A stretch of DNA of 64,000 nt, taken from contig PIZR01000003.1 in NCBI GenBank assembly GCA_002835675.1, positions 248,001 to 312,000 on the forward strand. The letters are read 5' to 3'. Below are positions 1-64,000 of this stretch, piece after piece. The DNA is from Bacillus sp. BA3. Its GTDB lineage: Bacteria > Bacillota > Bacilli > Bacillales > DSM-1321. A program made the translations under genes and the position numbers. Every line of letters begins with the position of its first letter. Position 1 is the first letter of the stretch. The notes under the pieces were generated by a model. It was given only the letters and a program-made list of their open reading frames with translations, searched no databases and was not told the origin of the DNA.

Positions 1-1069
1 CTGCAAAGTAATCACCGACGGGCTCCGAACTAAATCGGCCAATGAAGATTGCTCCGGCATGACGGATTTTAGACATGATTTCAAGTGCGTCATGGGCCAC
101 AATTTCCAAATGTTCCGGTGCAAGTTCATTAATCGCTTCAACAGCTTCCGCCATATCCCCGCATACAACGATTCTTCCATAATCCCTTATGGATGCTGCA
201 GCAATATCATGGCGTGGAAGTAACGCCACCTGCTTGGTCACTTCTGCGGCCACTTCTTCTGCAAGAGTCGTTGACGTCGTCACCAAAACACTGCAAGCAC
301 GGGCATCATGCTCCGCCTGTGACAGCAAGTCTGCCGCAACTTCTGCAGCGATGGCGGTTTCGTCCGCCAATATCGCTATTTCACTTGGACCTGCTATCAT
401 ATCAATGGCGACATCTCCAAATACTTCCCGCTTCGCTAACGCCACATATATATTTCCCGGACCCACTATTTTATCCACTTTCTTTATCGTTTCCGTCCCA
501 TAAGCGAGAGCAGCTATTGCCTGTGCCCCGCCAACTTTATAGATTTCCTTCACCCCGGCAATTTTGGCAGCTGCCAAAACAGCTGGCGATAATTTTCCAT
601 CCTTCCCTGGCGGAGACACCATAACGATCCTTTCCACCCCCGCGGCCTTCGCAGGCAACGCATTCATCAGTACTGACGAAGGATAGGCTGCTGTGCCTCC
701 AGGTACATAAACACCTACAGCATCAAGAGGTGTCAATTTTTGTCCTAGCATCGTTCCCATATCATCAGTCGTAAACCATGAATTTCGAATTTGTTTCTCG
801 TGAAACATTCGGATATTATTCGCGGCTTCTTGTATAATATCAAGCTGCTCAGCAGTTAAAGATGCTGTCGCTTCTTCCATTTCCTGTTCCGATACAAGTA
901 ATTCCCCTGCACTGACACCATCGAAACGTTCGGTATAGGTATGTAAAGCGGCGTTTCCGCTTTTCCTGACATCATAAATAATATCCTGAACCGCTTTTCT
1001 TTGATCGGCAGTACCTGCATCAACCGAGCGTTTCAGTGAAATCCCTTCAGCAAACCGTTCTATTTTCAT
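1..1069 (-). CDS. hisD: Histidinol dehydrogenase, 3' end beyond window
   Basis: Catalyses the last two steps of histidine synthesis, oxidising L-histidinol to L-histidine with NAD and a catalytic zinc. The frame is open from the ATG at 1069 (behind GAGGTGAAGG) to the window edge, giving about 356 of the usual ~427 residues. Visible family motifs are the GPGNIYVALAK stretch, IDMIAGPSE, the SQAEHD zinc/active-site segment and EHLE. It follows hisG by 26 nt in the same direction, so it is the third gene of a hisZ-hisG-hisD transcript. The C-terminus lies outside the window; no internal lesion is seen. Confidence 0.95.
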   Translation of the reverse strand, partial: MKIERFAEGISLKRSVDAGTADQRKAVQDIIYDVRKSGNAALHTYTERFDGVSAGELLVSEQEMEEATASLTAEQLDIIQEAANNIRMFHEKQIRNSWFTTDDMGTMLGQKLTPLDAVGVYVPGGTAAYPSSVLMNALPAKAAGVERIVMVSPPGKDGKLSPAVLAAAKIAGVKEIYKVGGAQAIAALAYGTETIKKVDKIVGPGNIYVALAKREVFGDVAIDMIAGPSEIAILADETAIAAEVAADLLSQAEHDARACSVLVTTSTTLAEEVAAEVTKQVALLPRHDIAAASIRDYGRIVVCGDMAEAVEAINELAPEHLEIVAHDALEIMSKIRHAGAIFIGRFSSEPVGDYFA

Positions 1070-1095
1070 ACCTTCACCTCATTAGCTATTCTTTA

Positions 1096-1725
1096 CTATT
1101 CAATAATTTCTGCTAGCCGTTCCACGATTTCGGTAATCCTTGCTTCTTTAATTCGATAGCTGACAGGGTTTGCCACCAGCCTCGAAGTCACATTGGCAAT
1201 TTTCGCATATTCCACAAGACCGTTTTCCTTCAATGTCCTCCCCGTAGAAACGATATCGACGATTCGTTCAGCCAAACCAATTAACGGTGCTAACTCAATA
1301 GACCCATTCAACTTTATAATCTCGACTTGCTCCCCCTGCTCGCGAAAATAACTGGAGGCAACATTCGGATATTTACTGGCTATTTTAGGGGCGATGTCAC
1401 TTATCTTCGTACCAGGCAGTCCAGCTACAGCTAAATAGCAGGCACTGATTTTCAAATCTAGTAACTCATAGACATCACGTTCTTCCTCTAACATGACATC
1501 CTTTCCTGCAATTCCAATGTCAGCGACGCCGTGTTCCACATAGGTTACGACATCCATCGGTTTAGCTAAAATGAACCGCAGATTTTCCTCTTCCACTTCA
1601 AGGATCAATTTCCGGGAATCATCAAACTCGGGAGGGAGACGAAAACCGGCCCTTCTTAATAGCTCTGCCGCTTCTTCAAAGATTCTTCCTTTCGGCATGG
1701 CAATCGTTAAAAAGCTATTATTCAT
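1096..1725 (-). CDS. hisG: ATP phosphoribosyltransferase, short catalytic form
   Basis: Condenses ATP with PRPP to phosphoribosyl-ATP, the first committed step of histidine synthesis. At about 209 residues it is the short form lacking the C-terminal regulatory domain, which needs HisZ to be active; hisZ is immediately upstream. The [11 protein letters not shown] start, the [20 protein letters not shown] segment and the C-terminal [19 protein letters not shown]-binding stretch are typical. Three in-frame ATGs exist (1743, 1734, 1725). I chose 1725 because GGGGGG lies at good spacing and the length before MPKGR then matches Bacillus homologues. The start overlaps the hisZ stop by 8 nt, suggesting translational coupling. 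Confidence 0.93.
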
Positions 1726-2902
1726 CTTTTCCATACCCCCCATTCCCTACGAATAAATGAACTTCAGAAAATGTCCGTGTAAAGGCATCGACATTTTGGA
1801 CGACCGTAATATCCTGAATCGTTACCAATTTTCCTTCGGTGCGTTTAATTCTTGCAAATTCAATGGCTTCCAATCTTCGTTCGGGACTATATAAAATACA
1901 TTCTGGCGCGACAGGCTGGATCGGCTCCCCAAGAGCTTCTGCAAGACGATCCACCCGGATTGCAAAACCTGTGGCCGATGCATTCCAGCCGAACTTCTCA
2001 AGCAGATTATCATACCGGCCGCCATTGCCGATTGGCGAACCGACTTGTCCGGCATACACTTCAAATAAAGTTCCTGTGTAATAGCTCATATGACTGACCA
2101 ATGTTAAGTCAAAGCTCACATATTGTTCAACGCCAAATTCTTTCAGCTGCGCAGACAATTCCTTCAGTTCAGCCAAAGAATCCTGCCCTTTATTATTTTC
2201 AACCAACCCCAGCGCCTTCATCAGGGTCCCTTCACTGCCCCTTAATGAGGTGAATTCGATAAGCCGTTGCTTATCAATGGATGAAAGCGGCAGTGATTTA
2301 ACATGCTCGCGATAACCAACATAATTCTTTTCATACAAAAACTTCCTTAATATAGAGGCTCTTTCCTCCGTACCTAGAATGCTCAAGAAAAATTCTTGCA
2401 GAAATCCAATATGCCCAATGGAAATTTTAAATTCCTGAAGCCCGGCAGCCTTTAGAGCATCCGCAAGCAGGGCAATCATTTCAGCATCGGCACTTATAGA
2501 CTTATTTCCAATGCACTCAATACCAATCTGTTCGAATTCTGCCGGTCTGCCTCCTTCACGCTGCTGTGCCCGGTATACATTCGCGGAATAGGCCAGGCGA
2601 AGCGGAATTTGCTGTTTTAACAGTTTGGATGCTGCTACCCGTGCAATGGGGGCTGTCATCTCGGGACGGAGTACGAGCGTATGCCCCTGGGAATCGAGAA
2701 GTTTAAACAACTGTTGATCCAATATTGCCGAAGCCTCGCCAATTGTTTCATAATATTCCAAAGCAGGCGTTTCAATAAATTGATAGCCCCACTTCTTGAT
2801 TTCATCACTCATTTTATTTCTGGCCAACACCTTCGTTTCATACAGTACCGGCAATGTATCTCTCATGCCTAACGGTTTTTCAAACATAAATGGCTTTGTC
2901 AC
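1718..2902 (-). CDS. hisZ: ATP phosphoribosyltransferase regulatory subunit
   Basis: A histidyl-tRNA-synthetase-like protein without aminoacylation function that assembles with short HisG into the active, histidine-inhibited enzyme. The 394-residue product shows class II synthetase features: [10 protein letters not shown] near the N-terminus, [14 protein letters not shown] as motif 2, and a [20 protein letters not shown]-like strand. The start is GTG at 2902, behind AAAGGA with about 8 nt spacing; an internal ATG at 2887 has no ribosome site. It is the first gene of the his set. Its leader holds a hairpin but no T-box that I can recognise. Confidence 0.92.
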
Positions 2903-3383
2903 GACTGCACATCCTTTTGAATTGATTACTATCTATATCCAATCGGTCCGCCTGTAGGCACAAACCGATGCATCCATTCCTTATTTTGTTTATCTCTTTA
3001 TCATTCCAAGGTTTCACGCTTAAATCCAAATTTCGGATAACATATAAAAATAGTATCAAATAAAATGACATAATCATATTAATACTCACAATAATCTATT
3101 AAATCACTTTAGTTCGCTAATATGGTAGCAGGTTGAAGTTACTAATAGTTTACTCTCGCTCCCATCTTACGTCAAGGAAAATATGCCTAATTCCATTACT
3201 TCAAACTACAGCTGTCTTTAATATTCTTCATGATCGGTTTAAGTCCAAACTCAGGGAGTCACACCTTTTTACCTAGATGTTTCTCCCTATCTTTAGCCAT
3301 TCATTGTTATTAATGTATACCTTTTGGTATAGCTGCTTTATAATATTTAGGAGTTTGGTAATATTATAAAATTTTAGGGGGAA
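2903..3383. other. Intergenic region between hisZ and the surface-protein gene
   Basis: About 480 bases without a convincing gene. On the minus side, roughly 40 nt before hisZ, lies a hairpin (ATCGGT and ACCGAT arms with an inner GCC/GGC pair, about 2940-2968); no T-run follows and no T-box consensus is visible. On the plus side are the promoter and inverted repeat of the sortase-substrate operon. A 69-codon frame overlapping the hisZ start looks spurious. Confidence 0.6.
3316..3331. promoter_or_regulatory. Perfect inverted repeat beside a TATAAT box
   Basis: TATACC and GGTATA arms separated by four T's form a perfect palindrome lying 7 bases before a TATAAT at 3339-3344, where a -35 element and spacer would sit. 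This is operator geometry for the acidic surface protein and sortase operon. I cannot name the regulator. Confidence 0.4.
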
Positions 3384-3389
3384 ATGGGA

Positions 3390-4448
3390 ATGAAGAAATA
3401 TTTTTCATTTTTTGTGGCTCTTATCGTTCTTTTTTCACTGGGTTCAAGCGGGACGATGGGTTTTGCCGCAACTAAGATCAACCAGGATGAGCTTAATGAA
3501 TACCTTTCTGAAGTTAGAATGACACAAGAAGAATTGGAAGAGTATTTATCCTATTACGACTTAACATTGAATGAACTGAAATCGGTAGAAGAGTTGCGTG
3601 ATACATTAGGACCGGCCGTCACTCCTGAGACCTTACAGAATCTACTTAAACAATATGAAATGACAGAAGCTGAACTAACGGAATTATTAATAGAATACGG
3701 TGAACTGGAAGAGGGAGATTCCATCATCGATACCTTCCAGTTCATTTACGACATTGAGGATATCATCGATTTAGAAATGGATTATGATGAGGACGCGATG
3801 GATTATGATGAGGAAGAGATCATCGATTTAATGGATGGCCTCTTTACTGATATCGGTCTAACAGACGAAGAGCTCGACAGATTCATGAATCATCTCTTGC
3901 CTATCATCGAAGACCCTTCTTTTGAAGCTCGTTTAATGGCGATCTCCGATAGAATGAATCAACTTGATAATTTCGAAACAATTGATGAATTGTCTGCAGA
4001 ACAAGTGGCTGAATTGCTTTCTATTTATAATAATCTTCAAAGCTTGCTGCAAATTCAATTCAAATTCGCCTTAATTCAGGATGGTGTCACAACAAACCTA
4101 TCCCTTGAGGCTTTATTCCAGCTTAAGGAATTAACGAATGCTAGTTTACTAGTTTCGATTTATGATTTAAACGGCAATTTTTTGCTCGATTTTATGTTGA
4201 CAGGTAAAATGATCGGTTCCGATTTAGTGAAAGAAACCGGTAATGACATTAAACAGTCCACCGAGGTCATTTCTAAAGTGGCTGAGGTAAAAAAAGAAAA
4301 GAAGAAACCCGCAAAACCTGAACACAAAACGGAAAAAGGCGGAGTGCTTCCTAAAACGGCCGGTCATTACTTATTCGGTGCTTTAATCGGTTTAGTGTTG
4401 ATGGGTATCTCTTTCGGATTAATTAGAAAAGCAAGACTCACTAATTAA
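3390..4448 (+). CDS. Acidic LPXTA-type cell-wall anchored surface protein
   Basis: A secreted protein of about 352 residues. It has a signal peptide (MKKYFSFFVALIVLF... ending near FAA), a strongly acidic body rich in Glu/Asp with repeated helical EELEEYL/ELTELL-type segments, a Lys/Pro-rich stretch, then LPKTA, a hydrophobic helix and a short RKARLTN tail. That is a complete sortase sorting signal. It matches the family I recall as processed acidic surface proteins, which travel with a dedicated class D sortase; the sortase is the next gene, one base away. Start 3390 is preferred over 3384 because AGGGGG then sits 9 nt upstream. Its biological role is unknown to me. Confidence 0.8.
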   Translation: MKKYFSFFVALIVLFSLGSSGTMGFAATKINQDELNEYLSEVRMTQEELEEYLSYYDLTLNELKSVEELRDTLGPAVTPETLQNLLKQYEMTEAELTELLIEYGELEEGDSIIDTFQFIYDIEDIIDLEMDYDEDAMDYDEEEIIDLMDGLFTDIGLTDEELDRFMNHLLPIIEDPSFEARLMAISDRMNQLDNFETIDELSAEQVAELLSIYNNLQSLLQIQFKFALIQDGVTTNLSLEALFQLKELTNASLLVSIYDLNGNFLLDFMLTGKMIGSDLVKETGNDIKQSTEVISKVAEVKKEKKKPAKPEHKTEKGGVLPKTAGHYLFGALIGLVLMGISFGLIRKARLTN

Positions 4449-4449
4449 G

Positions 4450-5091
4450 ATGAGTAAAAATAGGCAATCCAGGCATAAGAAAAAATGGTTACTTGCCACT
4501 GCTGTTTGCTTTTTAACCTTAGGTTTTTATTTTACAACGACAAACGCCTATACACTGTTAAAAGGCTATGCCCTGTATAAATGGAATGAATCTGCCACAA
4601 CGGAAGCTACAGCTAAGCTCCCCGAACCGAAGACGAAGGCAAATATTCCCGATGGGCTTGAACTATATGAAGAACGGCCGGAGACAGGTGATTTGATGGG
4701 TCAGCTTTATATTCCAACAATTGAGGCAACACTCCCAATTTATCACGGAACGGACGAAGATGAACTTGAAAAGGGCGTCGGTCATTATGCAGGCTCCGTC
4801 CTCCCAGGTGAAAAGGATAATTCCGTTTTATCCGGGCACCGAGATACAATTTTCAGAGATCTAGGTGAAGTCGGCGAAGGCGACTTGCTGATTGCCAAGA
4901 CAGAAGCCGGTTCATTTACATATAAAGTGAGGAAGGTTCGTATCGTCTATGCAGATGACCGTACCGTGATCGTTCCCAAGCCTAAAGCCACACTTACAGT
5001 AACAACCTGCTATCCTTTTTCATATATTGGTAGTGCACCGGAACGGTACGTATTGGTTGCCGATTTATTGAAATCGGAAATAGTTAAATGA
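4450..5091 (+). CDS. Class D sortase
   Basis: A membrane-anchored transpeptidase of 213 residues that cleaves the LPXTA signal and attaches the substrate to peptidoglycan. One N-terminal membrane segment (about residues 13-33) precedes a beta-barrel sortase domain. The catalytic triad is readable: His130 in VLSGHRDT, Cys187 in TLTVTTCYPF and Arg199 in APERYV. The TLTVTTCYPFxYIGxAPxRYV layout is typical of class D enzymes. The ATG follows the substrate's stop after one base, so the two are co-transcribed and probably coupled. A strong terminator follows at once. Confidence 0.9.
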   Translation: MSKNRQSRHKKKWLLATAVCFLTLGFYFTTTNAYTLLKGYALYKWNESATTEATAKLPEPKTKANIPDGLELYEERPETGDLMGQLYIPTIEATLPIYHGTDEDELEKGVGHYAGSVLPGEKDNSVLSGHRDTIFRDLGEVGEGDLLIAKTEAGSFTYKVRKVRIVYADDRTVIVPKPKATLTVTTCYPFSYIGSAPERYVLVADLLKSEIVK

Positions 5092-5096
5092 GATAT

Positions 5097-5124
5097 GGGG
5101 CTGAAGTTGTTCAGCCCCCTTTTG
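5097..5124 (+). terminator. Terminator after sortase
   Basis: GGGGCTGAA and TTCAGCCCC arms with a 4-nt loop, followed by CTTTT; it lies 6 bases beyond the sortase stop. Confidence 0.8.
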
Positions 5125-5154
5125 ATAAATAGATGATAGGAGGACAAGCTCAAT

Positions 5155-5298
5155 ATGGATAAACAGGCACAGGAAAGGTTTTTTCGAGTTTTAAAAGAAA
5201 CGTATGAAGCGACGGTGAACCAGGAATATATATCAATCAACGAAGTCTTGGAGCATCTAAAGAATGAACTGACTCCGTTATACCCAAAATGCCATTAA
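5155..5298 (+). CDS. Small hypothetical protein, 47 residues
   Basis: A short open frame beginning MDKQAQERFFRVLKETYEA and ending LTPLYPKCH, with an AGGAGG 12 nt before the ATG, which is rather far. Composition is amphipathic and charged like a real small helical protein, and it sits between two terminators, suggesting a separate unit or read-through expression from the sortase operon. I do not recognise a family. The evidence is the ribosome site, coding-like composition and placement only. Confidence 0.5.
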   Translation: MDKQAQERFFRVLKETYEATVNQEYISINEVLEHLKNELTPLYPKCH

Positions 5299-5335
5299 AA
5301 AGGACCTGCCGCATATATGGACAAGTCCTTTTTTT
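5297..5335. terminator. Bidirectional terminator between convergent genes
   Basis: AAAAAGGAC and GTCCTTTTTTT arms work in both directions, serving the 47-residue gene on plus and yvoF on minus. Confidence 0.75.
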
Positions 5336-5853
5336 CACAAGGAAGTTTGCTGCTCCCTCTCAAGCATTTCTTCTTTGGTATATATGATTTTCATTGGATT
5401 TCCCCCGACGAAAGCTCCCTCTGGAACATCCTTATGGACAAGCGTACCTGCAGAGACAATCGCCCCATTTCCGATTGAAAGTCCTGGAAGAATGGTCGAA
5501 TTGGCTCCAATCAATACTTCATCCCCAATGACTACATCTCCTAAACGATATTCCTGAATCAAATATTCATGTGCAAGAATCGTCGTATTGTAGCCAATGA
5601 CAGTATTTCTTCCAACTGATATTTTTTCCGGAAACATCACATCGGGCATGACCATCAAGGCAAACGAAGTATGCTTTCCGACTTTCATATGTAAAAAAGT
5701 CCTGTACAGCCAATTCTTCATGCCCAGAAAAGGCGTATAACGCGCTAGCTGTATCACCACAAAATTCTTGACGACTTTCCAGAATGGAACGGTCTTATAT
5801 ACATGCCATAGTGAATTAGCCCCTTCAACTGGATAGCGGGACGTGCGTCTCAT
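5335..5853 (-). CDS. yvoF: Left-handed beta-helix acetyltransferase YvoF
   Basis: A 172-residue member of the maltose/galactoside O-acetyltransferase-like hexapeptide family that uses acetyl-CoA. Hexapeptide turns are visible in [30 protein letters not shown] and [15 protein letters not shown], followed by the GGNPMKI turn that usually closes the helix. Its ATG overlaps the ppaX stop as ATGA with GGAGG upstream, so it is the last gene of hprK-lgt-yvoD-ppaX-yvoF as in B. subtilis. The acceptor substrate is not known. Confidence 0.88.
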
Positions 5854-6518
5854 TTTCTAGCCTCCGTGAGCTTTTCAACCTCAACGATATTCAATAAATC
5901 CGCCATCTGCTCAAGCATATAATCAGGGTGATAGCTTTCCAGGAATTCACGGCCTTTAATGGACCATGAGACCCCTGCCGTTTTTGTACCTGTGTTCTTC
6001 CCGCCCAGAATATCATGATAACTGTCCCCAATCATGATCGCTTCTTCAGGAACCGAACCGAGTTGATTTAAAGCTTTTACCAAAGGCTCTGGATCCGGCT
6101 TTGCTTTTTCCACCTCATCCAGTGTGACCACCACATCAAAGAATTGATCCAGTTTGCTTAAACGCAGGCCCTTTTCGACGACATCACGCTTCTTTGTCGT
6201 AACGACTGCCAATTTATAGCCGCTCTGCTTCAATGTTTGAACGGTTTCGAACACACCGTCAAATTGTGTGACAAGCAAATCATGGTTCCTCCAATTATGC
6301 TCCCGATAGTAAGCGATCATTTCATCCACTCGTTTTGGATCAATGGAAGAGAAAGTATCGACCAAAGTCGGTCCGATAAATGGAATGATATCTTCCCGAT
6401 TGAACTTTCCAGGACAAAAGTGGTTTAACGTTTCTGTAAATGAGGCGATGATCAATTCATTTGTATTGATCAACGTCCCGTCAAGATCAAATAATAATGT
6501 AGTTATGTTACTGTTCAT
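5850..6518 (-). CDS. ppaX: HPr-P-Ser pyrophosphate-linked phosphatase PpaX
   Basis: A HAD-superfamily pyrophosphatase that in Bacillus hydrolyses the pyrophosphate produced when HPrK dephosphorylates HPr-Ser-P. HAD motif [15 protein letters not shown], motif II VVTTKKR and motif [15 protein letters not shown] and [12 protein letters not shown] are all present. I placed the start at MNSNITT (6518) behind AGGAAG; the longer frame up to 6569 lies inside the preceding gene. The start overlaps the yvoD stop by 11 nt. Together with hprK in the same run this makes a carbon-catabolite control unit. Confidence 0.92.
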
Positions 6519-7452
6519 ATACAGCTTCCTTTCTCTGTACCCTGTCAGCCCGATTCCATATATACGCAACGGCCATCGTTAAAACAATGGCAGTGAGTAT
6601 CCGAATAAGTAATAACGGCAAGACCGGAATCCCCAGCGGAATAAAAATCAATGTATCTTCTACAACAGCATGGCAGGCAACTAAAAAGATGAATGCAATC
6701 GTCATATCCTTCTTCGAAACATTATCCTCTTTAGCCGCTTGAATCATCACCCCTGCCCCATATGCCAAACCGAGAGTCAGGCCTGTAACGAAAGGCATCG
6801 AAGCATTCGGCTTCATCCCCAGGACCTTCATGAAGGGTGCAAGGGCTTTCGAGAAGGCTTCCAGCCACTTTAAATCTTTCATGATTTGAACAGCCACCAT
6901 GAGCGGAATAACGATGACCGCCAGCTGGCCAATTCCTGAAAGGGCCTGGATGACCCCATGCAAAAGGATCGCTCCCGCTCCGTTAATCTCTGCAGCCTCC
7001 CCGATAGCCGTTCCCTGGGCCATTTCAGATCCGCCCTGCCAAACAAGATTGATGACGACCGCGGACAAAAGCGCAAGCCCGATCCGTACTGTTAGGATGA
7101 CCCACAGCTTGACACCGGTTTTCATCGCCACACCTGACTCAATCAATAAATTATGTGAAAAAGATAGCATCATAGCGATGATAAAAACTTCTTTCACAGT
7201 CAAATCAAGCGTTAATATGCCAGCAATCGCTGCGTATAAATTCAGGAAATTCCCTAATACAAGAGGAATTGCAGCATCCCCTGGAAGACCGATGAGATTC
7301 ATCAAAGGCGCTATCAAGTTGATGATGAATGGCAATACAGGCGTATATTGAAGCACAGTGACGATCAGAGTAACCGGAAATATCACTTTCCCCAAAGACC
7401 AGGTTGTATTCAAGCCTGAAAGAAGTCCCTTTTTAACCGAATCTACTATCAC
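6508..7452 (-). CDS. yvoD: Nucleoside-recognition (gate) domain membrane protein YvoD
   Basis: A polytopic membrane protein of 314 residues with about eight hydrophobic segments and two gate/nucleoside-recognition repeats, related to SpmA/SpmB spore maturation proteins. [11 protein letters not shown] and the second-half [20 protein letters not shown] are typical. The transported or sensed molecule is unknown. It sits between lgt and ppaX as in B. subtilis and overlaps ppaX. Confidence 0.82.
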
Positions 7453-7479
7453 TATGCCCTCTCCCTTTACACATATTAC

Positions 7480-8292
7480 CTATGCATCTAAATATCTTTT
7501 GTCTGCATGCCCGCGGACCCTTCTAAAGACCACCAAGGCGATGGCTACAGCTACCAATACAATCGAGATCACTTGTGCGATACGCAGTGAATCCGTCAGC
7601 ATCAAACTGTCCGTCCGCAATCCTTCAATGTAATAACGTCCGATGGAATACCATATTACATAGGTTAAAAACAGTTCCCCCCTGCGCAAGTTCACTTTAC
7701 GTAAACTTAAGAGAATAATGACACCGAGGATATTCCAAATCGATTCATACAAAAAGGTCGGGTGATAATACGTACCGTTTATGTACATTTGATTTATGAT
7801 GAATTCAGGCAAATGCATATTTTCAAGGAATGACCTTGTTATTTCTCCCCCATGCGCTTCCTGATTCATGAAATTACCCCAACGGCCAATCGCCTGCCCC
7901 AACAATAAGCTCGGTGCAGCAATATCCGCCAGCTTCCAAAATGACACTTTCTTGACCTTGGCAAACACGATTGCAGTCAGTACCGACCCAATCAACGCAC
8001 CATGTATGGCGATTCCGCCATTCCATATTTTAATGATATCTCCCGGGTTTTGTGAATAGTACTCCCATTGAAAGATCACATAATAAATACGGGCACTTAT
8101 GATCGCGATTGGGACAGCAAACAAAATCATGTCAGTAAAAATTTCCTTATCAAGACCTCTTCGCTCAGATTCCCTTAAAGCGATAATAAGACCCAATAAC
8201 ACACCGAAACCGATGATGAGTCCATACCAATGTACCTGGATGGGACCTAGATCTATCGCTATTGGATTCAGCGGCTGAATTCCTTGTTCCAT
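7480..8292 (-). CDS. lgt: Prolipoprotein diacylglyceryl transferase
   Basis: Transfers diacylglycerol from phosphatidylglycerol to the lipobox cysteine of prelipoproteins at the outer face of the membrane. The 270-residue protein has seven membrane segments, the essential HG-containing loop ([11 protein letters not shown]) and the Lgt signature [14 protein letters not shown], followed by HPTFLYES. It lies 26 nt from hprK in one operon. Likely substrates within this window include the cytochrome CccB and the siderophore-binding lipoprotein. Confidence 0.96.
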
Positions 8293-8318
8293 TTTGTCCC
8301 CTCTTTTCTTATAACCTT

Positions 8319-9254
8319 TTAAAATTCATCATGTTCCGGATCTGCAATTGCGTGGTTCAAGCGATCTGAAAACTGTTCCGCTGCATTTACTCCCATTCGC
8401 TTCAGGCGGTAATTCATGGCTGCCACTTCAATGATGACAGATAAATTTCGCCCTGGACGGACAGGTACGGTAATTTTCGTCACTTCCGTATCGATGATTT
8501 TCATTTTTTCTTCATCAAGGCCAACCCGGTCATACTGCTTGTTTTTTTCCCATAGTTCCAGATTGATGACGATTGAGATCTTTTTATTGCTGCGGACTGC
8601 GCCAGCTCCGAAAAGTGTCATTACATTAATGATTCCCAATCCTCTTATTTCTAGAAGATGTTCGATTAAATCCGGGGCATTCCCGACCAGCGTATCTTGG
8701 TCTTCCTGCCTGATTTCGACGCAGTCATCGGCTACGAGACGATGACCCCGTTTCACTAATTCCAGGGCTGTCTCACTTTTACCGACGCCGCTTTTCCCGG
8801 TGATCAACACACCTAACCCATAGATATCCACCAATACACCATGAACAGCAGTAGTTGGTGCCAACCTGCTTTCCAGGAAATTGGTCAGACGGCTGTATAA
8901 CCTTGTTGTCTTCATATTAGATCTCATCACAGGAACGGATTCCCGCTCAGACGCTTCGATCAATTCTATCGGCACTTCCTGACCACGCGTAATGATGATG
9001 CCTGGAGTAAAGTCCCTGCATAACTCTTCCATCCTCTGTACTCGATCCGGTTCATTCAGCCGATTAAAAAAGGACATCTCCGTCATACCTAAAAGCTGTA
9101 CTCGATCTGCGGGATAATAATCAAAAAAACCGGCTATTTCAAGTCCGGGACGAGATAAATCACTCGTGACGATCGGTCTGTTAATTCCTTCTTCCCCACT
9201 GATAAGTTCTAGACCGAACGCTTCTACTATATCCTTTGTACGGACTTTTGCCAT
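8319..9254 (-). CDS. hprK: HPr kinase/phosphorylase
   Basis: A bifunctional sensor enzyme that phosphorylates HPr on Ser46 with ATP or removes the phosphate by phosphorolysis, setting carbon catabolite repression through CcpA. The 311-residue protein has an N-terminal DRTGG-like domain and a C-terminal kinase domain with Walker [10 protein letters not shown], the [19 protein letters not shown] signature and a [10 protein letters not shown] stretch. It is the first gene of the hprK-lgt-yvoD-ppaX-yvoF operon. CTTTCCTCC on the plus strand beside the start is its ribosome site. Confidence 0.96.
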
Positions 9255-9442
9255 ATATCTTTCCTCCTTTTGGAGTGATGCTATTTTTTGAGATACTTTT
9301 TCTATTTTAGCATTTTTCTGTTAATAACCAAACAAAGCATTATCGATTTATTGTTTTTTTATTCACTCCACCCGGATGGGCCAAGTGAACTGGAAAGAGA
9401 TGAGAGGAACATACATGAATCCTTACATCAAAATAAAAGAAA

Positions 9443-9466
9443 GCCAGCCAATTTATATTGGCTGGC
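9443..9466. terminator. Hairpin, terminator-like on minus strand
   Basis: GCCAGCCAAT and ATTGGCTGGC arms with a TTAT loop. On the minus strand it is followed by TTTCTTTTATTTT, so it could stop read-through from the repeat/yvlB side toward hprK. Confidence 0.55.
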
Positions 9467-9568
9467 TCACTTTGCAGACAAAAGGGATCGGAAACGTATC
9501 TTTCATCAAATGATGTTCCCGAACCAATTCCAAAGCATCTCCTTAGGTATGGTTCCGATACAAATTGG

Positions 9569-9699
9569 ATGTTGATTTCCGCTCAAGAAACTCGTTTTCC
9601 GCGGGCGGTCGTGGAGCCTCCTCGGCTTGCGCCTGTGGGGTCTCCCCTAGTCGCGCTTTTCCCGCAGGAATCTCGTACCCTCCTCTCCAATCAAACTTG
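9569..9699. repeat. Interspersed palindromic repeat, copy 1
   Basis: A GC-rich block that begins GTTGATTTCCGCTC, continues through CCGCGGGCGG and GGAGCCTCCTCGG, and ends TTTTCCCGCAGGAATCTCG and CTCCAATCAAAC. The ends form imperfect terminal inverted repeats (GTTGATT against AATCAAAC) and the interior is self-complementary. I recognise the style as an interspersed non-coding repeat common in Bacillus-like genomes. A second, internally shortened copy lies at 11199-11266 in the same orientation. Confidence 0.7.
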
Positions 9700-9721
9700 T
9701 TATTAAATTTAGAACAAGCCA

Positions 9722-9770
9722 TAAAAAAACTGCAGGCAAACTCGTTTTCCATCGAGTTTGCCTACAGTTT
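9722..9770 (-). terminator. yvlB terminator
   Basis: On the minus strand ACTGTAGGCAAACTCG pairs with CGAGTTTGCCTGCAGT and is followed by seven T's, about 35 bases beyond the yvlB stop. A related stem occurs at 11138-11175. Confidence 0.8.
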
Positions 9771-9805
9771 GAGCCGCCAGTGGTATCAACGGCATTTCCC
9801 TTTCT

Positions 9806-10906
9806 TCAGGAAACCGTTATCGCTGCAGTTTTGGTTTCTGCAAAAACATGAAGCACAGGAACCTCTTCTTTAACCGTCTTAAACTTAAGGACCTTCTGAA
9901 CCACATCACTTTTCTCTTCGATGATTGTCATCCCTTCCAAAGTTACATTAAAGCTTCCTAAATTTGACTTCAATTCTCCTTCGATCGCCTTACCTGGCGG
10001 CAGGGTCAACTGGACTTTTCCAGTGACTGACTTAGCATGGATCGAATCGCAATCCATCCCTGAATTCGTACAGATGATTTCCCCATTGAACGTTTGGACA
10101 TCCAATTTCTTGAAGTATCCAGCAGCATTAATCGCTCCATTCAGGGTCTCGGCTTCCAAGTCATTAAAGTTGGTATCTGAAATGGTGATCATCCCATTAC
10201 CTGTTTCAAGCTCACAGAAATCACCTTTACCCTGCATGATATGAATGGCACCATTTGCCGTTTTCGCTTTAAGCTTCTCTGATTTCAGTGATTCAGTCGT
10301 GATTGCGCCATTGAACATCCTTACATGGATGTCCTCATATTCCTTCCTTGGAATGTACATGATTGTATCAACCTTTATTGATTTTTCACGAACCTTGAAC
10401 TTCAATTTTCCATTTTCAATCGTGAAATCGACTTCTTCCAAAAAGTTTTTCCTGGCTTCTTCTATTTCTTCCACACGGTATACCTTAGCTTGGCATTCAA
10501 CCCGGACATCATCATGGTCCCATGCGGCGATTTTTATTTTCCCATTTGCTATATCTACATCAACCTCATCCAGGAAATCATGTTCATGCTGAAAAATATG
10601 ACTGACCTCCACAGACTTCCCGAAATTGAAATCAAGATCCGTTTCTTTGATTTTCTTAAAAGCACTTTCAACGAAATCAATAATCTTTTCTTTCGATGAC
10701 TGGATATTCTTTTTAAACGTATCCTGAGTGCTTCCTTCACTTTTCTTATCCACGACTACCGTCGATAATTCGTTTTGCAATTTCTGCTCTTTAGCTTCAC
10801 TTTCCTGACTGGCTTTTTCTAATTCTTCCAAAAGGCCCAAGGCTTCTTCCGCCGATAACTTTCCATCCTGAATCATTTCTAAAATCTTCTTTCTTTCCTC
10901 CTGCAT
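9806..10906 (-). CDS. yvlB: DUF4097 beta-repeat protein YvlB
   Basis: About 366 residues. The N-terminal helical segment (EERKKILEMIQDGKLSAEEA) resembles a SHOCT-like bihelical motif. A coiled linker and a long DUF4097 beta-strand repeat region (NGAITTESLKSEKLKAKTANGA style) follow. In B. subtilis the yvl genes belong to a cell-envelope stress response; the partners yvlC and yvlD are not found here. The start is set at the second ATG (10906), because AGGAA lies 5 nt upstream of it and abuts the first ATG. The molecular role is unknown. Confidence 0.78.
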   Translation of the reverse strand: MQEERKKILEMIQDGKLSAEEALGLLEELEKASQESEAKEQKLQNELSTVVVDKKSEGSTQDTFKKNIQSSKEKIIDFVESAFKKIKETDLDFNFGKSVEVSHIFQHEHDFLDEVDVDIANGKIKIAAWDHDDVRVECQAKVYRVEEIEEARKNFLEEVDFTIENGKLKFKVREKSIKVDTIMYIPRKEYEDIHVRMFNGAITTESLKSEKLKAKTANGAIHIMQGKGDFCELETGNGMITISDTNFNDLEAETLNGAINAAGYFKKLDVQTFNGEIICTNSGMDCDSIHAKSVTGKVQLTLPPGKAIEGELKSNLGSFNVTLEGMTIIEEKSDVVQKVLKFKTVKEEVPVLHVFAETKTAAITVS

Positions 10907-11107
10907 GAACATTCCTCGCTTTCTTCTACCATTTTATTCATACATACGCCTAGATATCTAAAAAGTTTCATAAATACCGTTTTTCCCATCTTTCGACAAA
11001 GGAAAATGACAATTTCCGAAAAGGAAGATGTATGATTTCCCCGGAAATATCTTGTTTTCCCATTCTTTAATCAAATGATTGATTAAATGCACACTGTCAT
11101 TTTTCTA

Positions 11108-11133
11108 CAAAAAAACAAGCCTGATGGCTTGTT
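11108..11133 (-). terminator. uvrBA operon terminator
   Basis: AACAAGCC and GGCTTGTT arms followed on the minus strand by seven T's, about 270 bases beyond uvrA. Confidence 0.75.
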
Positions 11134-11137
11134 CCTG

Positions 11138-11175
11138 ACTGTAGATAAATTCGAAGAAAACGATTTGCCTGCAGT
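11138..11175. repeat. Stem related to the yvlB terminator
   Basis: ACTGTAG...TTCG pairs with CGATTTGCCTGCAGT, closely resembling the stem at 9722-9770. Both stems lie next to a copy of the interspersed repeat, so they may be part of the same mobile unit. Confidence 0.5.
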
Positions 11176-11198
11176 TTTAATATTACTTTTACAATTCA

Positions 11199-11266
11199 TG
11201 TTGATTTCCGATCCAGGCACGCGCTTTTCCCGCAGGAGTCTCGCACCTTCCTCTACAATCAACTTC
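11199..11266. repeat. Interspersed palindromic repeat, copy 2 (internally deleted)
   Basis: Shares with copy 1 the beginning ATGTTGATTTCCG and the end GCGCTTTTCCCGCAGGAGTC...CAATCAACTT, but lacks the central ~60 bases. This looks like a deletion derivative of the element at 9569-9699. Confidence 0.65.
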
Positions 11267-11405
11267 GTTTAAAAAATTAAGCTAGAAATCCATACATAAG
11301 GAATTGAACTGCTTTGGGTCAGTTGGTTCGGACATCGATTTGATGAAAGATATGTTTTCCGAACCCCCTTTAGTGGACAAACTGAAACTAGCCAACCGGC
11401 TTCTT

Positions 11406-14285
11406 TTAAGCATGTTCATGCTCAGTTTCTTTTTCTTCAATCCAATTTTCCATGCGGATTTGATCACGGGTAAGTACAGGTTTTAAGTATTTTCCCGTGT
11501 ACGATTCGGAAACTTCACATATTTTTTCAGGTGTTCCATAAGTGACGATCGTACCGCCCTTATCTCCGCCTTCCGGTCCCAGGTCAATAATATGGTCCGC
11601 CGTCTTGATGACATCCAGATTATGCTCGATCACCAAAACGGTATCCCCATTGTCAACCAGCCGCTGCAGAACCTGGAGCAGCCTTGCTATATCGTGGACA
11701 TGTAGACCGGTAGTTGGTTCATCCAAGATATAGAAGGAGCGCCCAGTGGATCGGCGATGCAATTCGGAAGCAAGTTTCACCCTTTGCGCTTCACCGCCTG
11801 ATAAAGTGGTGGCAGGCTGTCCAAGCTTGATATAACCCAAACCAACATCATAAATCGTTTGCAGCTTCCGTTTGATTTTTGGGATATTTTCAAAGAAACT
11901 AACGCCTTCCTCGACTGTCATATCGAGAATGTCGGATATGTTTTTCCCTTTATATTTCACTTCAAGAGTTTCCCGGTTATACCTTTTACCATGACAGATT
12001 TCACATGGAACATAGACATCTGGGAGAAAATGCATTTCAATCTTGATAATGCCATCACCACGGCATGCTTCACAGCGGCCGCCCTTAACATTGAAACTGA
12101 ACCTTCCTTTTTTATAACCGCGGATCTTCGCTTCATTAGTCGAGGCAAACACGTCACGAACATCATCGAATACACCCGTATAGGTAGCTGGATTCGATCG
12201 TGGGGTTCTGCCGATAGGTGATTGGTCAATATCAATGACTTTATCTAAATGCTCGATTCCCTTGATTTCACGGAAATCACCTGGTCTGGCTTTTGCCCGA
12301 TTCAGTTTTTGAGCCAATGACTTATGGAGGATCTCATTCACCAATGTACTTTTCCCTGATCCGGAGACTCCCGTTACGGCTGTAAAGACCCCAAGCGGGA
12401 ATTTCACATTAACGTTTTTCAAATTGTTTTCCTTGGCACCTTTTATTTCAATGACACGGCCATCATTTTTCCGGCGTTCCAATGGCAATGGAATGAATTT
12501 CTTCCCTGCTAAATATTGCCCCGTTAAGGATTTAGGATTATTCATGACCTCTTCCGGAGTTCCAGCGGCCACTATTTCCCCTCCATGCGCTCCTGCTCCA
12601 GGACCAACATCGATCAAATAATCCGCAGCAATCATCGTATCTTCATCGTGCTCGACAACAATGAGGGTGTTCCCGATTTCGCGCATATTCTTCAATGTTT
12701 CGATCAATCGATCGTTATCCCTCTGATGCAGCCCTATTGAAGGTTCATCCAAAATATATAGGACTCCCGTCAATCGGGAACCGATCTGCGTCGCCAATCT
12801 TATACGCTGCGCTTCACCGCCTGATAAAGTTCCCGCTGCCCTGCTCAACGTCAAATATTCCAAACCTACATTAGCCAGGAAACCGAGCCGCTCACGAATT
12901 TCACGTAAAATCAATCTCGCAATTGCAGCTTCTTTTTCAGTCAAATCAAGCTCATCGAAAAATACTAACGCATCCTCCACTGATAAAGCTGTCGTTTCAC
13001 TAATATGGACCCCTTGAATGAGCACGGAAAGACTCTCTTTTTTCAATCGATGACCCTTACAGGTTGGACAGTGATGTTCTGACATGTATTTCTGCATTTG
13101 CTCACGAATAAAGTCAGAACTCGTCTCCTTGAAGCGCCTTTCGATGTTTCTTAAAACTCCTTCAAAAGGAATATATCCTTCTTGCACTCTTCCAAAATCA
13201 TTTTTATAACGGAAATATATCTTATCTTTGCCTGAACCAAGCAAGACCTTATCCATCTTCTCTTCCGGTAAATCCTTAACGGGCACATCCATATCTATCC
13301 CATAATGGTTTGCCACCGCTTCAAGGAGCTGAGGGTAATATTGAGAACTAGTCGGCTCCCATGGCGCAATTGCATGTTGACGGAGGCTTAATTCGTTATT
13401 CGGGATGACCAGATCACGGTCCACCTCAAGCCTTGCCCCCAAGCCATCACAATCCGGGCAGGCTCCAAACGGGCTATTGAAGGAAAACATTCTAGGCTCT
13501 AACTCTTCAATCGAAAATCCGCAGTATGGACAAGCATGATGTTCACTGAACAGCAGCTCTTCCTCACCCATGACGTCAATGATGACTTTACCTTCGCCAA
13601 GCTGCAAAGCACTTTCCAATGAATCTGCAAGCCTGGCCATGATACCCTCTTTTATGACGATCCGGTCTATGATGACTTCAATCGAATGTTTTTTATTTTT
13701 TTCGAGAGTGATCTCATCGCTGAGGTCATGCATTTCCCCGTTCACACGAATGCGGACATATCCTTGTTTCTTAACTTCCTCCAAAACTTTCGCATGTGTC
13801 CCTTTTCTGCCTGAGACTAGCGGTGCCAATACTTGAAGCTTGGTTCGCTCAGGGTAATCAAGAATGCGGTCCACCATTTGCTCTATCGTTTGTGAGGTGA
13901 TTTCTATATTATGGATGGGACAGGTCGGCCTGCCGACCCGTGCAAATAACAGCCTTAAATAATCATAGATCTCCGTAACAGTCCCTACGGTTGAACGAGG
14001 ATTTCGACTGGTCGTTTTCTGGTCTATGGAAATGGCTGGTGACAAACCTTCTATCGCATCGACATCCGGTTTATCCACTTGGCCTAAGAATTGACGAGCA
14101 TAAGCGGAAAGTGATTCCACATAACGTCTTTGCCCTTCTGCATAAATCGTATCAAAAGCCAAGGAAGACTTTCCAGATCCGGATAATCCGGTCAGCACAA
14201 CAAGTTTGTCTCTCGGTATCGTGATATCAATATTCTTTAAATTGTTGGCCCTGGCGCCTTTTATCACAATTTTATCCATTGCCAT
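11406..14285 (-). CDS. uvrA: Excinuclease ABC subunit A
   Basis: The damage-recognition ATPase of nucleotide excision repair, acting as a dimer that loads UvrB. At 959 residues it has the usual length. Two ABC ATPase halves are visible: Walker [15 protein letters not shown] and [13 protein letters not shown], signatures [12 protein letters not shown] and [12 protein letters not shown], and D-loop [13 protein letters not shown] and [10 protein letters not shown]. Zinc-finger cysteines are in CPYCGFS...CPDCDG and the CEACRGDGI...CEICHGKRY module. It follows uvrB by 6 nt and ends the csbA-uvrB-uvrA run. The C-terminal tail is acidic with a Glu/His end. Confidence 0.98.
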
Positions 14286-14291
14286 GTTTCG

Positions 14292-16280
14292 TCACCCTTC
14301 CGCTTTTAACTCTAGTAATAAATCACGCAGCTCGGCAGCTCGCTCGAAGTCCAGTGCCTTTGCCGCTTCCTTCATTTCTTTTTCCATGCTTGCCATCACT
14401 TTTAAACGCTCTTTTTTAGGAAGCTTCGCGAGGCTTGGTGCAAGGTCTTCCTTATACTCTTCGCCTTCTTCGGCAACATGAGTCGCCCTTATGGAGTCGC
14501 GGATATCCTTTTGAATGGTTTGAGGCAATATTCCATGCTCTTTATTATAATTTTCCTGGATTTCACGGCGCCGCCTCGTTTCATTGATGGCAAGTTCCAT
14601 CGAATTCGTGATTCGGTCTGCATACATGATGACGTGGCCGTTCGCATTACGGGCTGCACGGCCCATCGTTTGAATAAGCGAACGTTCCGAGCGAAGGAAC
14701 CCTTCTTTATCGGCATCCAGAATGGTCACTAACGACACTTCCGGAATATCGAGGCCTTCCCTTAAAAGATTGATTCCAACTAGAACATCATATTTGCCCA
14801 TTCGAAGTTCCCTGATGATTTCTATCCTTTCCAAGGTCTTCACTTCCGAATGAAGATATTGGACCTTGATGCCGATTTCCTTTAAATAATCAGTTAAATC
14901 CTCAGACATCTTTTTCGTCAAGGTCGTTATGAGCACACGCTCGTTCTTTTTGACGCGCTCCTGTATTTCACCGATCAAGTCATCTATTTGCCCTTCAATC
15001 GGCCGCACTTCCACCGTCGGATCCAGCAATCCGGTAGGACGGATGATCTGCTGAACCATTTCCGGGGTATGTTCGAGTTCATATGGTCCCGGAGTTGCCG
15101 AAACGAATATGGATTGATGGACCTTTTTTTCAAATTCCTCAAATCTTAGCGGGCGGTTATCTTTCGCAGACGGCAGACGGAAGCCATGATCGACGAGCAC
15201 TTGCTTACGCGCCTGATCTCCATTGAACATTCCGCGGATTTGCGAGAGGGTTACGTGTGATTCATCCACGACCAATAGGAAATCCTCTGGAAAGTAATCT
15301 ATTAAAGTGTATGGTGTCGCACCTGAGGGACGAAGCGTCAAATGGCGGGAATAGTTCTCGATCCCTGAACAAAAGCCCATTTCACGCATCATTTCCAGAT
15401 CATAACGGGTCCGCTGCTCCAAGCGCTGCGCTTCAAGGAGTTTTTCATCTTCCCTTAATTCCTTCAATCGTTCTTCCAGTTCCGTTTCGATATTTTGAAT
15501 GGCTATCCGCATTTTCTCTTCGCGGGTTACGAAGTGGGAAGCCGGGAAAATGGCGATATGATCCCGTTCACCGGTAATTTCGCCAGTCAGGGCATCGACT
15601 TCACGAATACGGTCAATCTCATCCCCGAAGAACTCGACCCGTACGCAATGTTCATCACGTGAGGCCGGGAAAATTTCGACCACGTCGCCGCGAACGCGGA
15701 AGGTCCCCCGTTGGAAAGCAATATCATTACGTTCATATTGAATATCCACGAGTCTGTGCAGCAAGGCATTCCGGTCTATCTCCATGCCTGTTCGGAGGGA
15801 AACGACCATCTCCCGGTACTCTTCAGGAGAACCGAGTCCATATATGCACGAAACACTGGCAATGATGATGACATCTTTCCTTTCGAACAAAGACGAGGTT
15901 GCCGAGTGACGCAGTTTATCGATTTCATCATTGATGCTTGCATCTTTCTCGATGAATGTATCCGTGGATGGAACATAAGCCTCTGGCTGGTAGTAATCAT
16001 AATAGCTAACGAAGTACTCAACGGCATTATTAGGGAAGAACTCTTTGAACTCACTATAAAGCTGCCCTGCCAACGTTTTATTGTGGGCAATGACAAGAGT
16101 CGGTTTATTGATTCTTTGAATCACATTGGAAACGGTGAACGTTTTCCCTGTCCCCGTTGCCCCCAATAACGTCTGCATTTCCTTGCCTTCCTTAATCCCT
16201 TCGACCAGCATTTCAATTGCTGCCGGCTGATCTCCTTGAGGAGAGTATTTTGAGACTAACTCAAACTTATCCTTCACCAA
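14292..16280 (-). CDS. uvrB: Excinuclease ABC subunit B
   Basis: The DNA-helicase-fold subunit that verifies damage and recruits UvrC. The 662-residue product has Walker [16 protein letters not shown], the beta-hairpin [25 protein letters not shown]-like VVDESHVT, helicase motif VI ([12 protein letters not shown]) and a C-terminal UVR domain ([22 protein letters not shown] style) that contacts UvrC. It precedes uvrA by 6 nt. Confidence 0.98.
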
Positions 16281-16475
16281 GCATAGCCTCCTATTGAAAT
16301 ATTTTTATATGAAAACGGGACATAACTATATCCCTTCTATTTATTCCGGTTTGATAAAGCATATATACACATTCTACCACAATAGCCTTAAAACAAACCA
16401 GCAATAAGCGAACATCCATTCTATTTTTGTTTTATGGACTTCATGATGTGTTGAGGGGAATGACAAGTTTGGGTA

Positions 16476-16506
16476 CAAAAAAAGCACCTTTTGTGTCAGG
16501 CGCTCT
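16476..16506 (-). terminator. csbA terminator overlapping its stop
   Basis: AGCGCCT and AGGTGCT arms on the minus strand followed by seven T's; the upstream arm lies within the final csbA codons. Confidence 0.7.
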
Positions 16507-16726
16507 TGGATGTACGTTTCATCATTCTTTTTGATAACCAAAATCCCACTGTTAGGGATAAGGCATCGACGATGATCAATAAGTTTGTATGCGTATAACC
16601 TTTATATGCGGAAGCTGTAATCAAGGCAACAGTTAAAACAAGGCCCACGACATTGTTATAGGTGACCCTTGAAAATAGCATGACGAGTAGACAAGGAAGG
16701 AAAAGGGCAGAAAGAAATTTAATCAT
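16496..16726 (-). CDS. csbA: General-stress membrane protein CsbA
   Basis: A 76-residue protein with two or three hydrophobic segments and a basic tail (KRMMKRTSKSA), the same length as B. subtilis CsbA and, as there, directly upstream of uvrB. In B. subtilis csbA is a sigma-B gene of unknown function. I looked for a sigma-B promoter upstream and found no convincing one. Identification rests on length, hydropathy and synteny. Confidence 0.8.
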   Translation of the reverse strand: MIKFLSALFLPCLLVMLFSRVTYNNVVGLVLTVALITASAYKGYTHTNLLIIVDALSLTVGFWLSKRMMKRTSKSA

Positions 16727-16863
16727 TTTTTCATCTCCTTTATAAGAGAAAAATAGAGTAGTTTCAGTTTAAATGATTATCAAGTTTTTTGCCAATCAAT
16801 TTCCCACTTGATTTTCAAGGCATCATCAGAAGAATCTTCCACACTTCCATCAATTATGCCCAT

Positions 16864-16910
16864 TAAAAAAAGAGGCAAACCCCTTTATAGGGAAGTTTGC
16901 CTCTTTTTTA
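16864..16910 (-). terminator. Catalase terminator
   Basis: AAAAGAGGCAAAC and GTTTGCCTCTTTTTT arms, 7 bases beyond the catalase stop; T-runs on both sides make it bidirectional. Confidence 0.85.
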
Positions 16911-16916
16911 GTCCCA

Positions 16917-18494
16917 TCAATATGGATCCGCTTCATGTCCTTTACTAACGGCATCCTCAGGGTTATCCGTCCCGCCCAGTGGTTTTGAAGATTCCGTATG
17001 TTCAGAAGCCGAGGCCAGTCCCTCTTTCAATCTGCGGCCATACTCTTCATCGGCCTCTTCGGCAAGTGCTATCATTTTTTCCTGAATGCGCTTGTCGGCA
17101 GGAGCCAATGCCGCCACTAAATTGGAAATTAAATCGTCCTTTTCCCAATCCTCGAATTCACGGAATGTTTCCCCGGCCTGTTTCGTATTATTTTGACGAT
17201 CGATTGTCTCACGAACAAGTTTCCCTTCCACCATAGGTGTATGCTCCTTGCCCGTCTGCTTGGCTTCTTTCAAGCCGCCGACAGTTGATGGTTCGTAGTT
17301 GATGTGGGGGCTTTGGCTGCCTCTGCCAACTTCATATTGCATCTGTCCGCCAGTCTGATTCGTGGCTGTTCGTTTTTTCGGAGCATTGATCGGCAATTGC
17401 AGATAATTCGCGCCAACACGGTGACGCTGTGTATCGGAATAAGAGAATGTACGTCCCTGTAACATCTTGTCATCAGAAAAGTCCAGTCCATCCACTAGGA
17501 CACCTGTGCCGAATGCAGCCTGTTCGACTTCAGTGAAATAGTCTTCAGGGTTTTTATTCAATACCATCGTACCGACATGCAGCCAAGGGAACTCATCTTT
17601 CGGCCAGATCTTCGTATCATCCAACGGATCGAAATCCAACTCAGGATGATCATCATCACTCATGATCTGTACGTTGAGATCCCATTCAGGATAGTCACCG
17701 CGTTCGATCGCTTCATAAAGATCCTGTGTGGCATGATTGAAATTCGTAGCTTGAATTTCATTGGCCTCTTGCTGTGTCAGGTTCTTGATCCCTTGTTTCG
17801 GTTCCCAATGATACTTGACAAGCACTGCTTTCCCTTCCTCATTCACCCATTTATAAGTATTGACCCCTGATCCTTGCATCATGCGATAGTTAGCAGGAAT
17901 GCCCCATGGGGAAAACACAAAGGTAACCATATGGAATGTTTCAGGCGAACTCGAGCAAAAATCGAAAATCCTCCTGCCGTCCTGAATATTCGTGACCGGA
18001 TCCGGTTTGAAGGCATGAATCAAATCCGGGAATTTCATGGCATCACGGATAAAGAAAATTTTCAGGTTATTGCCTACAAGATCCCAGTTTCCGTCTTCCG
18101 TATAAAATTTAACGGCAAATCCCCTTGGGTCACGTAACGTTTCCGGGGACGTCCCTCCATGAATAACAGATGAAAATCTCACGAATACCGGGGTTTTTTT
18201 ACCTTCTTCCTGAAAAACCTTCGCTCTCGTATATTTTGAAATCGGCTCGTCCCCCGCTTTACCGGTCGGAACGAAATAACCATGCGCACCTGCACCGCGG
18301 GCATGCACAACCCGTTCAGGGATACGCTCCCTATCGAAGTGGCTGATCTTTTCCAGGAAATCATAGTTCTCAAGTGTACTAGGTCCTCTGTTCCCTACAG
18401 TTCTAATACTCTGGTTATTCGTTACCGGGTGCCCTTGCCTGTTCGTTAATGTTTCTTTCGATTCATCATTTGTTTTTTTTGATTTATCAGACAA
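16917..18494 (-). CDS. Monofunctional heme catalase
   Basis: Decomposes hydrogen peroxide to water and oxygen in the cytoplasm. About 525 residues. The distal active site is visible as [15 protein letters not shown] (His) and [10 protein letters not shown] (Asn), and the proximal heme-ligand region as [15 protein letters not shown] (Tyr). I set the start at TTG 18494 because GGGAGGG lies 6 nt upstream; the longer ATG frame to 18575 has no ribosome site. The enzyme resembles KatA/KatX-type clade 3 catalases with a hydrophilic C-terminal extension. No certain PerR box is seen; a weak sigma-B-like promoter lies at 18676-18699. Confidence 0.92.
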
Positions 18495-18675
18495 AAAAAT
18501 CCCTCCCTTGTTAATAAAAGCCATAATACTACTATACTTTCCCCTATCTCCTATATTTAACTCTTCAATCTTCAAAATTTAATTGAAATTAGTAAATAAG
18601 TACTTTTCCCCTATATATCGATGAGCAGATTTTCATGCCATTAACGACTTGAAGCATTTAGTAGTTGGAGTGAGC

Positions 18676-18699
18676 ATACCCATTTTTGTATATGTCAAC
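18676..18699 (-). promoter_or_regulatory. Possible sigma-B promoter for catalase
   Basis: GTTGAC, 12 nt, GGGTAT on the minus strand, against a remembered sigma-B consensus of GTTTAA and GGGTAT spaced 12-15. It is about 180 bases before the catalase start. The -35 matches only in part and the site overlaps the annotated start of the divergent MMPL gene. Confidence 0.3.
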
Positions 18700-20977
18700 A
18701 GCACACCATTATAATGAACTAAGGATAAAAAATTCAAAAAGCGGGGTGCCTTCATTGGACGAATCAATATTAGGAAAACTTGGCAGGATGATGACAGGAA
18801 AAATCAGTCGTTGGGTTGTCATTGCTGTATGGATAATTGCAGCAATCGGATTAACCATCACATTGCCTGCCGTTAATGATCGAACAGCAAATAATGCCGC
18901 CGACTTGCCTGAAGACTCACCTTCCGTCGTGGCTGATGAACTTATTAAAGAAGAGTTTCCAAATTCCTCTGGAATACCTGCCCTGCTTACATGGCATCGG
19001 GAAGGTGGACTGACAGAGGCCGACTTGGCCGAAATCCAGTACCTTTCCAAGGAATTGACAGATAACCCTTTGATACAGCAATCTTTTTTACCGCCGCTTC
19101 ATGAAATTCCGTTGCCTGCTCTTCAAGGCTCGGTTTCAGAAGATGGAACGACTTTCGTACAGCCGCTTTTCTTTAAAGAAAAGACCGAGACTGGAATTCT
19201 TGAAAAAAATCTTGAGAGCATTAATGAAATAGTTTCGGAACGCATTGGATCTGACCCATTCAAGGTCCCTACAGATTCAGATGAATTATCACTTCGAGTG
19301 ACAGGCCCTGTAGGGATATCCGTCGATGCAACAGGATTATTTTCAGGTGCTGATTTCAAATTGCTATTAGCGACCGTAATACTTGTACTTGTCGTATTAT
19401 TACTCATTTACCGTTCCCCGCTTTTAGCCATCATCCCTTTAATCGGAGTAGGCTTCGCCTATATTGTCACAAGCCCGATCCTTGGATTCATGGCAGATCA
19501 TGGTTGGATTACAGTCGATTCACAGGCCATTTCGATCATGACCGTATTATTATTCGGTGCCGGAACGGATTATTGTCTATTTTTAATTTCTCACTACAGA
19601 AGTGAATTAAGAAATCATGAAAGCAAACGGAAAGCCATGATCGCCGCATTTAAAGATTCATCAGGCGCCATTGCGATGAGCGGCCTTACGATCGTCATCT
19701 CGCTGCTAACATTGCTTGTAGCGAAATACGGAGCCTACCACCGTTTCGCTGTACCATTCAGCTTGTCCATTTTAATAATGATGCTGGCAGCTTTAACACT
19801 TGTACCGGCATTGCTTTCTGTATTCGGAAGGGCTTCCTTCTACCCAATCGTTCCGCGTACACCAGAAATGGAAGAAATACGGGCCAAGAAAAAGGGAAAA
19901 GCCGTCAAAAAGCATAAAGAAGGCCGCATCGGTAACTGGATTGGTCATATCGTCACAACCAAGCCATGGACCGTCATTCTTACATGCTTGATCATCTTCA
20001 GTGTATTAGCTGGATATTCTTCACAAATAAAATATTCATATGATATTCTCTCTTCCTTTCCTGAAGATATGAACTCCCGTGAAGGCTATTCTGTCATTTC
20101 CGACTCGTACTCACCGGGTGAACTGGCACCAGCCACAGTGGTTGTAGACACGAATGGTGAAGATATCGATTTAGCGCCGACATTAGAAGGGATGAATATT
20201 GTTGAAAGTGTGGCCGATCCAGTCACAAGTAAATCCAATGAAGATCTGCAATCCTATGAGGTCAAATTCAACATCAACCCATATGATATCGAGGCAATTG
20301 ATTCCATTCCGGAAATCCGCACAATTGCGGAGAAAGAATTGAAGGCCGCCAATATATCTTCCGTCGAAGATAAGGTTTGGATTGGCGGGCAAACTGCGAC
20401 GCAATTCGATAAAAGGGATACCGTAAAGGCAGATGAATTCATGATCATCCCGATCATCATCGTCCTGATTTCCTTACTCCTTTTAGCCTACTTGCGATCT
20501 GTGACAGCCATGGTGTATTTAATGGGGACAGTGATTCTCTCATTCTTTGCCGCTATGGGCTTAGGTTGGATAATCCTGCACTATTTCATGGGTGTCGATG
20601 CCATAGAGGGGACGATTCCACTTTATTCTTTCGTATTCCTTGTTGCACTTGGAGAAGACTATAACATTTTCATGGTTTCAAGCATTTGGCGTAAGAAAGA
20701 AACGATGCCAATCAAGCAGGCCATCAGAAAAGGCGTTGCCGAAACTAGCGGTGTCATCACTTCCGCCGGAATAATCTTGGCAGCCACTTTTTCCGTTCTA
20801 GCCACACTTCCGATTCAAGTATTGGTTCAATTCGGGCTCATTACTGCTCTTGGTGTGTTAATGGACACATTCATTGTGCGCCCGTTCCTTGTTCCTGCGA
20901 TTACCGCCCTGCTTGGCCGCCATGCCTTTTGGCCAAGTAAAGTGACCGATCAAGAAGAGAAAGATCATGCCAATTAA
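18692..20977 (+). CDS. MMPL/RND-family membrane transporter
   Basis: About 760 residues with the MmpL layout: membrane helix, large extracellular loop, five helices, then a second helix-loop-five-helix half. The first bundle has a GTDYCLFLISHYR segment and the second GEDYNIFMVSSIWR, the conserved Asp-Tyr proton-relay motifs. Such proteins export lipids, drugs or peptides using the proton gradient; the substrate here is unknown. The start is uncertain: TTG 18686, ATG 18692, TTG 18755 (behind GGGGT) and ATG near 18788 are all possible. Divergent from catalase. Confidence 0.85.
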   Translation: MSTAHHYNELRIKNSKSGVPSLDESILGKLGRMMTGKISRWVVIAVWIIAAIGLTITLPAVNDRTANNAADLPEDSPSVVADELIKEEFPNSSGIPALLTWHREGGLTEADLAEIQYLSKELTDNPLIQQSFLPPLHEIPLPALQGSVSEDGTTFVQPLFFKEKTETGILEKNLESINEIVSERIGSDPFKVPTDSDELSLRVTGPVGISVDATGLFSGADFKLLLATVILVLVVLLLIYRSPLLAIIPLIGVGFAYIVTSPILGFMADHGWITVDSQAISIMTVLLFGAGTDYCLFLISHYRSELRNHESKRKAMIAAFKDSSGAIAMSGLTIVISLLTLLVAKYGAYHRFAVPFSLSILIMMLAALTLVPALLSVFGRASFYPIVPRTPEMEEIRAKKKGKAVKKHKEGRIGNWIGHIVTTKPWTVILTCLIIFSVLAGYSSQIKYSYDILSSFPEDMNSREGYSVISDSYSPGELAPATVVVDTNGEDIDLAPTLEGMNIVESVADPVTSKSNEDLQSYEVKFNINPYDIEAIDSIPEIRTIAEKELKAANISSVEDKVWIGGQTATQFDKRDTVKADEFMIIPIIIVLISLLLLAYLRSVTAMVYLMGTVILSFFAAMGLGWIILHYFMGVDAIEGTIPLYSFVFLVALGEDYNIFMVSSIWRKKETMPIKQAIRKGVAETSGVITSAGIILAATFSVLATLPIQVLVQFGLITALGVLMDTFIVRPFLVPAITALLGRHAFWPSKVTDQEEKDHAN

Positions 20978-21010
20978 TTAAGGTAGTCAGCTTTACTTTT
21001 CTTCATAATG

Positions 21011-21045
21011 AAAAACCCTGTGCGTCATAAATGCACAGGGTTTTT
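21011..21045 (+). terminator. MMPL gene terminator
   Basis: AAAAACCCTGTGC and GCACAGGGTTTTT arms, 33 bases beyond the stop. Confidence 0.85.
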
Positions 21046-21075
21046 CATGTTTTCAAAATTAAGGAAAACTTTCAG

Positions 21076-21104
21076 TTGACACTATTGCTTCCACCTCTTA
21101 TAAT
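21076..21104 (+). promoter_or_regulatory. Sigma-A promoter for yceI gene
   Basis: Exact TTGACA and TATAAT hexamers separated by 17 nt. The predicted start is near 21111, just before an inverted repeat (21120-21137). Confidence 0.8.
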
Positions 21105-21119
21105 TACATTAAGTTAAGA

Positions 21120-21137
21120 TATCTCAAATTAAAGATA
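21120..21137. promoter_or_regulatory. MhqR-like operator at yceI
   Basis: TATCTCAAATTAAAGATA matches 15 of 18 positions of the quinone-sensing MarR-family MhqR box as I remember it (TATCTCGAATTCGAGATA). It sits just after the predicted transcription start, where a repressor would block elongation. No MhqR gene is in the window. Confidence 0.45.
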
Positions 21138-21172
21138 TATAAATTCAAGATTAATAATTAGGAGGAATTATC

Positions 21173-21706
21173 ATGACCAATACAAAATGGACAGTCGACC
21201 CGACTCACAGTGCTATTGAATTTTCCGTAAAACATATGATGATCGCTAAAGTAAAAGGAAGTTTTAATAAGTTCGAAGCAAACATTCTTGCAAACCCATT
21301 GGATCTAACAACTGCAGAGATAGATTTTACCGTTGATGTGGCCAGTATTGACACACGCAATGCAGACCGGGATAATCACTTGCGTTCCGCTGACTTCTTT
21401 GATGTAGAAAAAAACCCTACATTAACATTCAAATCAACAAAAATTGTGAAAACGGATGAAGATGAATACGATGTAACTGGAAATGTGACTCTTAATGGAA
21501 TCACACAAGAAGAAACTTTCAGCATCACCTTCGAAGGCCAAGGAAAAGATCCATGGGGAAATGAAAAAGCAGGCTTTAGCGGAAAAGGTAAAGTCAAACG
21601 CAGTGATTATGGTTTAACCTATAACGCAGCTTTAGAAACAGGCGGCGTACTGATCGGCGATCAAATCACGCTTACCATCGAAATCGAAGTTGCAAAAGAA
21701 GCTTAA
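21173..21706 (+). CDS. YceI-family lipid-binding protein
   Basis: A 177-residue lipocalin-like beta-barrel of the YceI family, which binds polyisoprenoid or quinone-like lipids. The opening WTVDPTHSAIEFSVKHMM and FDVEKNPTLTFKSTKI with a GNVTLNGIT turn are characteristic. There is no signal peptide, so it is predicted cytoplasmic. Expression is from the sigma-A promoter at 21076-21104, with AGGAGG before the ATG. The operator-like repeat suggests control by a quinone/electrophile sensor, which fits a lipid or quinone ligand; that link is inference. Confidence 0.92.
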   Translation: MTNTKWTVDPTHSAIEFSVKHMMIAKVKGSFNKFEANILANPLDLTTAEIDFTVDVASIDTRNADRDNHLRSADFFDVEKNPTLTFKSTKIVKTDEDEYDVTGNVTLNGITQEETFSITFEGQGKDPWGNEKAGFSGKGKVKRSDYGLTYNAALETGGVLIGDQITLTIEIEVAKEA

Positions 21707-21710
21707 TTAA

Positions 21711-21747
21711 TAAAGAAGCAGCCATCCTAGGGATGGCTGCTTCTTTA
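21711..21747. terminator. Bidirectional terminator between yceI and permease genes
   Basis: TAAAGAAGCAGCCATCC and GATGGCTGCTTCTTTA arms with a short loop serve both convergent genes. Confidence 0.85.
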
Positions 21748-21761
21748 TTAATTTACCGGTG

Positions 21762-22817
21762 TTACGAATTCCTCGTTTTATAAAGTAAATAAATGAAGTA
21801 TGGTGCCCCGATGCTCGCTGTGAAGACACCAGCCGGTATTTCCAAAGGTGAGAATAGGGTCCGTCCAATCAAATCCGCCACCATAACCAGGATGCCGCCA
21901 AGCAAAGCTGAAGTGGGCAGTAACACTCCAAAACTAGAACCAACAAGCCTTCTGGCCATGTGTGGGGCCATTAATCCAACAAAGCCTATTCCTCCAGCAA
22001 AAGCTGTGGAACCGCCAATCAAGGCCGTACTGATCATCAATAATGTAAACCGTTGTTTTTGGACATGTCCCCCAAGACCCGTTGCAAGGTCATCGCCAAG
22101 CTCCTGTAAATTAATATTTCTGGCATACAGGAAGGCGATTAATAGGAATAGAATCGTCCATGGTGCCAGAACAGCGATATTATTCCAGGTGGAGTTAGAC
22201 ACTGACCCCGTGATCCAAAGGTTGGCCTGGCTCGCTTGATAGACTGGACCAAGAATCATCATCATCGTAGTGAGTGCCTTCATTAAGGCCATCACCCCAA
22301 TTCCGATCAACACAAGCCTGATCGGGGGAACTCCATTTTTCCAGGCTAATGAATAAACAAGTAAGGCCACGACTGTCGCCCCAATGAACGCAGCTAATGG
22401 CAGCCAATTGATGCTCACCGTTAATGAATGATTCTTATCACTAAAAATGGCCAAGAATCCAACGACCGCCACTGTCGCTCCTCCCGTTATCCCCAAGATA
22501 TCAGGCGAAGCAAGTGGATTCCGAATCATCCCTTGAAGGATTCCGCCAGCAACAGCAAGGCCCATCCCCACCAACAGGGCAACAATTATTCTAGGCAGGC
22601 GGAAAGATTGGATGATAAGCCGATCGCTCTCCGTTCCCCCTCCGAAAAGGACCTGGAGGACACTTAGCGGATTTATATTCATTTCACCCACGCCAGTACT
22701 GATCACAAACACTAGTGAAGTGACTACAAATAATATGAAAATCACGATCATAGCTTTTTTATCCATCAAGAATGATATTTTTTCATTAAACAAACGAAAG
22801 CTCTTATATGACTTCAT
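21762..22817 (-). CDS. Iron-siderophore ABC permease (FecCD family), second subunit
   Basis: A 351-residue FecCD/BtuC-type permease with about ten membrane helices, forming with its neighbour the channel for a ferric siderophore. The cytoplasmic coupling segment GFVGLMAPHMARRLVG, the GGILQGMIRNPLASPDILGITGGA region and LGGILVMVADLIGRT are typical. The ATG overlaps the stop of the upstream permease as ATGA. The arrangement resembles YfiZ-YfhA divergent from YfiY in B. subtilis, but the exact siderophore cannot be told. No ATPase gene is nearby. Confidence 0.9.
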   Translation of the reverse strand: MKSYKSFRLFNEKISFLMDKKAMIVIFILFVVTSLVFVISTGVGEMNINPLSVLQVLFGGGTESDRLIIQSFRLPRIIVALLVGMGLAVAGGILQGMIRNPLASPDILGITGGATVAVVGFLAIFSDKNHSLTVSINWLPLAAFIGATVVALLVYSLAWKNGVPPIRLVLIGIGVMALMKALTTMMMILGPVYQASQANLWITGSVSNSTWNNIAVLAPWTILFLLIAFLYARNINLQELGDDLATGLGGHVQKQRFTLLMISTALIGGSTAFAGGIGFVGLMAPHMARRLVGSSFGVLLPTSALLGGILVMVADLIGRTLFSPLEIPAGVFTASIGAPYFIYLLYKTRNS

Positions 22818-23818
22818 CGACCGCTGAACCCCTTTCTAGCTATATAAATAAAGAATGGGGTCCCTATTATGGCTGTCATGACTCCGACCGGAACTTCTCG
22901 AGGCATCAGGATATACCTGGATATGACATCGGCCGCAATCAAAAGCACCGCCCCGAAAAGTCCAGAGAAGGGAATCAGCCAGCGATGATCGATGCCTACT
23001 ATAGAACGGGTAAGATGTGGAACGACGATTCCTATAAAGCCAATCGGACCCGCAACCGCCACTGATCCGCCAGCGAGAAGGATGATTGCCAGCCCCAGAA
23101 CCAGCTTAAGGAAAACTATATTCAATCCAAGACCTTTTGCAACATCCTCACCCATGGACAACACATTCATTTTACCGGACATGATCAAGGCAAGGCCCCA
23201 GCCTACGACAAGATAAGGCAGGACAGCAACTAAATTGTCCAGACTTCTACCGGAGACGGATCCGGCAAGCCAGAATAGGACTTGCTCTAAAAGAGCCTCA
23301 TTAGAAACAAGAAGACCTTGTGTAAGTGAAGCTACCATGGCCGTCATGGCTGCACCAGCCAATGTCAGCTTCATAGGTGTCAAGCCGCCTCGTCCCATGC
23401 TTCCAATCATATATATGCTTATCGCGGCTATGGCCGCCCCTATGAATGACAGCCATGTGAATACTTGAAGATTACTTATTCCAAAAACGGTGACACCTGT
23501 GACAACCGCCAATCCCGCCCCGGCGTTGACCCCGAATATATCTGGAGATGCGAGGGGGTTTTTAGTTAGCGTTTGCATTAACACCCCGGAAATGGCCAAA
23601 CTTGCACCGATTGCCGAAGCTATCAGGGCCCGCGGAAGTCTGACTGATTGAATGACAATGTGTTCGTTCGTCCCATTGAAATCGGTAAAAGCATCGATGG
23701 CCATTTTCCACGTTGTATCTGTATAACCGTATACAATGCTTGAGCACAGTAAAAATAGCAGCAAAAGAATGGTAATGAACAGCCCCATCCATTTCTGCCA
23801 TGAATTTTTTAATAACAT
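22814..23818 (-). CDS. Iron-siderophore ABC permease (FecCD family), first subunit
   Basis: A 334-residue FecCD permease. The SGVLMQTLTKNPLASPDIFGVNAGA and GFIGIVVPHLTRSIVG segments are conserved. It is transcribed divergently from the binding protein across a 180-base region with two Fur-type boxes, so both arms should be repressed by iron. The two permeases overlap by 4 nt and probably form a heterodimer. The needed ATPase must be encoded elsewhere, as with YusV in B. subtilis. Confidence 0.9.
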   Translation of the reverse strand: MLLKNSWQKWMGLFITILLLLFLLCSSIVYGYTDTTWKMAIDAFTDFNGTNEHIVIQSVRLPRALIASAIGASLAISGVLMQTLTKNPLASPDIFGVNAGAGLAVVTGVTVFGISNLQVFTWLSFIGAAIAAISIYMIGSMGRGGLTPMKLTLAGAAMTAMVASLTQGLLVSNEALLEQVLFWLAGSVSGRSLDNLVAVLPYLVVGWGLALIMSGKMNVLSMGEDVAKGLGLNIVFLKLVLGLAIILLAGGSVAVAGPIGFIGIVVPHLTRSIVGIDHRWLIPFSGLFGAVLLIAADVISRYILMPREVPVGVMTAIIGTPFFIYIARKGFSGR

Positions 23819-23890
23819 ATCCAGTTACCTTTCCAATCACGTTTGTATAGTAATATTTTACTGGTCTAAACAGGATTATGTCAACGAATT

Positions 23891-23905
23891 TGAGAATCAT
23901 TTTCA
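23891..23905. promoter_or_regulatory. Fur box 1
   Basis: TGAGAATCATTTTCA matches the 7-1-7 Fur inverted repeat (TGATAAT-N-ATTATCA) at 13 of 14 paired positions or close to it. It lies just before the -35 of the binding-protein promoter and near the permease start. Confidence 0.8.
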
Positions 23906-23913
23906 ATTATATA

Positions 23914-23942
23914 TTGACAGAAAAGTATATTCATTTTATGAT
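23914..23942 (+). promoter_or_regulatory. Sigma-A promoter of siderophore-binding protein
   Basis: TTGACA, 17 nt, TATGAT; flanked on both sides by Fur boxes. Confidence 0.75.
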
Positions 23943-23954
23943 GGTGCTGTTAAG

Positions 23955-23969
23955 TGCGAATGATTATCA
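23955..23969. promoter_or_regulatory. Fur box 2
   Basis: TGCGAATGATTATCA agrees with the Fur consensus except at two positions and lies just downstream of the -10, over the start of transcription. Confidence 0.75.
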
Positions 23970-23998
23970 TTTGCTGACAAATTGGGAGGGATACATAG

Positions 23999-24988
23999 AT
24001 GTTTAGATTTAAGTCTTTATTAACGATTTTTACAATATTTGCAGTCATCCTTCTAGCAGCTTGCGGGAATTCGGATGAAAAGGCCGATGGAAATAAAGCT
24101 GAAGACAAGAAAGAGGAGAAAAGCTACACAATTGAGCATGCCATGGGCACTGCCGAGTTGAAAGAAACGCCTAAAAGAGTGGTCGTTTTAACAAATGAAG
24201 GCACTGAAGCATTGATTGCTTTAGGGATTAAACCTGTTGGTGCCGTTCAATCATGGCTTGGTGACCCTTGGTACGACCATATTAAAGATGATATGGATGG
24301 GGTCGAAGTTGTTGGTGTTGAACATGAAGTTAACTTAGAGAAAATCGCATCACTGAAGCCTGACTTGATTATCGGAAGCAAGATACGCCAAGAAGCTGTT
24401 TATGATAAATTAAATGCAATCGCCCCTACCGTTTTCTCGGAAACGTTAAGAGGAGATTGGAAAGAAAACTTTAAACTATATGCAAAAGCCTTGAACCTTG
24501 AAGAAAAAGGGAACGATGTAATTGCAGAATTCGATAAAAACACTGAAGATCTTAAAGCTAAATTGGGTGATAAAGTAAATCAAGAAGTTTCCATTGTTCG
24601 TTTCATGGCTGGAACTACTCGTATTTATTACACTGATTCATTCTCTGGAGTGATTTTCGATCAATTAGGATTTAAACGTGCAGAACAACAGAAGGAACTC
24701 TTCACTGCAGATAATAAATTAGGCAACCTTGCCATTGAGGTTGGAAAAGAAGTCATCCCTAAAATGGATGGAGATATTCTCTTCTACTTCACTTACGCTC
24801 CTGAAGGCGACAAACAAGCCCTAAGCACAGCAAAAGAATGGACGAATGATCCACTTTGGAAAAACCTTGATGCAGTCAAAAACGGAAATGCCCATGAGGT
24901 TAGCGACGCAACATGGAATACAGCTGGCGGAGTAATTGCAGCTAATAAAATGCTTGAAGATATAGAAAAGATCATGCTTGAAAAGTAA
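23999..24988 (+). CDS. Ferric-siderophore-binding lipoprotein
   Basis: A 329-residue substrate-binding protein of the FecB/FeuA class. The signal peptide ends in the lipobox LLAAC, so it is diacylated and membrane-tethered. The TPKRVVVLTNEGTEALIALGIKPVGA opening, KIASLKPDLIIGSKIR and the C-terminal GGVIAANKMLEDIEKI helix are typical two-lobe helical-hinge features. It delivers a ferric siderophore to the divergent permeases. It resembles YfiY, a hydroxamate/citrate siderophore binder, but the ligand is not certain. A strong promoter between two Fur boxes drives it. Confidence 0.9.
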   Translation: MFRFKSLLTIFTIFAVILLAACGNSDEKADGNKAEDKKEEKSYTIEHAMGTAELKETPKRVVVLTNEGTEALIALGIKPVGAVQSWLGDPWYDHIKDDMDGVEVVGVEHEVNLEKIASLKPDLIIGSKIRQEAVYDKLNAIAPTVFSETLRGDWKENFKLYAKALNLEEKGNDVIAEFDKNTEDLKAKLGDKVNQEVSIVRFMAGTTRIYYTDSFSGVIFDQLGFKRAEQQKELFTADNKLGNLAIEVGKEVIPKMDGDILFYFTYAPEGDKQALSTAKEWTNDPLWKNLDAVKNGNAHEVSDATWNTAGGVIAANKMLEDIEKIMLEK

Positions 24989-25004
24989 TAACACGTTTCC
25001 ATTG

Positions 25005-25045
25005 AAAAAGGCCTTTCTCGATATAATTCGAGAAAGGCCTTTTAT
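25005..25045. terminator. Terminator between binding protein and minJ
   Basis: AAAAAGGCCTTTCTCG and CGAGAAAGGCCTTTT arms; usable in both directions by the convergent genes. Confidence 0.85.
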
Positions 25046-25062
25046 TTTATATTAATGTGTCA

Positions 25063-26256
25063 TTATCCCACTTGTCCGCTTTCCTTCAATTGATCGTCAA
25101 CGAATAAGAGGCCCAATTCGTAATGCTCCCCGTCAAATAGAGCTCTTTGCACAAAACGAATCTGTTCATTATTATCGATGACCTCAAGCTTGCAATGTGC
25201 CCGGTTTATTTGGAGGGCCCTGTATAACTCTTCTTCTTCCCTGACGACGACACCATTTATTTTCGAAATGACCTCGCCTTTTAGCAACCCCATTTTATCT
25301 GCCGGAGATTGAGGGATAACGCCTAAGATCTGGACACCCAGCTTACTTTTCGAAAAATAAAAAGGAAGCTTTTGATCCATTGCCTTTTGGGAATAATGCA
25401 GAAATTCACGACCGAGGATTGCTAAAACAGCCGTCATGATTGCCAATGGGGGATACCAGTAACCAACTGCCGCCAAAAGCGTAATCATAATTCCCAATGC
25501 CCCTACCTTTTTGCCTTGCGCCCTAATGGCCAGTTCAGGGAGCGTCCCATGCACTTTTTGCCTAAAGCCGATTAATATGGGCAGTACGATCGGCGACAGG
25601 GATACATCCCCGATTGAAAAAACTGGATACCATTCGAAAGGAATTGGAAGTTGTCCTCCAGGAACCATGACGAACATGGGAATTAGCCAGATTCGCTGTG
25701 ATACATACACACCTATCGGCTGCCCCCTCTTGGATACCTCCAACTGGGGAGAGACCTTTTTACTTCCGTTGCCAACAATCAAGAACCCTTCAGCAATCAA
25801 TAATAACCCAATTAAAATGACAAGTGTCGGATATACGGACCGATCCAGCTGATTAAAGGCATCCTGAAAGAACGTAAGCTTGATATCTCTATCATATAAA
25901 AAGAAAAGGATAAAGAAGGTGAGTCCCACTGTATAAACGGGGGAAACAAACCTCCTTTTCATGGATAGCATGGACAAAATCGTTACCACTGCCATGATGA
26001 GCAGCGCCGCCATAGGAATGGCGAGTCCAGTAGCCAGCGTAAGGAAGGAAAGGATCAATCCCCATATCAATCCTTGAGGTAACATGGAACGCAGCTCCAT
26101 GGAAAAACTGTAAATCTTCGTATTAAAATCATGGCGTTCCCGTTTAACGCGAAGATAGCCGATGAATAAACAATAGGCAATCGAAACATAAAGCAAAGGA
26201 TGAAGGAAGAGTTTTCCTAATCCCATTAAGCATGCTATCAGCCAATCCGTTGTCAA
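25063..26256 (-). CDS. minJ: Division-site selection protein MinJ
   Basis: A polytopic membrane protein that bridges DivIVA at curved septal membrane with MinD, restricting division. About eight hydrophobic segments are followed by a C-terminal PDZ domain (GVQILGVIPQSPADKMGLLKGEVISKINGVVV). I set the start at TTG 26256, with GGTGGAAAG upstream; this gives 397 residues, which I recall as the B. subtilis length, and removes a non-homologous ten-residue lead. It lies beside ctpB as in B. subtilis. Confidence 0.88.
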   Translation of the reverse strand: MTTDWLIACLMGLGKLFLHPLLYVSIAYCLFIGYLRVKRERHDFNTKIYSFSMELRSMLPQGLIWGLILSFLTLATGLAIPMAALLIMAVVTILSMLSMKRRFVSPVYTVGLTFFILFFLYDRDIKLTFFQDAFNQLDRSVYPTLVILIGLLLIAEGFLIVGNGSKKVSPQLEVSKRGQPIGVYVSQRIWLIPMFVMVPGGQLPIPFEWYPVFSIGDVSLSPIVLPILIGFRQKVHGTLPELAIRAQGKKVGALGIMITLLAAVGYWYPPLAIMTAVLAILGREFLHYSQKAMDQKLPFYFSKSKLGVQILGVIPQSPADKMGLLKGEVISKINGVVVREEEELYRALQINRAHCKLEVIDNNEQIRFVQRALFDGEHYELGLLFVDDQLKESGQVG

Positions 26257-26430
26257 TTTCTTTCCACCATCCTCAAATGTAATCAAAATTTTGTCAATTT
26301 CGTTCTGGTCAGTTACCTCCTATTCTATCAAAAATGTAGCCTCCATGCCTATTAAGATGCAGAAAAAGTAGCTTTATCTAAAGTTTCCCCTAATCTGCCT
26401 CCATGTTCGCAGGCGAACTCAAACAAATGC

Positions 26431-26463
26431 AAAAGAGGCACCGCTCCAAGGGGAACGGTGCCA
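26431..26463 (-). terminator. ctpB terminator
   Basis: GGCACCG and CGGTGCC arms, 6 bases beyond ctpB, followed on the minus strand by TCTTTT. Confidence 0.7.
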
Positions 26464-26468
26464 TCAAG

Positions 26469-27893
26469 TTACTTCACTAAATAATTCAAAGCCGTGCGTA
26501 ACTGAATATCATTATCTTCATCCTGGATCTTATCCAGAATGGCGGATTCCAAATGTGCTGCGGTTTTAGCGTCCAGCTTACCAGTCACTTCCAGGCCAAA
26601 TTGTTTTTGGAATGCTTTTACTGCGATTTCTGTACTCCAATCATAATATCCATCCTCACGGCCCGGTTCAAATCCAAGTCCTTTCAGAATGCTTTGGGCA
26701 TACTGGATTTGTTCATCATTCATATCCCGCTGCAACACCTTCTCAATGGCCAGCTGATGTGCATCAAAATACTCCGGTTGTTTCACTTTGATTGTCGGCT
26801 CGATCCCTTTTTTATGGATCCAGTTCCCTGAAGGCGTCAGCCACTTATATAATGTTAGTTTAATCTTACTGCCATCACCCATTGGTACAGCCTGCTGTAC
26901 TGTGCCTTTCCCGAAGGTCTTCTCGCCAACCAATGGATAGCCTCCCGCCTCTTGCATCGCGCCTGCCAGGATTTCCGAGGCTGAGGCGCTCCCTTTATCC
27001 GTCAAGACGGCAATGGGATAACTTTTCGCTTTCTTAAGGCTTGTAAAAAACGATTGCGTTTCGCCCGTTCTTTCTGCAATTTGCAAATATGGCTTGTCTT
27101 TTGTGATAAACTCGCCAAGAATCGTTTCCACACTAGAAAGAAGGCCACCTGGGTTGCCGCGTACATCTATGACCAAGCCCTTGATTCCCTTCTTTTCGAG
27201 CTCTTTCATCTGCTTTTTGAAATCAGATGCAGTATTTTCCGAGAAAGTGGTCAACTCGATATAACCGATTTGTTCTCCTGCAACTTCTTTAATTGATGAA
27301 AATACGGTATCCAACGGAATTTCGGCACGCACCATATTGAATTCAAGTGGATTATCCACCCCTGCCCGCTTTATTTCCATTTTGACGGGAGATCCTTTTT
27401 TGCCGCGGATTTTCAGGCGTGTTTCATACAGATCCAAACCTTCTACACTTTCACCATTCACCTTAAGGATTTGATCTTTCGGCTTTAATCCAGCTTTTTC
27501 AGCAGGAGAGTCTTTGTAAGGAGAAACAATTATGACCTTACCATCTTCCATTCCGATTTCAGTCCCGATCCCTTCAAAAGAGGAGTCCAGGGTTTCATTG
27601 AATTGCTTGGCGGTCTCCTTGTCCATATATACGGAATATGGATCTTTCAGCGCTGACAGCATACCTTGGATGGCACCCTCCACCAGGTTGGAGCCGTCCA
27701 CCTGTTCTACATACTGACTTACGATCAAGCCGTAAGCTTGTTCCACTTTTGCCCATTCCTTATCCTTCGTTATTTCTTGACTTTCATCCTTTGCTTCATT
27801 CTTGGCAGGAAGGCTTGTCCAATATATGCCCCCCACTGCTCCAATGGCTAGTGACATGATGATTGCTAGAGGAAGTACCCATTTTTTGACCAT
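26469..27893 (-). CDS. ctpB: Carboxy-terminal processing protease CtpB
   Basis: A secreted or membrane-anchored PDZ serine protease (S41) that in Bacillus cleaves SpoIVFA during sigma-K activation in sporulation. Order: N-terminal membrane anchor, helical region, PDZ (VIIVSPYKDSPAEKAGLKPKD), protease core with catalytic Ser in DKGSASASEILAGA and Lys in GEKTFGKGTVQ, and a C-terminal peptidoglycan-binding domain (AQSILKGLGFEPGREDGYYD). The start at ATG 27893 (behind GGGGATA) gives 474 residues; ATG 27905 is an alternative. Confidence 0.92.
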   Translation of the reverse strand: MVKKWVLPLAIIMSLAIGAVGGIYWTSLPAKNEAKDESQEITKDKEWAKVEQAYGLIVSQYVEQVDGSNLVEGAIQGMLSALKDPYSVYMDKETAKQFNETLDSSFEGIGTEIGMEDGKVIIVSPYKDSPAEKAGLKPKDQILKVNGESVEGLDLYETRLKIRGKKGSPVKMEIKRAGVDNPLEFNMVRAEIPLDTVFSSIKEVAGEQIGYIELTTFSENTASDFKKQMKELEKKGIKGLVIDVRGNPGGLLSSVETILGEFITKDKPYLQIAERTGETQSFFTSLKKAKSYPIAVLTDKGSASASEILAGAMQEAGGYPLVGEKTFGKGTVQQAVPMGDGSKIKLTLYKWLTPSGNWIHKKGIEPTIKVKQPEYFDAHQLAIEKVLQRDMNDEQIQYAQSILKGLGFEPGREDGYYDWSTEIAVKAFQKQFGLEVTGKLDAKTAAHLESAILDKIQDEDNDIQLRTALNYLVK

Positions 27894-28037
27894 ATTTATC
27901 CCCATTTCTGACCTGATATGTATTTCACTATATGATGGGAATGGAAAGAATATGCTTATAGAAAATGGTGACACTACAAAAAAAAAAAACAGACAAGGAA
28001 TTTATCCTGATCTGTTTTTCCGTTCATATATTGGGTA

Positions 28038-29426
28038 TTAATTAGGTATATAGTTTAATGGATTAACAGCATTTGACTTGCTATAATTCCATGGACCTTT
28101 ATGTAACTCAAAGTGTAAATGCTGACCGAAGGAATGTCCTGTGTTACCCATGATGCCAACTTGTTGACCTTTGGCAACTACAGCACCTTCGCCTACTTGT
28201 CTAGAACTTAAGTGTGCATACACAGTAGTCCATTGCTGACCGCCGATTGAATGGGTAACGAAGACGACGTTACCGTATGAACTTGAGAAGTAAGAACGGC
28301 TTACGACTCCGTCGGCTGCCGCTACAACTGGAACCGTTCCGCTAGCAGCGATATCGATGCCGGCATGCTGTTTATTCCAACGTTCACCCATTGTTGAAGA
28401 TACATATCCTGCACTTGGTCTAGTGAAAGTACCAGATGATACAGCTGGCGCTGAACTTACATTAGACGAAGGTTGTGAAGTTGATGGCGCTGATGAACTG
28501 TTGCTTTTTGCACTATATCCTGAAGAAGTGGATTGTTTTTTTGATTCCGATGCTTGTGATGCTGCTTGTGCAGCCGCTTGTGCCGCTTCTTGCTCTGCAC
28601 GTTTTTTCGCTTCAGCTGCCGCTTTTTTACGAGCTGCTTCCAATTCGGCTAGACGTTGATGCTCTAAGCTGATGGCAGATTTGATGGCTTTTTCTTGAGC
28701 AGCAAGATTCGCTTTTTCTTCCTCTAGACCCATCTTCTCATGTTCATGTTTTTCAGTTTGTTGCTTTAATTTCTTAACTAAAGCATCCTTTTCTTGCTTC
28801 TGCTGTTTTTGTTGCTTTTGAATCTCCAATAGTTCAGCTTTTGCCACTTCTAAACTGGCAAGCTTCGTTTCAACGGCATTTTGCTTTTCTTCCAGATCCT
28901 TTTTATCAAGCTCATGCTGCTTTAAAATATCGCGGTCCGCTTCAGCGATTGTTGCTACAGCTCCGACACGGTCAACTAAATCCCCAAAACTGGATGATCC
29001 GAATAATACTTCAAGGTAGTTCACGTCCCCGCCAGTCTCCTGGAAAGAAAGTGCCCTTTCCTTCAATACTTCATTACGTTTGGCGATCCGCTCTTTTAAT
29101 ACTTTAATCTCTTCTTTCAATGCCTCGATTTCTTTTTTCGTTTGTGTAATTTCAGCATTTTTAGCATCGATTTTCTTTGCGGACTCTGCAATTTTCGCTT
29201 CAATGGCAGCGATTTGGTCTTCTGCTGTCATTTGCTTATCCTGCAGGTTATCGATTTTCTTTTCAGTTTCGGAAATATTCGATTCAACACCCGAACGTTT
29301 TTCCTGAATGGATTCTTTCTGTTTTTCTAAGTCCGAAATCGACTCAGCATAAACCGAAGGTGCCGCTAGAATGCTTCCCAACCCGATCATGATGGAGGCA
29401 TTCATGGCAATGATATTTTTTTTCAC
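28038..29426 (-). CDS. Coiled-coil M23 (LytM) murein hydrolase, EnvC-like
   Basis: A secreted peptidoglycan hydrolase or activator of 462 residues. Signal peptide (to about residue 27), a long coiled coil (about 28-285, rich in Glu/Lys/Ala), a Ser/Ala-rich linker and a C-terminal M23 domain. The zinc ligands HAGIDIA (HxxxD) and HLHFE (HxH) are intact, so unlike E. coli EnvC it may be catalytically active. It lies directly downstream of ftsX, the membrane protein that controls such coiled-coil hydrolases elsewhere (EnvC, PcsB), so FtsEX control is likely. B. subtilis uses CwlO instead. Confidence 0.88.
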   Translation of the reverse strand: MKKNIIAMNASIMIGLGSILAAPSVYAESISDLEKQKESIQEKRSGVESNISETEKKIDNLQDKQMTAEDQIAAIEAKIAESAKKIDAKNAEITQTKKEIEALKEEIKVLKERIAKRNEVLKERALSFQETGGDVNYLEVLFGSSSFGDLVDRVGAVATIAEADRDILKQHELDKKDLEEKQNAVETKLASLEVAKAELLEIQKQQKQQKQEKDALVKKLKQQTEKHEHEKMGLEEEKANLAAQEKAIKSAISLEHQRLAELEAARKKAAAEAKKRAEQEAAQAAAQAASQASESKKQSTSSGYSAKSNSSSAPSTSQPSSNVSSAPAVSSGTFTRPSAGYVSSTMGERWNKQHAGIDIAASGTVPVVAAADGVVSRSYFSSSYGNVVFVTHSIGGQQWTTVYAHLSSRQVGEGAVVAKGQQVGIMGNTGHSFGQHLHFELHKGPWNYSKSNAVNPLNYIPN

Positions 29427-29519
29427 GTTTCATTTCCCCTTTCAACCCGTTACATCCGTGCTTGTAACGTCTCTCTATTTATGTCTGTGTTCTTATGGCT
29501 TTCGAGCAAAGATACACTT

Positions 29520-30413
29520 TTATACTTTCAAGAACTTCCTGACGGACATCAAGCTGCCCCATATACCGATAACGGCTCCAATTACGATGAGGATGGCCGA
29601 AACTTGATAAATAAACGGATTTGCAGGCAGGAAATCGATGAATTTGAACGTAATCTGCGGTGCTGCATATTTATAAAGATTGTAGTAGAGTACTGCAATC
29701 AGACCTATCGGAATTATGGAACCGAGGACTCCCAACCACAGTCCTTCCAAGAAGAATGGCCAACGGATGAACGTATTCGTTGCTCCTACCAATCTCATGA
29801 TCTCAATTTCTTTCCTTCTGGCTACAATGGTAATTTTAATCGTATTCGAAATCAGGAACATTGCAGTAAATAGTAAACCTACAATAAGGACGATCCCTAT
29901 GTTTCTAGCAATATTAACAAAGCTGAATAGTTTCTCGACGTAGCCTTGTCCATATTTAACACTTTGGATATACTCAAAACCTTCGATTTTTTTTGCCACC
30001 TTGATGACATCTTGCGGAGATTTCGTTTTGATAACATAAACGTCCCTTAATGGGTTATCCTGTTCAAATGGTTTAAAAGCCTCACCATTATCTCCTAAAT
30101 CATCTATTAAATTAGTAAGCTCTTCATCTTTTGGAGAGAAAATCACTGATTCAATGCCGTTTATCTCCGTAATTTGCTTACCTATAGCTTTTATATCGTC
30201 ATCATTCGCCGCATTATCAATATGTGCACGAACTTCGACATCTTTCTCCACATTTCCCGCGATATGATTTAAATTCATCATGAGCACTAAAAAGACGCCA
30301 ACCAAAGTTAGAGTGACCGTTACTGCACTGACTGAAGCAAACGTCATCCATCCATTACGGCCAATATTTTTAAAACTTTCACGGAAGTGACGGAGCAATG
30401 TTCTAAATTTCAT
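29520..30413 (-). CDS. ftsX: Cell division ABC transporter permease FtsX
   Basis: A four-helix membrane protein with a large extracellular loop between helices 1 and 2 that relays ATP hydrolysis by FtsE to cell-wall hydrolases. The 297-residue product starts at MKFRTLL (30413), overlapping ftsE by 11 nt; the longer frame start at 30437 is inside ftsE. The cytoplasmic ARRKEIEIMRLVGATNTFIRWPFFLEG segment is characteristic. The M23 hydrolase gene follows. Confidence 0.95.
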   Translation of the reverse strand: MKFRTLLRHFRESFKNIGRNGWMTFASVSAVTVTLTLVGVFLVLMMNLNHIAGNVEKDVEVRAHIDNAANDDDIKAIGKQITEINGIESVIFSPKDEELTNLIDDLGDNGEAFKPFEQDNPLRDVYVIKTKSPQDVIKVAKKIEGFEYIQSVKYGQGYVEKLFSFVNIARNIGIVLIVGLLFTAMFLISNTIKITIVARRKEIEIMRLVGATNTFIRWPFFLEGLWLGVLGSIIPIGLIAVLYYNLYKYAAPQITFKFIDFLPANPFIYQVSAILIVIGAVIGIWGSLMSVRKFLKV

Positions 30414-31089
30414 ATCCGTAATCACCTCGATGTTCATCGCGAACTATTTTTCCACTTTCAATGGCAATGACACGTCGTTTAATATTGTTGACGATGTCCC
30501 TATTATGAGTGGCCATGACAAGTGTAGTTCCGCGTTTATTAATTTCTTCAAATATGTTCATGATTTCCCATGATGTTTCGGGATCAAGATTACCTGTAGG
30601 CTCGTCGGCTATGACTACCTTGGGATCATTGACGATCGAACGTGCTATTGCAACCCTTTGCTGTTCCCCACCAGATAACTCGGAAGGCAGCATTCTTGCT
30701 TTATGCTTAATGCCAACCAGATCAAGGACTTCCATGACTCTCTTTTTGATTTCTTCTGGTTCCTTTTCAATAACTTCCATGGCAAAAGCAACATTTTCAT
30801 ATACAGTGAATGTTTGAAGGAGTTTAAAATCTTGGAATACCATACCGATATTACGGCGGAATAGAGGAACTTTCGAATTGCGGATACTTGGCAGGCTAAG
30901 GCCATTGACCAAGATATTACCGCTTGTAGGCTTTTCTTCCCTATACATCATTTTGATGAAGGTCGATTTTCCGGCACCGCTCGGACCCACTACATAAACG
31001 AACTCGCCTGCCTTTATTTTCACATTGATTCCATTAATGGCAATTACGCCATTTGGATATGTCTTTTTCACATCTATCATTTCTATCAT
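30403..31089 (-). CDS. ftsE: Cell division ATP-binding protein FtsE
   Basis: ABC ATPase partner of FtsX, 228 residues. Walker A GPSGAGKSTF, Q-loop, signature LSGGEQQRVAIAR, Walker B VVIADEPTGNLDPET and the H-loop ATHN are all present. It heads an ftsE-ftsX-M23 hydrolase-ctpB run on the minus strand and is separated from cccB upstream by a terminator. Confidence 0.96.
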   Translation of the reverse strand: MIEMIDVKKTYPNGVIAINGINVKIKAGEFVYVVGPSGAGKSTFIKMMYREEKPTSGNILVNGLSLPSIRNSKVPLFRRNIGMVFQDFKLLQTFTVYENVAFAMEVIEKEPEEIKKRVMEVLDLVGIKHKARMLPSELSGGEQQRVAIARSIVNDPKVVIADEPTGNLDPETSWEIMNIFEEINKRGTTLVMATHNRDIVNNIKRRVIAIESGKIVRDEHRGDYGYEI

Positions 31090-31348
31090 TCTAAAACCAC
31101 CTAATTTGCTTGGATTATCACTATGTACCTACAGCTTTTTCGACAATTTTCACTGAAATCTGACAGGAAACTCTCTTACTTGAGCACAGAAACATTATAA
31201 CATCATATTTTGTCAAATTAAGCATAAAAAATATTACAGTTTCATTTCAGTTAGACATATATCAACATCTATGTAATAATTCCAGGATTTGATTGCTTGA
31301 AAAGGGGGTTAAATGTGAGTTGTCACGAGGTTTATTAAAGGAGGCTAA

Positions 31349-31380
31349 ATGAAACGTCCTGCTAAGCAGGACGTTTCATT
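31349..31380 (-). terminator. cccB terminator
   Basis: GAAACGTCCTGC and GCAGGACGTTTC arms with a minimal loop, starting 6 bases beyond the cccB stop. Confidence 0.75.
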
Positions 31381-31385
31381 AATCA

Positions 31386-31727
31386 TTATTTATGTTCAGC
31401 AAGCCATTCAGCGACCATGCTCGCTTCCTTGCCCTGGATTATACCTTTTGGCATTCCGCCTTGACCATTCGCAATGACTTTTTCGATGTCTGCTTTTGAT
31501 AGCTTAGAACCGACCTTCGTTAAATTCGGTCCTACGCCGCCTTCAAGATTCACTGCATGACAACTTGAACATTTGTTTTCATAAATTTTTGCGGCATCAC
31601 CGGCATCTGCCGTAGTCGTTTCATTATTTTCACTTGCAGGCTCTTTATCTGCAGCATCATCGGTCCCACCGCATGCAGCCAAGGCCAAAGAAGTACCCAA
31701 AATTAAGGCTAACCACTTCATTTTCAT
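31386..31727 (-). CDS. cccB: Cytochrome c-551 lipoprotein
   Basis: A small membrane-tethered c-type cytochrome of 113 residues. The signal peptide ends at lipobox LALAAC, an acidic/Thr linker follows, and heme is attached at CSSCH with a distal Met in GGMPKGI. In B. subtilis CccB feeds electrons toward terminal oxidases. I set the start at MKMKW (31727) behind GAGGGGG; upstream residues in the frame belong to the yvjA end region. Position between ftsE and yvjA matches B. subtilis. Confidence 0.92.
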   Translation of the reverse strand: MKMKWLALILGTSLALAACGGTDDAADKEPASENNETTTADAGDAAKIYENKCSSCHAVNLEGGVGPNLTKVGSKLSKADIEKVIANGQGGMPKGIIQGKEASMVAEWLAEHK

Positions 31728-31776
31728 TGAATTTACCCCCTCTGATTTATACCAGCACAAGAACATTATACCAATT

Positions 31777-32640
31777 TCAATCCAGTTTAAAACCCTCCCC
31801 AAGTACCTCCGATGCGTCCATTACAATTACAAACGCTTTAGGGTCAACGAGTTTCACCAATTGTTTCAATTTGGTGAATTCTGACTGGTCTATTACGCAC
31901 ATCAAAATTGGACGAGTAACATCTGTATAGCCGCCATACCCGGATATGCCTGTTACACCCCGGTCCAGCTCATGTATGATAGCATCCCTTACTTCCATTT
32001 CTTTATTCGTGATGATTAATGACATCTTCGAACGGTTCAATCCAACCTGGACGAGGTCTATCGTCTTGCTTGTCACATACAATCCAATCAATGCATAAAG
32101 CCCTTTTTCAATATCAAAAACGATGGCAGCACTTAAAACGATGATTCCATCAATGACTGCCACACAGGTTCCTAATGACAGATGGGTATACTTATGGAAA
32201 ATCTGTGCCGCCAAATCGGTCCCGCCTGTGGAACCCTTCCCTCGAAAGACGATCCCCAGCCCAAGTCCGACCATCATCCCTCCGCAAATCGAACCAAGCA
32301 ATGCATCATTCGTCCATGCATCCCAATCCTTTGTCAGAAATACCACTAAAGGCAGAAACAAGGTTCCAATCAAGCTTTTGGCTCCGAAATGTCTTCCAAG
32401 GATAATAAGCCCCGCAATGAACAAAGGGATATTAAAACCCCAAAGAACGTAGGCTGGCTCCCAACCGAGAGTAGAACCGAGAATCGTGCTAATTCCACTG
32501 ACCCCGCCAGATGCGACCTGGTTAGGCAGTAAGAATACATTAAAACCAATGGCAATTATGGATGAACCGACAATCACCAATCCATACTCCGTTAACTTTT
32601 GAATTAAAGGGTGCTTCTGCTCCCGGTATCTTTTCTTCAT
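31777..32640 (-). CDS. yvjA: YitT/DUF161-family membrane protein YvjA
   Basis: About 287 residues: five or six membrane helices with the ASGGVSGISTIL and GSTGGTDLAAQI glycine-rich motifs of the YitT family, followed by a C-terminal cytoplasmic DUF2179 domain. Function is unknown. Start 32640 is chosen for AGGAGA 10 nt upstream; an ATG further up at 32667 lacks a site. Synteny with B. subtilis between prfB and cccB is conserved. Confidence 0.88.
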   Translation of the reverse strand: MKKRYREQKHPLIQKLTEYGLVIVGSSIIAIGFNVFLLPNQVASGGVSGISTILGSTLGWEPAYVLWGFNIPLFIAGLIILGRHFGAKSLIGTLFLPLVVFLTKDWDAWTNDALLGSICGGMMVGLGLGIVFRGKGSTGGTDLAAQIFHKYTHLSLGTCVAVIDGIIVLSAAIVFDIEKGLYALIGLYVTSKTIDLVQVGLNRSKMSLIITNKEMEVRDAIIHELDRGVTGISGYGGYTDVTRPILMCVIDQSEFTKLKQLVKLVDPKAFVIVMDASEVLGEGFKLD

Positions 32641-32751
32641 TTTGCATAAGTCTCCTCGAACCATCATTATTATCTAGTATTGGCCGAACGAGGTAGAGCA
32701 TCCCTTTTCAATCCTGTAAATGTCAGCCAGAAGATTCGTTAAAAAGGAAAA

Positions 32752-32787
32752 AATAAAAAAGTCGGACCGTGGAAACCGGTCCGACTG
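32752..32787 (-). terminator. prfB terminator
   Basis: AGTCGGACCG and CGGTCCGACT arms followed by six T's on the minus strand; 8 bases beyond the prfB stop. Confidence 0.85.
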
Positions 32788-32794
32788 GCTGATC

Positions 32795-33893
32795 TTATAA
32801 TTTTGAACGCAAGTACGCATCAATGAACATATCGATATCGCCATCCATGACAGCTCCCAAGTTTCCGGTCTCCGCACTGGTACGGTGATCTTTAACCATG
32901 GAATACGGGTGGAAAACATAAGAACGAATTTGGCTTCCCCAGCCAATTTCCTTTTGCTCACCACGGATTTCATCCAAATCCGCTTGTTGCTGTTCAATTT
33001 CACGTTGATACAATTTGGCTTTCAGCATATTCATTGCTTGGGCCTTGTTTTTGATTTGAGATCTCTCGTTTTGGCACGTTACCACGGTGTTCGTAGGTAT
33101 ATGGGTGATCCGGACTGCCGAGTCCGTTGTATTGATATGCTGACCACCTGCACCACTTGCCCGGTACGTATCGACTTTCAAATCTTCCGTACGTATTTCT
33201 ATATTGATCGTTTCATCGAATTCCGGCATGACTTCACATGAAACGAATGAAGTATGGCGTCGTCCTGAGGAATCGAAAGGAGAAATACGAACAAGACGGT
33301 GTACCCCTTTTTCCGCTTTCAAATAACCATAGGCGTTATGGCCTTTGAAAATTAAAGTGACACTCTTGATACCAGCTTCATCACCTGGAAGGTAATCAAG
33401 GGTTTCCACTTTAAAGCCTCTTTTTTCACCCCATCTTGTATACATGCGCAGCAGCATGGAACCCCAATCCTGGGACTCCGTTCCGCCTGCACCAGGATGC
33501 AGTTCAAGAATGGCATTTTTCGAGTCATATTCTTCACTTAGTAAAAGTTGAAGTTCAAAGTCGTTCATCTTTTGTGCAAGAACCGTGATCTCTTCTTCCA
33601 GCTCCGCTAAAAGTTCTTGATCATTCTCCTCTTTCACTAATTCATATGTCAAATCCAGATTTTCATATGATTCATTCAGGTCGGATAATTGATTGACTTG
33701 TTCTTTTAAACCATTCGTTTCATTGATGACAGTTTGTGCCTTTTGCTGATCATTCCAAAAATCGGGATGTGTCATCTCATTTTCTAGCTGTGCGATTCGT
33801 GCCTCTTTTTCATCTAAGTCAAAGAGACCCCCTAAAGTCCGTTAATCGTTGCGCTGTCCGTTCAAGTTCATTTCTAATTTCTGCTAATTCCAT
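32795..33893 (-). CDS. prfB: Peptide chain release factor 2, programmed +1 frameshift
   Basis: Release factor for UGA and UAA stops. Translation starts at ATG 33893 (behind GAGGTGA), runs 24 codons and meets UGA at 33821-33819 in the context CTT TGA C. A Shine-Dalgarno-like AGGGGG just upstream promotes slippage into +1, giving GAC and a total of 365 residues. This is the known autoregulatory switch: low RF2 allows frameshifting. The GGQ peptidyl-hydrolysis motif is in [15 protein letters not shown]. The long second frame alone (from 33775) is not the real gene. It follows secA. Confidence 0.96.
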
Positions 33894-33917
33894 TTCTCTT
33901 CACCTCATTAAGTATGT

Positions 33918-33942
33918 TAAAAAAAATCCCTGAAGAGGGATT
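33918..33942 (-). terminator. Terminator between secA and prfB
   Basis: AATCCC and GGGATT arms with a 6-nt loop and eight T's on the minus strand, suggesting prfB also has its own promoter or partial read-through. Confidence 0.6.
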
Positions 33943-34064
33943 CCCTTCATTACAAATAAAACCTCTCCAAACTATATGCAAATGTATACCTTTATGCAAA
34001 CAAAACATGAAAAGAGGCGGCAAGCCTTACACTTAACCGTCCCATAATCATTATACACCTAACT

Positions 34065-36578
34065 TTAACCTAAATTGCCATGGCAATTCTTATATTTTTT
34101 ACCGCTGCCGCATGGGCATAACGCGTTTCGGCCAACGTCTTCCTTTTTACGGGCAGGGGCTTTTTTCACTTTTCCCCCGTCTTCTTCCTTCGGATTGACC
34201 GCTTGTCCTTTTATGACTTCCTTACGTTCCAAATTGTTTCGGATTTCGGCCTTCATGATGTATTTTGCGACTTCATCTTCCATTGAAGCAATCATCGCTT
34301 CAAACATTGCGAAACCTTCTGATTGATATTCACGAAGCGGATCAATCTGGCCATAAGCACGAAGGTGGATCCCTTGGCGCAATTGCTCCATCGCATCAAT
34401 ATGGTCCATCCACTTGCTATCGACGGCACGAAGAACGATTACTTTTTCGAATTCACGCATTTGTTCTTCAGATAGCTCTTCTTCTTTTTGGTCATAGCTT
34501 TCTTTCACTTTTGCTAAAATGAACTCAACCAATTCCGATTCATTTTTCCCTTCCAAATCAGCTACAGTGATTGAACCTTCATTGAATAGGTTACCATTCA
34601 GGTAATCGACAAGGCCTTGTAAATTCCAGCCTTCCTCATCACCCATTGGTGCAAACGCGACAACATTTCGCTGGATGGATGCCGTGATCATCGTTTCGAC
34701 GATTTCACGTAAGTTGTCACTTTCCATGACATCGAAACGCTGTTTATAGATAATTTCCCGTTGTTGACGGAGAACATCATCATACTGCAGTAATTGCTTA
34801 CGTGAATCGAAGTTATTGCCTTCGACCCGTTTCTGTGCGGATTCAACGGCCCTTGTCACCATTTTGCTTTGAATTGGCTGGGAATCATCCATACCAAGGC
34901 GCGCCATCATGTTTTTCATGTTATCCGAACCGAAGCGGCGCATCAATTCATCTTCCATTGATAAATAGAATTGAGTGACCCCTGGATCTCCCTGACGGCC
35001 GGACCGACCACGCAGCTGGTTATCTATACGCCTGCTTTCATGACGTTCCGTACCGATTACAGCAAGGCCCCCAAGCTCCTTGACACCTTCTCCAAGCTTG
35101 ATATCCGTACCGCGCCCTGCCATGTTCGTAGCGATCGTAACTGAGCCTTGATTACCTGCATTCGCAATGATTTCCGCTTCACGCTCATGGTTCTTGGCAT
35201 TCAAAACATCGTGAGGGATTCCTTTTTTGGATAAATAGGCAGATATGACTTCAGATGTTTCGATGGCAACCGTACCGACAAGCACAGGCTGACCCTTTGT
35301 ATAGCGTTCGGCGATGTCTTCCACAACAGCCTTGAATTTGCCATCAGTTGTCGCGTATATAAGATCTGCCCTGTCGTCCCTGATGATATTCCTGTTTGTC
35401 GGGATCGCAATTACATTCATATTATAAATATTGCGGAATTCTTCTTCTTCCGTTTTGGCTGTTCCGGTCATACCTGAAAGCTTTTCATACATCCTGAAAT
35501 AGTTCTGGAATGTAATCGTCGCAAGAGTCATGCTTTCATTTTGAATCTCAAGTCCTTCTTTCGCTTCGATCGCCTGGTGGAGACCTTCACTGTAACGGCG
35601 GCCTTTCATCAAACGGCCAGTGAATTGGTCAACGATGACTATCTCGCCTTCCTGGACAACATAATCCACATCCAAATGCATGGAAACATGTGCCTTTAAC
35701 GCCTGATTGATATGATGATTCAAAGTAACGTGATTAATATCGAATAAATTATCGATATTAAACGCTTTTTCAGCTCGATTCATCCCATCTTCCGTCAGCT
35801 GAACACCTTTTGTCTTTTCATCATATGTGTAGTCGGTTTCTTTTTTCAAGGTTTTTACAAACGCATTGGCCTGGATATACAGCTGAGCCGATTTTTGTGC
35901 AGAGCCGGAAATGATCAATGGCGTTCTTGCCTCATCGATCAAAATCGAATCGACCTCATCAATGACAGCGAAGTGCAGCGGGCGCTGTACCATTTGTTCT
36001 TTATATAACACCATATTGTCACGAAGATAATCAAAACCTAACTCATTATTCGTACTGTACGTAATGTCAGCATTGTACGCCGCCTGTTTTTCTTCTTTAG
36101 AATGACTGTTCAAATTCAACCCGACGGTCAAACCAAGGAAATCATACAATACACCCATCTCGGTGGCATCACGGTGTGCCAAGTATTCATTGACAGTAAC
36201 GACATGTACACCTTTACCGGTAAGCGCGTTTAAATAAACCGGCATGGTGGATGTTAAGGTTTTACCTTCCCCTGTTTTCATCTCGGAGATATTTCCATCA
36301 TGAAGTGATGCCCCACCCATGATTTGAACACGATAAGGATATAAGCCCAGAGCACGCTTTGCCCCTTCACGTGCAACCGCAAAAGCCTCAACAAGCAAAT
36401 CATCAACGGTTTCCCCATTTTGATAACGCTCTTTAAATTCACCCGTTTTGGCACGCAACTGTTCATCCGATAACCCCGCCGTCTCATCAGCCAGCGCTTC
36501 GACCTGATCGGCGATTTTTTCTAAACGTTTGATTTCTCGCTTATTCGGATCAAAAACTTTATTTAATATATTAAGCAT
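34065..36578 (-). CDS. secA: Protein translocase motor SecA
   Basis: The ATPase that drives preproteins through SecYEG. The 837-residue protein has nucleotide-binding domain 1 (Walker [27 protein letters not shown]), the preprotein cross-linking domain, NBD2 ([36 protein letters not shown]) and a C-terminal zinc-binding tail [13 protein letters not shown] that contacts SecB/ribosome-type partners or lipids. Length and domain order are normal for Bacillus. Confidence 0.98.
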
Positions 36579-36998
36579 TCAATAACGCTCCTCTATTATG
36601 GTAATGATCGTTCAATGACAAAATTCATATAAGTAAGAAGAAACACACTTCTATTATTACTAATGCACGCTTAATTTTACCACTTCTATCATAGAGGTAC
36701 AACTTCATGTCACTTCCCTGGTATAGACCTGAATTCAATTCTTGCGAAAAACAATGGATAAATGAGGAGTAAAACTGTTAAAATAGAAGGAAGTATAAAA
36801 AATATGTTGCTAACTCCCCACTATTCCATATGTAAATGTGAATTATCCATAACCTTCCATCACTAGATGCTGTGTGTCCTCTCTAGCGATAGCATGTCAA
36901 GGTAATCCAACCTTACAGTCGTCTTGTTTTGAATGATAAGATTGGCTACTGACACTTATTAGCGGAAGATAAATAGAACATGTTTCGAGGTGGTATTG
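36579..36998. other. Divergent intergenic region secA / sinR
   Basis: About 420 bases of AT-rich sequence that must hold the secA and sinR promoters. I could not pick a promoter with confidence, and there is no coding frame or strong hairpin. Confidence 0.5.
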
Positions 36999-37322
36999 AT
37001 GATTGGTGAACGTGTAAAAAAACTGCGAGAAGAAAAGAAAATGTCGATGACTGAACTTGCCGATAAAGCGGGTGTGGCAAAGTCTTATTTAAGTTCGCTC
37101 GAGCGGAACTTACAAACGAATCCTTCTATTCAATTTCTTGAAAAAATCTCCGCCGTACTAAACATTCCTGTTGATGCCCTGCTTTATGATGCACCAAATA
37201 AGGAAACCTTAGACACTGACTGGATGAAAATCGTTGAGGAAGCCATGAATTCGGGTGTCTCAAAACAACAATTCAGGGAATTCATCGAGTTTAATAAATG
37301 GAGAAAAGATAAAGAAGAGTAG
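36999..37322 (+). CDS. sinR: SinR-type master repressor of biofilm genes
   Basis: A 107-residue DNA-binding protein. The N-terminal XRE helix-turn-helix (MTELADKAGVAKSYLSSLER, then NPSIQFLEKISAVLNIPV) is nearly the B. subtilis SinR sequence, and the C-terminal SGVSKQQFREFIEFNKWRK helix hairpin is the tetramerisation/SinI-binding region. In B. subtilis SinR represses matrix operons and is inactivated by SinI. The start is ATG 36999, 6 nt after GAGGTGG; an in-frame GTG at 36990 overlaps that site. The antirepressor gene is not upstream as in B. subtilis but convergent, 149 bases away. Confidence 0.92.
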   Translation: MIGERVKKLREEKKMSMTELADKAGVAKSYLSSLERNLQTNPSIQFLEKISAVLNIPVDALLYDAPNKETLDTDWMKIVEEAMNSGVSKQQFREFIEFNKWRKDKEE

Positions 37323-37407
37323 AGTGGTAGTACACTAGTTTACCTACATAATCCTGAAGAATACAGTTTGAATAAGCTAGACTTGTAGAATCTCAAGGAA
37401 GAATAAA

Positions 37408-37447
37408 CCCTATAAACAGCTAATGAATCGAATTACTGTTTATAGGG
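37408..37447. terminator. Hairpin between sinR and sinI-like gene
   Basis: CCCTATAAACAG and CTGTTTATAGGG arms, 12 bp, with a 16-nt loop; likely a shared end for the two convergent transcripts although T-runs are weak. Confidence 0.6.
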
Positions 37448-37470
37448 ATGTTCTCGAACTTTTTCGTAAG

Positions 37471-37602
37471 CTATTTTCCATTGTTCTCCTCTAATGTTAC
37501 CTCAAGGCTTTCCCGTTTCAAAAAAGCACTGATTTCCTCCTTTTTGAAACCCAAGCTCCTTGCTTCTGAAATCAATTTCACCCATTCTTGATCCATTTCC
37601 AC
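37471..37602 (-). CDS. sinI: SinI-like antirepressor, 43 residues
   Basis: A short gene convergent to sinR. The start is GTG at 37602, 5 nt after AGAGGTGG; ATG 37596 is second choice. The product opens VEMDQEWVKLISEA and continues RSLGFKKEEISAFLKRES, aligning with the Sin-family dimerisation helices of SinI (DQEWVELMVEAKEANISPEE in B. subtilis). It should bind SinR and break its tetramer. It has no DNA-binding domain. A c-di-GMP-I riboswitch lies 41 bases upstream on the same strand. Function is inferred from similarity and the nearby sinR. Confidence 0.82.
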   Translation of the reverse strand: MEMDQEWVKLISEARSLGFKKEEISAFLKRESLEVTLEENNGK

Positions 37603-37643
37603 ATTAGCCACCTCTTTTACCTCCTAAAATACTCCTTGTATTT

Positions 37644-37728
37644 CAGGCAGACCAGCCATCCTAGTCTCGAGGACCTTAGACCTGTGCCTTTGCGCCCTCA
37701 TCTTTCAATAAGTTTGCCTTTGTCGTGG
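37644..37728 (-). promoter_or_regulatory. Cyclic-di-GMP-I (GEMM) riboswitch before sinI-like gene
   Basis: Reading the minus strand, the conserved core appears in order: AGGCAAAC, a short stem closed by a GAAA tetraloop (TTATT GAAA GATGA), GGGCGCAAAGGC, CAGGTCTAAGG, then after a variable stem GGATGGCTGGTCTGCCT. These are the class I c-di-GMP aptamer elements (compare GGCAAACC, GAAA, GGACGCAAAGCC, GGCCTAAACC, GGTAGCGGGGTTACC of the Vibrio Vc2 aptamer from memory). The AGGC and GCCT ends close P1. The expression platform is the ~40 nt before the GTG, holding a weak AAATAC/GTATTT hairpin and AGGAGG; whether ligand turns expression on or off cannot be told. Confidence 0.88.
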
Positions 37729-37891
37729 TATTTATTACCAAATGCATTACTTATAATCATATTATAACGGATACCCACTCCATATATTGCTATTTTATGT
37801 CGGTAATCTACCTAAATGCAAAAACTTTTATCCGACAAATTATTACAAAATTAAGAAAATTCATAGTGCAGGTAATTTATCATAGACTAAT

Positions 37892-38098
37892 TCATTTTCG
37901 TTTTTTTGTATAATAGTGAATATTGCTCTTCTTAATATTTCGTTGCTTTGTATTGATTCTCTCCATTGTAAGTGCATCCAAGGCTTTTTGCGCAGTTAAA
38001 TCCTCACCGCAGGTCGGGCAAAGCCACTTTCCATATTCCGCACTGCTAAAAGAAGCCCTATGGCAAGTATGGCAATTCTTTCGATACAAGTAATCCAA
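37892..38098 (-). CDS. Small zinc-ribbon protein
   Basis: A protein of about 68 residues with two CxxC pairs, CHTCHRASFSSAEYGKWLC and CPTCG, a rubredoxin-like zinc ribbon, then a basic tail. The start is TTG 38098 with AAGGTG about 8 nt upstream; the frame is open further upstream with coding-like sequence (FYKKQFDQGAEG), so a non-standard earlier start is possible. I recognise no named family. It lies between the riboswitch-controlled sinI and hpf, and its upstream region contains GTTCTTT half-sites of SinR type, so it may be a SinR target. Confidence 0.6.
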   Translation of the reverse strand: MDYLYRKNCHTCHRASFSSAEYGKWLCPTCGEDLTAQKALDALTMERINTKQRNIKKSNIHYYTKKRK

Positions 38099-38142
38099 CC
38101 CCTCTGCACCTTGATCAAATTGTTTTTTATAAAAAATCAGCC

Positions 38143-38158
38143 GTTCTTTTTAAAGAAC
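38143..38158. promoter_or_regulatory. Possible SinR operator 1
   Basis: GTTCTTT and its inverted copy AAAGAAC separated by TT. The remembered SinR half-site is GTTCTYT, and inverted pairs with 2-nt spacing occur at epsA in B. subtilis. It lies 45 bases before the zinc-ribbon start. Confidence 0.45.
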
Positions 38159-38225
38159 TTACAATTTGAGTATAGTGCAAAAGAAGGGGGTTATTAAATA
38201 GGTAAAACTGACTATTTATCTTAAT

Positions 38226-38245
38226 AAAGAACAATAATTGTTCTT
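38226..38245. promoter_or_regulatory. Possible SinR operator 2
   Basis: AAAGAAC and GTTCTT in outward orientation around AATAATT form a near-perfect palindrome about 130 bases before the zinc-ribbon gene. Confidence 0.35.
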
Positions 38246-38335
38246 CAAAAGGATTTTTCGTTGATTTGTATTTTATAGAGAACAAAAGAAGCAATCATTC
38301 TTTTCCTTTTCAAACGAATTCTATCAACAGGCATT

Positions 38336-38372
38336 AAAAAAGCACAACCCAAAGGCTGGGCTGTGCTTTTGA
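38336..38372 (-). terminator. hpf terminator
   Basis: AAAAGCACAGCCC pairs with GGGTTGTGCTTTTTT on the minus strand, 14 bases beyond hpf. Confidence 0.85.
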
Positions 38373-38386
38373 TCTTAGAATAATAA

Positions 38387-38944
38387 TTAACTAGGTTCAA
38401 TCAATCCATAGCGTCCATCTTTTCGGCGGTACACTACGTTCGTTGTATTAGTATCCGCATTCGTGTAAACGAAGAAACTGTGACCAAGCATATTCATTTG
38501 TAAAATCGCTTCTTCACTGTCCATCGGCTTTAAATCAAAGCGCTTATTGCGGACCACTTCAATATCATTATCGTCTTCGAATTCATCCACCACTTCGTCA
38601 ACTTCCATATTGAAGGCGAATGAATCTGGTGCAGCTGATAGATTGTTCCGGAACTTACGATTGACCTTCGTTTTATGTTTACGAATTTGGCGTTCAAGCT
38701 TATCATTGATCAAGTCAATGGCAGCATACATATCCGCATTTTCCTCTTCAGCACGAAGAACCAAATTCTGCATGGGAATCGTCACTTCGACCTTTGATGT
38801 ATTATTGTTCACTTTTAAATTCACTAACACATTTGCATCTGGTGTATTGTTAAAATATCGTTCTAACTTGCCAATTTTCTTTTCGACGTATTCTCGAATT
38901 GCTGGAGTTACCTCAATGTTTTCACCGCGTACGTTGTAATTCAT
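38387..38944 (-). CDS. hpf: Ribosome hibernation promoting factor, long form
   Basis: Dimerises 70S ribosomes into inactive 100S particles in stationary phase. The 185-residue protein has the N-terminal S30AE ribosome-binding domain (MNYNVRGENIEVTPAIREYVEKK) and the C-terminal dimerisation domain (PMDSEEAILQMNMLGHSFFVYTNADT). This is B. subtilis YvyD. AGGAGG precedes the ATG. Overlapping sigma-B and sigma-H promoters lie at 38982-39015, fitting stress and stationary-phase induction. Confidence 0.95.
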   Translation of the reverse strand: MNYNVRGENIEVTPAIREYVEKKIGKLERYFNNTPDANVLVNLKVNNNTSKVEVTIPMQNLVLRAEEENADMYAAIDLINDKLERQIRKHKTKVNRKFRNNLSAAPDSFAFNMEVDEVVDEFEDDNDIEVVRNKRFDLKPMDSEEAILQMNMLGHSFFVYTNADTNTTNVVYRRKDGRYGLIEPS

Positions 38945-38981
38945 AAAGTGAGTCCTCCTTAAATTAAGACTATACAGTTAG

Positions 38982-39015
38982 ATTCTACAATACCCCTCCG
39001 GTTCCTTTTAGAAAC
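38982..39015 (-). promoter_or_regulatory. Overlapping sigma-B and sigma-H promoters of hpf
   Basis: Sigma-B: GTTTCT (39015-39010), 14 nt, GGGTAT (38995-38990). Sigma-H: AGGA (39006-39003), 17 nt, GAAT (38985-38982). The same dual control is known for yvyD in B. subtilis. Confidence 0.75.
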
Positions 39016-39197
39016 ACATCATGAAATATGTCGAAATAATGAAACAATTGTCGGAAGGTTTGGAAAGGGGTTGATGTCTGCCCTAGCTTCATTATATCAA
39101 ATGCTATGCTATAAAGAAAAAATTAAGCCTATTTTATTTACAGAAAATTTAAAAATAATTAACATGAAAACCTTTTGGAATCCAAACGGTCGTGTAA

Positions 39198-39542
39198 TCA
39201 ATTTCTTTTATCATAGAACACACCATCCACTGATAGACTTTCATACGGGTTCGTGTATTTATTGGATGATCGTTTCTTCTTGTTTATTTCCTGGATATCC
39301 CGCTTTATCTCCTGCTTTTGGAGCTTCAGCAAGTGATCGACCTTTTGGTTGAGCAACAGTGCTGCATGTCCCAGCTGCTGCTCTTCTGCAGTAAAAGGCG
39401 GTTTGATTCGAGAAAGAAGTCCATCTCGCTGATCGATCAGCTTTGTGATCCTTTCTATTTTATCATCACGCTCTGTAATCGTGTGATTTTCCAGAACGGC
39501 AAGTAATTCAACAGTCAAATCATGAAAGGTCCTAATCACCAT
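39198..39542 (-). CDS. fliT: Flagellar chaperone FliT
   Basis: A helical protein of 114 residues in the fliD-fliS-fliT position; chaperone for the filament cap FliD or export regulator. I placed the start at ATG 39542, which overlaps the fliS stop as TAATG; the longer frame (to 39602) is inside fliS. Composition (charged helices, VELLAVLENHTITERDDKI) fits the family, though primary conservation is low and the name rests mainly on position. Confidence 0.8.
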   Translation of the reverse strand: MVIRTFHDLTVELLAVLENHTITERDDKIERITKLIDQRDGLLSRIKPPFTAEEQQLGHAALLLNQKVDHLLKLQKQEIKRDIQEINKKKRSSNKYTNPYESLSVDGVFYDKRN

Positions 39543-39943
39543 TACACTTGACCGCTTTGGGTAAATTGTTTTTTCCGATTGATTTGAATTACTTCCTTCC
39601 AAGTATTCCGGAACTCAGTAACAAGGCCCTCCACTTCTTCCAAGGCAGAAACATCATTTTTCATATTCGCTTCTATCAGACGCCGGTTCATGAAATCATA
39701 TAGACTCATCATATCTTTGGATACATCCGCATCCATATTCAGCGTCACCATCAATTCGCGGATGATATTTTGCGCCTTGATGATGTTCGTATTCTTCGCT
39801 TCGATATTTCCTGCTTCAATGGCCTTCTTCCCAAGCATGATGAACTTCAAACAGCCATTATAAAGCAGTAATGTAAGCTCTCCCGGGGATGCTGTGTTGA
39901 CTGAATTTTGCTGATACGATTGATAAGGATTATTTATTGCCAT
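39542..39943 (-). CDS. fliS: Flagellin chaperone FliS
   Basis: A 133-residue four-helix export chaperone that binds the C-terminus of flagellin and also relieves FliW in the CsrA circuit. NPYQSYQQNSVNTASPGELTLLLYNG is the conserved opening. It is coupled to fliT by one-base overlap and follows fliD by 24 nt. Its binding site on flagellin is the C-terminal region that the hag intron interrupts. Confidence 0.95.
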   Translation of the reverse strand: MAINNPYQSYQQNSVNTASPGELTLLLYNGCLKFIMLGKKAIEAGNIEAKNTNIIKAQNIIRELMVTLNMDADVSKDMMSLYDFMNRRLIEANMKNDVSALEEVEGLVTEFRNTWKEVIQINRKKQFTQSGQV

Positions 39944-39967
39944 ATTTAACTTCCTTTCCGACTTACC

Positions 39968-41479
39968 TTAACTAAAATAAGAAGCTAACGATGCACTTTG
40001 GCTGTTTGCCTTTTGAATCGCTTTTTCCATCGCCGTGAACTGGTTGTAATAGCGCGATTCCAATTTCGTTAGCTTTGCCTCAAATGTTGAAATCTTCTTA
40101 TCCAGCCCATCGACCAATTTTCCGATTGTAAAATTGTTATTAACAAATCCGGCCTTTCCGGCCTTTTCAGTAATCGCCTTCATTGATGATTCTATATCAT
40201 CCCTTAACCGGCGCGCGAGGCCTTTGTCGCTCTTTTCTGGCCCATTGGCCATGAACATATCATAAATCGCATTCGGATCCTCACTAATGGCTGCCCGGAG
40301 CTTGTCCTCATCAATCGTTAATTTACCGCCCTCCAAATAATTTTTGGTGGTGGTGATCCCCAAACTGCTGAGATTGTTTTTTCCTGTGATCCCATCCACC
40401 GAGGTGTATAGGGATGACCTCATTGTGGTCAGGAGGCTTTTTAACGTCGAATCCCCTTTTAATGTTCCGCTTTTCGCTTTTTCTTCCCACAGCTTCACTT
40501 CATCCTCTGTCATTGCCTTCTTTTGCTCAGAGGTAAGCGGGGTAAAGGAGCGATATTTAGCTTCACCCGTTTTATCTTGAACCTTTTTAATGACATCATT
40601 GTATTTATTCACAAACTGAGTGATCGTGTCCAGGATGGCATCCACATCAGCTGTTGATGAGAATGTGACTGTATCCGTCGTTTTTTGCTTTACCGTTATT
40701 TCCGCTCCATTAATCTGAAACGTATTCGAAGGCCGGGAAATGTCCAGGCCATTATAAGTAATCGATGCATTTTCCCCTATTGTGCCGCCAGTTCCTTCAT
40801 TGTTACTGCTCATTTTTAGCACATTGAAGAAATCTCCGGTACTCCCTAACTCAATTTCAGGCCGATTTTTTATATCACCTGTATTTTTAGCAGTGATGGA
40901 AAACTTCTGGGACGTTTCATCGAAAAATAGAGTCACTCCCGAGTTTGCATTAATTTTATTTATGACACTTTCTAACGTATCGTCCGCATCAAGGGTAAGA
41001 GTATACAGTTTTTCCACTGTTGCGCCATCTTTTACTTCCGTATCAAAACCGCCATCCTTATTGATGGACAGTATCGTAATATCTTGAGGAGTCGTGATTC
41101 CCAATTCCGATAGTTTCTTTTTGGGGTCGGTAACAGCTGATTTTTCTGTACTTGTCATGGTTGCTGCCTTGGCAAGTCCATTCACTTTTATATTCCCGGA
41201 AAAATCACTGGTCGAATTCACATTTCTCACTGATACAGCATCTGGATTCGATAACGTCACCTTCTTTTTAATGAAGGAAGACTGCTTCCCAATTCCATCA
41301 CGAATGAGCGTATCCAATTCTGATAAAGCTGTATTTATCGAACGGTAATCATCCCGCTGCCACTCGGAATACTGCTTTTTCTGTGTCAGTTTATCCAATG
41401 GCACCCGTTCTGCCTGCATCATGCTCTTAACTAATTCATCAATGTCCATCCCGCTTGCTAAACCACTGATTCGTACCAA
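39968..41479 (-). CDS. fliD: Flagellar filament cap FliD
   Basis: The hook-associated protein 2 that caps the filament and folds incoming flagellin. The 503-residue product has the conserved N-terminal RISGLASGMDIDELVKSMMQAERVPLDKL and a C-terminal coiled-coil region ending in KANSQSASLASYF. It follows flaG by 14 nt. No anomaly is seen. Confidence 0.95.
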   Translation of the reverse strand: MVRISGLASGMDIDELVKSMMQAERVPLDKLTQKKQYSEWQRDDYRSINTALSELDTLIRDGIGKQSSFIKKKVTLSNPDAVSVRNVNSTSDFSGNIKVNGLAKAATMTSTEKSAVTDPKKKLSELGITTPQDITILSINKDGGFDTEVKDGATVEKLYTLTLDADDTLESVINKINANSGVTLFFDETSQKFSITAKNTGDIKNRPEIELGSTGDFFNVLKMSSNNEGTGGTIGENASITYNGLDISRPSNTFQINGAEITVKQKTTDTVTFSSTADVDAILDTITQFVNKYNDVIKKVQDKTGEAKYRSFTPLTSEQKKAMTEDEVKLWEEKAKSGTLKGDSTLKSLLTTMRSSLYTSVDGITGKNNLSSLGITTTKNYLEGGKLTIDEDKLRAAISEDPNAIYDMFMANGPEKSDKGLARRLRDDIESSMKAITEKAGKAGFVNNNFTIGKLVDGLDKKISTFEAKLTKLESRYYNQFTAMEKAIQKANSQSASLASYFS

Positions 41480-41493
41480 AATTGATCACCCGC

Positions 41494-41856
41494 TTATATT
41501 TTTTCATCCACCATTATGCCGACAAACTCCGTCATTGCCGCATAGAAGTCCAATAACTTCTTCGGGGGAATTTCCCTGATCGTCTCATCCGTTACATCAT
41601 CCACTACCTTGACATAGTACTCATTCAGCTTCTCATGATATTCAAAACGAACCGCCGTATGTGTTGGATTAAGGAAGGTGTTTAAACTATCCACCACTTC
41701 CTGCATCTTTTCTTTTGAAGGCACATAAGTAGATTCCCCACTTTGCTCCGAATAGGCTAGCGTATTCATTTCCCGCTGATAAAATGAACTGATTCCTTCC
41801 GAGATTGCTGTTCTAAGTTGTGAGGAAAGGATATTTGTGGACAAACTCTCCAGCAT
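41494..41856 (-). CDS. flaG: FlaG-family flagellar protein YvyC
   Basis: About 120 residues with the FlaG C-terminal core FLNPTHTAVRFEYHEKLNEYYVKVVDDVTDETIREIPPKKLLDFYAAM. FlaG proteins influence filament length; in B. subtilis yvyC precedes fliD. It starts the flaG-fliD-fliS-fliT operon. A sigma-D-like promoter lies 33 bases upstream. The endonuclease gene starts divergently 180 bases away. Confidence 0.88.
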   Translation of the reverse strand: MLESLSTNILSSQLRTAISEGISSFYQREMNTLAYSEQSGESTYVPSKEKMQEVVDSLNTFLNPTHTAVRFEYHEKLNEYYVKVVDDVTDETIREIPPKKLLDFYAAMTEFVGIMVDEKI

Positions 41857-41888
41857 CTAAATAGCCCCCAATATGATATCTTTACTTT

Positions 41889-41915
41889 TTATATCGGTTC
41901 CGAAATGGAACTTTA
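41889..41915 (-). promoter_or_regulatory. Possible sigma-D promoter of flaG operon
   Basis: TAAA followed after 13 nt by ACCGATAT on the minus strand, compared with TAAA-N15-GCCGATAA. Spacing is slightly short, and an inverted repeat GTTCC/GGAAC fills the spacer. Confidence 0.45.
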
Positions 41916-42036
41916 CAGTGTACATACAAAGGATTTATTATTAAATAGAGAACAAACATTCGCTATCGGAGGGGATAACATTATAAAATGGGATTAAGAA
42001 GATGAGCTTACACTCTTATATAAGGAGGTTTTCATA

Positions 42037-42876
42037 ATTAATCTTACTGAAATCCAGAAAAATATATTATATGCCAGCATTATAAGTGACGGTGAAATCA
42101 CGAAAATTTATAAAAATAGCAGGAGAAAGAACAACAGCTACCGGGAGCACTACGGCACATCTCAGGGAGATTATCGAAAATGGAAAATTTCCTTTTTTGA
42201 TGGATTATTATATATCACTCCGGCAAGCCAATGTGTCCGTTCCGCTTCTTTAGAATTATTCACCAATTTATTCCCACACTTTTACAGTGATGATGGAACT
42301 AAACATCTCCCCTTCACATTATTGAAACATTGCATTTTACCACATTTCCTAACTATTCTATACATGGATGATGGCTCTTTAAGCATCTCATACAGGGTAA
42401 ATCATAATAAAAAAATTATTTACCTCACACCGCATATTTACCTTTACCTTCAATGTTATCCTAAAGACGAATTAGAGAAACTAAAGGAACATATATTTAC
42501 CACATATCATTTATCCTTAAAGCTGAGCTCTCGTAAAGATGGATATGGATATATTCTAAAAACTACTTCTGTTAAAGAAACTTTTCGTTTCCTCGAACTA
42601 ATCGAACCTGTAGCAAAAACTTGTTCTTCCATGTTATATAAAACCTCTGGGGAATTCCGAAATCAAAAAGAAATACTCAGGTGGAAATCTAAGTATCCTG
42701 ATTACACGATTCTTACCAGCAGTTCAGATCGCTCTAAACCCTATTCTCCAGATGAAATTAAATTACTAAGACAACTTAAAGAAAATGGTTATACAACAAA
42801 TGAAATTGCAAAGATGCTAAAAAGAAGTTATTGGTCCGTTACTTATAAATGGCAAGAAATAAAAAAACTAAACTAA
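42037..42876 (+). CDS. Freestanding LAGLIDADG homing endonuclease
   Basis: A 279-residue endonuclease of the LAGLIDADG DNA endonuclease type. Two dodecapeptide motifs are visible: ILYASIISDGEI near residues 10-21 and FLTILYMDDGSL near 104-115, each with the catalytic acid. A C-terminal helix-turn-helix (YSPDEIKLLRQLKENGYTTNEI) should add DNA contacts. The frame is open well upstream of the first ATG/TTG (42322); that short version would lose motif 1. The only good ribosome site, AAGGAGG at 42022-42028, points to ATT at 42037. It converges on hag, ending 117 bases from its stop, next to the intron. Confidence 0.87.
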   Translation: MNLTEIQKNILYASIISDGEITKIYKNSRRKNNSYREHYGTSQGDYRKWKISFFDGLLYITPASQCVRSASLELFTNLFPHFYSDDGTKHLPFTLLKHCILPHFLTILYMDDGSLSISYRVNHNKKIIYLTPHIYLYLQCYPKDELEKLKEHIFTTYHLSLKLSSRKDGYGYILKTTSVKETFRFLELIEPVAKTCSSMLYKTSGEFRNQKEILRWKSKYPDYTILTSSSDRSKPYSPDEIKLLRQLKENGYTTNEIAKMLKRSYWSVTYKWQEIKKLN

Positions 42877-42943
42877 CGCCAAAACGTGATAGTATTTTGG
42901 AGCTAAATAATGTTAATCTAACCGATCCTTTATATTTTTCGAT

Positions 42944-42976
42944 AAAAAAAGAGACTCTAGTAAAACTAGAGTCTCT
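42944..42976 (-). terminator. hag terminator
   Basis: GAGACTCTAG and CTAGAGTCTC arms followed by seven T's on the minus strand, just beyond the true (3' exon) hag stop. Its position confirms that the 3' exon is part of the hag transcript. Confidence 0.9.
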
Positions 42977-42992
42977 TTCAGGTAATCTAAAA

Positions 42993-44592
42993 TTAACGAA
43001 GAAGTTGTAAAACTCCTTGTGGTTGTTGGTTCGCTTGCTTTGCGACTATGTCTTTCGATCATAGAACAGACTATATCTTCACCCTTATCTTATAAGGGGC
43101 TGGGCACTTCGAATGGCTTTTGCCACCCTACGGATTTCATTGCCATAGCTTTCACCTTAGACTGTATATCCTAGTCGTTGAACCTTCTCCAGAGTTTCCT
43201 CAAAGGAGCTTGGCTGCTGATTATCCATTATGTCATCTCCATCATTTTCAGACCATCACGCTTACCGTTTCCAGTTACGTTGTGGTTGATGCAGCTTTAG
43301 GAAGTTCCAGCAATTCACCCAGTCATAATTTTATCCATTACTGGATAAAACGCCCTTCAAATTTACCTCAGAAGTTGTAAAACTCCTTGAGGTGCGGAAT
43401 TTGCTTGAGCTAGCATTGCTTGAGATGCTTGCGCCAAGATAGAGTTTTTAGTTTGCTCCATCATAGTCTTAGCCATATCTGTATCACGAACACGTGATTC
43501 AGCAGCAGTCAGGTTTTCAGAAGAAGTTCCTAAGTTGTTGATCGTATGCTCTAATCGGTTTTGGTTAGCACCTAGTTTAGAACGTTCAGCTGATACAGTG
43601 TCAATTGCAGATTGAATAACTGTGATTGCTGCAGATGCATTTTTAGCATTAGAAACATCCAGACCGGATTCAACGCCTTTAGAATCTGTACCATTGCTTA
43701 CATTTGTAGTTGCAGTGAATCCATCACCAATACCAGTTAATCCTAGATTACTAGCACGCATGTCACCGATTTCAAGTGTCAGACTTTGGTTTTCATTTGC
43801 ACCGATTTGGAATTGAAGGCCTGCGCCAGCATCAGTACCCGTAGAAGAAGAACTACTTATTTTTAAATCAGCTAAAGCAGTACCAGCAGATGCACCAACT
43901 ATTTCAACGGAACCTTTAGCGCCAGCAGTTAAGGTATCAAGCTTTAAAGCACCATCACCATCAAGGGACGCATACTCTTCACCAGTTGTTCCAAGTGCAG
44001 TATTTGCTGCAGTATTAATAGCAGTCACTATATCAGCAGCTGCATCACCATCTCCGATTGTAACATCGACATCTTTCCCATCGATTTTAAGACTTAATGT
44101 ACCGCCAGTTGTAACAGCACCTGCCGCCCCTGAACCAGTCAAGCTAGCAGTAGAAAGTTTTGTATCAGAATCCTTAGAACCATTCAATAGTTTCTGAGTA
44201 TTGAATTCAGTAGTATTACCGATACGGTTGATTTCAGATGTTAATGAATCCATTTCCTTTTGTATTTCTCCACGGTCACTAGTTGTATTAGTATCCGTTG
44301 ATGCTTGTGTAGCAAGTTCACGCATACGTTGAAGAATGTCAGTCGTTTCGTTTAATGCACCTTCAGCAGTTTGGATCAATGAGATGGCATCCTGTGAGTT
44401 ACGGGAAGCTTGGTCCAATCCGCGGATTTGTCCACGCATTTTTTCAGAGATTGCTAGACCGGCTGCGTCATCGCCTGCACGGTTGATGCGCATGCCCGAT
44501 GCTAGTTTCTCCATTGATTTTGATTGTGCATTCGTTGCACTTGATAATTGACGGTGCGTGTTTAGAGCTGAGATATTGTGATTGATAATCAT
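42993..44592 (-). CDS. hag: Flagellin, split by a group I intron
   Basis: Filament subunit. Exon 1 is 44592-43408 (395 codons) and exon 2 is 43037-42993 (14 codons plus stop); the spliced protein is 409 residues. The N-terminal D0/D1 domain (MIINHNISALNTHRQLSSAT, GMRINRAGDDAAGLAISEKMRG) and C-terminal D1/D0 (DTDMAKTMMEQTKNSILAQ) are standard, with an Ala/Thr/Gly-rich variable middle. Splicing gives AMLA-QANQQPQGVLQLLR, the family ending. Without splicing, translation continues into the intron, reads QANSAPQGVLQLLR and stops at 43363, also 409 residues. Expression is from a sigma-D promoter; AAGGAGG precedes the ATG. Confidence 0.93.
43000..43019. repeat. 20-bp direct repeat, copy in hag exon 2
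   Basis: Identical to 43370-43389, exactly one intron length (370) apart. It encodes the QGVLQLL part of the flagellin end. Confidence 0.9.
43363..43407 (-). other. Intron 5' segment encoding a substitute flagellin C-terminus
   Basis: The first 45 nt of the intron continue the hag frame and encode QANSAPQGVLQLLR and a TAA stop. The 3' exon encodes QANQQPQGVLQLLR and a stop. Lengths are equal; only two residues differ. Confidence 0.9.
43370..43389. repeat. 20-bp direct repeat, copy inside the hag intron
   Basis: Identical to 43000-43019. Recombination between the copies would delete precisely 370 bp and leave a full-length, intron-free hag. Confidence 0.9.
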
Positions 44593-44640
44593 TTTTGTTT
44601 CCTCCTTGAGTCTTAAGTCCCCACGTCCATGTGGTTGTTT

Positions 44641-44686
44641 ACGATGGGCAGTGACTAAGTCGGCCGCCTATTTCACTGCCCATCGT
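44641..44686 (-). promoter_or_regulatory. Stem-loop at the 5' end of the hag leader
   Basis: ACGATGGGCAGTGA and TCACTGCCCATCGT form a perfect 14-bp stem with an 18-nt loop. It starts within a few bases of the predicted sigma-D start site. The hag ribosome site (AAGGAGG, about 44604-44610) lies outside the stem in a GGA context of the kind CsrA binds. Confidence 0.75.
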
Positions 44687-44696
44687 TGTATACTTA

Positions 44697-44723
44697 ATAT
44701 CGACCTGCATGGAAACATATTTA
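44697..44723 (-). promoter_or_regulatory. Sigma-D promoter of hag
   Basis: TAAA, 15 nt, GTCGATAT on the minus strand, against TAAA-N15-GCCGATAA. Located about 105 bases before the hag ATG. Confidence 0.75.
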
Positions 44724-44730
44724 GCGGATT

Positions 44731-44964
44731 TTACGATTTTTTCTTGAAATACTCATTTATACCATCCAGAAAAATAGTTTCTGTTTTAGAGGCTTTTCTA
44801 TTTTCCTGCTGAATGGACAGGTAGATTTCCTTCCTATGGATATCGACGTTTTTAGGGGCATTGATCCCCAGTTTGATCTGTTCCCCCTCGACGGACAGGA
44901 TCGTAATTTCGATATCATCGCCAATCATGATCGCTTCATTTGGTTTTCTGGTCAAAACGAGCAT
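44731..44964 (-). CDS. csrA: Carbon storage regulator CsrA
   Basis: An RNA-binding dimer of about 77 residues that represses hag translation by covering its ribosome site. [23 protein letters not shown] and [18 protein letters not shown] are the conserved parts. The ATG at 44964 shares a base with the fliW stop (TGATG); one codon earlier is also possible. The FliW-CsrA-Hag loop is complete here. Confidence 0.95.
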
Positions 44965-45407
44965 CATTTCCCCCCCTGTTCCGCTGGAGGTTCAAACAGT
45001 TTGTGCTTTGTACGGTATTCACTAGCGTTCATGATGAATTGCTTTCCGACTTTTTTAGGGCCGTTTATGATGATGGGTGCCTGGAGATTCGCCGTCGTTT
45101 CATTGAAAGGGTCTTGGATCGTTAAAATGACGAAAGTAATGACTTCCAGTTCCGTTTCTATTTGTAAAGAAGATAATACTTCATCCGTAAGCTTCACTTC
45201 GTAATCAGGAAACACCTCAAATGGATTCGTCACAATGAAAGCAAGCTCTTTTGTTTCTGTCGATTGCAGGACGAAAAATGGCGTGTCATCCAAAGCTAGC
45301 AAGCAAAACTGTTTTTTTTCTAAAAATCCTGGTATCCCGCTTTCAAATACATAAATCTCTTTCTCAGCCAATTCGAGTTCGCCATGAAATTTTGTTTGTA
45401 GAATCAT
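44964..45407 (-). CDS. fliW: Flagellar assembly factor FliW
   Basis: A 147-residue protein that antagonises CsrA and is itself titrated by cytoplasmic flagellin, coupling hag translation to secretion. [26 protein letters not shown] and the [24 protein letters not shown] core are typical. FliW binds the terminal region of flagellin, so the intron-encoded ending is of regulatory interest. Coupled to csrA. Confidence 0.93.
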
Positions 45408-45418
45408 CTATGTTTTCA

Positions 45419-46003
45419 CTACCTTATCTCATCCGGATTTAAATTGATGAAATCTATATCCAGCGCATTTTTTTGTAGAATTTCGACATTCACACTACCT
45501 GGTGTGTATGTATGGTTAACCCTATTGATTTGAGCATCAATGATCGGTTTTTGAGCGGTTGCTTCAACCTTCACTTCCGCTGGCTGATAGTCAAGCTTTA
45601 CGCTGAATGGAGAGGGAATCCAGCCGAGATTGAACTGCTTCTCAGGGCCTTTGCTGTTTTGCCTAGCCTGTTCAGCGAGTGGATTACCGCCTTTTTCAAT
45701 ATGCCTCAGCTCAGTTCCCTGCTGGGCACGTCTTGCCATACCCGCCAGCCAATCCTGGTATCCCTGCTCCGCAAATTCATCGACTCTTACTGAAAGGCTT
45801 TTCAAATCCATGTCTTCCCTTGCTTGTGACTGATCGATCGTCAGCTTGCCTGGGGTCATTTGAATCTCGAGGATCGCTTGCGGCTGTTTGATTGATTGGA
45901 CCGCAGCCTTCTGTTCGATCTGCTGTACAGGCTGTTCTATATTCACTCCAATCTTCATTGGGGTGGTTTGCAATCTAATTTGCGGAATCTGCATCATCAA
46001 CAC
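45419..46003 (-). CDS. yviE: DUF6470 family protein YviE
   Basis: A 194-residue protein in the yviE position between flgL and fliW. MQIPQIRLQTTPMKIGVNIEQP is the usual opening. Function is unknown; it is thought to be part of the flagellar regulon from position alone. Moderately charged, no signal peptide or membrane segment. Confidence 0.8.
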   Translation of the reverse strand: MLMMQIPQIRLQTTPMKIGVNIEQPVQQIEQKAAVQSIKQPQAILEIQMTPGKLTIDQSQAREDMDLKSLSVRVDEFAEQGYQDWLAGMARRAQQGTELRHIEKGGNPLAEQARQNSKGPEKQFNLGWIPSPFSVKLDYQPAEVKVEATAQKPIIDAQINRVNHTYTPGSVNVEILQKNALDIDFINLNPDEIR

Positions 46004-46038
46004 TCCTTATAGAAAAAAGCTATCCATTTAAGAATAGC

Positions 46039-46917
46039 TTAGCGAAGAAAATCCAATAAACTCGGCTGCATGATCTTTGCTCCGATACTTAAAGCAGCAC
46101 TATGGACACTTTCCTGGGTCGTCAAATCCATGATCGCCTTTTCGATATCGACATCCTCATTTTTCGAAAGGATTTCAGTGGCAAAAACCTCCTGCTGCTT
46201 GAGACGGTCCGTCATCAGCTCAATCCGATTCTGCCTTGCGCCAACCTGTGCCTGCATGCCTAAGAAAGTATTTATCGTTGCGTCAAGTCCTTCCAGTGTG
46301 CCGCTCACGTCCCCGCCGTTTTCGAGTGCCTCGATTGTCTGGTCGATGCTTCCGCCGGCAGCTAGTGCATCACCAAAAATCTTGGAACCGTCCGTATTGA
46401 TTTTAAGGGAAATCCCCGAAAAAACTTCAAGGTTTATGTCCCCTGTGCCATACATGGTATTTCCATTCCCATCTTTAACGGACGACGGTCTCACATTCGT
46501 ATCCTGGCCGTTAAAGATATACTTCCCGCCAATCTGTGTGTCGCCTAGAGTTATGAGATGTTCTTTTAATTGTTTAATTTCTTCAGTAATTGTTTTAAGT
46601 TGCTGTCCTTCATACGTGCCATTGCTGCCTTGAACGGTTAATTCACGAATCCTCTGCAGGGCGGAAACACTTTCAGTAATGGCATCATCCGTGCTGTCGA
46701 TCCAATTGGTCGCCTCGGCAATGTTACTTTGATACTGCCCTATTTGATTGAGGTTTGTCCTGTACCCCATTCCCATCATGGCCGCAACAGGGTTATCGGA
46801 AGGCTTGGAGAACTTCTTTTGAGAGGAAACCTGCTCTTGCAGCCTGGACATCTTTTCGTAACTGCTGCTTAAATTGCTCAGCATATTATTGGTTAGCATC
46901 GATTGCGTTACCCGCAT
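46039..46917 (-). CDS. flgL: Hook-filament junction protein FlgL
   Basis: Hook-associated protein 3, 292 residues. RVTQSMLTNNMLSNLSSSYEKM at the N-terminus and VDIEKAIMDLTTQESVHSAALSIGAKIMQPSLLDFLR at the end are the conserved D0/D1 segments, shared in style with flagellin. It follows flgK by 15 nt. Confidence 0.95.
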   Translation of the reverse strand: MRVTQSMLTNNMLSNLSSSYEKMSRLQEQVSSQKKFSKPSDNPVAAMMGMGYRTNLNQIGQYQSNIAEATNWIDSTDDAITESVSALQRIRELTVQGSNGTYEGQQLKTITEEIKQLKEHLITLGDTQIGGKYIFNGQDTNVRPSSVKDGNGNTMYGTGDINLEVFSGISLKINTDGSKIFGDALAAGGSIDQTIEALENGGDVSGTLEGLDATINTFLGMQAQVGARQNRIELMTDRLKQQEVFATEILSKNEDVDIEKAIMDLTTQESVHSAALSIGAKIMQPSLLDFLR

Positions 46918-46932
46918 ATTCGTCTCCTCCTA

Positions 46933-48492
46933 TCATCGGCCAACTGTACCCATTCCGTTTATGATTTTATCGAGCATTTCATCCATCATCGTCATCATTC
47001 TTGCGGATGCGTTGTATGCCTGCTGGAATTTGATCATGTCAGTCATTTCTTCATCAAGGGATACGGAACTGACAGACTCCCTATTTTGATTGACAGAGGC
47101 AGCAAGCACGACAGAGTTGGAAAGGTTCTTTTGGGCGCTTTGGGAATCCACACCAAGCTTTCCGATGATACCGGAATAATAGGTGTCGAAGCTTCCCGTC
47201 AATTCGTCGGAGTTATGGTCTTTAGTCGAGTACTCACTGAACGCCTTCTTTTTAAGGTCAGCCAGGAGTTTGGCGTTTTCATTATCACCGGATGCCCCTC
47301 CACTTTTACCGCCTGCGGCAATTTTTGTGGGATCCTTAACGATTTCACCATTCACCTTGATGCTTTGGGCGGCACTCTTACCCGGTTCGAGTTCAAAGAA
47401 GTTCAATGTGGAAGTGCTGTCATCACCCAGGGCATAGCCTTGTTTATGGATGGCATTGAATTCATTCACGAAAGCAGCCGTCATATTATCGAGCTTTTTC
47501 AGCATATCAGGATAAGCGCCGGCGATCGTGCCATCAGCCTTCTTATATCCAAAGCTTTTGATCAGACCGGATAGTTCTCCCGAGAAATTGTAATCCGTCA
47601 ATGTTTTCGAACCAAACTTTAATCCATCCACCATACCTGTCGTTTTATCATGGCTAACTTCAACTTTCGAAGTTCCCGCCATCCCGGTTTGGTTAACACT
47701 GACTAGATTGATGGGCGGCACAAAAGACGAACCGTCATCTTGCATCAATTCGATATTGTATAGCCCTGTGGCCACATCGCTTGCTCTGCCGTAATCCGTC
47801 GGAATGACATTGCTCACTTTAATGCTGACAAGCTGTGAGAGATTGTCTACGAGTACATCACGTTTATCGTAAAGGTCATTGGGAATATAACCATGAGGCT
47901 CCACTTTGCTGATCTGTTGGTTTAGCTGGTCAATACTGCTGATGAGCGTATTGATTTCGTTCGCTTTGACGTTTATCTGATTGCCGATATCCGTTTGAAC
48001 GTTCGTAAGCGAGTTGTAATAGTAATTTAGGGTATCCGCGACCATGACGCCCGTCGAGGCAACGACCTCACGCGCCCCGGAGTTTTCCGTATTCGCCGTC
48101 AGCCCCTGCAGCGAGTTCCAGAACTTCTCCATCGTGGCGGCTAATCCGCTGTCGGTCGGCTCGTTCATGACGCCTTCCATTTTCGTCAAGGATTCGCTCA
48201 TGGCCCCGTAATAACCGATTTTATTACTTTGTGTCCTGTATTGTGCGTCCAGGAAACTGTCCCGGATCCGCTGAACCGTTTCAGCTGCCACCCCTGTCCC
48301 GATTTGGCCGGCAACGCGCGGGCTGTTCAAACCGACAGTAGGAAAGCCCGACGTCTGGACCAGATTGACCCGCTGTCTTGAATATCCTAATGTATTAGCA
48401 TTGGCCACGTTATTTCCTGTTGTATACAATGCCCCTTGAGAGGTGGATAATCCGCGTTTGGCAGTCTCAAGACCCATAAAGGTTGAAATCAT
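46933..48492 (-). CDS. flgK: Hook-filament junction protein FlgK
   Basis: Hook-associated protein 1, 519 residues. STFMGLETAKRGLSTSQGALYTTGNNVANANTLGYSRQ is the conserved N-terminus and VSLDEEMTDMIKFQQAYNASARMMTMMDEMLDKIINGMG the C-terminus. Standard length and position after flgN. Confidence 0.96.
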   Translation of the reverse strand: MISTFMGLETAKRGLSTSQGALYTTGNNVANANTLGYSRQRVNLVQTSGFPTVGLNSPRVAGQIGTGVAAETVQRIRDSFLDAQYRTQSNKIGYYGAMSESLTKMEGVMNEPTDSGLAATMEKFWNSLQGLTANTENSGAREVVASTGVMVADTLNYYYNSLTNVQTDIGNQINVKANEINTLISSIDQLNQQISKVEPHGYIPNDLYDKRDVLVDNLSQLVSIKVSNVIPTDYGRASDVATGLYNIELMQDDGSSFVPPINLVSVNQTGMAGTSKVEVSHDKTTGMVDGLKFGSKTLTDYNFSGELSGLIKSFGYKKADGTIAGAYPDMLKKLDNMTAAFVNEFNAIHKQGYALGDDSTSTLNFFELEPGKSAAQSIKVNGEIVKDPTKIAAGGKSGGASGDNENAKLLADLKKKAFSEYSTKDHNSDELTGSFDTYYSGIIGKLGVDSQSAQKNLSNSVVLAASVNQNRESVSSVSLDEEMTDMIKFQQAYNASARMMTMMDEMLDKIINGMGTVGR

Positions 48493-48522
48493 TTGCTCGC
48501 ACCTCCATCTTTTTTCTGCTTA

Positions 48523-49011
48523 TTAAGCTTTGGAATCAAACATTCCCATGCCGATTTTGGCCGTTTTCTTAACCGAATCCCCGTAATTCAGGTTCTGGTG
48601 CTGCGGCCTCAGCATATCCAATGAGACATTGATGAATTGAAGGGACTGATAGATCAATTGCTGATTTAAACTGTTTCGCTCCTTCAGCGTTGTCACCTCA
48701 TCAATCAATTCCGCTTTTAGCCTTTCAAGGATTTCCGTTTCTTCAGGTCCTGTCAATTCCGTTACGGTATGGATGGAGGCAGGCTGTCCCGCCGTTCCAT
48801 TGGCTGCAAGAAATTCCTCGACTGCCCTTTCTCTTTCCTTATCCGTTTGACTGATCGCTTTAATATGCTTTTGTTCCGAAATTAGCAGGGCAGTGATTGC
48901 CTCTGTATCATTTGCTTTCAAAATGGGCGTTTTTCTTATCGCTAATTGATTGAAGCTTTTATGAAGCTTGATCAATTTTTCAAGCGATCCGATGATGTTC
49001 CGTGTAGACAT
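48523..49011 (-). CDS. flgN: FlgN-type export chaperone YvyG
   Basis: A helical, 162-residue protein in the yvyG position, chaperone for FlgK and FlgL. Coiled segments (LERLKAELIDEVTTLKERNSLNQQLI) fit FlgN. It lies 76 nt after flgM and 30 nt before flgK. Confidence 0.85.
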   Translation of the reverse strand: MSTRNIIGSLEKLIKLHKSFNQLAIRKTPILKANDTEAITALLISEQKHIKAISQTDKERERAVEEFLAANGTAGQPASIHTVTELTGPEETEILERLKAELIDEVTTLKERNSLNQQLIYQSLQFINVSLDMLRPQHQNLNYGDSVKKTAKIGMGMFDSKA

Positions 49012-49087
49012 TTTGCTGCCTCCTCACTCATAAATGAAGGACGGAAAATGGCTCCGTCCACTTCATTCAATCTTTTTAATTGAGTAT

Positions 49088-49351
49088 TCACTTTCGGTAA
49101 AAATCGATGAGACCCTTAGCCGTTGCTTGTGCATTCAATTTATAATTTCCTTTTTCAACTTGGATTTTCAGTTCATCCACTCTTGCTTGTCTTGCAGCAA
49201 GAATTGGTGATGATTGCTGCATTTCTTTTGCCGCTAAAGAAATTTCAACTTTATCCGAGGATTTGACCTTGGATTCTTTGATATTCCCCGTTTTATTGGC
49301 TTGAAGATTATAAGGGTTAACACCTGTCATACCGACGTTATTGATTTTCAT
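49088..49351 (-). CDS. flgM: Anti-sigma-D factor FlgM
   Basis: An 87-residue inhibitor of sigma-D. MKINNVGMTGVNPYNLQ and the C-terminal VDELKIQVEKGNYKLNAQATAKGLIDF helix that binds sigma are recognisable. It has its own sigma-D promoter upstream (49452-49477), giving the usual feedback, and AGGAGAGG before the ATG. Confidence 0.93.
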   Translation of the reverse strand: MKINNVGMTGVNPYNLQANKTGNIKESKVKSSDKVEISLAAKEMQQSSPILAARQARVDELKIQVEKGNYKLNAQATAKGLIDFYRK

Positions 49352-49451
49352 ATTCCAGATCCTCTCCTTCGGTCGATTTTATAAATCCCATAATGTTTCG
49401 ATTCCTTAACACATGAAATGGCTCTGGACTGTGTTATTCTCCCTATCGTTA

Positions 49452-49477
49452 TTATCGACAAGGAATGGATTTCTTTA
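49452..49477 (-). promoter_or_regulatory. Sigma-D promoter of flgM operon
   Basis: TAAA, 14 nt, GTCGATAA on the minus strand; one mismatch in the -10 to GCCGATAA. About 100 bases before flgM. Confidence 0.75.
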
Positions 49478-49570
49478 ATTGTTTCTTGTAATCTTTCCTT
49501 CGACACCCATTGTCGAATCTTGTTCTCAATATCGAATATTTTAACAAATACTGCATCATGTTTCCATGAT

Positions 49571-49990
49571 TTATCCTTTTTGATCATCCTTCATGTAGTA
49601 CGTATTTTTTTTATCATTTCCTTGAATTTCAGTCAGGCGCTTTTCCTCATATTCAAATGCCTGCAAATCCGTAACGAGTGAATCGCTGCATTTGCCGCAT
49701 AGCCTTCCACTCTTGATGTTAGCTCCACACTTTTCACATGGAATTCCTAGATTGGGAAACTGCGAAATTCTCAGCTTTCCTGTTCTCACAAATTTAATAA
49801 TTAACGTATCTTCTACGCCGGTTTCCTTAACCACCTGCATCATGGACGCCGTTCTATTTATTTTCTTGCGAATATATGCATACACTTTATCATATTGGTC
49901 TTCTTCTTCTTTATAACAGGCATCGCATACATCACGGAATTTAGTCATGACGAATAACGAATTACAGCTTGGACAGTTGAATACTTCCAT
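49571..49990 (-). CDS. yvyF: Flagellar-operon protein YvyF
   Basis: A 139-residue protein with paired cysteines, CPSCNSLFVMTKFRDVCDAC near the start and CEKCGANIKSGRLCGKC near the end, two zinc ribbons around a helical MarR-like or HTH segment. I placed the start at MEVFNCPSC (49990), which gives the B. subtilis length; upstream frame to 50092 is in the gap after comFC. Related to TIGR03826-type flagellar proteins; possible regulator of flgM expression. Confidence 0.85.
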   Translation of the reverse strand: MEVFNCPSCNSLFVMTKFRDVCDACYKEEEDQYDKVYAYIRKKINRTASMMQVVKETGVEDTLIIKFVRTGKLRISQFPNLGIPCEKCGANIKSGRLCGKCSDSLVTDLQAFEYEEKRLTEIQGNDKKNTYYMKDDQKG

Positions 49991-50088
49991 CGAGGACCCT
50001 CCTTCACCATCACAGCGATATTCTTCAGTACTGTATATATCGAATAATACCTGCGATACTTTAGGATGTTTTATTAAAATAAGCTTTT

Positions 50089-50781
50089 TCACCTAGCCAG
50101 GGTGATGGATGATACTTCTTTGGCCCCAGCCGTTATCAATGCCTTTGCTGCATGCCTGAGAGTTGTGCCTGTCGTGTAAATGTCATCGATGATCAAAATT
50201 GATTTATGCTCCAGCAAATCTAACTGCATGACCTGAAAAACCTGCGGTAATGATATTCTCTCTTGACGTGATTTTTTTGATTGTTTTTCCGTATGGATTC
50301 TTGTCAAGATCTCGACCGTATGAATTCCAAGAAGGTCTGCCAAGGCCTGTACCTGGTTGAATCCACGTTCCGTAAGCCGTTCATGACTAAGCGGGATGAC
50401 CGTTACCAGGTCAAACTCCATGTCCTTTAACCTTTCTTTCAAAAAAGGGACGAAAACCTCAGCTAATGCATAATCCCCACGGTACTTATATTTAGCAATA
50501 ATATCTTTTAAGTATTCATTATAATGAAATAGCGATATGTTCTTCGACAAATAGCCGCTCCATTCCTTATTCCTTTCCCATCTTGAACAATCCAGACAGA
50601 GGTCACCGGTAATATGAACCCCACCAAGCTCCCTTGAACACATTGTACATGTTTCTCCGGTAATCCTATTAAGCTTCCCCTCACATCTTGCGCAGATTGC
50701 TCTTGCCTCGGCCTGCTTAAGCAAGCTCCTCCATGTCAATGCCTGCTTCATTCCTTCATCACAAACAAGACATCTATTCAT
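50089..50781 (-). CDS. comFC: Competence/amidophosphoribosyltransferase-like protein ComFC
   Basis: A 230-residue protein with N-terminal zinc-binding cysteine pairs (CLVCDE, CARCEG, CTMCSREL, CLDC) and a C-terminal phosphoribosyltransferase-fold (ILIIDDIYTTGTTLRHAAKAL, the PRPP loop). Needed for DNA uptake in transformation, probably with ComFA. The start overlaps comFA by 8 nt. comFB, which separates the two in B. subtilis, is missing. Confidence 0.92.
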   Translation of the reverse strand: MNRCLVCDEGMKQALTWRSLLKQAEARAICARCEGKLNRITGETCTMCSRELGGVHITGDLCLDCSRWERNKEWSGYLSKNISLFHYNEYLKDIIAKYKYRGDYALAEVFVPFLKERLKDMEFDLVTVIPLSHERLTERGFNQVQALADLLGIHTVEILTRIHTEKQSKKSRQERISLPQVFQVMQLDLLEHKSILIIDDIYTTGTTLRHAAKALITAGAKEVSSITLAR

Positions 50782-52174
50782 AGAGCAGCCCCCTTATCTT
50801 GGCATCTTTATTCATCATTTGAATATGGTGAACCGCCTCGACCATCGCTTTACTTTTACCGTAATGAAAAAAGGTGATCGTCCCTGCAGGATTAGCAAAA
50901 CTCCTCCCTACCCTTCCAGCAATCTGAACGAGAGCACTATCAGAAAACACTTCATGTTCAGCACCGATCACGGCTACCTCCAACCGCTCAATAGTCACGC
51001 CGCGTTCCAGTATGGTCGTGGTCAGTAATCCTGGAACCAAGCCATTCCTTAATGCCATTACTATTTCCTTTCGATCAGGGTGCCGGGAGTGGACAATCGA
51101 TAATTTTTGGGACAGCATTTGAAACAGCGGAATGACCTGCTCCATCACTTCAATGCTTGGAAAAAACAAGAGGAAGGGGATGTTCTGCTCAAGGCGTTCC
51201 CTTACCCATCCGATGATTGCTGGGGGAATCTTTTTTTGAAGAAATATTTTTTGCCAATTGCCGCTCCACTTCATTTCAGGGACAGGGATTGGCTGACGAT
51301 GATAACGGGCCGGTATTATGACGGCTTTCAATTTGCCGCTGCGGTATAGCCGCTGCATCCGTTTCGAAGGTGTGGCGGTCAAGTAGATGGTTGCCGCAGA
51401 AACCTTTTTTGATTTATTGACCGCATAATGCAGCGAATCATCAATTGAGTAGGGAAACGCATCGACTTCATCAACGATGATGACATCGAAAGCTTCAATA
51501 AAACGGAAAAGCTGATGTGTCGTGGAAACGGTTAGTGGCGAAAATCCATGTCGACCGCCACTGCCGGCATAGAGGGTCGCGACCTCAATGGCAGGAAAGG
51601 CTTTTTTTAACCTAGGGGATAGTTCGAGAACGACATCGGTTCGGGGTGTTGCCAAACAAATCCGTTTCCCGGCATGCAATGCTGCCTCAATCGCCGGGAA
51701 TAGGACCTCCGTCTTTCCTGCCCCGCATACAGCCCATACCAGGAGTTCACCTTTTCCGTTTACAGCTTCAACGACAAGGTCGGAGGCAGTTTGTTGACCT
51801 TCCGATAAAGTGCCTTCCCACCTCATCACTATGTCAGGAATCTTAAACTGAATGCCGGGTCCGGTCCACCTAAATAGCTTTGCACATTCACTGACCCGTC
51901 CCATCATGATGCATGAGCGGCAGTAAGTGCAATCTTGATCGCAAATCTTGCAAGGGAATGTATAAAACAAAGTTTGATCTTTGTTACCGCAGCGTACACA
52001 GTGATAACTGCCGTTACCGTATTGCACGCCGCAAGTTTCTGAGACATACCCATTCTTGAGGTGCTCTGCGAGGAGTTCTTGAGAGAAGGGGATTTCGAAT
52101 GCCAAAAGATGTTTTCCGGTGAGGTGGTTCTGAAGTTCCGGGGAATATGGCGGGGAAATGCTCATTTTTTCCAA
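50774..52174 (-). CDS. comFA: Competence helicase ComFA
   Basis: A 466-residue superfamily 2 DNA translocase thought to pull single-stranded DNA through ComEC. Order: N-terminal four-cysteine zinc finger (YHCVRCGNK...CKICDQDCTYC), Walker A WAVCGAGKTEVLF, VDEVDAFPY as the DEAD-like box, YLTATPSK as motif III, and QIAGRVGRS as motif VI. The start is TTG 52174 with AAGGAGG 7 nt upstream. I could not see clear ComK boxes. Confidence 0.93.
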   Translation of the reverse strand: MEKMSISPPYSPELQNHLTGKHLLAFEIPFSQELLAEHLKNGYVSETCGVQYGNGSYHCVRCGNKDQTLFYTFPCKICDQDCTYCRSCIMMGRVSECAKLFRWTGPGIQFKIPDIVMRWEGTLSEGQQTASDLVVEAVNGKGELLVWAVCGAGKTEVLFPAIEAALHAGKRICLATPRTDVVLELSPRLKKAFPAIEVATLYAGSGGRHGFSPLTVSTTHQLFRFIEAFDVIIVDEVDAFPYSIDDSLHYAVNKSKKVSAATIYLTATPSKRMQRLYRSGKLKAVIIPARYHRQPIPVPEMKWSGNWQKIFLQKKIPPAIIGWVRERLEQNIPFLLFFPSIEVMEQVIPLFQMLSQKLSIVHSRHPDRKEIVMALRNGLVPGLLTTTILERGVTIERLEVAVIGAEHEVFSDSALVQIAGRVGRSFANPAGTITFFHYGKSKAMVEAVHHIQMMNKDAKIRGLLYE

Positions 52175-52251
52175 ACTGCAACCTCCTTTTCTTGATATAT
52201 CACGCTCCTCCTTATCATTCGCTTTTTACTCCCGAATTCCCTTTTGCTTCA

Positions 52252-52282
52252 TAAAAAAACACCTTCCACTTAGGAAAGGCGT
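52252..52282 (-). terminator. degV terminator
   Basis: ACGCCTTTCC and GGAAGGTGT arms and seven T's on the minus strand, 9 bases beyond the degV stop. Confidence 0.8.
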
Positions 52283-52290
52283 TAAATAGC

Positions 52291-53133
52291 TTAAATTTTA
52301 TACCAGCCCATCCCCATCGAGCCTTCGCCCAGATGCGTTCCGATTACTGGACCGAAGTAGCTGATGTCGAGCTCGACATTCGGGAACCGGGCTTCAAGTT
52401 CTTCTTTCCAGTCTTTAGCTTCACTTTCCCGTTTTGCATGAATGATGACAGCTTTATATTTCTCGCCGCTCGCCGCGTCTTCTCCAAGCAAATCGGCAAT
52501 CCGTTTCATCGCTTTTTTTCTTGTACGGATTTTTTCGAATGGGACGATGACCTTATCAACAAAATGGAGAACCGGCTTCACTTGAAGCAAACTGCCAATC
52601 AATGCTTGGGCACTGCTTAAGCGTCCCCCGCGCTGCAGATGGGAAAGGTCATCTGCCATGAAGTATGCCCTGACCGATGGCTTCATCTCTTCAAGCCTGG
52701 CCATGATTTCTTCTGCACTTTTACCATCAAGTGCCATCTTTGCCGCCTCGATCACATAAAACCCCTGTACCATGCAGCTGATCTCCGAATCAAAGGCATG
52801 AACCTTAATTCCATCGACCATTTCACCCGCCGATACCGCTCCTTGAAACGTTCCGCTGATGCCGCTCGATAAATGAATGGAAATAACATCATCATAGTCT
52901 TTTTGCAGCTCCTCGAACTTCTCGACAAACTTCCCTATTGGAGGCTGTGAAGTGGTTGGCAATTTCTCCTGCCTCTTTACTTCCTCATAAAACTCATCCG
53001 CAGTGATATCAACTTCCTCCCGGTAAGCTTCATTGGAAAAAATGACATTAAGCGGCATCATATGTATATGTAAACGATCACGTATTTCCTCAGGTATATA
53101 TGCAGTGCTATCTGTTACGACTGCGGTTTTCAT
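52291..53133 (-). CDS. degV: DegV-family fatty-acid-binding protein
   Basis: A 280-residue FakB-like protein that presents fatty acids to a kinase. KTAVVTDSTAYIPEEIRDRLHIHMMPLNVIF and the TTSQPPIGKF and HLSSGISGTFQGA loops are the ligand-binding features. In B. subtilis yviA/degV lies beside degU. FakA is not in the window. Own terminator follows. Confidence 0.93.
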   Translation of the reverse strand: MKTAVVTDSTAYIPEEIRDRLHIHMMPLNVIFSNEAYREEVDITADEFYEEVKRQEKLPTTSQPPIGKFVEKFEELQKDYDDVISIHLSSGISGTFQGAVSAGEMVDGIKVHAFDSEISCMVQGFYVIEAAKMALDGKSAEEIMARLEEMKPSVRAYFMADDLSHLQRGGRLSSAQALIGSLLQVKPVLHFVDKVIVPFEKIRTRKKAMKRIADLLGEDAASGEKYKAVIIHAKRESEAKDWKEELEARFPNVELDISYFGPVIGTHLGEGSMGMGWYKI

Positions 53134-53260
53134 AATAGTACCATCCTTATAAAAATTTACTTCATATCATACTCACCATTCTATCTGAAAATGCCTTTTT
53201 TTGCATTAAATTGCTTTCTCCATTACCAAAAATATGAATCCAGTTAGTCATCCTTCCTAC

Positions 53261-53309
53261 AAAAAAAATCCAGCCCTTCAGCACGCATTGCGGAATCTGA
53301 AGAGCCGGA
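53261..53309 (-). terminator. degU terminator
   Basis: CCGGCTCTTCAG and CTGAAGGGCTGG arms with eight T's on the minus strand. Confidence 0.8.
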
Positions 53310-53326
53310 CTTATCGATCGTTTTAA

Positions 53327-54010
53327 TTACTTCACTTCTACCCAGCCGTTTTTGATAGCTAGGACAACCGCTTGTGTACGGTCATTCACATTCATCTTCT
53401 GAAGAATGTTACTTACATGGTTCTTGACTGTTTTTTCACTGATATAAAGAGTTTCACCGATGGCACGGTTGCTTTTACCATCCGCTAAAAGTTGGAGCAC
53501 TTCACATTCGCGTCGAGTCAATAGGTGAAGCGGCCTCCTGATTTCTATTGTATGTACGGAATCACGATCAGCACCCTCTTCAGCTGCCAATCGGCGATAT
53601 TCCTTAACCAAGTTATGGGTCACCTTCGGATGAAGGTATGATCCGCCTTCAGCTACAACTCGCACAGCATCAATCAACGCATCCGCGTCCATTTCTTTCA
53701 ACAGATAGCCTTGTGCTCCTGTTTTCAATGCGTGCTGTACGTAGTTTTCATCATCATGAATGGAAAGGATGATGACTTTTGTTTCAGGGTAACGGTTCAC
53801 GAGCATTTTTGTCGCTTCTACCCCATTCATGTTCGGCATGTTGATATCCATGATAACAACATCAGGTTTATGTGTTTCAACGAGATCCATAGCTTCGCTT
53901 CCGTCATCACCCTCGGCAACAACATCAAAGGATGATTCAAAATCTAATATGCGCTTTACGCCTTCACGGAAAAGCTGATGGTCATCGATAATGATGATAC
54001 TAGTCTTCAA
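53327..54010 (-). CDS. degU: Response regulator DegU
   Basis: A 227-residue NarL/FixJ regulator of degradative enzymes, motility, competence and biofilm. Receiver: acidic pair in [10 protein letters not shown], phosphoacceptor Asp55 in VVIMDINMP, Lys in [12 protein letters not shown]-terminal LuxR-type helix-turn-helix: [35 protein letters not shown]. It follows degS by about 47 nt and is likely co-transcribed. Confidence 0.97.
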
Positions 54011-54057
54011 CGGCTTCTTCCTCCTAGTTTCTATTTAAAAAGTCTATTCTCTATCGT

Positions 54058-55200
54058 TTATATATGGTAGGGAATTTGTATAAATACTAAAGTGCCTGCC
54101 CCTGGTTGTGAATCTATCGTCATTTCACCTTCCAGCAGCTCGACTCTTTCTCTCATTCCTACCAAGCCAAATGAACCTTCTTTTTGAATCGAAGAGTCAA
54201 ACCCCTTTCCATCATCCTTGACGACAACGGTCACCATCTCCTTGGAAATGGACAGTTTAACTTGAATCTGTTTTGGGTCCGCATGCTTCAATGAATTTTG
54301 TACTGCCTCTTGAACCAGCCTGAATAAAGCGACCTCCATATCGGAAGGAAGCCTTTTGACCTGCCCAAGATTGACGAAATTAAGATTCACGCCATTATTA
54401 TAGTCTTCGGTCGTTTGCAGGTACTTTCTGAGGGTAGGAACTAGTCCTAAATCATCAAGCGCCATAGGACGAAGGTCATAGATGATTCTGCGCACTTCAT
54501 ATAAAGCATTCCTTACCATGACCTTTAAACTGCGGATTTCAACTAACGCTTCATCAGGGCCTCTCTCCCGTTGCACTCGTTCTATCAGATCTGAGCGCAT
54601 CATGACGTTTGCCAGCATTTGCGCCGGCCCATCATGAATTTCACGTGAGAGCTTTTTACGTTCCTGCTCCTGGGCTTCGATTATTTTCAGGCCGAAGTCC
54701 TGTTTGCGTTTCGCTTCTTGAAGTGCTTCCCCGACAAATTTAAGATCCTGTGTCAAATAGTTCTGTACTACCGATATTTGCGAGACGAGATGCACCGCTT
54801 TATCGATTGTCTGCTGTAAACCCCTTAACCTTAACTCAAGCTCATCCCGGCGATTACGGAGCTCTTTCTCCAATTGCCGGTTAATTTGTAAATCGACTTG
54901 CAGCTTATGTGCCCTTTCATAAGCATCGCGCACCTGTTCTTCAGAAAAATGGTTGAAGTGCATACTGACTTCTGAAAGCCTTTTTCGAGCAAACCTGGCT
55001 TTTGAATCCAGTGCATCGCTGTCGGTTATCACAATGGCAACCCTGATTTTCACATCATCAAGCTCTTTTGATAATGACTCGAAATCCTTTCGGCATTGTT
55101 CGCCGATATCAAAGACTTCGTCCTTACTTTCACTAACAGTGCTCACCATTGTTTCTAAGATCTTGTCCAATGCTTTAGCATCAACCTTTTTTATGGACAT
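54058..55200 (-). CDS. degS: Sensor histidine kinase DegS
   Basis: A cytoplasmic kinase of 380 residues without membrane helices. Long coiled-coil sensor region (about 1-180), then HisKA_3 with the phosphoacceptor in LSREIHDGPAQMLANV, and HATPase (VVVKDDGKGFDSS, GLVGMRERVELLEG). I chose ATG 55200 (MSIKKVD); upstream MVSGGIL codons overlap the ribosome site. It partners degU directly downstream. Confidence 0.96.
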   Translation of the reverse strand: MSIKKVDAKALDKILETMVSTVSESKDEVFDIGEQCRKDFESLSKELDDVKIRVAIVITDSDALDSKARFARKRLSEVSMHFNHFSEEQVRDAYERAHKLQVDLQINRQLEKELRNRRDELELRLRGLQQTIDKAVHLVSQISVVQNYLTQDLKFVGEALQEAKRKQDFGLKIIEAQEQERKKLSREIHDGPAQMLANVMMRSDLIERVQRERGPDEALVEIRSLKVMVRNALYEVRRIIYDLRPMALDDLGLVPTLRKYLQTTEDYNNGVNLNFVNLGQVKRLPSDMEVALFRLVQEAVQNSLKHADPKQIQVKLSISKEMVTVVVKDDGKGFDSSIQKEGSFGLVGMRERVELLEGEMTIDSQPGAGTLVFIQIPYHI

Positions 55201-55815
55201 TAAGATCCCTCCACTTACCAAAAGACTTAAACAATTTATTGTCTTAAAGACTATGTATATGGAAAAAAGTTCTTTTCCTTTTTCATGAATGGTTAAATTT
55301 CAGGAAACTTTTGTATGAAGTAACCTTCATGAACATATTGTACCAAAAAAAGTTTAAAAATACGTTAATTTCCTTTTATGATTTCCATAAAATGTACATA
55401 TTTACTATACATCTCATATTCCCGGCCATTAAGTCTGCCTTTTAAAGGCAGAAAGCCATTTCTATTATCCTAATACAAATTATCCTTTTCAATCAAATGG
55501 GATATTCCGCTCCATTGATTATCATATGAAACAGATGCATTTATTAAATGGCAAAATCCTTGAAAAGAGAGGACACGTTAAGGTAAAGCCAGGATAATGG
55601 CACAGAACCCATGTTTTTCCTACAATGTTATTCTTTTAAGCATATATGACCAGCTAATAACAATAACAGGCAATGAAATTAATTATAACACGTACAGCTT
55701 TATCTTATATTAAAGTTTCTTTACACATGCGGCATGTAAATGAATCGTCATTGCCACTTTTTCCGCAAAGCCTTATAATAAATCAACTAATAGGAAGTAC
55801 GAAGGTGGAATAGTA
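55201..55815. other. Divergent intergenic region degS / yvyE
   Basis: About 600 AT-rich bases, no gene seen. A perfect palindrome with 9-bp arms, TCTGCCTTT and AAAGGCAGA, sits at 55434-55452 without a T-run; it could be an operator. The yvyE promoter is at its right end. I found no convincing degS promoter. Confidence 0.55.
55751..55779 (+). promoter_or_regulatory. Sigma-A promoter of yvyE
   Basis: TTGCCA, 17 nt, TATAAT; 36 bases before the ATG. Confidence 0.7.
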
Positions 55816-56451
55816 ATGCTCACTCAATATTTAACGGTGGCAGGTCGCGGCGAACATGAAATCGTCATTGAAAAATCGCGTTTTATTTCCCACATCGCCC
55901 GGGTTGAAACCGAAGATGCCGCACAGGCATTTATCCAGGAAATCAAGAAAAAGCACAAAGATGCTACACATAATTGTTCAGCCTATATGATCGGGGAACA
56001 AAATCAAATCCAAAAAGCCCTCGACGATGGGGAACCGAGCGGAACGGCAGGCGTCCCTATCCTAGAAGTGCTTAAGAAAAAGGATCTGAAAGACACCGCA
56101 GTTGTGGTCACACGGTATTTTGGCGGCATCAAACTTGGTGCTGGCGGTCTCATTCGCGCTTACAGCAAAGCGACTTCAGAAGGAATAAATTCCACTGGTA
56201 TGGTCATTAGAAAACTAATGCGTATCATTTCGACAACCGTCGACTATACCTGGCTTGGAAAATTGGAAAACGAATTGCGATCTTCCATTTATCAAATAAA
56301 GGAAATTCAGTACCTTGATCAGGTCAATATCCTTGTATATGTCGAGGAAACACAAAAAGAGACATATACCGCTTGGATTACAGAGCTGACAAATGGTCAA
56401 GGCCACATCACTGAGGAAGAAATGCTTTATTTGGAAGAGGAATTCTCCTGA
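55816..56451 (+). CDS. yvyE: YigZ/IMPACT-family protein YvyE
   Basis: A 211-residue protein of the UPF0029/IMPACT family, with the signature DGEPSGTAGVPILEVL and TRYFGGIKLGAGGLIRAYSKA, followed by a C-terminal ferredoxin-like DUF1949 domain. Family members are linked to translation or proline-peptide metabolism; the biochemical role is not settled. It begins the yvyE-tagV-tagO neighbourhood as in B. subtilis. Confidence 0.92.
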   Translation: MLTQYLTVAGRGEHEIVIEKSRFISHIARVETEDAAQAFIQEIKKKHKDATHNCSAYMIGEQNQIQKALDDGEPSGTAGVPILEVLKKKDLKDTAVVVTRYFGGIKLGAGGLIRAYSKATSEGINSTGMVIRKLMRIISTTVDYTWLGKLENELRSSIYQIKEIQYLDQVNILVYVEETQKETYTAWITELTNGQGHITEEEMLYLEEEFS

Positions 56452-56629
56452 TATACTCCTGCATATTTTTCCTTTTTTATGCTGTAATATAATTGAAAAG
56501 AAATATTTATTTTACGAAATTATTAAATCATTGTAAAATTAGGTGTAATAAATGACGAAATATAAACTGCAGGATTCGAAAAATAGCGATATATGTCTGA
56601 TGTTCGTTATTTAAAAGGAGAAGAAAAAG

Positions 56630-57652
56630 ATGTCTACTACTAGGCGTGTTTATAAAATTAAAAAAACAAAGAAAAAAAGGCGAAAGAGGCTTTGGTTATT
56701 GCTTGTTCCCCTGCTGGTACTTGGTCTGGGTGCTTCTACTTATGCTGCAACTCTGTATATGAAAGCCCAGAATGTATTCAATGATTCCTATGACCCTGTG
56801 GAAGCATCAGCAAAGCGAAGTGCAGCAATCGACCCGCTCGAAGATAATTTCTCCATTCTTTTCATCGGAATCGATGATAGTAAGGAACGTGATTTTAAAG
56901 GCAACTCACGCTCGGATGCTTTAATTCTGGCCACTTTCAATAAAGATCAGAAATCTATAAAACTACTAAGCATTCCCCGTGATTCCTATGTGTACGTACC
57001 AGCCAAAGGCGTAACCACAAAAATCAACGCTGCTCATGCTGCCGGCGGACCGAAAGCGACGATGGACACCGTTGAGGAGTTACTCGATATCCCTGTCGAT
57101 TATTATGTTCGCATGAACTTTAATGCTTTCATCGATGTCGTGAATTCATTGGACGGTATCGAAGTCGACGTACCTTATGAATTGAATGAAATGGATTCAA
57201 ATGACAAGAAGAATGCCATCCACCTTGAAGAAGGAATACAGACCGTTAATGGTGAAGAAGCATTAGCGTTTGCACGGACACGTAAAAAGGACAGTGATAT
57301 CCAACGTGGTGAGCGTCAGCAGGAAGTCCTGAAAGCCATCATCGCCAAAGCAACCTCGGCTGGATCACTAACGAAATATACGGACGTAATGGAAGCTGTC
57401 GGTGACAATATGACAACGAACCTACAATTCTCACAAATGAGAGGTTTCATAAAATATGTAACTACCGATAAAGGCCTTAATCTTGAAACCATCAAACTTG
57501 AAGGTCAGGATTCTACCATTAGCGGAACCTATTATTATCAGCTGAACGAAACATCATTAGCAAACACTAAGCTGTTGCTTCAATCCCACTTGAACCTGGG
57601 ACCAGCTGAAGCCACTCAAACTGAAGCAGTTCAATCACAAATACAAGAATAA
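56630..57652 (+). CDS. tagV: LytR-CpsA-Psr wall teichoic acid ligase
   Basis: Transfers undecaprenyl-linked teichoic acid or other glycopolymer to peptidoglycan outside the cell. The 340-residue protein has a basic N-terminus, one membrane helix (about 21-43) and an LCP domain with FIGIDDSKERDFKGNSRSDALIL, LLSIPRDSYV and EALAFARTRKKDSDIQRGERQ (pyrophosphate/prenyl-binding Arg and Asp residues). Position between yvyE and tagO matches yvhJ/tagV rather than tagT or tagU. AGGAG precedes the ATG. Confidence 0.88.
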   Translation: MSTTRRVYKIKKTKKKRRKRLWLLLVPLLVLGLGASTYAATLYMKAQNVFNDSYDPVEASAKRSAAIDPLEDNFSILFIGIDDSKERDFKGNSRSDALILATFNKDQKSIKLLSIPRDSYVYVPAKGVTTKINAAHAAGGPKATMDTVEELLDIPVDYYVRMNFNAFIDVVNSLDGIEVDVPYELNEMDSNDKKNAIHLEEGIQTVNGEEALAFARTRKKDSDIQRGERQQEVLKAIIAKATSAGSLTKYTDVMEAVGDNMTTNLQFSQMRGFIKYVTTDKGLNLETIKLEGQDSTISGTYYYQLNETSLANTKLLLQSHLNLGPAEATQTEAVQSQIQE

Positions 57653-57655
57653 AGT

Positions 57656-57692
57656 GAAACCCCCACTCTTTATGAGTGGGGGTTTCCTTTTT
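57656..57692 (+). terminator. tagV terminator
   Basis: GAAACCCCCACTC and GAGTGGGGGTTTC arms followed by CTTTTTT. Confidence 0.9.
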
Positions 57693-57724
57693 TGCTATCT
57701 TTGCGCCCCCTACAGTTAGGAGCA

Positions 57725-57766
57725 AAAAAGCCACCAGCCGTATCATTAAACGGTTGGTGGCTTTTC
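57725..57766. terminator. tagO terminator
   Basis: AAAAAGCCACCAGCCG and CGGTTGGTGGCTTTT arms; T-runs at both ends make it bidirectional, about 50 bases beyond tagO. Confidence 0.8.
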
Positions 57767-57816
57767 ATATTTCTACTGGAAAAATTAGCTAATCTAGTAA
57801 TCTATTTCCAAAATGA

Positions 57817-58983
57817 TCATGGTTTGTTTTTAAAGTTGAGCATCTTGAGCAACGGCTGATAGTTTGAATTGACCAAACCAATTTTCTCCACAAAAATTTC
57901 TATGATCAGCAGGAGTCCCGTTACAAGTATCAAAGCTCCCCACACTGTTGCAAATTGAAAGATTATTGCCGCTAAGCCAAAGCAAGCAGCTAAAGCGTAA
58001 ATGAGCAATACAGTCTGCTTATGAGTGAATCCCAAGTTTATCAAACAGTGATGTAAATGGGATTTATCAGCAGCCGAGATTGGCTGTTTATTGACGACCC
58101 TGCGGATAATCGCGAAAAATGTATCCGAAATGGGCACACCCAAAATGATGATCGGTACGATCAATGAAATCATCGTAACGTTTTTAAACCCTTGCAGGGA
58201 CAGAACGGCAATGATGTAACCTAAGAATAATGCGCCTGTATCTCCCATGAAAATCTTTGCCGGATGAAAGTTATATTTCAAAAAGCCAAGAGTGCTTCCA
58301 ATCACGATCAATGCGACCATAGCAACAAATAGGTCCCCTTTAATAAGGGCCATTGTTGCAATTGTCACTAATGCGATCGTTGAGACACCGCCTGCAAGAC
58401 CATCCAGTCCATCTATTAGGTTAATTGCATTAATGATGCTGACAATCCACAAAATGGTTATCGGTATACTTAAAACACCAAATTCAAGTGTATCTATAAA
58501 GAACGGCAAATTGATGAATTCCACTTCAAGACCGCCCCATAATACGATAATGAGGGCAGCCAAAACCTGGCCCAGGAATTTGGGTGCAGCTCTTAATTCA
58601 AAAATATCATCTGCCATCCCAATCAAAATGATGACAAGGGCTCCCACCAGAAGGGGCAACTGCTCCCCAAAATCATTCATGAGGGGCAACTGCTCCCCAA
58701 AATCATTCATGAGGGGCAACTGCTCCCAAAAATCATTCATGAGGGGCAACTGCTCCCAAAAATCATTCATGAAAAGCAAGAAAGTAATGAAAAAACTCAA
58801 AAATATAGCTAAACCGCCCATGCGCGGCATAACTTTACTATGCACTTTTCGCTCATTCGGTTTATCGGTAGCTCCTAATTTAAAGGCCAGCTTTCCGACA
58901 AAAGGAGTCAAAAAAATGGATAATAAAAAGGATACCAACAAGGCCCCTATTAACATCAGGAACGACATCAAAAACCACCTCAA
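57817..58983 (-). CDS. tagO: Undecaprenyl-phosphate GlcNAc-1-phosphate transferase with tandem repeats
   Basis: Starts wall teichoic acid synthesis by moving GlcNAc-1-phosphate from UDP-GlcNAc to undecaprenyl phosphate. The 388-residue protein has about eleven membrane helices. Catalytic segments are [31 protein letters not shown], and [15 protein letters not shown]. Between helices 2 and 3 the loop contains four copies of the 10-residue unit MNDF(W/G)EQLPL, from a 30-bp tandem repeat at 58651-58770. Homologues as I remember them have no such repeats and are about 30 residues shorter. The frame stays open. Confidence 0.95.
58651..58770 (-). repeat. Four 30-bp in-frame tandem repeats in tagO
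   Basis: Four consecutive 30-bp units, (G/A)AGGGGCAACTG then CTCCC(C/A)AAAATCATTCAT on the plus strand. They differ by one C/A change that turns Gly into Trp (two units each) and a single G/A at the first unit's edge. Copy-number change adds or removes exactly 10 residues without a frameshift. Confidence 0.95.
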
Positions 58984-59044
58984 TTCAACTAAAAATCTAA
59001 TACCCGTAACGATCTATAAGAAAACCTATATATAAATGCTTATT

Positions 59045-60157
59045 TTAATTTTTCATCCTCAAATAAACATTATATACGTTATTGGCTAAAATCTCTATAG
59101 AAAAGTTGTTTTTTGCAAATTTTTGTAAATCCGCCCCTATCTTTGTCAGGTTCCCGGATTTTTTTAATTCTAAAGCATTGCAGATGGCCAATTTCAGCTG
59201 TTCGACATTGCCGATATCCGTAATCCAGCCCTTGCCCCGATCGGGAATCAATTCCTTTACACCGCCGACATCACTTGTGATTACCGGAAGACCCGATCTT
59301 GCTCCTTCAAGTAAAACCAGTGGAAAACTTTCGCTTAAGGAAGTCAATAATGTGATGTCCCCCAACGGGTAGATTCGATCTAAATCTTCACGATACCCTA
59401 AAAAGTGCACGTGATCTGATAATCCCTTTTCCGAGACCATCTCTTCCAAAGCGGATCTCCTGCTCCCGTCCCCTGCAAGCAACAGCTTTACATGGGGGAA
59501 CTCTGATACAACTTCACTTAATGCTTCTAAAGCAAATTCATGACCTTTCACCGGCTCAAGCCTTGCAGGCATGATGACGATGAAATCGTCTTTCCCAAAC
59601 CCAAAATCTTCTCTTTGAAATGGGAAAGGCAATTCCTTTTCAAAGTCAATTCCGTTTAGGATCTTTGTTATTTTGGACGAATGGATTCCTTGGTCAATCA
59701 AGTCCTGCTTAAAGCGGTCGGAAACTGCCAGTATATGATCGGCATATTGAAATGACCTTACATGAAGGCCCGTAAACAATTTTCCTTTTACACCCTGCCC
59801 CAAAAAGTCATGATGAGGTGAACTGTGAACAGTAAGAAGCCAAGGGCATTTAACGAGGCGCTTTATAAAGGCACCATATATATTCGCCCGCGGACCATGT
59901 GTATGGATGATGTCTATATTATTTTGACGGATAAAGTCCCTTAAAGGTTTCAAAATTGAAAGGTCATATTTGGAATGTTGCCTGAAAAGTTCGGTTTGTA
60001 TCCCAGAGGACATGGCCCGCTGGTAAAGTTCACCATCTTCAAATAAACCAAGCAAACACTCCTCTTTATTCAATTGGTTCAGTAAGGACATTATATGAAA
60101 CATACCGCCGCCGGTTTCATTACCGGCGTTTAAATGCAAGACCCTCATCCAGTCCAC
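59045..60157 (-). CDS. GT4-family glycosyltransferase
   Basis: A 370-residue retaining glycosyltransferase of the GT-B fold. N-terminal Rossmann half with ETGGGMFHIMSLLN and a DIIHTHGPRANIYGA motif; C-terminal half with GHEFALEALSEV, LLLAGDGSRR and LTSLSESFPLVLLEGARSGLPVITSDVGG, the E-x7-E-like nucleotide-sugar site. It lies with tagA in a short minus-strand run beside tagO, so it probably acts in teichoic acid or another wall/exopolysaccharide. Donor and acceptor are not evident. Confidence 0.85.
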   Translation of the reverse strand: MDWMRVLHLNAGNETGGGMFHIMSLLNQLNKEECLLGLFEDGELYQRAMSSGIQTELFRQHSKYDLSILKPLRDFIRQNNIDIIHTHGPRANIYGAFIKRLVKCPWLLTVHSSPHHDFLGQGVKGKLFTGLHVRSFQYADHILAVSDRFKQDLIDQGIHSSKITKILNGIDFEKELPFPFQREDFGFGKDDFIVIMPARLEPVKGHEFALEALSEVVSEFPHVKLLLAGDGSRRSALEEMVSEKGLSDHVHFLGYREDLDRIYPLGDITLLTSLSESFPLVLLEGARSGLPVITSDVGGVKELIPDRGKGWITDIGNVEQLKLAICNALELKKSGNLTKIGADLQKFAKNNFSIEILANNVYNVYLRMKN

Positions 60158-60166
60158 TCCTTATGT

Positions 60167-60910
60167 TCAGGAACGCTGCACCGATTTCCTCAATCGCCTA
60201 ACCTTTAATACGAATCTTGGCAGTGCAAGCATCCGTTTCCACCGTGAAGGTTGCTGGATAAGTCGGTACAACCATTCAAGACGCATCTTTTGCCAGAAAA
60301 CCGGGGCGCGGTTCACCTTACCCGCAAGTACATCAAAGCTCCCCCCAACTCCCATGAATAACCCTTTATTGAATAACGCATAGTGCCTGGAAACCCATTT
60401 TTCCTGCCTAGGAAACCCCAATGCAGTCAAAATGATGTCAGGTTCAAGTTCCGCTATCGACTTAGGCAGGGTATCATCCTTGATATCAATGTAACCATGA
60501 TTGTATCCGACCAACTCGAGACCCGGGTATAGTTCTTTTACTTTCAGGGCCGCCGCTTCAATCACGTTTTCCTCCGCTCCAAGCATGTATACCTTGAGCG
60601 CTCTTTCATCAGCGACCCGAAATAATTCATTCATCAAGTCGAATCCTGTAATCCGCTCTTGTAAAGGTTGATTTAGCCATTTAGAGGCCATAATAATACC
60701 AACGCCATCCGGAGTGATGTAATCAGCAGATAAAATTATGTCTTTATAATCCTGATGTTCATTTGCATACTCAACTATTTCCGGATTTGCCGTAACGACA
60801 AACGTTTTTTCCTGATTCATCAATCTTGGATATATCATTCCATTCATGAATTCATCCATATTGCTATCAATGAATGGTATGGATAGTATCTCAACAAACT
60901 TTTCTGTCAT
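60167..60910 (-). CDS. tagA: WecG/TagA/CpsF-family ManNAc transferase
   Basis: A 247-residue GT26 enzyme that adds ManNAc to lipid-linked GlcNAc, the second step of wall teichoic acid linkage-unit synthesis. ADYITPDGVGIIMASKWLNQPLQERITGFDL holds the catalytic Asp/Thr region, and LGFPRQEKWVSRHY and GVGGSFDVLAGKVNRAP are conserved. Lipid substrate comes from TagO. A different acceptor in an exopolysaccharide pathway cannot be excluded, given the O-antigen-ligase-like neighbour. Confidence 0.88.
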   Translation of the reverse strand: MTEKFVEILSIPFIDSNMDEFMNGMIYPRLMNQEKTFVVTANPEIVEYANEHQDYKDIILSADYITPDGVGIIMASKWLNQPLQERITGFDLMNELFRVADERALKVYMLGAEENVIEAAALKVKELYPGLELVGYNHGYIDIKDDTLPKSIAELEPDIILTALGFPRQEKWVSRHYALFNKGLFMGVGGSFDVLAGKVNRAPVFWQKMRLEWLYRLIQQPSRWKRMLALPRFVLKVRRLRKSVQRS

Positions 60911-61021
60911 TTCACTTCAGCCTTTCATATGTACTATACATCTAAAGGGTGGGGTATTATTCAAGAAATTTTTTCATACACATCATAGAACGTGATTTTT
61001 GATTCAAAGGTGGTTAATCAA

Positions 61022-62452
61022 TTGAAGTTTCTAGAAAAACAATCGTTACCCATTCTATTACTGTGCCTGCTCGTCCCATCTGCAGTGCCTCACCCTATCG
61101 CCGGTTACTTGGCAACGGCGTTGATGCTCGTTTTTATCGGTATAAATAAAAAAAACCTGTTATTAATTCTATTCATTTATTTCCCTGCCCGTCCCTTATT
61201 TATGGAACTGAATAGCGGCTTAACCTATACAGGTGACCTGATCATCCTCACCTTATTCATTTCTTTGCTTATTGAAAGATTCAAAAAGAACGAATGGCAA
61301 TTTTCGAAATATCATTTTACTGCGCCATTTTGGTTGTTTTGTTTAATTGGCGCCGCAGCTGCACTCATGAACGGAGTGGGAATCCTCCCCATCATATTTG
61401 AACTTCGTGCATTGCTTATCACATTCTTGCTTCTTTACATTATCGGTGAATTAAATCTAGAAAGAAAGGATATCTTTCGCTTTTTGAAGGTAATGCTAAT
61501 ATTTTCAATCTTACTTTGCCTGCATGGCATAGTGGAGAAAATATTTTCTCGTACAATCCTGCTTCCACACTCATGGGAAATGTGGAATCTTTCGCCGACA
61601 AACCGGATGAGGATTTATGGAGCACCTGCCAATCCCAATGTATTCGCCTTATTCTTAAGCATTCAGTTATTCCTTAGTTTCTTTCTATTTCAGTCGATGA
61701 AAAAATATAAATGGATCGTCTTTCTTGCTGCCATCCTGTTTTCCGGAACGTTACTGCTTACCTATTCACGGGGCACGATGATTGCATTCGGGTTCGCGGC
61801 GCTTGTCTTTATGATATGGACCAGAAATAAACCATTTTTCAAATATGCTGTAGGAGCATTTTGTCTCGGCCTGCTTCTTATTTATTACCCAGCTTTATTT
61901 GCATCAAGTAAAGTGGAGGTATCCGCATCGATTCCCATGGAAAATGTGATAATCGGCAGCACCCCCTCTACTGAACACGAACATGCCCTTTCCAATCGTT
62001 TTTCAGATATGTTCTCTGATAAGACACTGCACCAGAGTACAGAGTGGGGCCGGTTATATGTCCTGATCAAGGGAATTGAGATTTTCAAAGATCACCCGAT
62101 AATCGGTACAGGGTTAGCAACCTTCGGAGATTCTGCCACACTATCCTTTTCCTCACCAATTTATCGGGAATATCAAATTGGTGAAAGGATGTATACCGAT
62201 AATCAATATATCCAGATTCTGGTACAAACTGGTGTGCTGGGCTTTCTTGCGGTTCTTGCATTCATCTTTTTCACCTGCCGTACAATCCTGAAATCGGAAA
62301 ATGGCACTTTGGCAGCGTTCACCATCTGCCTGATGTTGGCCGCATTATTAGCAGGACTTTTCTACAATATTCTCGAAGATAAAACGTTTACGCTGATATT
62401 TTATAGTTGTTTAGGATTCTGTTTACAGAAGGACATCATATTAAAGGATTGA
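61022..62452 (+). CDS. O-antigen ligase/polymerase-like membrane protein
   Basis: A hydrophobic protein of about 476 residues with ten to twelve helices and one large extracellular loop near residues 290-350, the Wzy_C/RfaL architecture. GTLLLTYSRGTMIAFGFAA and the loop segment FKDHPIIGTGLATFGDSA (GxGxGxF-like, with H) are the family signature. It probably polymerises or ligates a glycan. The start is TTG 61022, 9 nt after AAAGGTGG; GTG at 60992 has no ribosome site. It is followed after 4 nt by a flippase gene. Confidence 0.85.
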   Translation: MKFLEKQSLPILLLCLLVPSAVPHPIAGYLATALMLVFIGINKKNLLLILFIYFPARPLFMELNSGLTYTGDLIILTLFISLLIERFKKNEWQFSKYHFTAPFWLFCLIGAAAALMNGVGILPIIFELRALLITFLLLYIIGELNLERKDIFRFLKVMLIFSILLCLHGIVEKIFSRTILLPHSWEMWNLSPTNRMRIYGAPANPNVFALFLSIQLFLSFFLFQSMKKYKWIVFLAAILFSGTLLLTYSRGTMIAFGFAALVFMIWTRNKPFFKYAVGAFCLGLLLIYYPALFASSKVEVSASIPMENVIIGSTPSTEHEHALSNRFSDMFSDKTLHQSTEWGRLYVLIKGIEIFKDHPIIGTGLATFGDSATLSFSSPIYREYQIGERMYTDNQYIQILVQTGVLGFLAVLAFIFFTCRTILKSENGTLAAFTICLMLAALLAGLFYNILEDKTFTLIFYSCLGFCLQKDIILKD

Positions 62453-62456
62453 AAAT

Positions 62457-63983
62457 ATGCCTACTCTTTCACATGTCATTAAATCGGTCGGGCTCGTCAC
62501 TATTATTGCTGCCATTGGAAAAGTCCTCGGATTCGGGCGGGAATCGATCATAGCCGCCTATTTCGGGGCATCATCGATGGCAGATGTTTTTTTCGTGGCA
62601 AGCCTTATACCAACCATTCTTTTTACGGCTATCGGCAGCGGTCTTCAGGCCGGCGTTATCCCCATTTACTTGGAAAAGAAGGCGGATAACCCGTTGAAAG
62701 CTGATGAATTCATCAGTGTTTTAGGTTCTTTCTTTATGCTGGTTGCCGGAATCCTGACCATTGCCTGCATGATTTTCATAAAGCCGCTCGTCATGTTGAC
62801 GGCCCCGGGTTTCTCTGATTCGGAACTGGTCCTGACGGAGTCACTGACCCGGATCATGCTGCCAAGTTTACTATTTTTCACGCTTTCTTACATGGCGACG
62901 GGGGTCCTCAATGCGAATAAGCGTTTTATTCTGCCAGCACTCACTTCAACTGCACAAAACACGGTAATTATCGCAGCCACCGTATTGTTGGCTGCTCCGT
63001 TTGGGATTGAAGGGTTGGCTTGGGGGTTTGTGCTCGGTGCAGCAAGCCAGTTCCTTATCCAATACCCATCATTGAAGCAGTACGGAATCCGGCCCATCGT
63101 CTCTTTCCTGCCTCATAAACGGCAGATCGCACAAACACTGTACACCTTTTATCCAATCATTATCGCCGCTTTGGCGATCCAGTTGAATAGTGTCGTCGAT
63201 CGGATTATTGCGACCTCGCTCGAAACCGGAAGCGTATCGGCCTTGAACTATGCCAATCGCCTGCTTTGGCTGCCATTAAGCATTGTCCTCACGCCGCTGA
63301 TTACCGTATTGTACCCTTCAATCGTCGAGCGCGCGCTTATAGGCTATCAATCTTTCCTTAATTTGACCTTAAAGGGGTTGAAATCGCTGTTATTTTTAGC
63401 GATTCCGTTCATGGTCGTCATGTTAATCAGCGGAAACAGCTTAATCACTCTGGCTTTCCAACGCGGGGCTTTCGATGCTTCAGCAACCGAAATGACTTAT
63501 AGGGCATTCGTCTTTTATTCTGCCTGCCTCCCATTCTTTGCACTGAGGGATTATTTGATGAACGCTTTCTACGCCTTGAAGAAAACGAAAGTGGCGATGT
63601 ATTCCTGCTTGATTGCCGTATTGCTTAACGTCCTGCTCAGCTGGGTCCTATCACGTTATCTCGGCGTCGGCGGAATCGCTTTAGCATCGGGTATTTCCAT
63701 GCTCCTGCAATCTCTCTACCTTTTCGCCTACCTATGGCTGAAGACAGCAAGAGCGGACAAGGCCGCTTTCAGGGATGTTTTTCAGGAAAGCAGCAAGCTT
63801 ACCATCATCGGAACCGTCATTTACGGAATGGCTCTCTGGGTCCACCCGCTTACCCTAAAGTTGCCCATCATCATGGAATTAGTGATCATCTCGCTGCTAG
63901 TATTCGGACTATATCTCGCATTATCCATTCTTTTTAAAGTAAGCAGCCTGCAAGCTCTGAAAAGAATCAGATCATCAAATTAA
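62457..63983 (+). CDS. MurJ/MviN-family lipid-linked glycan flippase
   Basis: A 508-residue MOP-superfamily protein with 14 membrane helices. The N-terminal GKVLGFGRESIIAAYFGASSMADVFFVASLIPTIL is the MurJ signature with its Arg in helix 1, and PSLLFFTLSYMATGVLNANKRF follows. MurJ members flip lipid II; the pairing with an O-antigen-ligase-like gene suggests a flippase for another lipid-linked polymer. It ends 17 bases before the window edge, where AGAAGGAG may be the ribosome site of the next gene. Confidence 0.88.
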   Translation: MPTLSHVIKSVGLVTIIAAIGKVLGFGRESIIAAYFGASSMADVFFVASLIPTILFTAIGSGLQAGVIPIYLEKKADNPLKADEFISVLGSFFMLVAGILTIACMIFIKPLVMLTAPGFSDSELVLTESLTRIMLPSLLFFTLSYMATGVLNANKRFILPALTSTAQNTVIIAATVLLAAPFGIEGLAWGFVLGAASQFLIQYPSLKQYGIRPIVSFLPHKRQIAQTLYTFYPIIIAALAIQLNSVVDRIIATSLETGSVSALNYANRLLWLPLSIVLTPLITVLYPSIVERALIGYQSFLNLTLKGLKSLLFLAIPFMVVMLISGNSLITLAFQRGAFDASATEMTYRAFVFYSACLPFFALRDYLMNAFYALKKTKVAMYSCLIAVLLNVLLSWVLSRYLGVGGIALASGISMLLQSLYLFAYLWLKTARADKAAFRDVFQESSKLTIIGTVIYGMALWVHPLTLKLPIIMELVIISLLVFGLYLALSILFKVSSLQALKRIRSSN

Positions 63984-64000
63984 TGCATTAGAAGAAGGAG

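Follow-up and report, generated by a model that had tools for sequence, protein, structure and literature searches.

A group I intron near the end of a Bacillus flagellin gene carries its own copy of the flagellin C-terminus

Group I introns are uncommon in bacterial protein-coding genes, and the explanation that has been offered is that translation disturbs their folding (PMC3984707). For those that do occur in bacteria, it matters that the upstream exon is translated and that a stop codon comes early (PMC3073962, PMC3984707), an in-frame stop past the 5' splice site keeping ribosomes out of the group I core (PMC3073962). Among the closest described systems are the flagellin introns that have been reported from thermophilic Bacillus, Geobacillus stearothermophilus included (PMC3984707, PMC4853749), as a preliminary description of the present DNA had noted for Geobacillus, and Hayakawa and Ishizuka (2009, 2012) are cited for temperature-dependent splicing of a flagellin intron that promotes motility (PMC4853749). 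Like the intron described here, they belong to group I, lie in a flagellin gene and come from Bacillus-type bacteria. The subgroup given for them is IA2 (PMC4853749). Compared by way of the descriptions in the citing papers, they differ in that no duplicated flagellin ending is mentioned there (PMC3984707, PMC4853749); since splicing is said to promote motility, their unspliced form may well be non-functional.

Here we describe an intron in the hag gene of Bacillus sp. BA3 that begins with a replacement for the flagellin sequence it interrupts, and compare it with its relatives. From this comparison we consider it probable that it is a mobile group I intron, whose insertion site is fixed 14 codons short of the hag end and which is rendered nearly harmless by the replacement ending that it carries.

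The hag intron, its boundaries and its relatives

The range studied, positions 42993-44592 of the window (the whole 64,000-nucleotide stretch of DNA that was analysed), takes in the entire hag gene. In the open reading frame listing hag is a 409-amino-acid flagellin at 43363-44592 on the minus strand, with Pfam Flagellin_N and Flagellin_C matches. As any open-frame gene caller would, this listing takes the intron-borne ending as the end of hag and misses the intron and the second exon. Two flagellin endings are present, QANSAPQGVLQLLR (43407-43363) and QANQQPQGVLQLLR (43037-42993), each followed by a stop codon, and the spacing between them is exactly 370 nt, as the preliminary description had stated. 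On our reading exon 1 (43408..44592, minus strand; assigned from the same listing and Pfam matches) comprises 395 codons and ends with GCT, and the intron (43038..43407, minus) runs for 370 nt from CAA to the terminal guanine, omega G, having been identified with RF00028 and bounded by comparison. The intron opens with 14 codons and TAA (43363..43407, minus), termed here the mimic, which also forms most of an extended P1 hairpin. Exon 2 (42993..43037, minus) supplies the native ending and its own TAA. An inverted repeat followed by a T run, recognised by eye as terminator-like, lies at 42944..42978 on the minus strand, between hag and a neighbouring LAGLIDADG gene.

The group I core, which had previously been read by inspection, was recovered with the RF00028 covariance model, which matches 43381-43046 on the minus strand with 82.1 bits (gathering score 50; E 2.5e-19) and over model positions 1-253 of 253. 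The model places the start of P1 at 43381, later than the 5' splice site proposed here. A P2 hairpin is found at 43329..43350 (minus) both in the Rfam alignment and by RNAfold. About 60 nt are inserted in the alignment between P7 and P3, where P7.1 and P7.2 would sit; the presence of these two helices at that position is the defining feature of subgroup IA2.

With the boundaries drawn as GCT/CAA and AAAG/CAA (the slash marking the splice site), spliced and unspliced RNA alike are predicted to encode 409 amino acids. Among distinct introns at this position, designated site B, the codon before the intron is GCT in 89/89 and the final intron base is G in 89/89; at intronless hag ends the same codon is GCT in 35/63 (Fisher p 2.2e-13, relatedness being ignored). 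Together with covariation of exon and guide between two insertion sites, described below, these counts bear out the boundaries first proposed in the preliminary description, and its claim of a complete flagellin from both mRNAs is backed by comparison across many genera. That description would have been contradicted by intronless relatives ending in NSAPQ; the six congeners inspected (L026-L031) all end in NQQPQ. The intron, its boundaries and the two complete predicted reading frames are therefore supported by the comparison.

Other 5' splice sites were considered and rejected. A site after ATGCT would give a longer guide pairing, but it has no omega G that keeps the frame, and most relatives read ATGTT. 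Sites after ACTT or CTTCT, close to where the Rfam alignment begins, have no G-ended partner that restores flagellin. An IStron was likewise rejected, the 370-nt intron being without a transposase; its sole open reading frame at a threshold of 60 aa is one of 86 aa on the opposite strand. No second close flagellin copy was found in the genome, whose sole other match lies about 2 kb off and is weak (24% identity, E 2.5e-6).

Elsewhere in the window, a c-di-GMP-I riboswitch was found at 37643-37728 on the minus strand (RF01051, 69.6 bits). No same-strand open reading frame of at least 80 aa is listed between it and a secA-like frame at 34065-36578.

The site B pattern was matched in 67 of 397 genomes, and the reversed control pattern gave zero matches among the rows of the pattern search. 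Where named, the close loci belong to Peribacillus and Bacillus. In genome G044, sequence was drawn from three of the four matching places, all but C34:78-131. From 93 non-identical rows, 89 distinct introns were retained after removal of L085 (contig end) and L113 (5' end unparsed), of L061, which is without the guide motif, and after one further merge of identical sequences. L021, L085, L126, L148 and L164 had been dropped for want of the strict core motif; on inspection the mimic is present in L126, L164 and L061, and L085, L148 and a second copy in L021 look degraded. L003 and L210 have the mimic and fall outside the strict 3' pattern. The intronless set of 66 was reduced to 63 by removal of three misfiled introns, and L046, whose contig ends soon after hag, is perhaps a fourth; the sets of 75 and 74 used below for diversity and folding still contain the misfiled introns. 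Of 190 phage records, none covers 80% of the query, and among the 15 matches listed there are only partial matches to the core.

A complete 14-codon mimic and stop, copying the flagellin ending, was found in 87 of the 89 introns. The exceptions are L022, in which the mimic is frameshifted, and L141, in which it is truncated to QFEQIAA and a stop. Since these two introns are without a complete mimic, it is evidently not essential for persistence.

A sister family of introns occupies site A, 23 codons upstream of site B. There the exon ends with GAT and the guide reads GTCG, each in 37/37, and none of the 37 introns has a mimic; a stop follows after 5-6 codons instead, so that flagellin made from unspliced RNA would be without its last 37 residues and end in 5-6 others. 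The site A introns are, as judged from these frames, the ordinary solution, with an early stop and no mimic. Patterns for both sites were matched in 28/397 genomes. L011, L012, L015, L017, L042, L043 and L046 have a site A intron and a site B intron with mimic in hag, L046 being cut by the contig end after the mimic, and L053, L086 and L094 have the site A intron alone, with a hag end free of the site B intron.

Evolution of the two endings

Mimic and exon 2 are each 14 codons long in 87/87 introns and agree in their last residue in 84/87. Changes in both were counted on a tree of the intron core drawn without support values. In mimic codons 9-13 (VLQLL) there were 109 synonymous changes, TTA/CTN codon swaps among them, and 0 amino-acid changes, against a neutral expectation that about 73% of changes would alter the residue; residue changes do occur in mimic codons 2-8 and 14. 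In exon 2 codons 9-13 the same tree gave 79 synonymous and 0 amino-acid changes, and VLQLL is retained in 87/87. Both endings appear to be under selection as protein.

These counts bear on whether the mimic is kept only as a P1 hairpin and ribosome-blocking stop, with the spliced form alone mattering as protein. The mimic does fold and pair, and group I introns are described as usually having an in-frame stop soon past the 5' splice site (PMC3073962, PMC3984707). However, neither a hairpin nor a stop accounts for 109 synonymous changes to none that alter a residue, TTA/CTN swaps included, nor for a length of exactly 14 codons in 87/89 introns and a last residue that agrees with exon 2, and the site A introns manage with 5-6 codons. 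We regard this explanation as very unlikely.

Gene conversion as the source of the likeness between mimic and exon 2 was also rejected. In codons 8-13 the likeness of a mimic to its own exon 2 was 0.745, against 0.740 when partners were swapped (87 introns), and 0.731 against 0.733 among 31 representatives; since the two endings are no more alike within than between genes, conversion is no explanation for these codons. Over codons 1-7 any excess of own over swapped pairs is slight at most (0.671 against 0.662; 31 representatives).

The two endings do differ systematically. Serine stands at codon 2 in 65/87 mimics and in 1/87 of exons 2, and glutamine at codon 5 in 0/87 and 78/87, respectively; at intronless ends serine at codon 2 is rare as well (2/63). 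Such differences, and the reported temperature dependence of flagellin intron splicing (PMC4853749), would fit a functionally distinct flagellin isoform whose production is regulated through splicing, temperature or translation rate being possible controls, and which behaves differently with FliS, with FliW or in the filament. But codon 5 is glutamine in only 32/63 intronless ends, being M, K, A, L, T or V in the others, so that most variants there seem to be tolerated, and the P1 extension uses codons 2-5, which alone could explain the differences. The comparison yielded nothing in favour of different behaviour of the two forms towards FliS or FliW, and a distinct isoform is on this evidence decidedly unlikely.

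On the simplest interpretation, each of the two mRNAs is produced and translated. The coexistence of the two products is suggested because both endings are selected; their ratio and its regulation lie outside that argument.

RNA pairing at the two splice sites

Across the family, codons 2-5 of the mimic pair with the bases just past its stop, and this stop stands 7-12 nt ahead of the guide. In the window the 5' strand of this P1 extension is CAAAUU (43398..43403, minus; mimic codons 2-4), which pairs with 43363-43358, and the 3' strand is AAUUUG (43358..43363, minus), which starts with the final base of the mimic's stop codon; both were placed with RNAfold and with a duplex test in which each mimic is set against its own or a swapped spacer. 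Taken by itself, L001 has in that test a best duplex other than the 43398-43403/43363-43358 pairing. Mean duplex energy among 31 representatives, less than 88% identical in the core, was -6.29 with own and -4.11 with swapped spacers, and 0 of 100000 permutations did as well. In the full set a mimic's own spacer outdoes, on average, no more than 63% of the foreign ones, and some introns (L001, L010, L041, L127) have a weak extension, the window's intron being among the weak pairers.

The mimic also folds more stably by itself: its mean is -8.60 kcal/mol, whereas exon 2 reaches -4.59 (31 sequences each) and the 74 intronless ends -4.01. Its folding energy lies below that of 300/300 synonymous-codon shuffles, a result that partly reflects relatedness, since the same advantage over shuffled versions is seen for exon 2 and for intronless ends; the contrast in folding level between the mimic and the other two is the stronger point. 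RNAalifold gave a near-zero consensus energy for the mimic alone (-0.04), presumably because the register of the hairpin varies among members.

The internal guide sequence is GGGCG (43351..43355, minus), in which G43354, G43353 and C43352 stand opposite exon bases U43408, C43409 and G43410. RNAfold of the window segment gives the long mimic hairpin and then P2, and pairs the exon GCU beyond P2, away from the guide, in a fragment that is without the remaining core. In both families the P1 core consists of three pairs only (GCU at site B), with a mismatch at -4. It can be seen that exon and guide covary between the sites: an exon end GCU goes with guide GGC (GGCG) at site B, and GAU with GUC (GTCG) at site A, the second P1 pair being C-G in the one and A-U in the other. 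Comparison shows a dual use for the mimic, as predicted protein ending and as predicted P1 stem.

A second pairing spans the 3' splice site. At 43031..43045 (minus), intron UCGC (43045-43042) and exon 2 GCGA (43034-43031) would enclose the loop AAAG/CAA. The intron triplet and exon 2 codon 2 are CGC/GCG in 46 of 87 introns, GGC/GCC in 37, GGC/GCU in 2, and GGC/UCC and UGC/GCA in 1 each, and the third base of the exon codon is able to pair with the intron in 87/87. The site A intron has the same hairpin (UCGC-ACG/AUG-GCGA). The predicted pairing of exon 2 with the intron, with its covariation, is new here, and to our knowledge a hairpin between exon and intron at the 3' splice site is not a familiar element of group I introns.

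Per-base diversity in exon 2 is 0.073 for codons 1-7 and 0.208 for codons 8-14, compared with 0.247 and 0.350 for hag ends without an intron and with 0.253 and 0.245 for the mimic. The low value in codons 1-7 fits an exon 2 start that would travel with the intron.

The state of exon 2 also bears on the converse explanation, that the unspliced form is the only one that counts, in which case the mimic would be the functional end of hag and the remainder, ribozyme and exon 2, a decaying 3' relic. Degraded copies do exist (L214 in addition to L148, L085 and the second copy in L021), and in fungal mitochondria an inserted ending is described as able to replace a native one that is gone from the mRNA (PMC3630166). 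Against this, exon 2 has kept VLQLL throughout with 79 synonymous and no amino-acid changes, the third base of its second codon is able to pair with the intron in every case, the intron core and omega G are retained, and codons 8-13 hold no signal of gene conversion. The probability that exon 2 is a relic is slight.

The adjoining LAGLIDADG gene and comparison with known systems

A putative LAGLIDADG endonuclease gene lies at 42037..42876 on the plus strand, convergent with hag and 116 bp past its stop in exon 2. It is intact and encodes 279 aa (42037-42873; PF03161, E 5.5e-15), with a Myb/HTH-like C-terminal match below the cut-off. The apparent start is ATT, after AAGGAGG; because this start is unusual, calling of ATG/GTG/TTG frames gave only the C-terminal 184 residues.

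Relatives of this gene were found in 23/397 genomes, every one adjoining the end of a hag gene or what remains of such an end, the only sequence away from hag being fragments on a short contig of G038. The 23 comprise 21 with a site B intron, one with a degraded intron (G401) and one without (G357). In a separate set, 11/101 relatives have the gene, each within about 0.8 kb, by coordinates, of an intron-bearing hag. One relative without internal stops (L196) lies beside L022, the intron with the frameshifted mimic.

It might be that the LAGLIDADG gene is an unrelated neighbour, as it occurs in only 19/67 of the genomes with the intron pattern, and broken copies lie beside an intronless hag in G357 and, in G401, next to a degraded intron with exon 2; the intact intron of G401 lies 6 kb from there. 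However, 19/67 stands against 4/330 in the other genomes (Fisher p 1e-12), and three of those four (G023, G243, G417) have the intron on inspection; the confinement to hag is nearly complete, and several copies contain stop codons, as expected of a homing gene. A chance association is unlikely. The locus shares with collaborative homing a free-standing, here putative, homing endonuclease gene beside an intron-bearing gene, and linkage suggests that this gene most likely promotes the spread of the intron, together with the start of exon 2, into intronless hag alleles.

We propose the following sequence of events. Before splicing, ribosomes would run past the 5' splice site, translate the mimic and terminate 7-12 nt short of the guide, yielding a complete 409-aa flagellin ending NSAPQGVLQLLR. 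With its stop so near the guide, a terminating ribosome would cover the guide and melt P1, and splicing would need a ribosome-free interval. In ribosome-free RNA the bases of the mimic would fold as the extended P1 hairpin and bring the exon GCU to the guide; after excision of the intron, exon 2 would yield a complete 409-aa flagellin ending NQQPQGVLQLLR. The convergent LAGLIDADG gene would promote spread of the intron with the exon 2 start. The mimic may have diverged to escape the intron's own endonuclease, because exon 1 and the mimic together recreate much of the empty site. Temperature-dependent splicing that promotes motility, as cited for the thermophilic introns (PMC4853749), counts against this proposal, since a mimic would blunt such control.

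We think it rather more probable than otherwise that the mimic is a captured host ending turned to dual use, coding under ribosomes and serving as P1 substrate helix when free of them. Translation and splicing would then compete for the same bases, and the fate of the intron would be separated from host fitness, because either outcome gives a full-length protein. Flagellin is a heavily expressed gene, and carrying the missing end would be a way round the conflict of translation with folding, in that failure to splice becomes harmless. Each outcome leaves its own C-terminal peptide, which makes the locus a natural system for gauging the contest of ribosome and ribozyme, and L022 and L141, with their broken and shortened mimics, useful natural controls. 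Beyond the preliminary description, the comparison adds a widespread intron family, a mimic that doubles as P1 stem, the pairing of exon 2 with the intron and the hag-linked LAGLIDADG gene.

Among the matches listed from a search of the open-access literature, we found no report of a mimic-like duplicated ending in a bacterial intron. In group I introns with an early stop, those of site A included, the stop also lies close to the 5' splice site; at site B it ends a full protein. Other systems share single features with this locus. In the F-CphI/psbA system of cyanophage S-PM2, an example of collaborative homing, a free-standing endonuclease gene is likewise described beside an intron-bearing gene (PMC6083498); F-CphI is given there as an Endo VII-type enzyme, whereas the gene described here is of the LAGLIDADG type, lies convergent on a bacterial chromosome and is, by its linkage, a candidate homing gene. 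The self-splicing group II intron of Clostridium tetani resembles the present case in that spliced and unspliced RNA are both coding, as we propose here (PMC3919590). It is described there as giving five surface-layer protein isoforms, the unspliced form included, through four alternative splicing reactions, whereas the hag intron is of group I and would give a near-identical protein both ways. The nearest parallel to the replacement itself is in the mitochondrial mobile open reading frames of Allomyces and Glomus (atp6, atp9, cox2, nad3), where an endonuclease-linked element likewise supplies a substitute ending; the native atp6 and cox2 endings are reported as not found in the mRNA, and the account describes no splicing of the insert (PMC3630166). 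In hag, by contrast, splicing by the ribozyme could bring back the native ending, and conservation extends to both endings; selection on exon 2 as protein argues for its expression, unlike the displaced native endings of the fungal genes.
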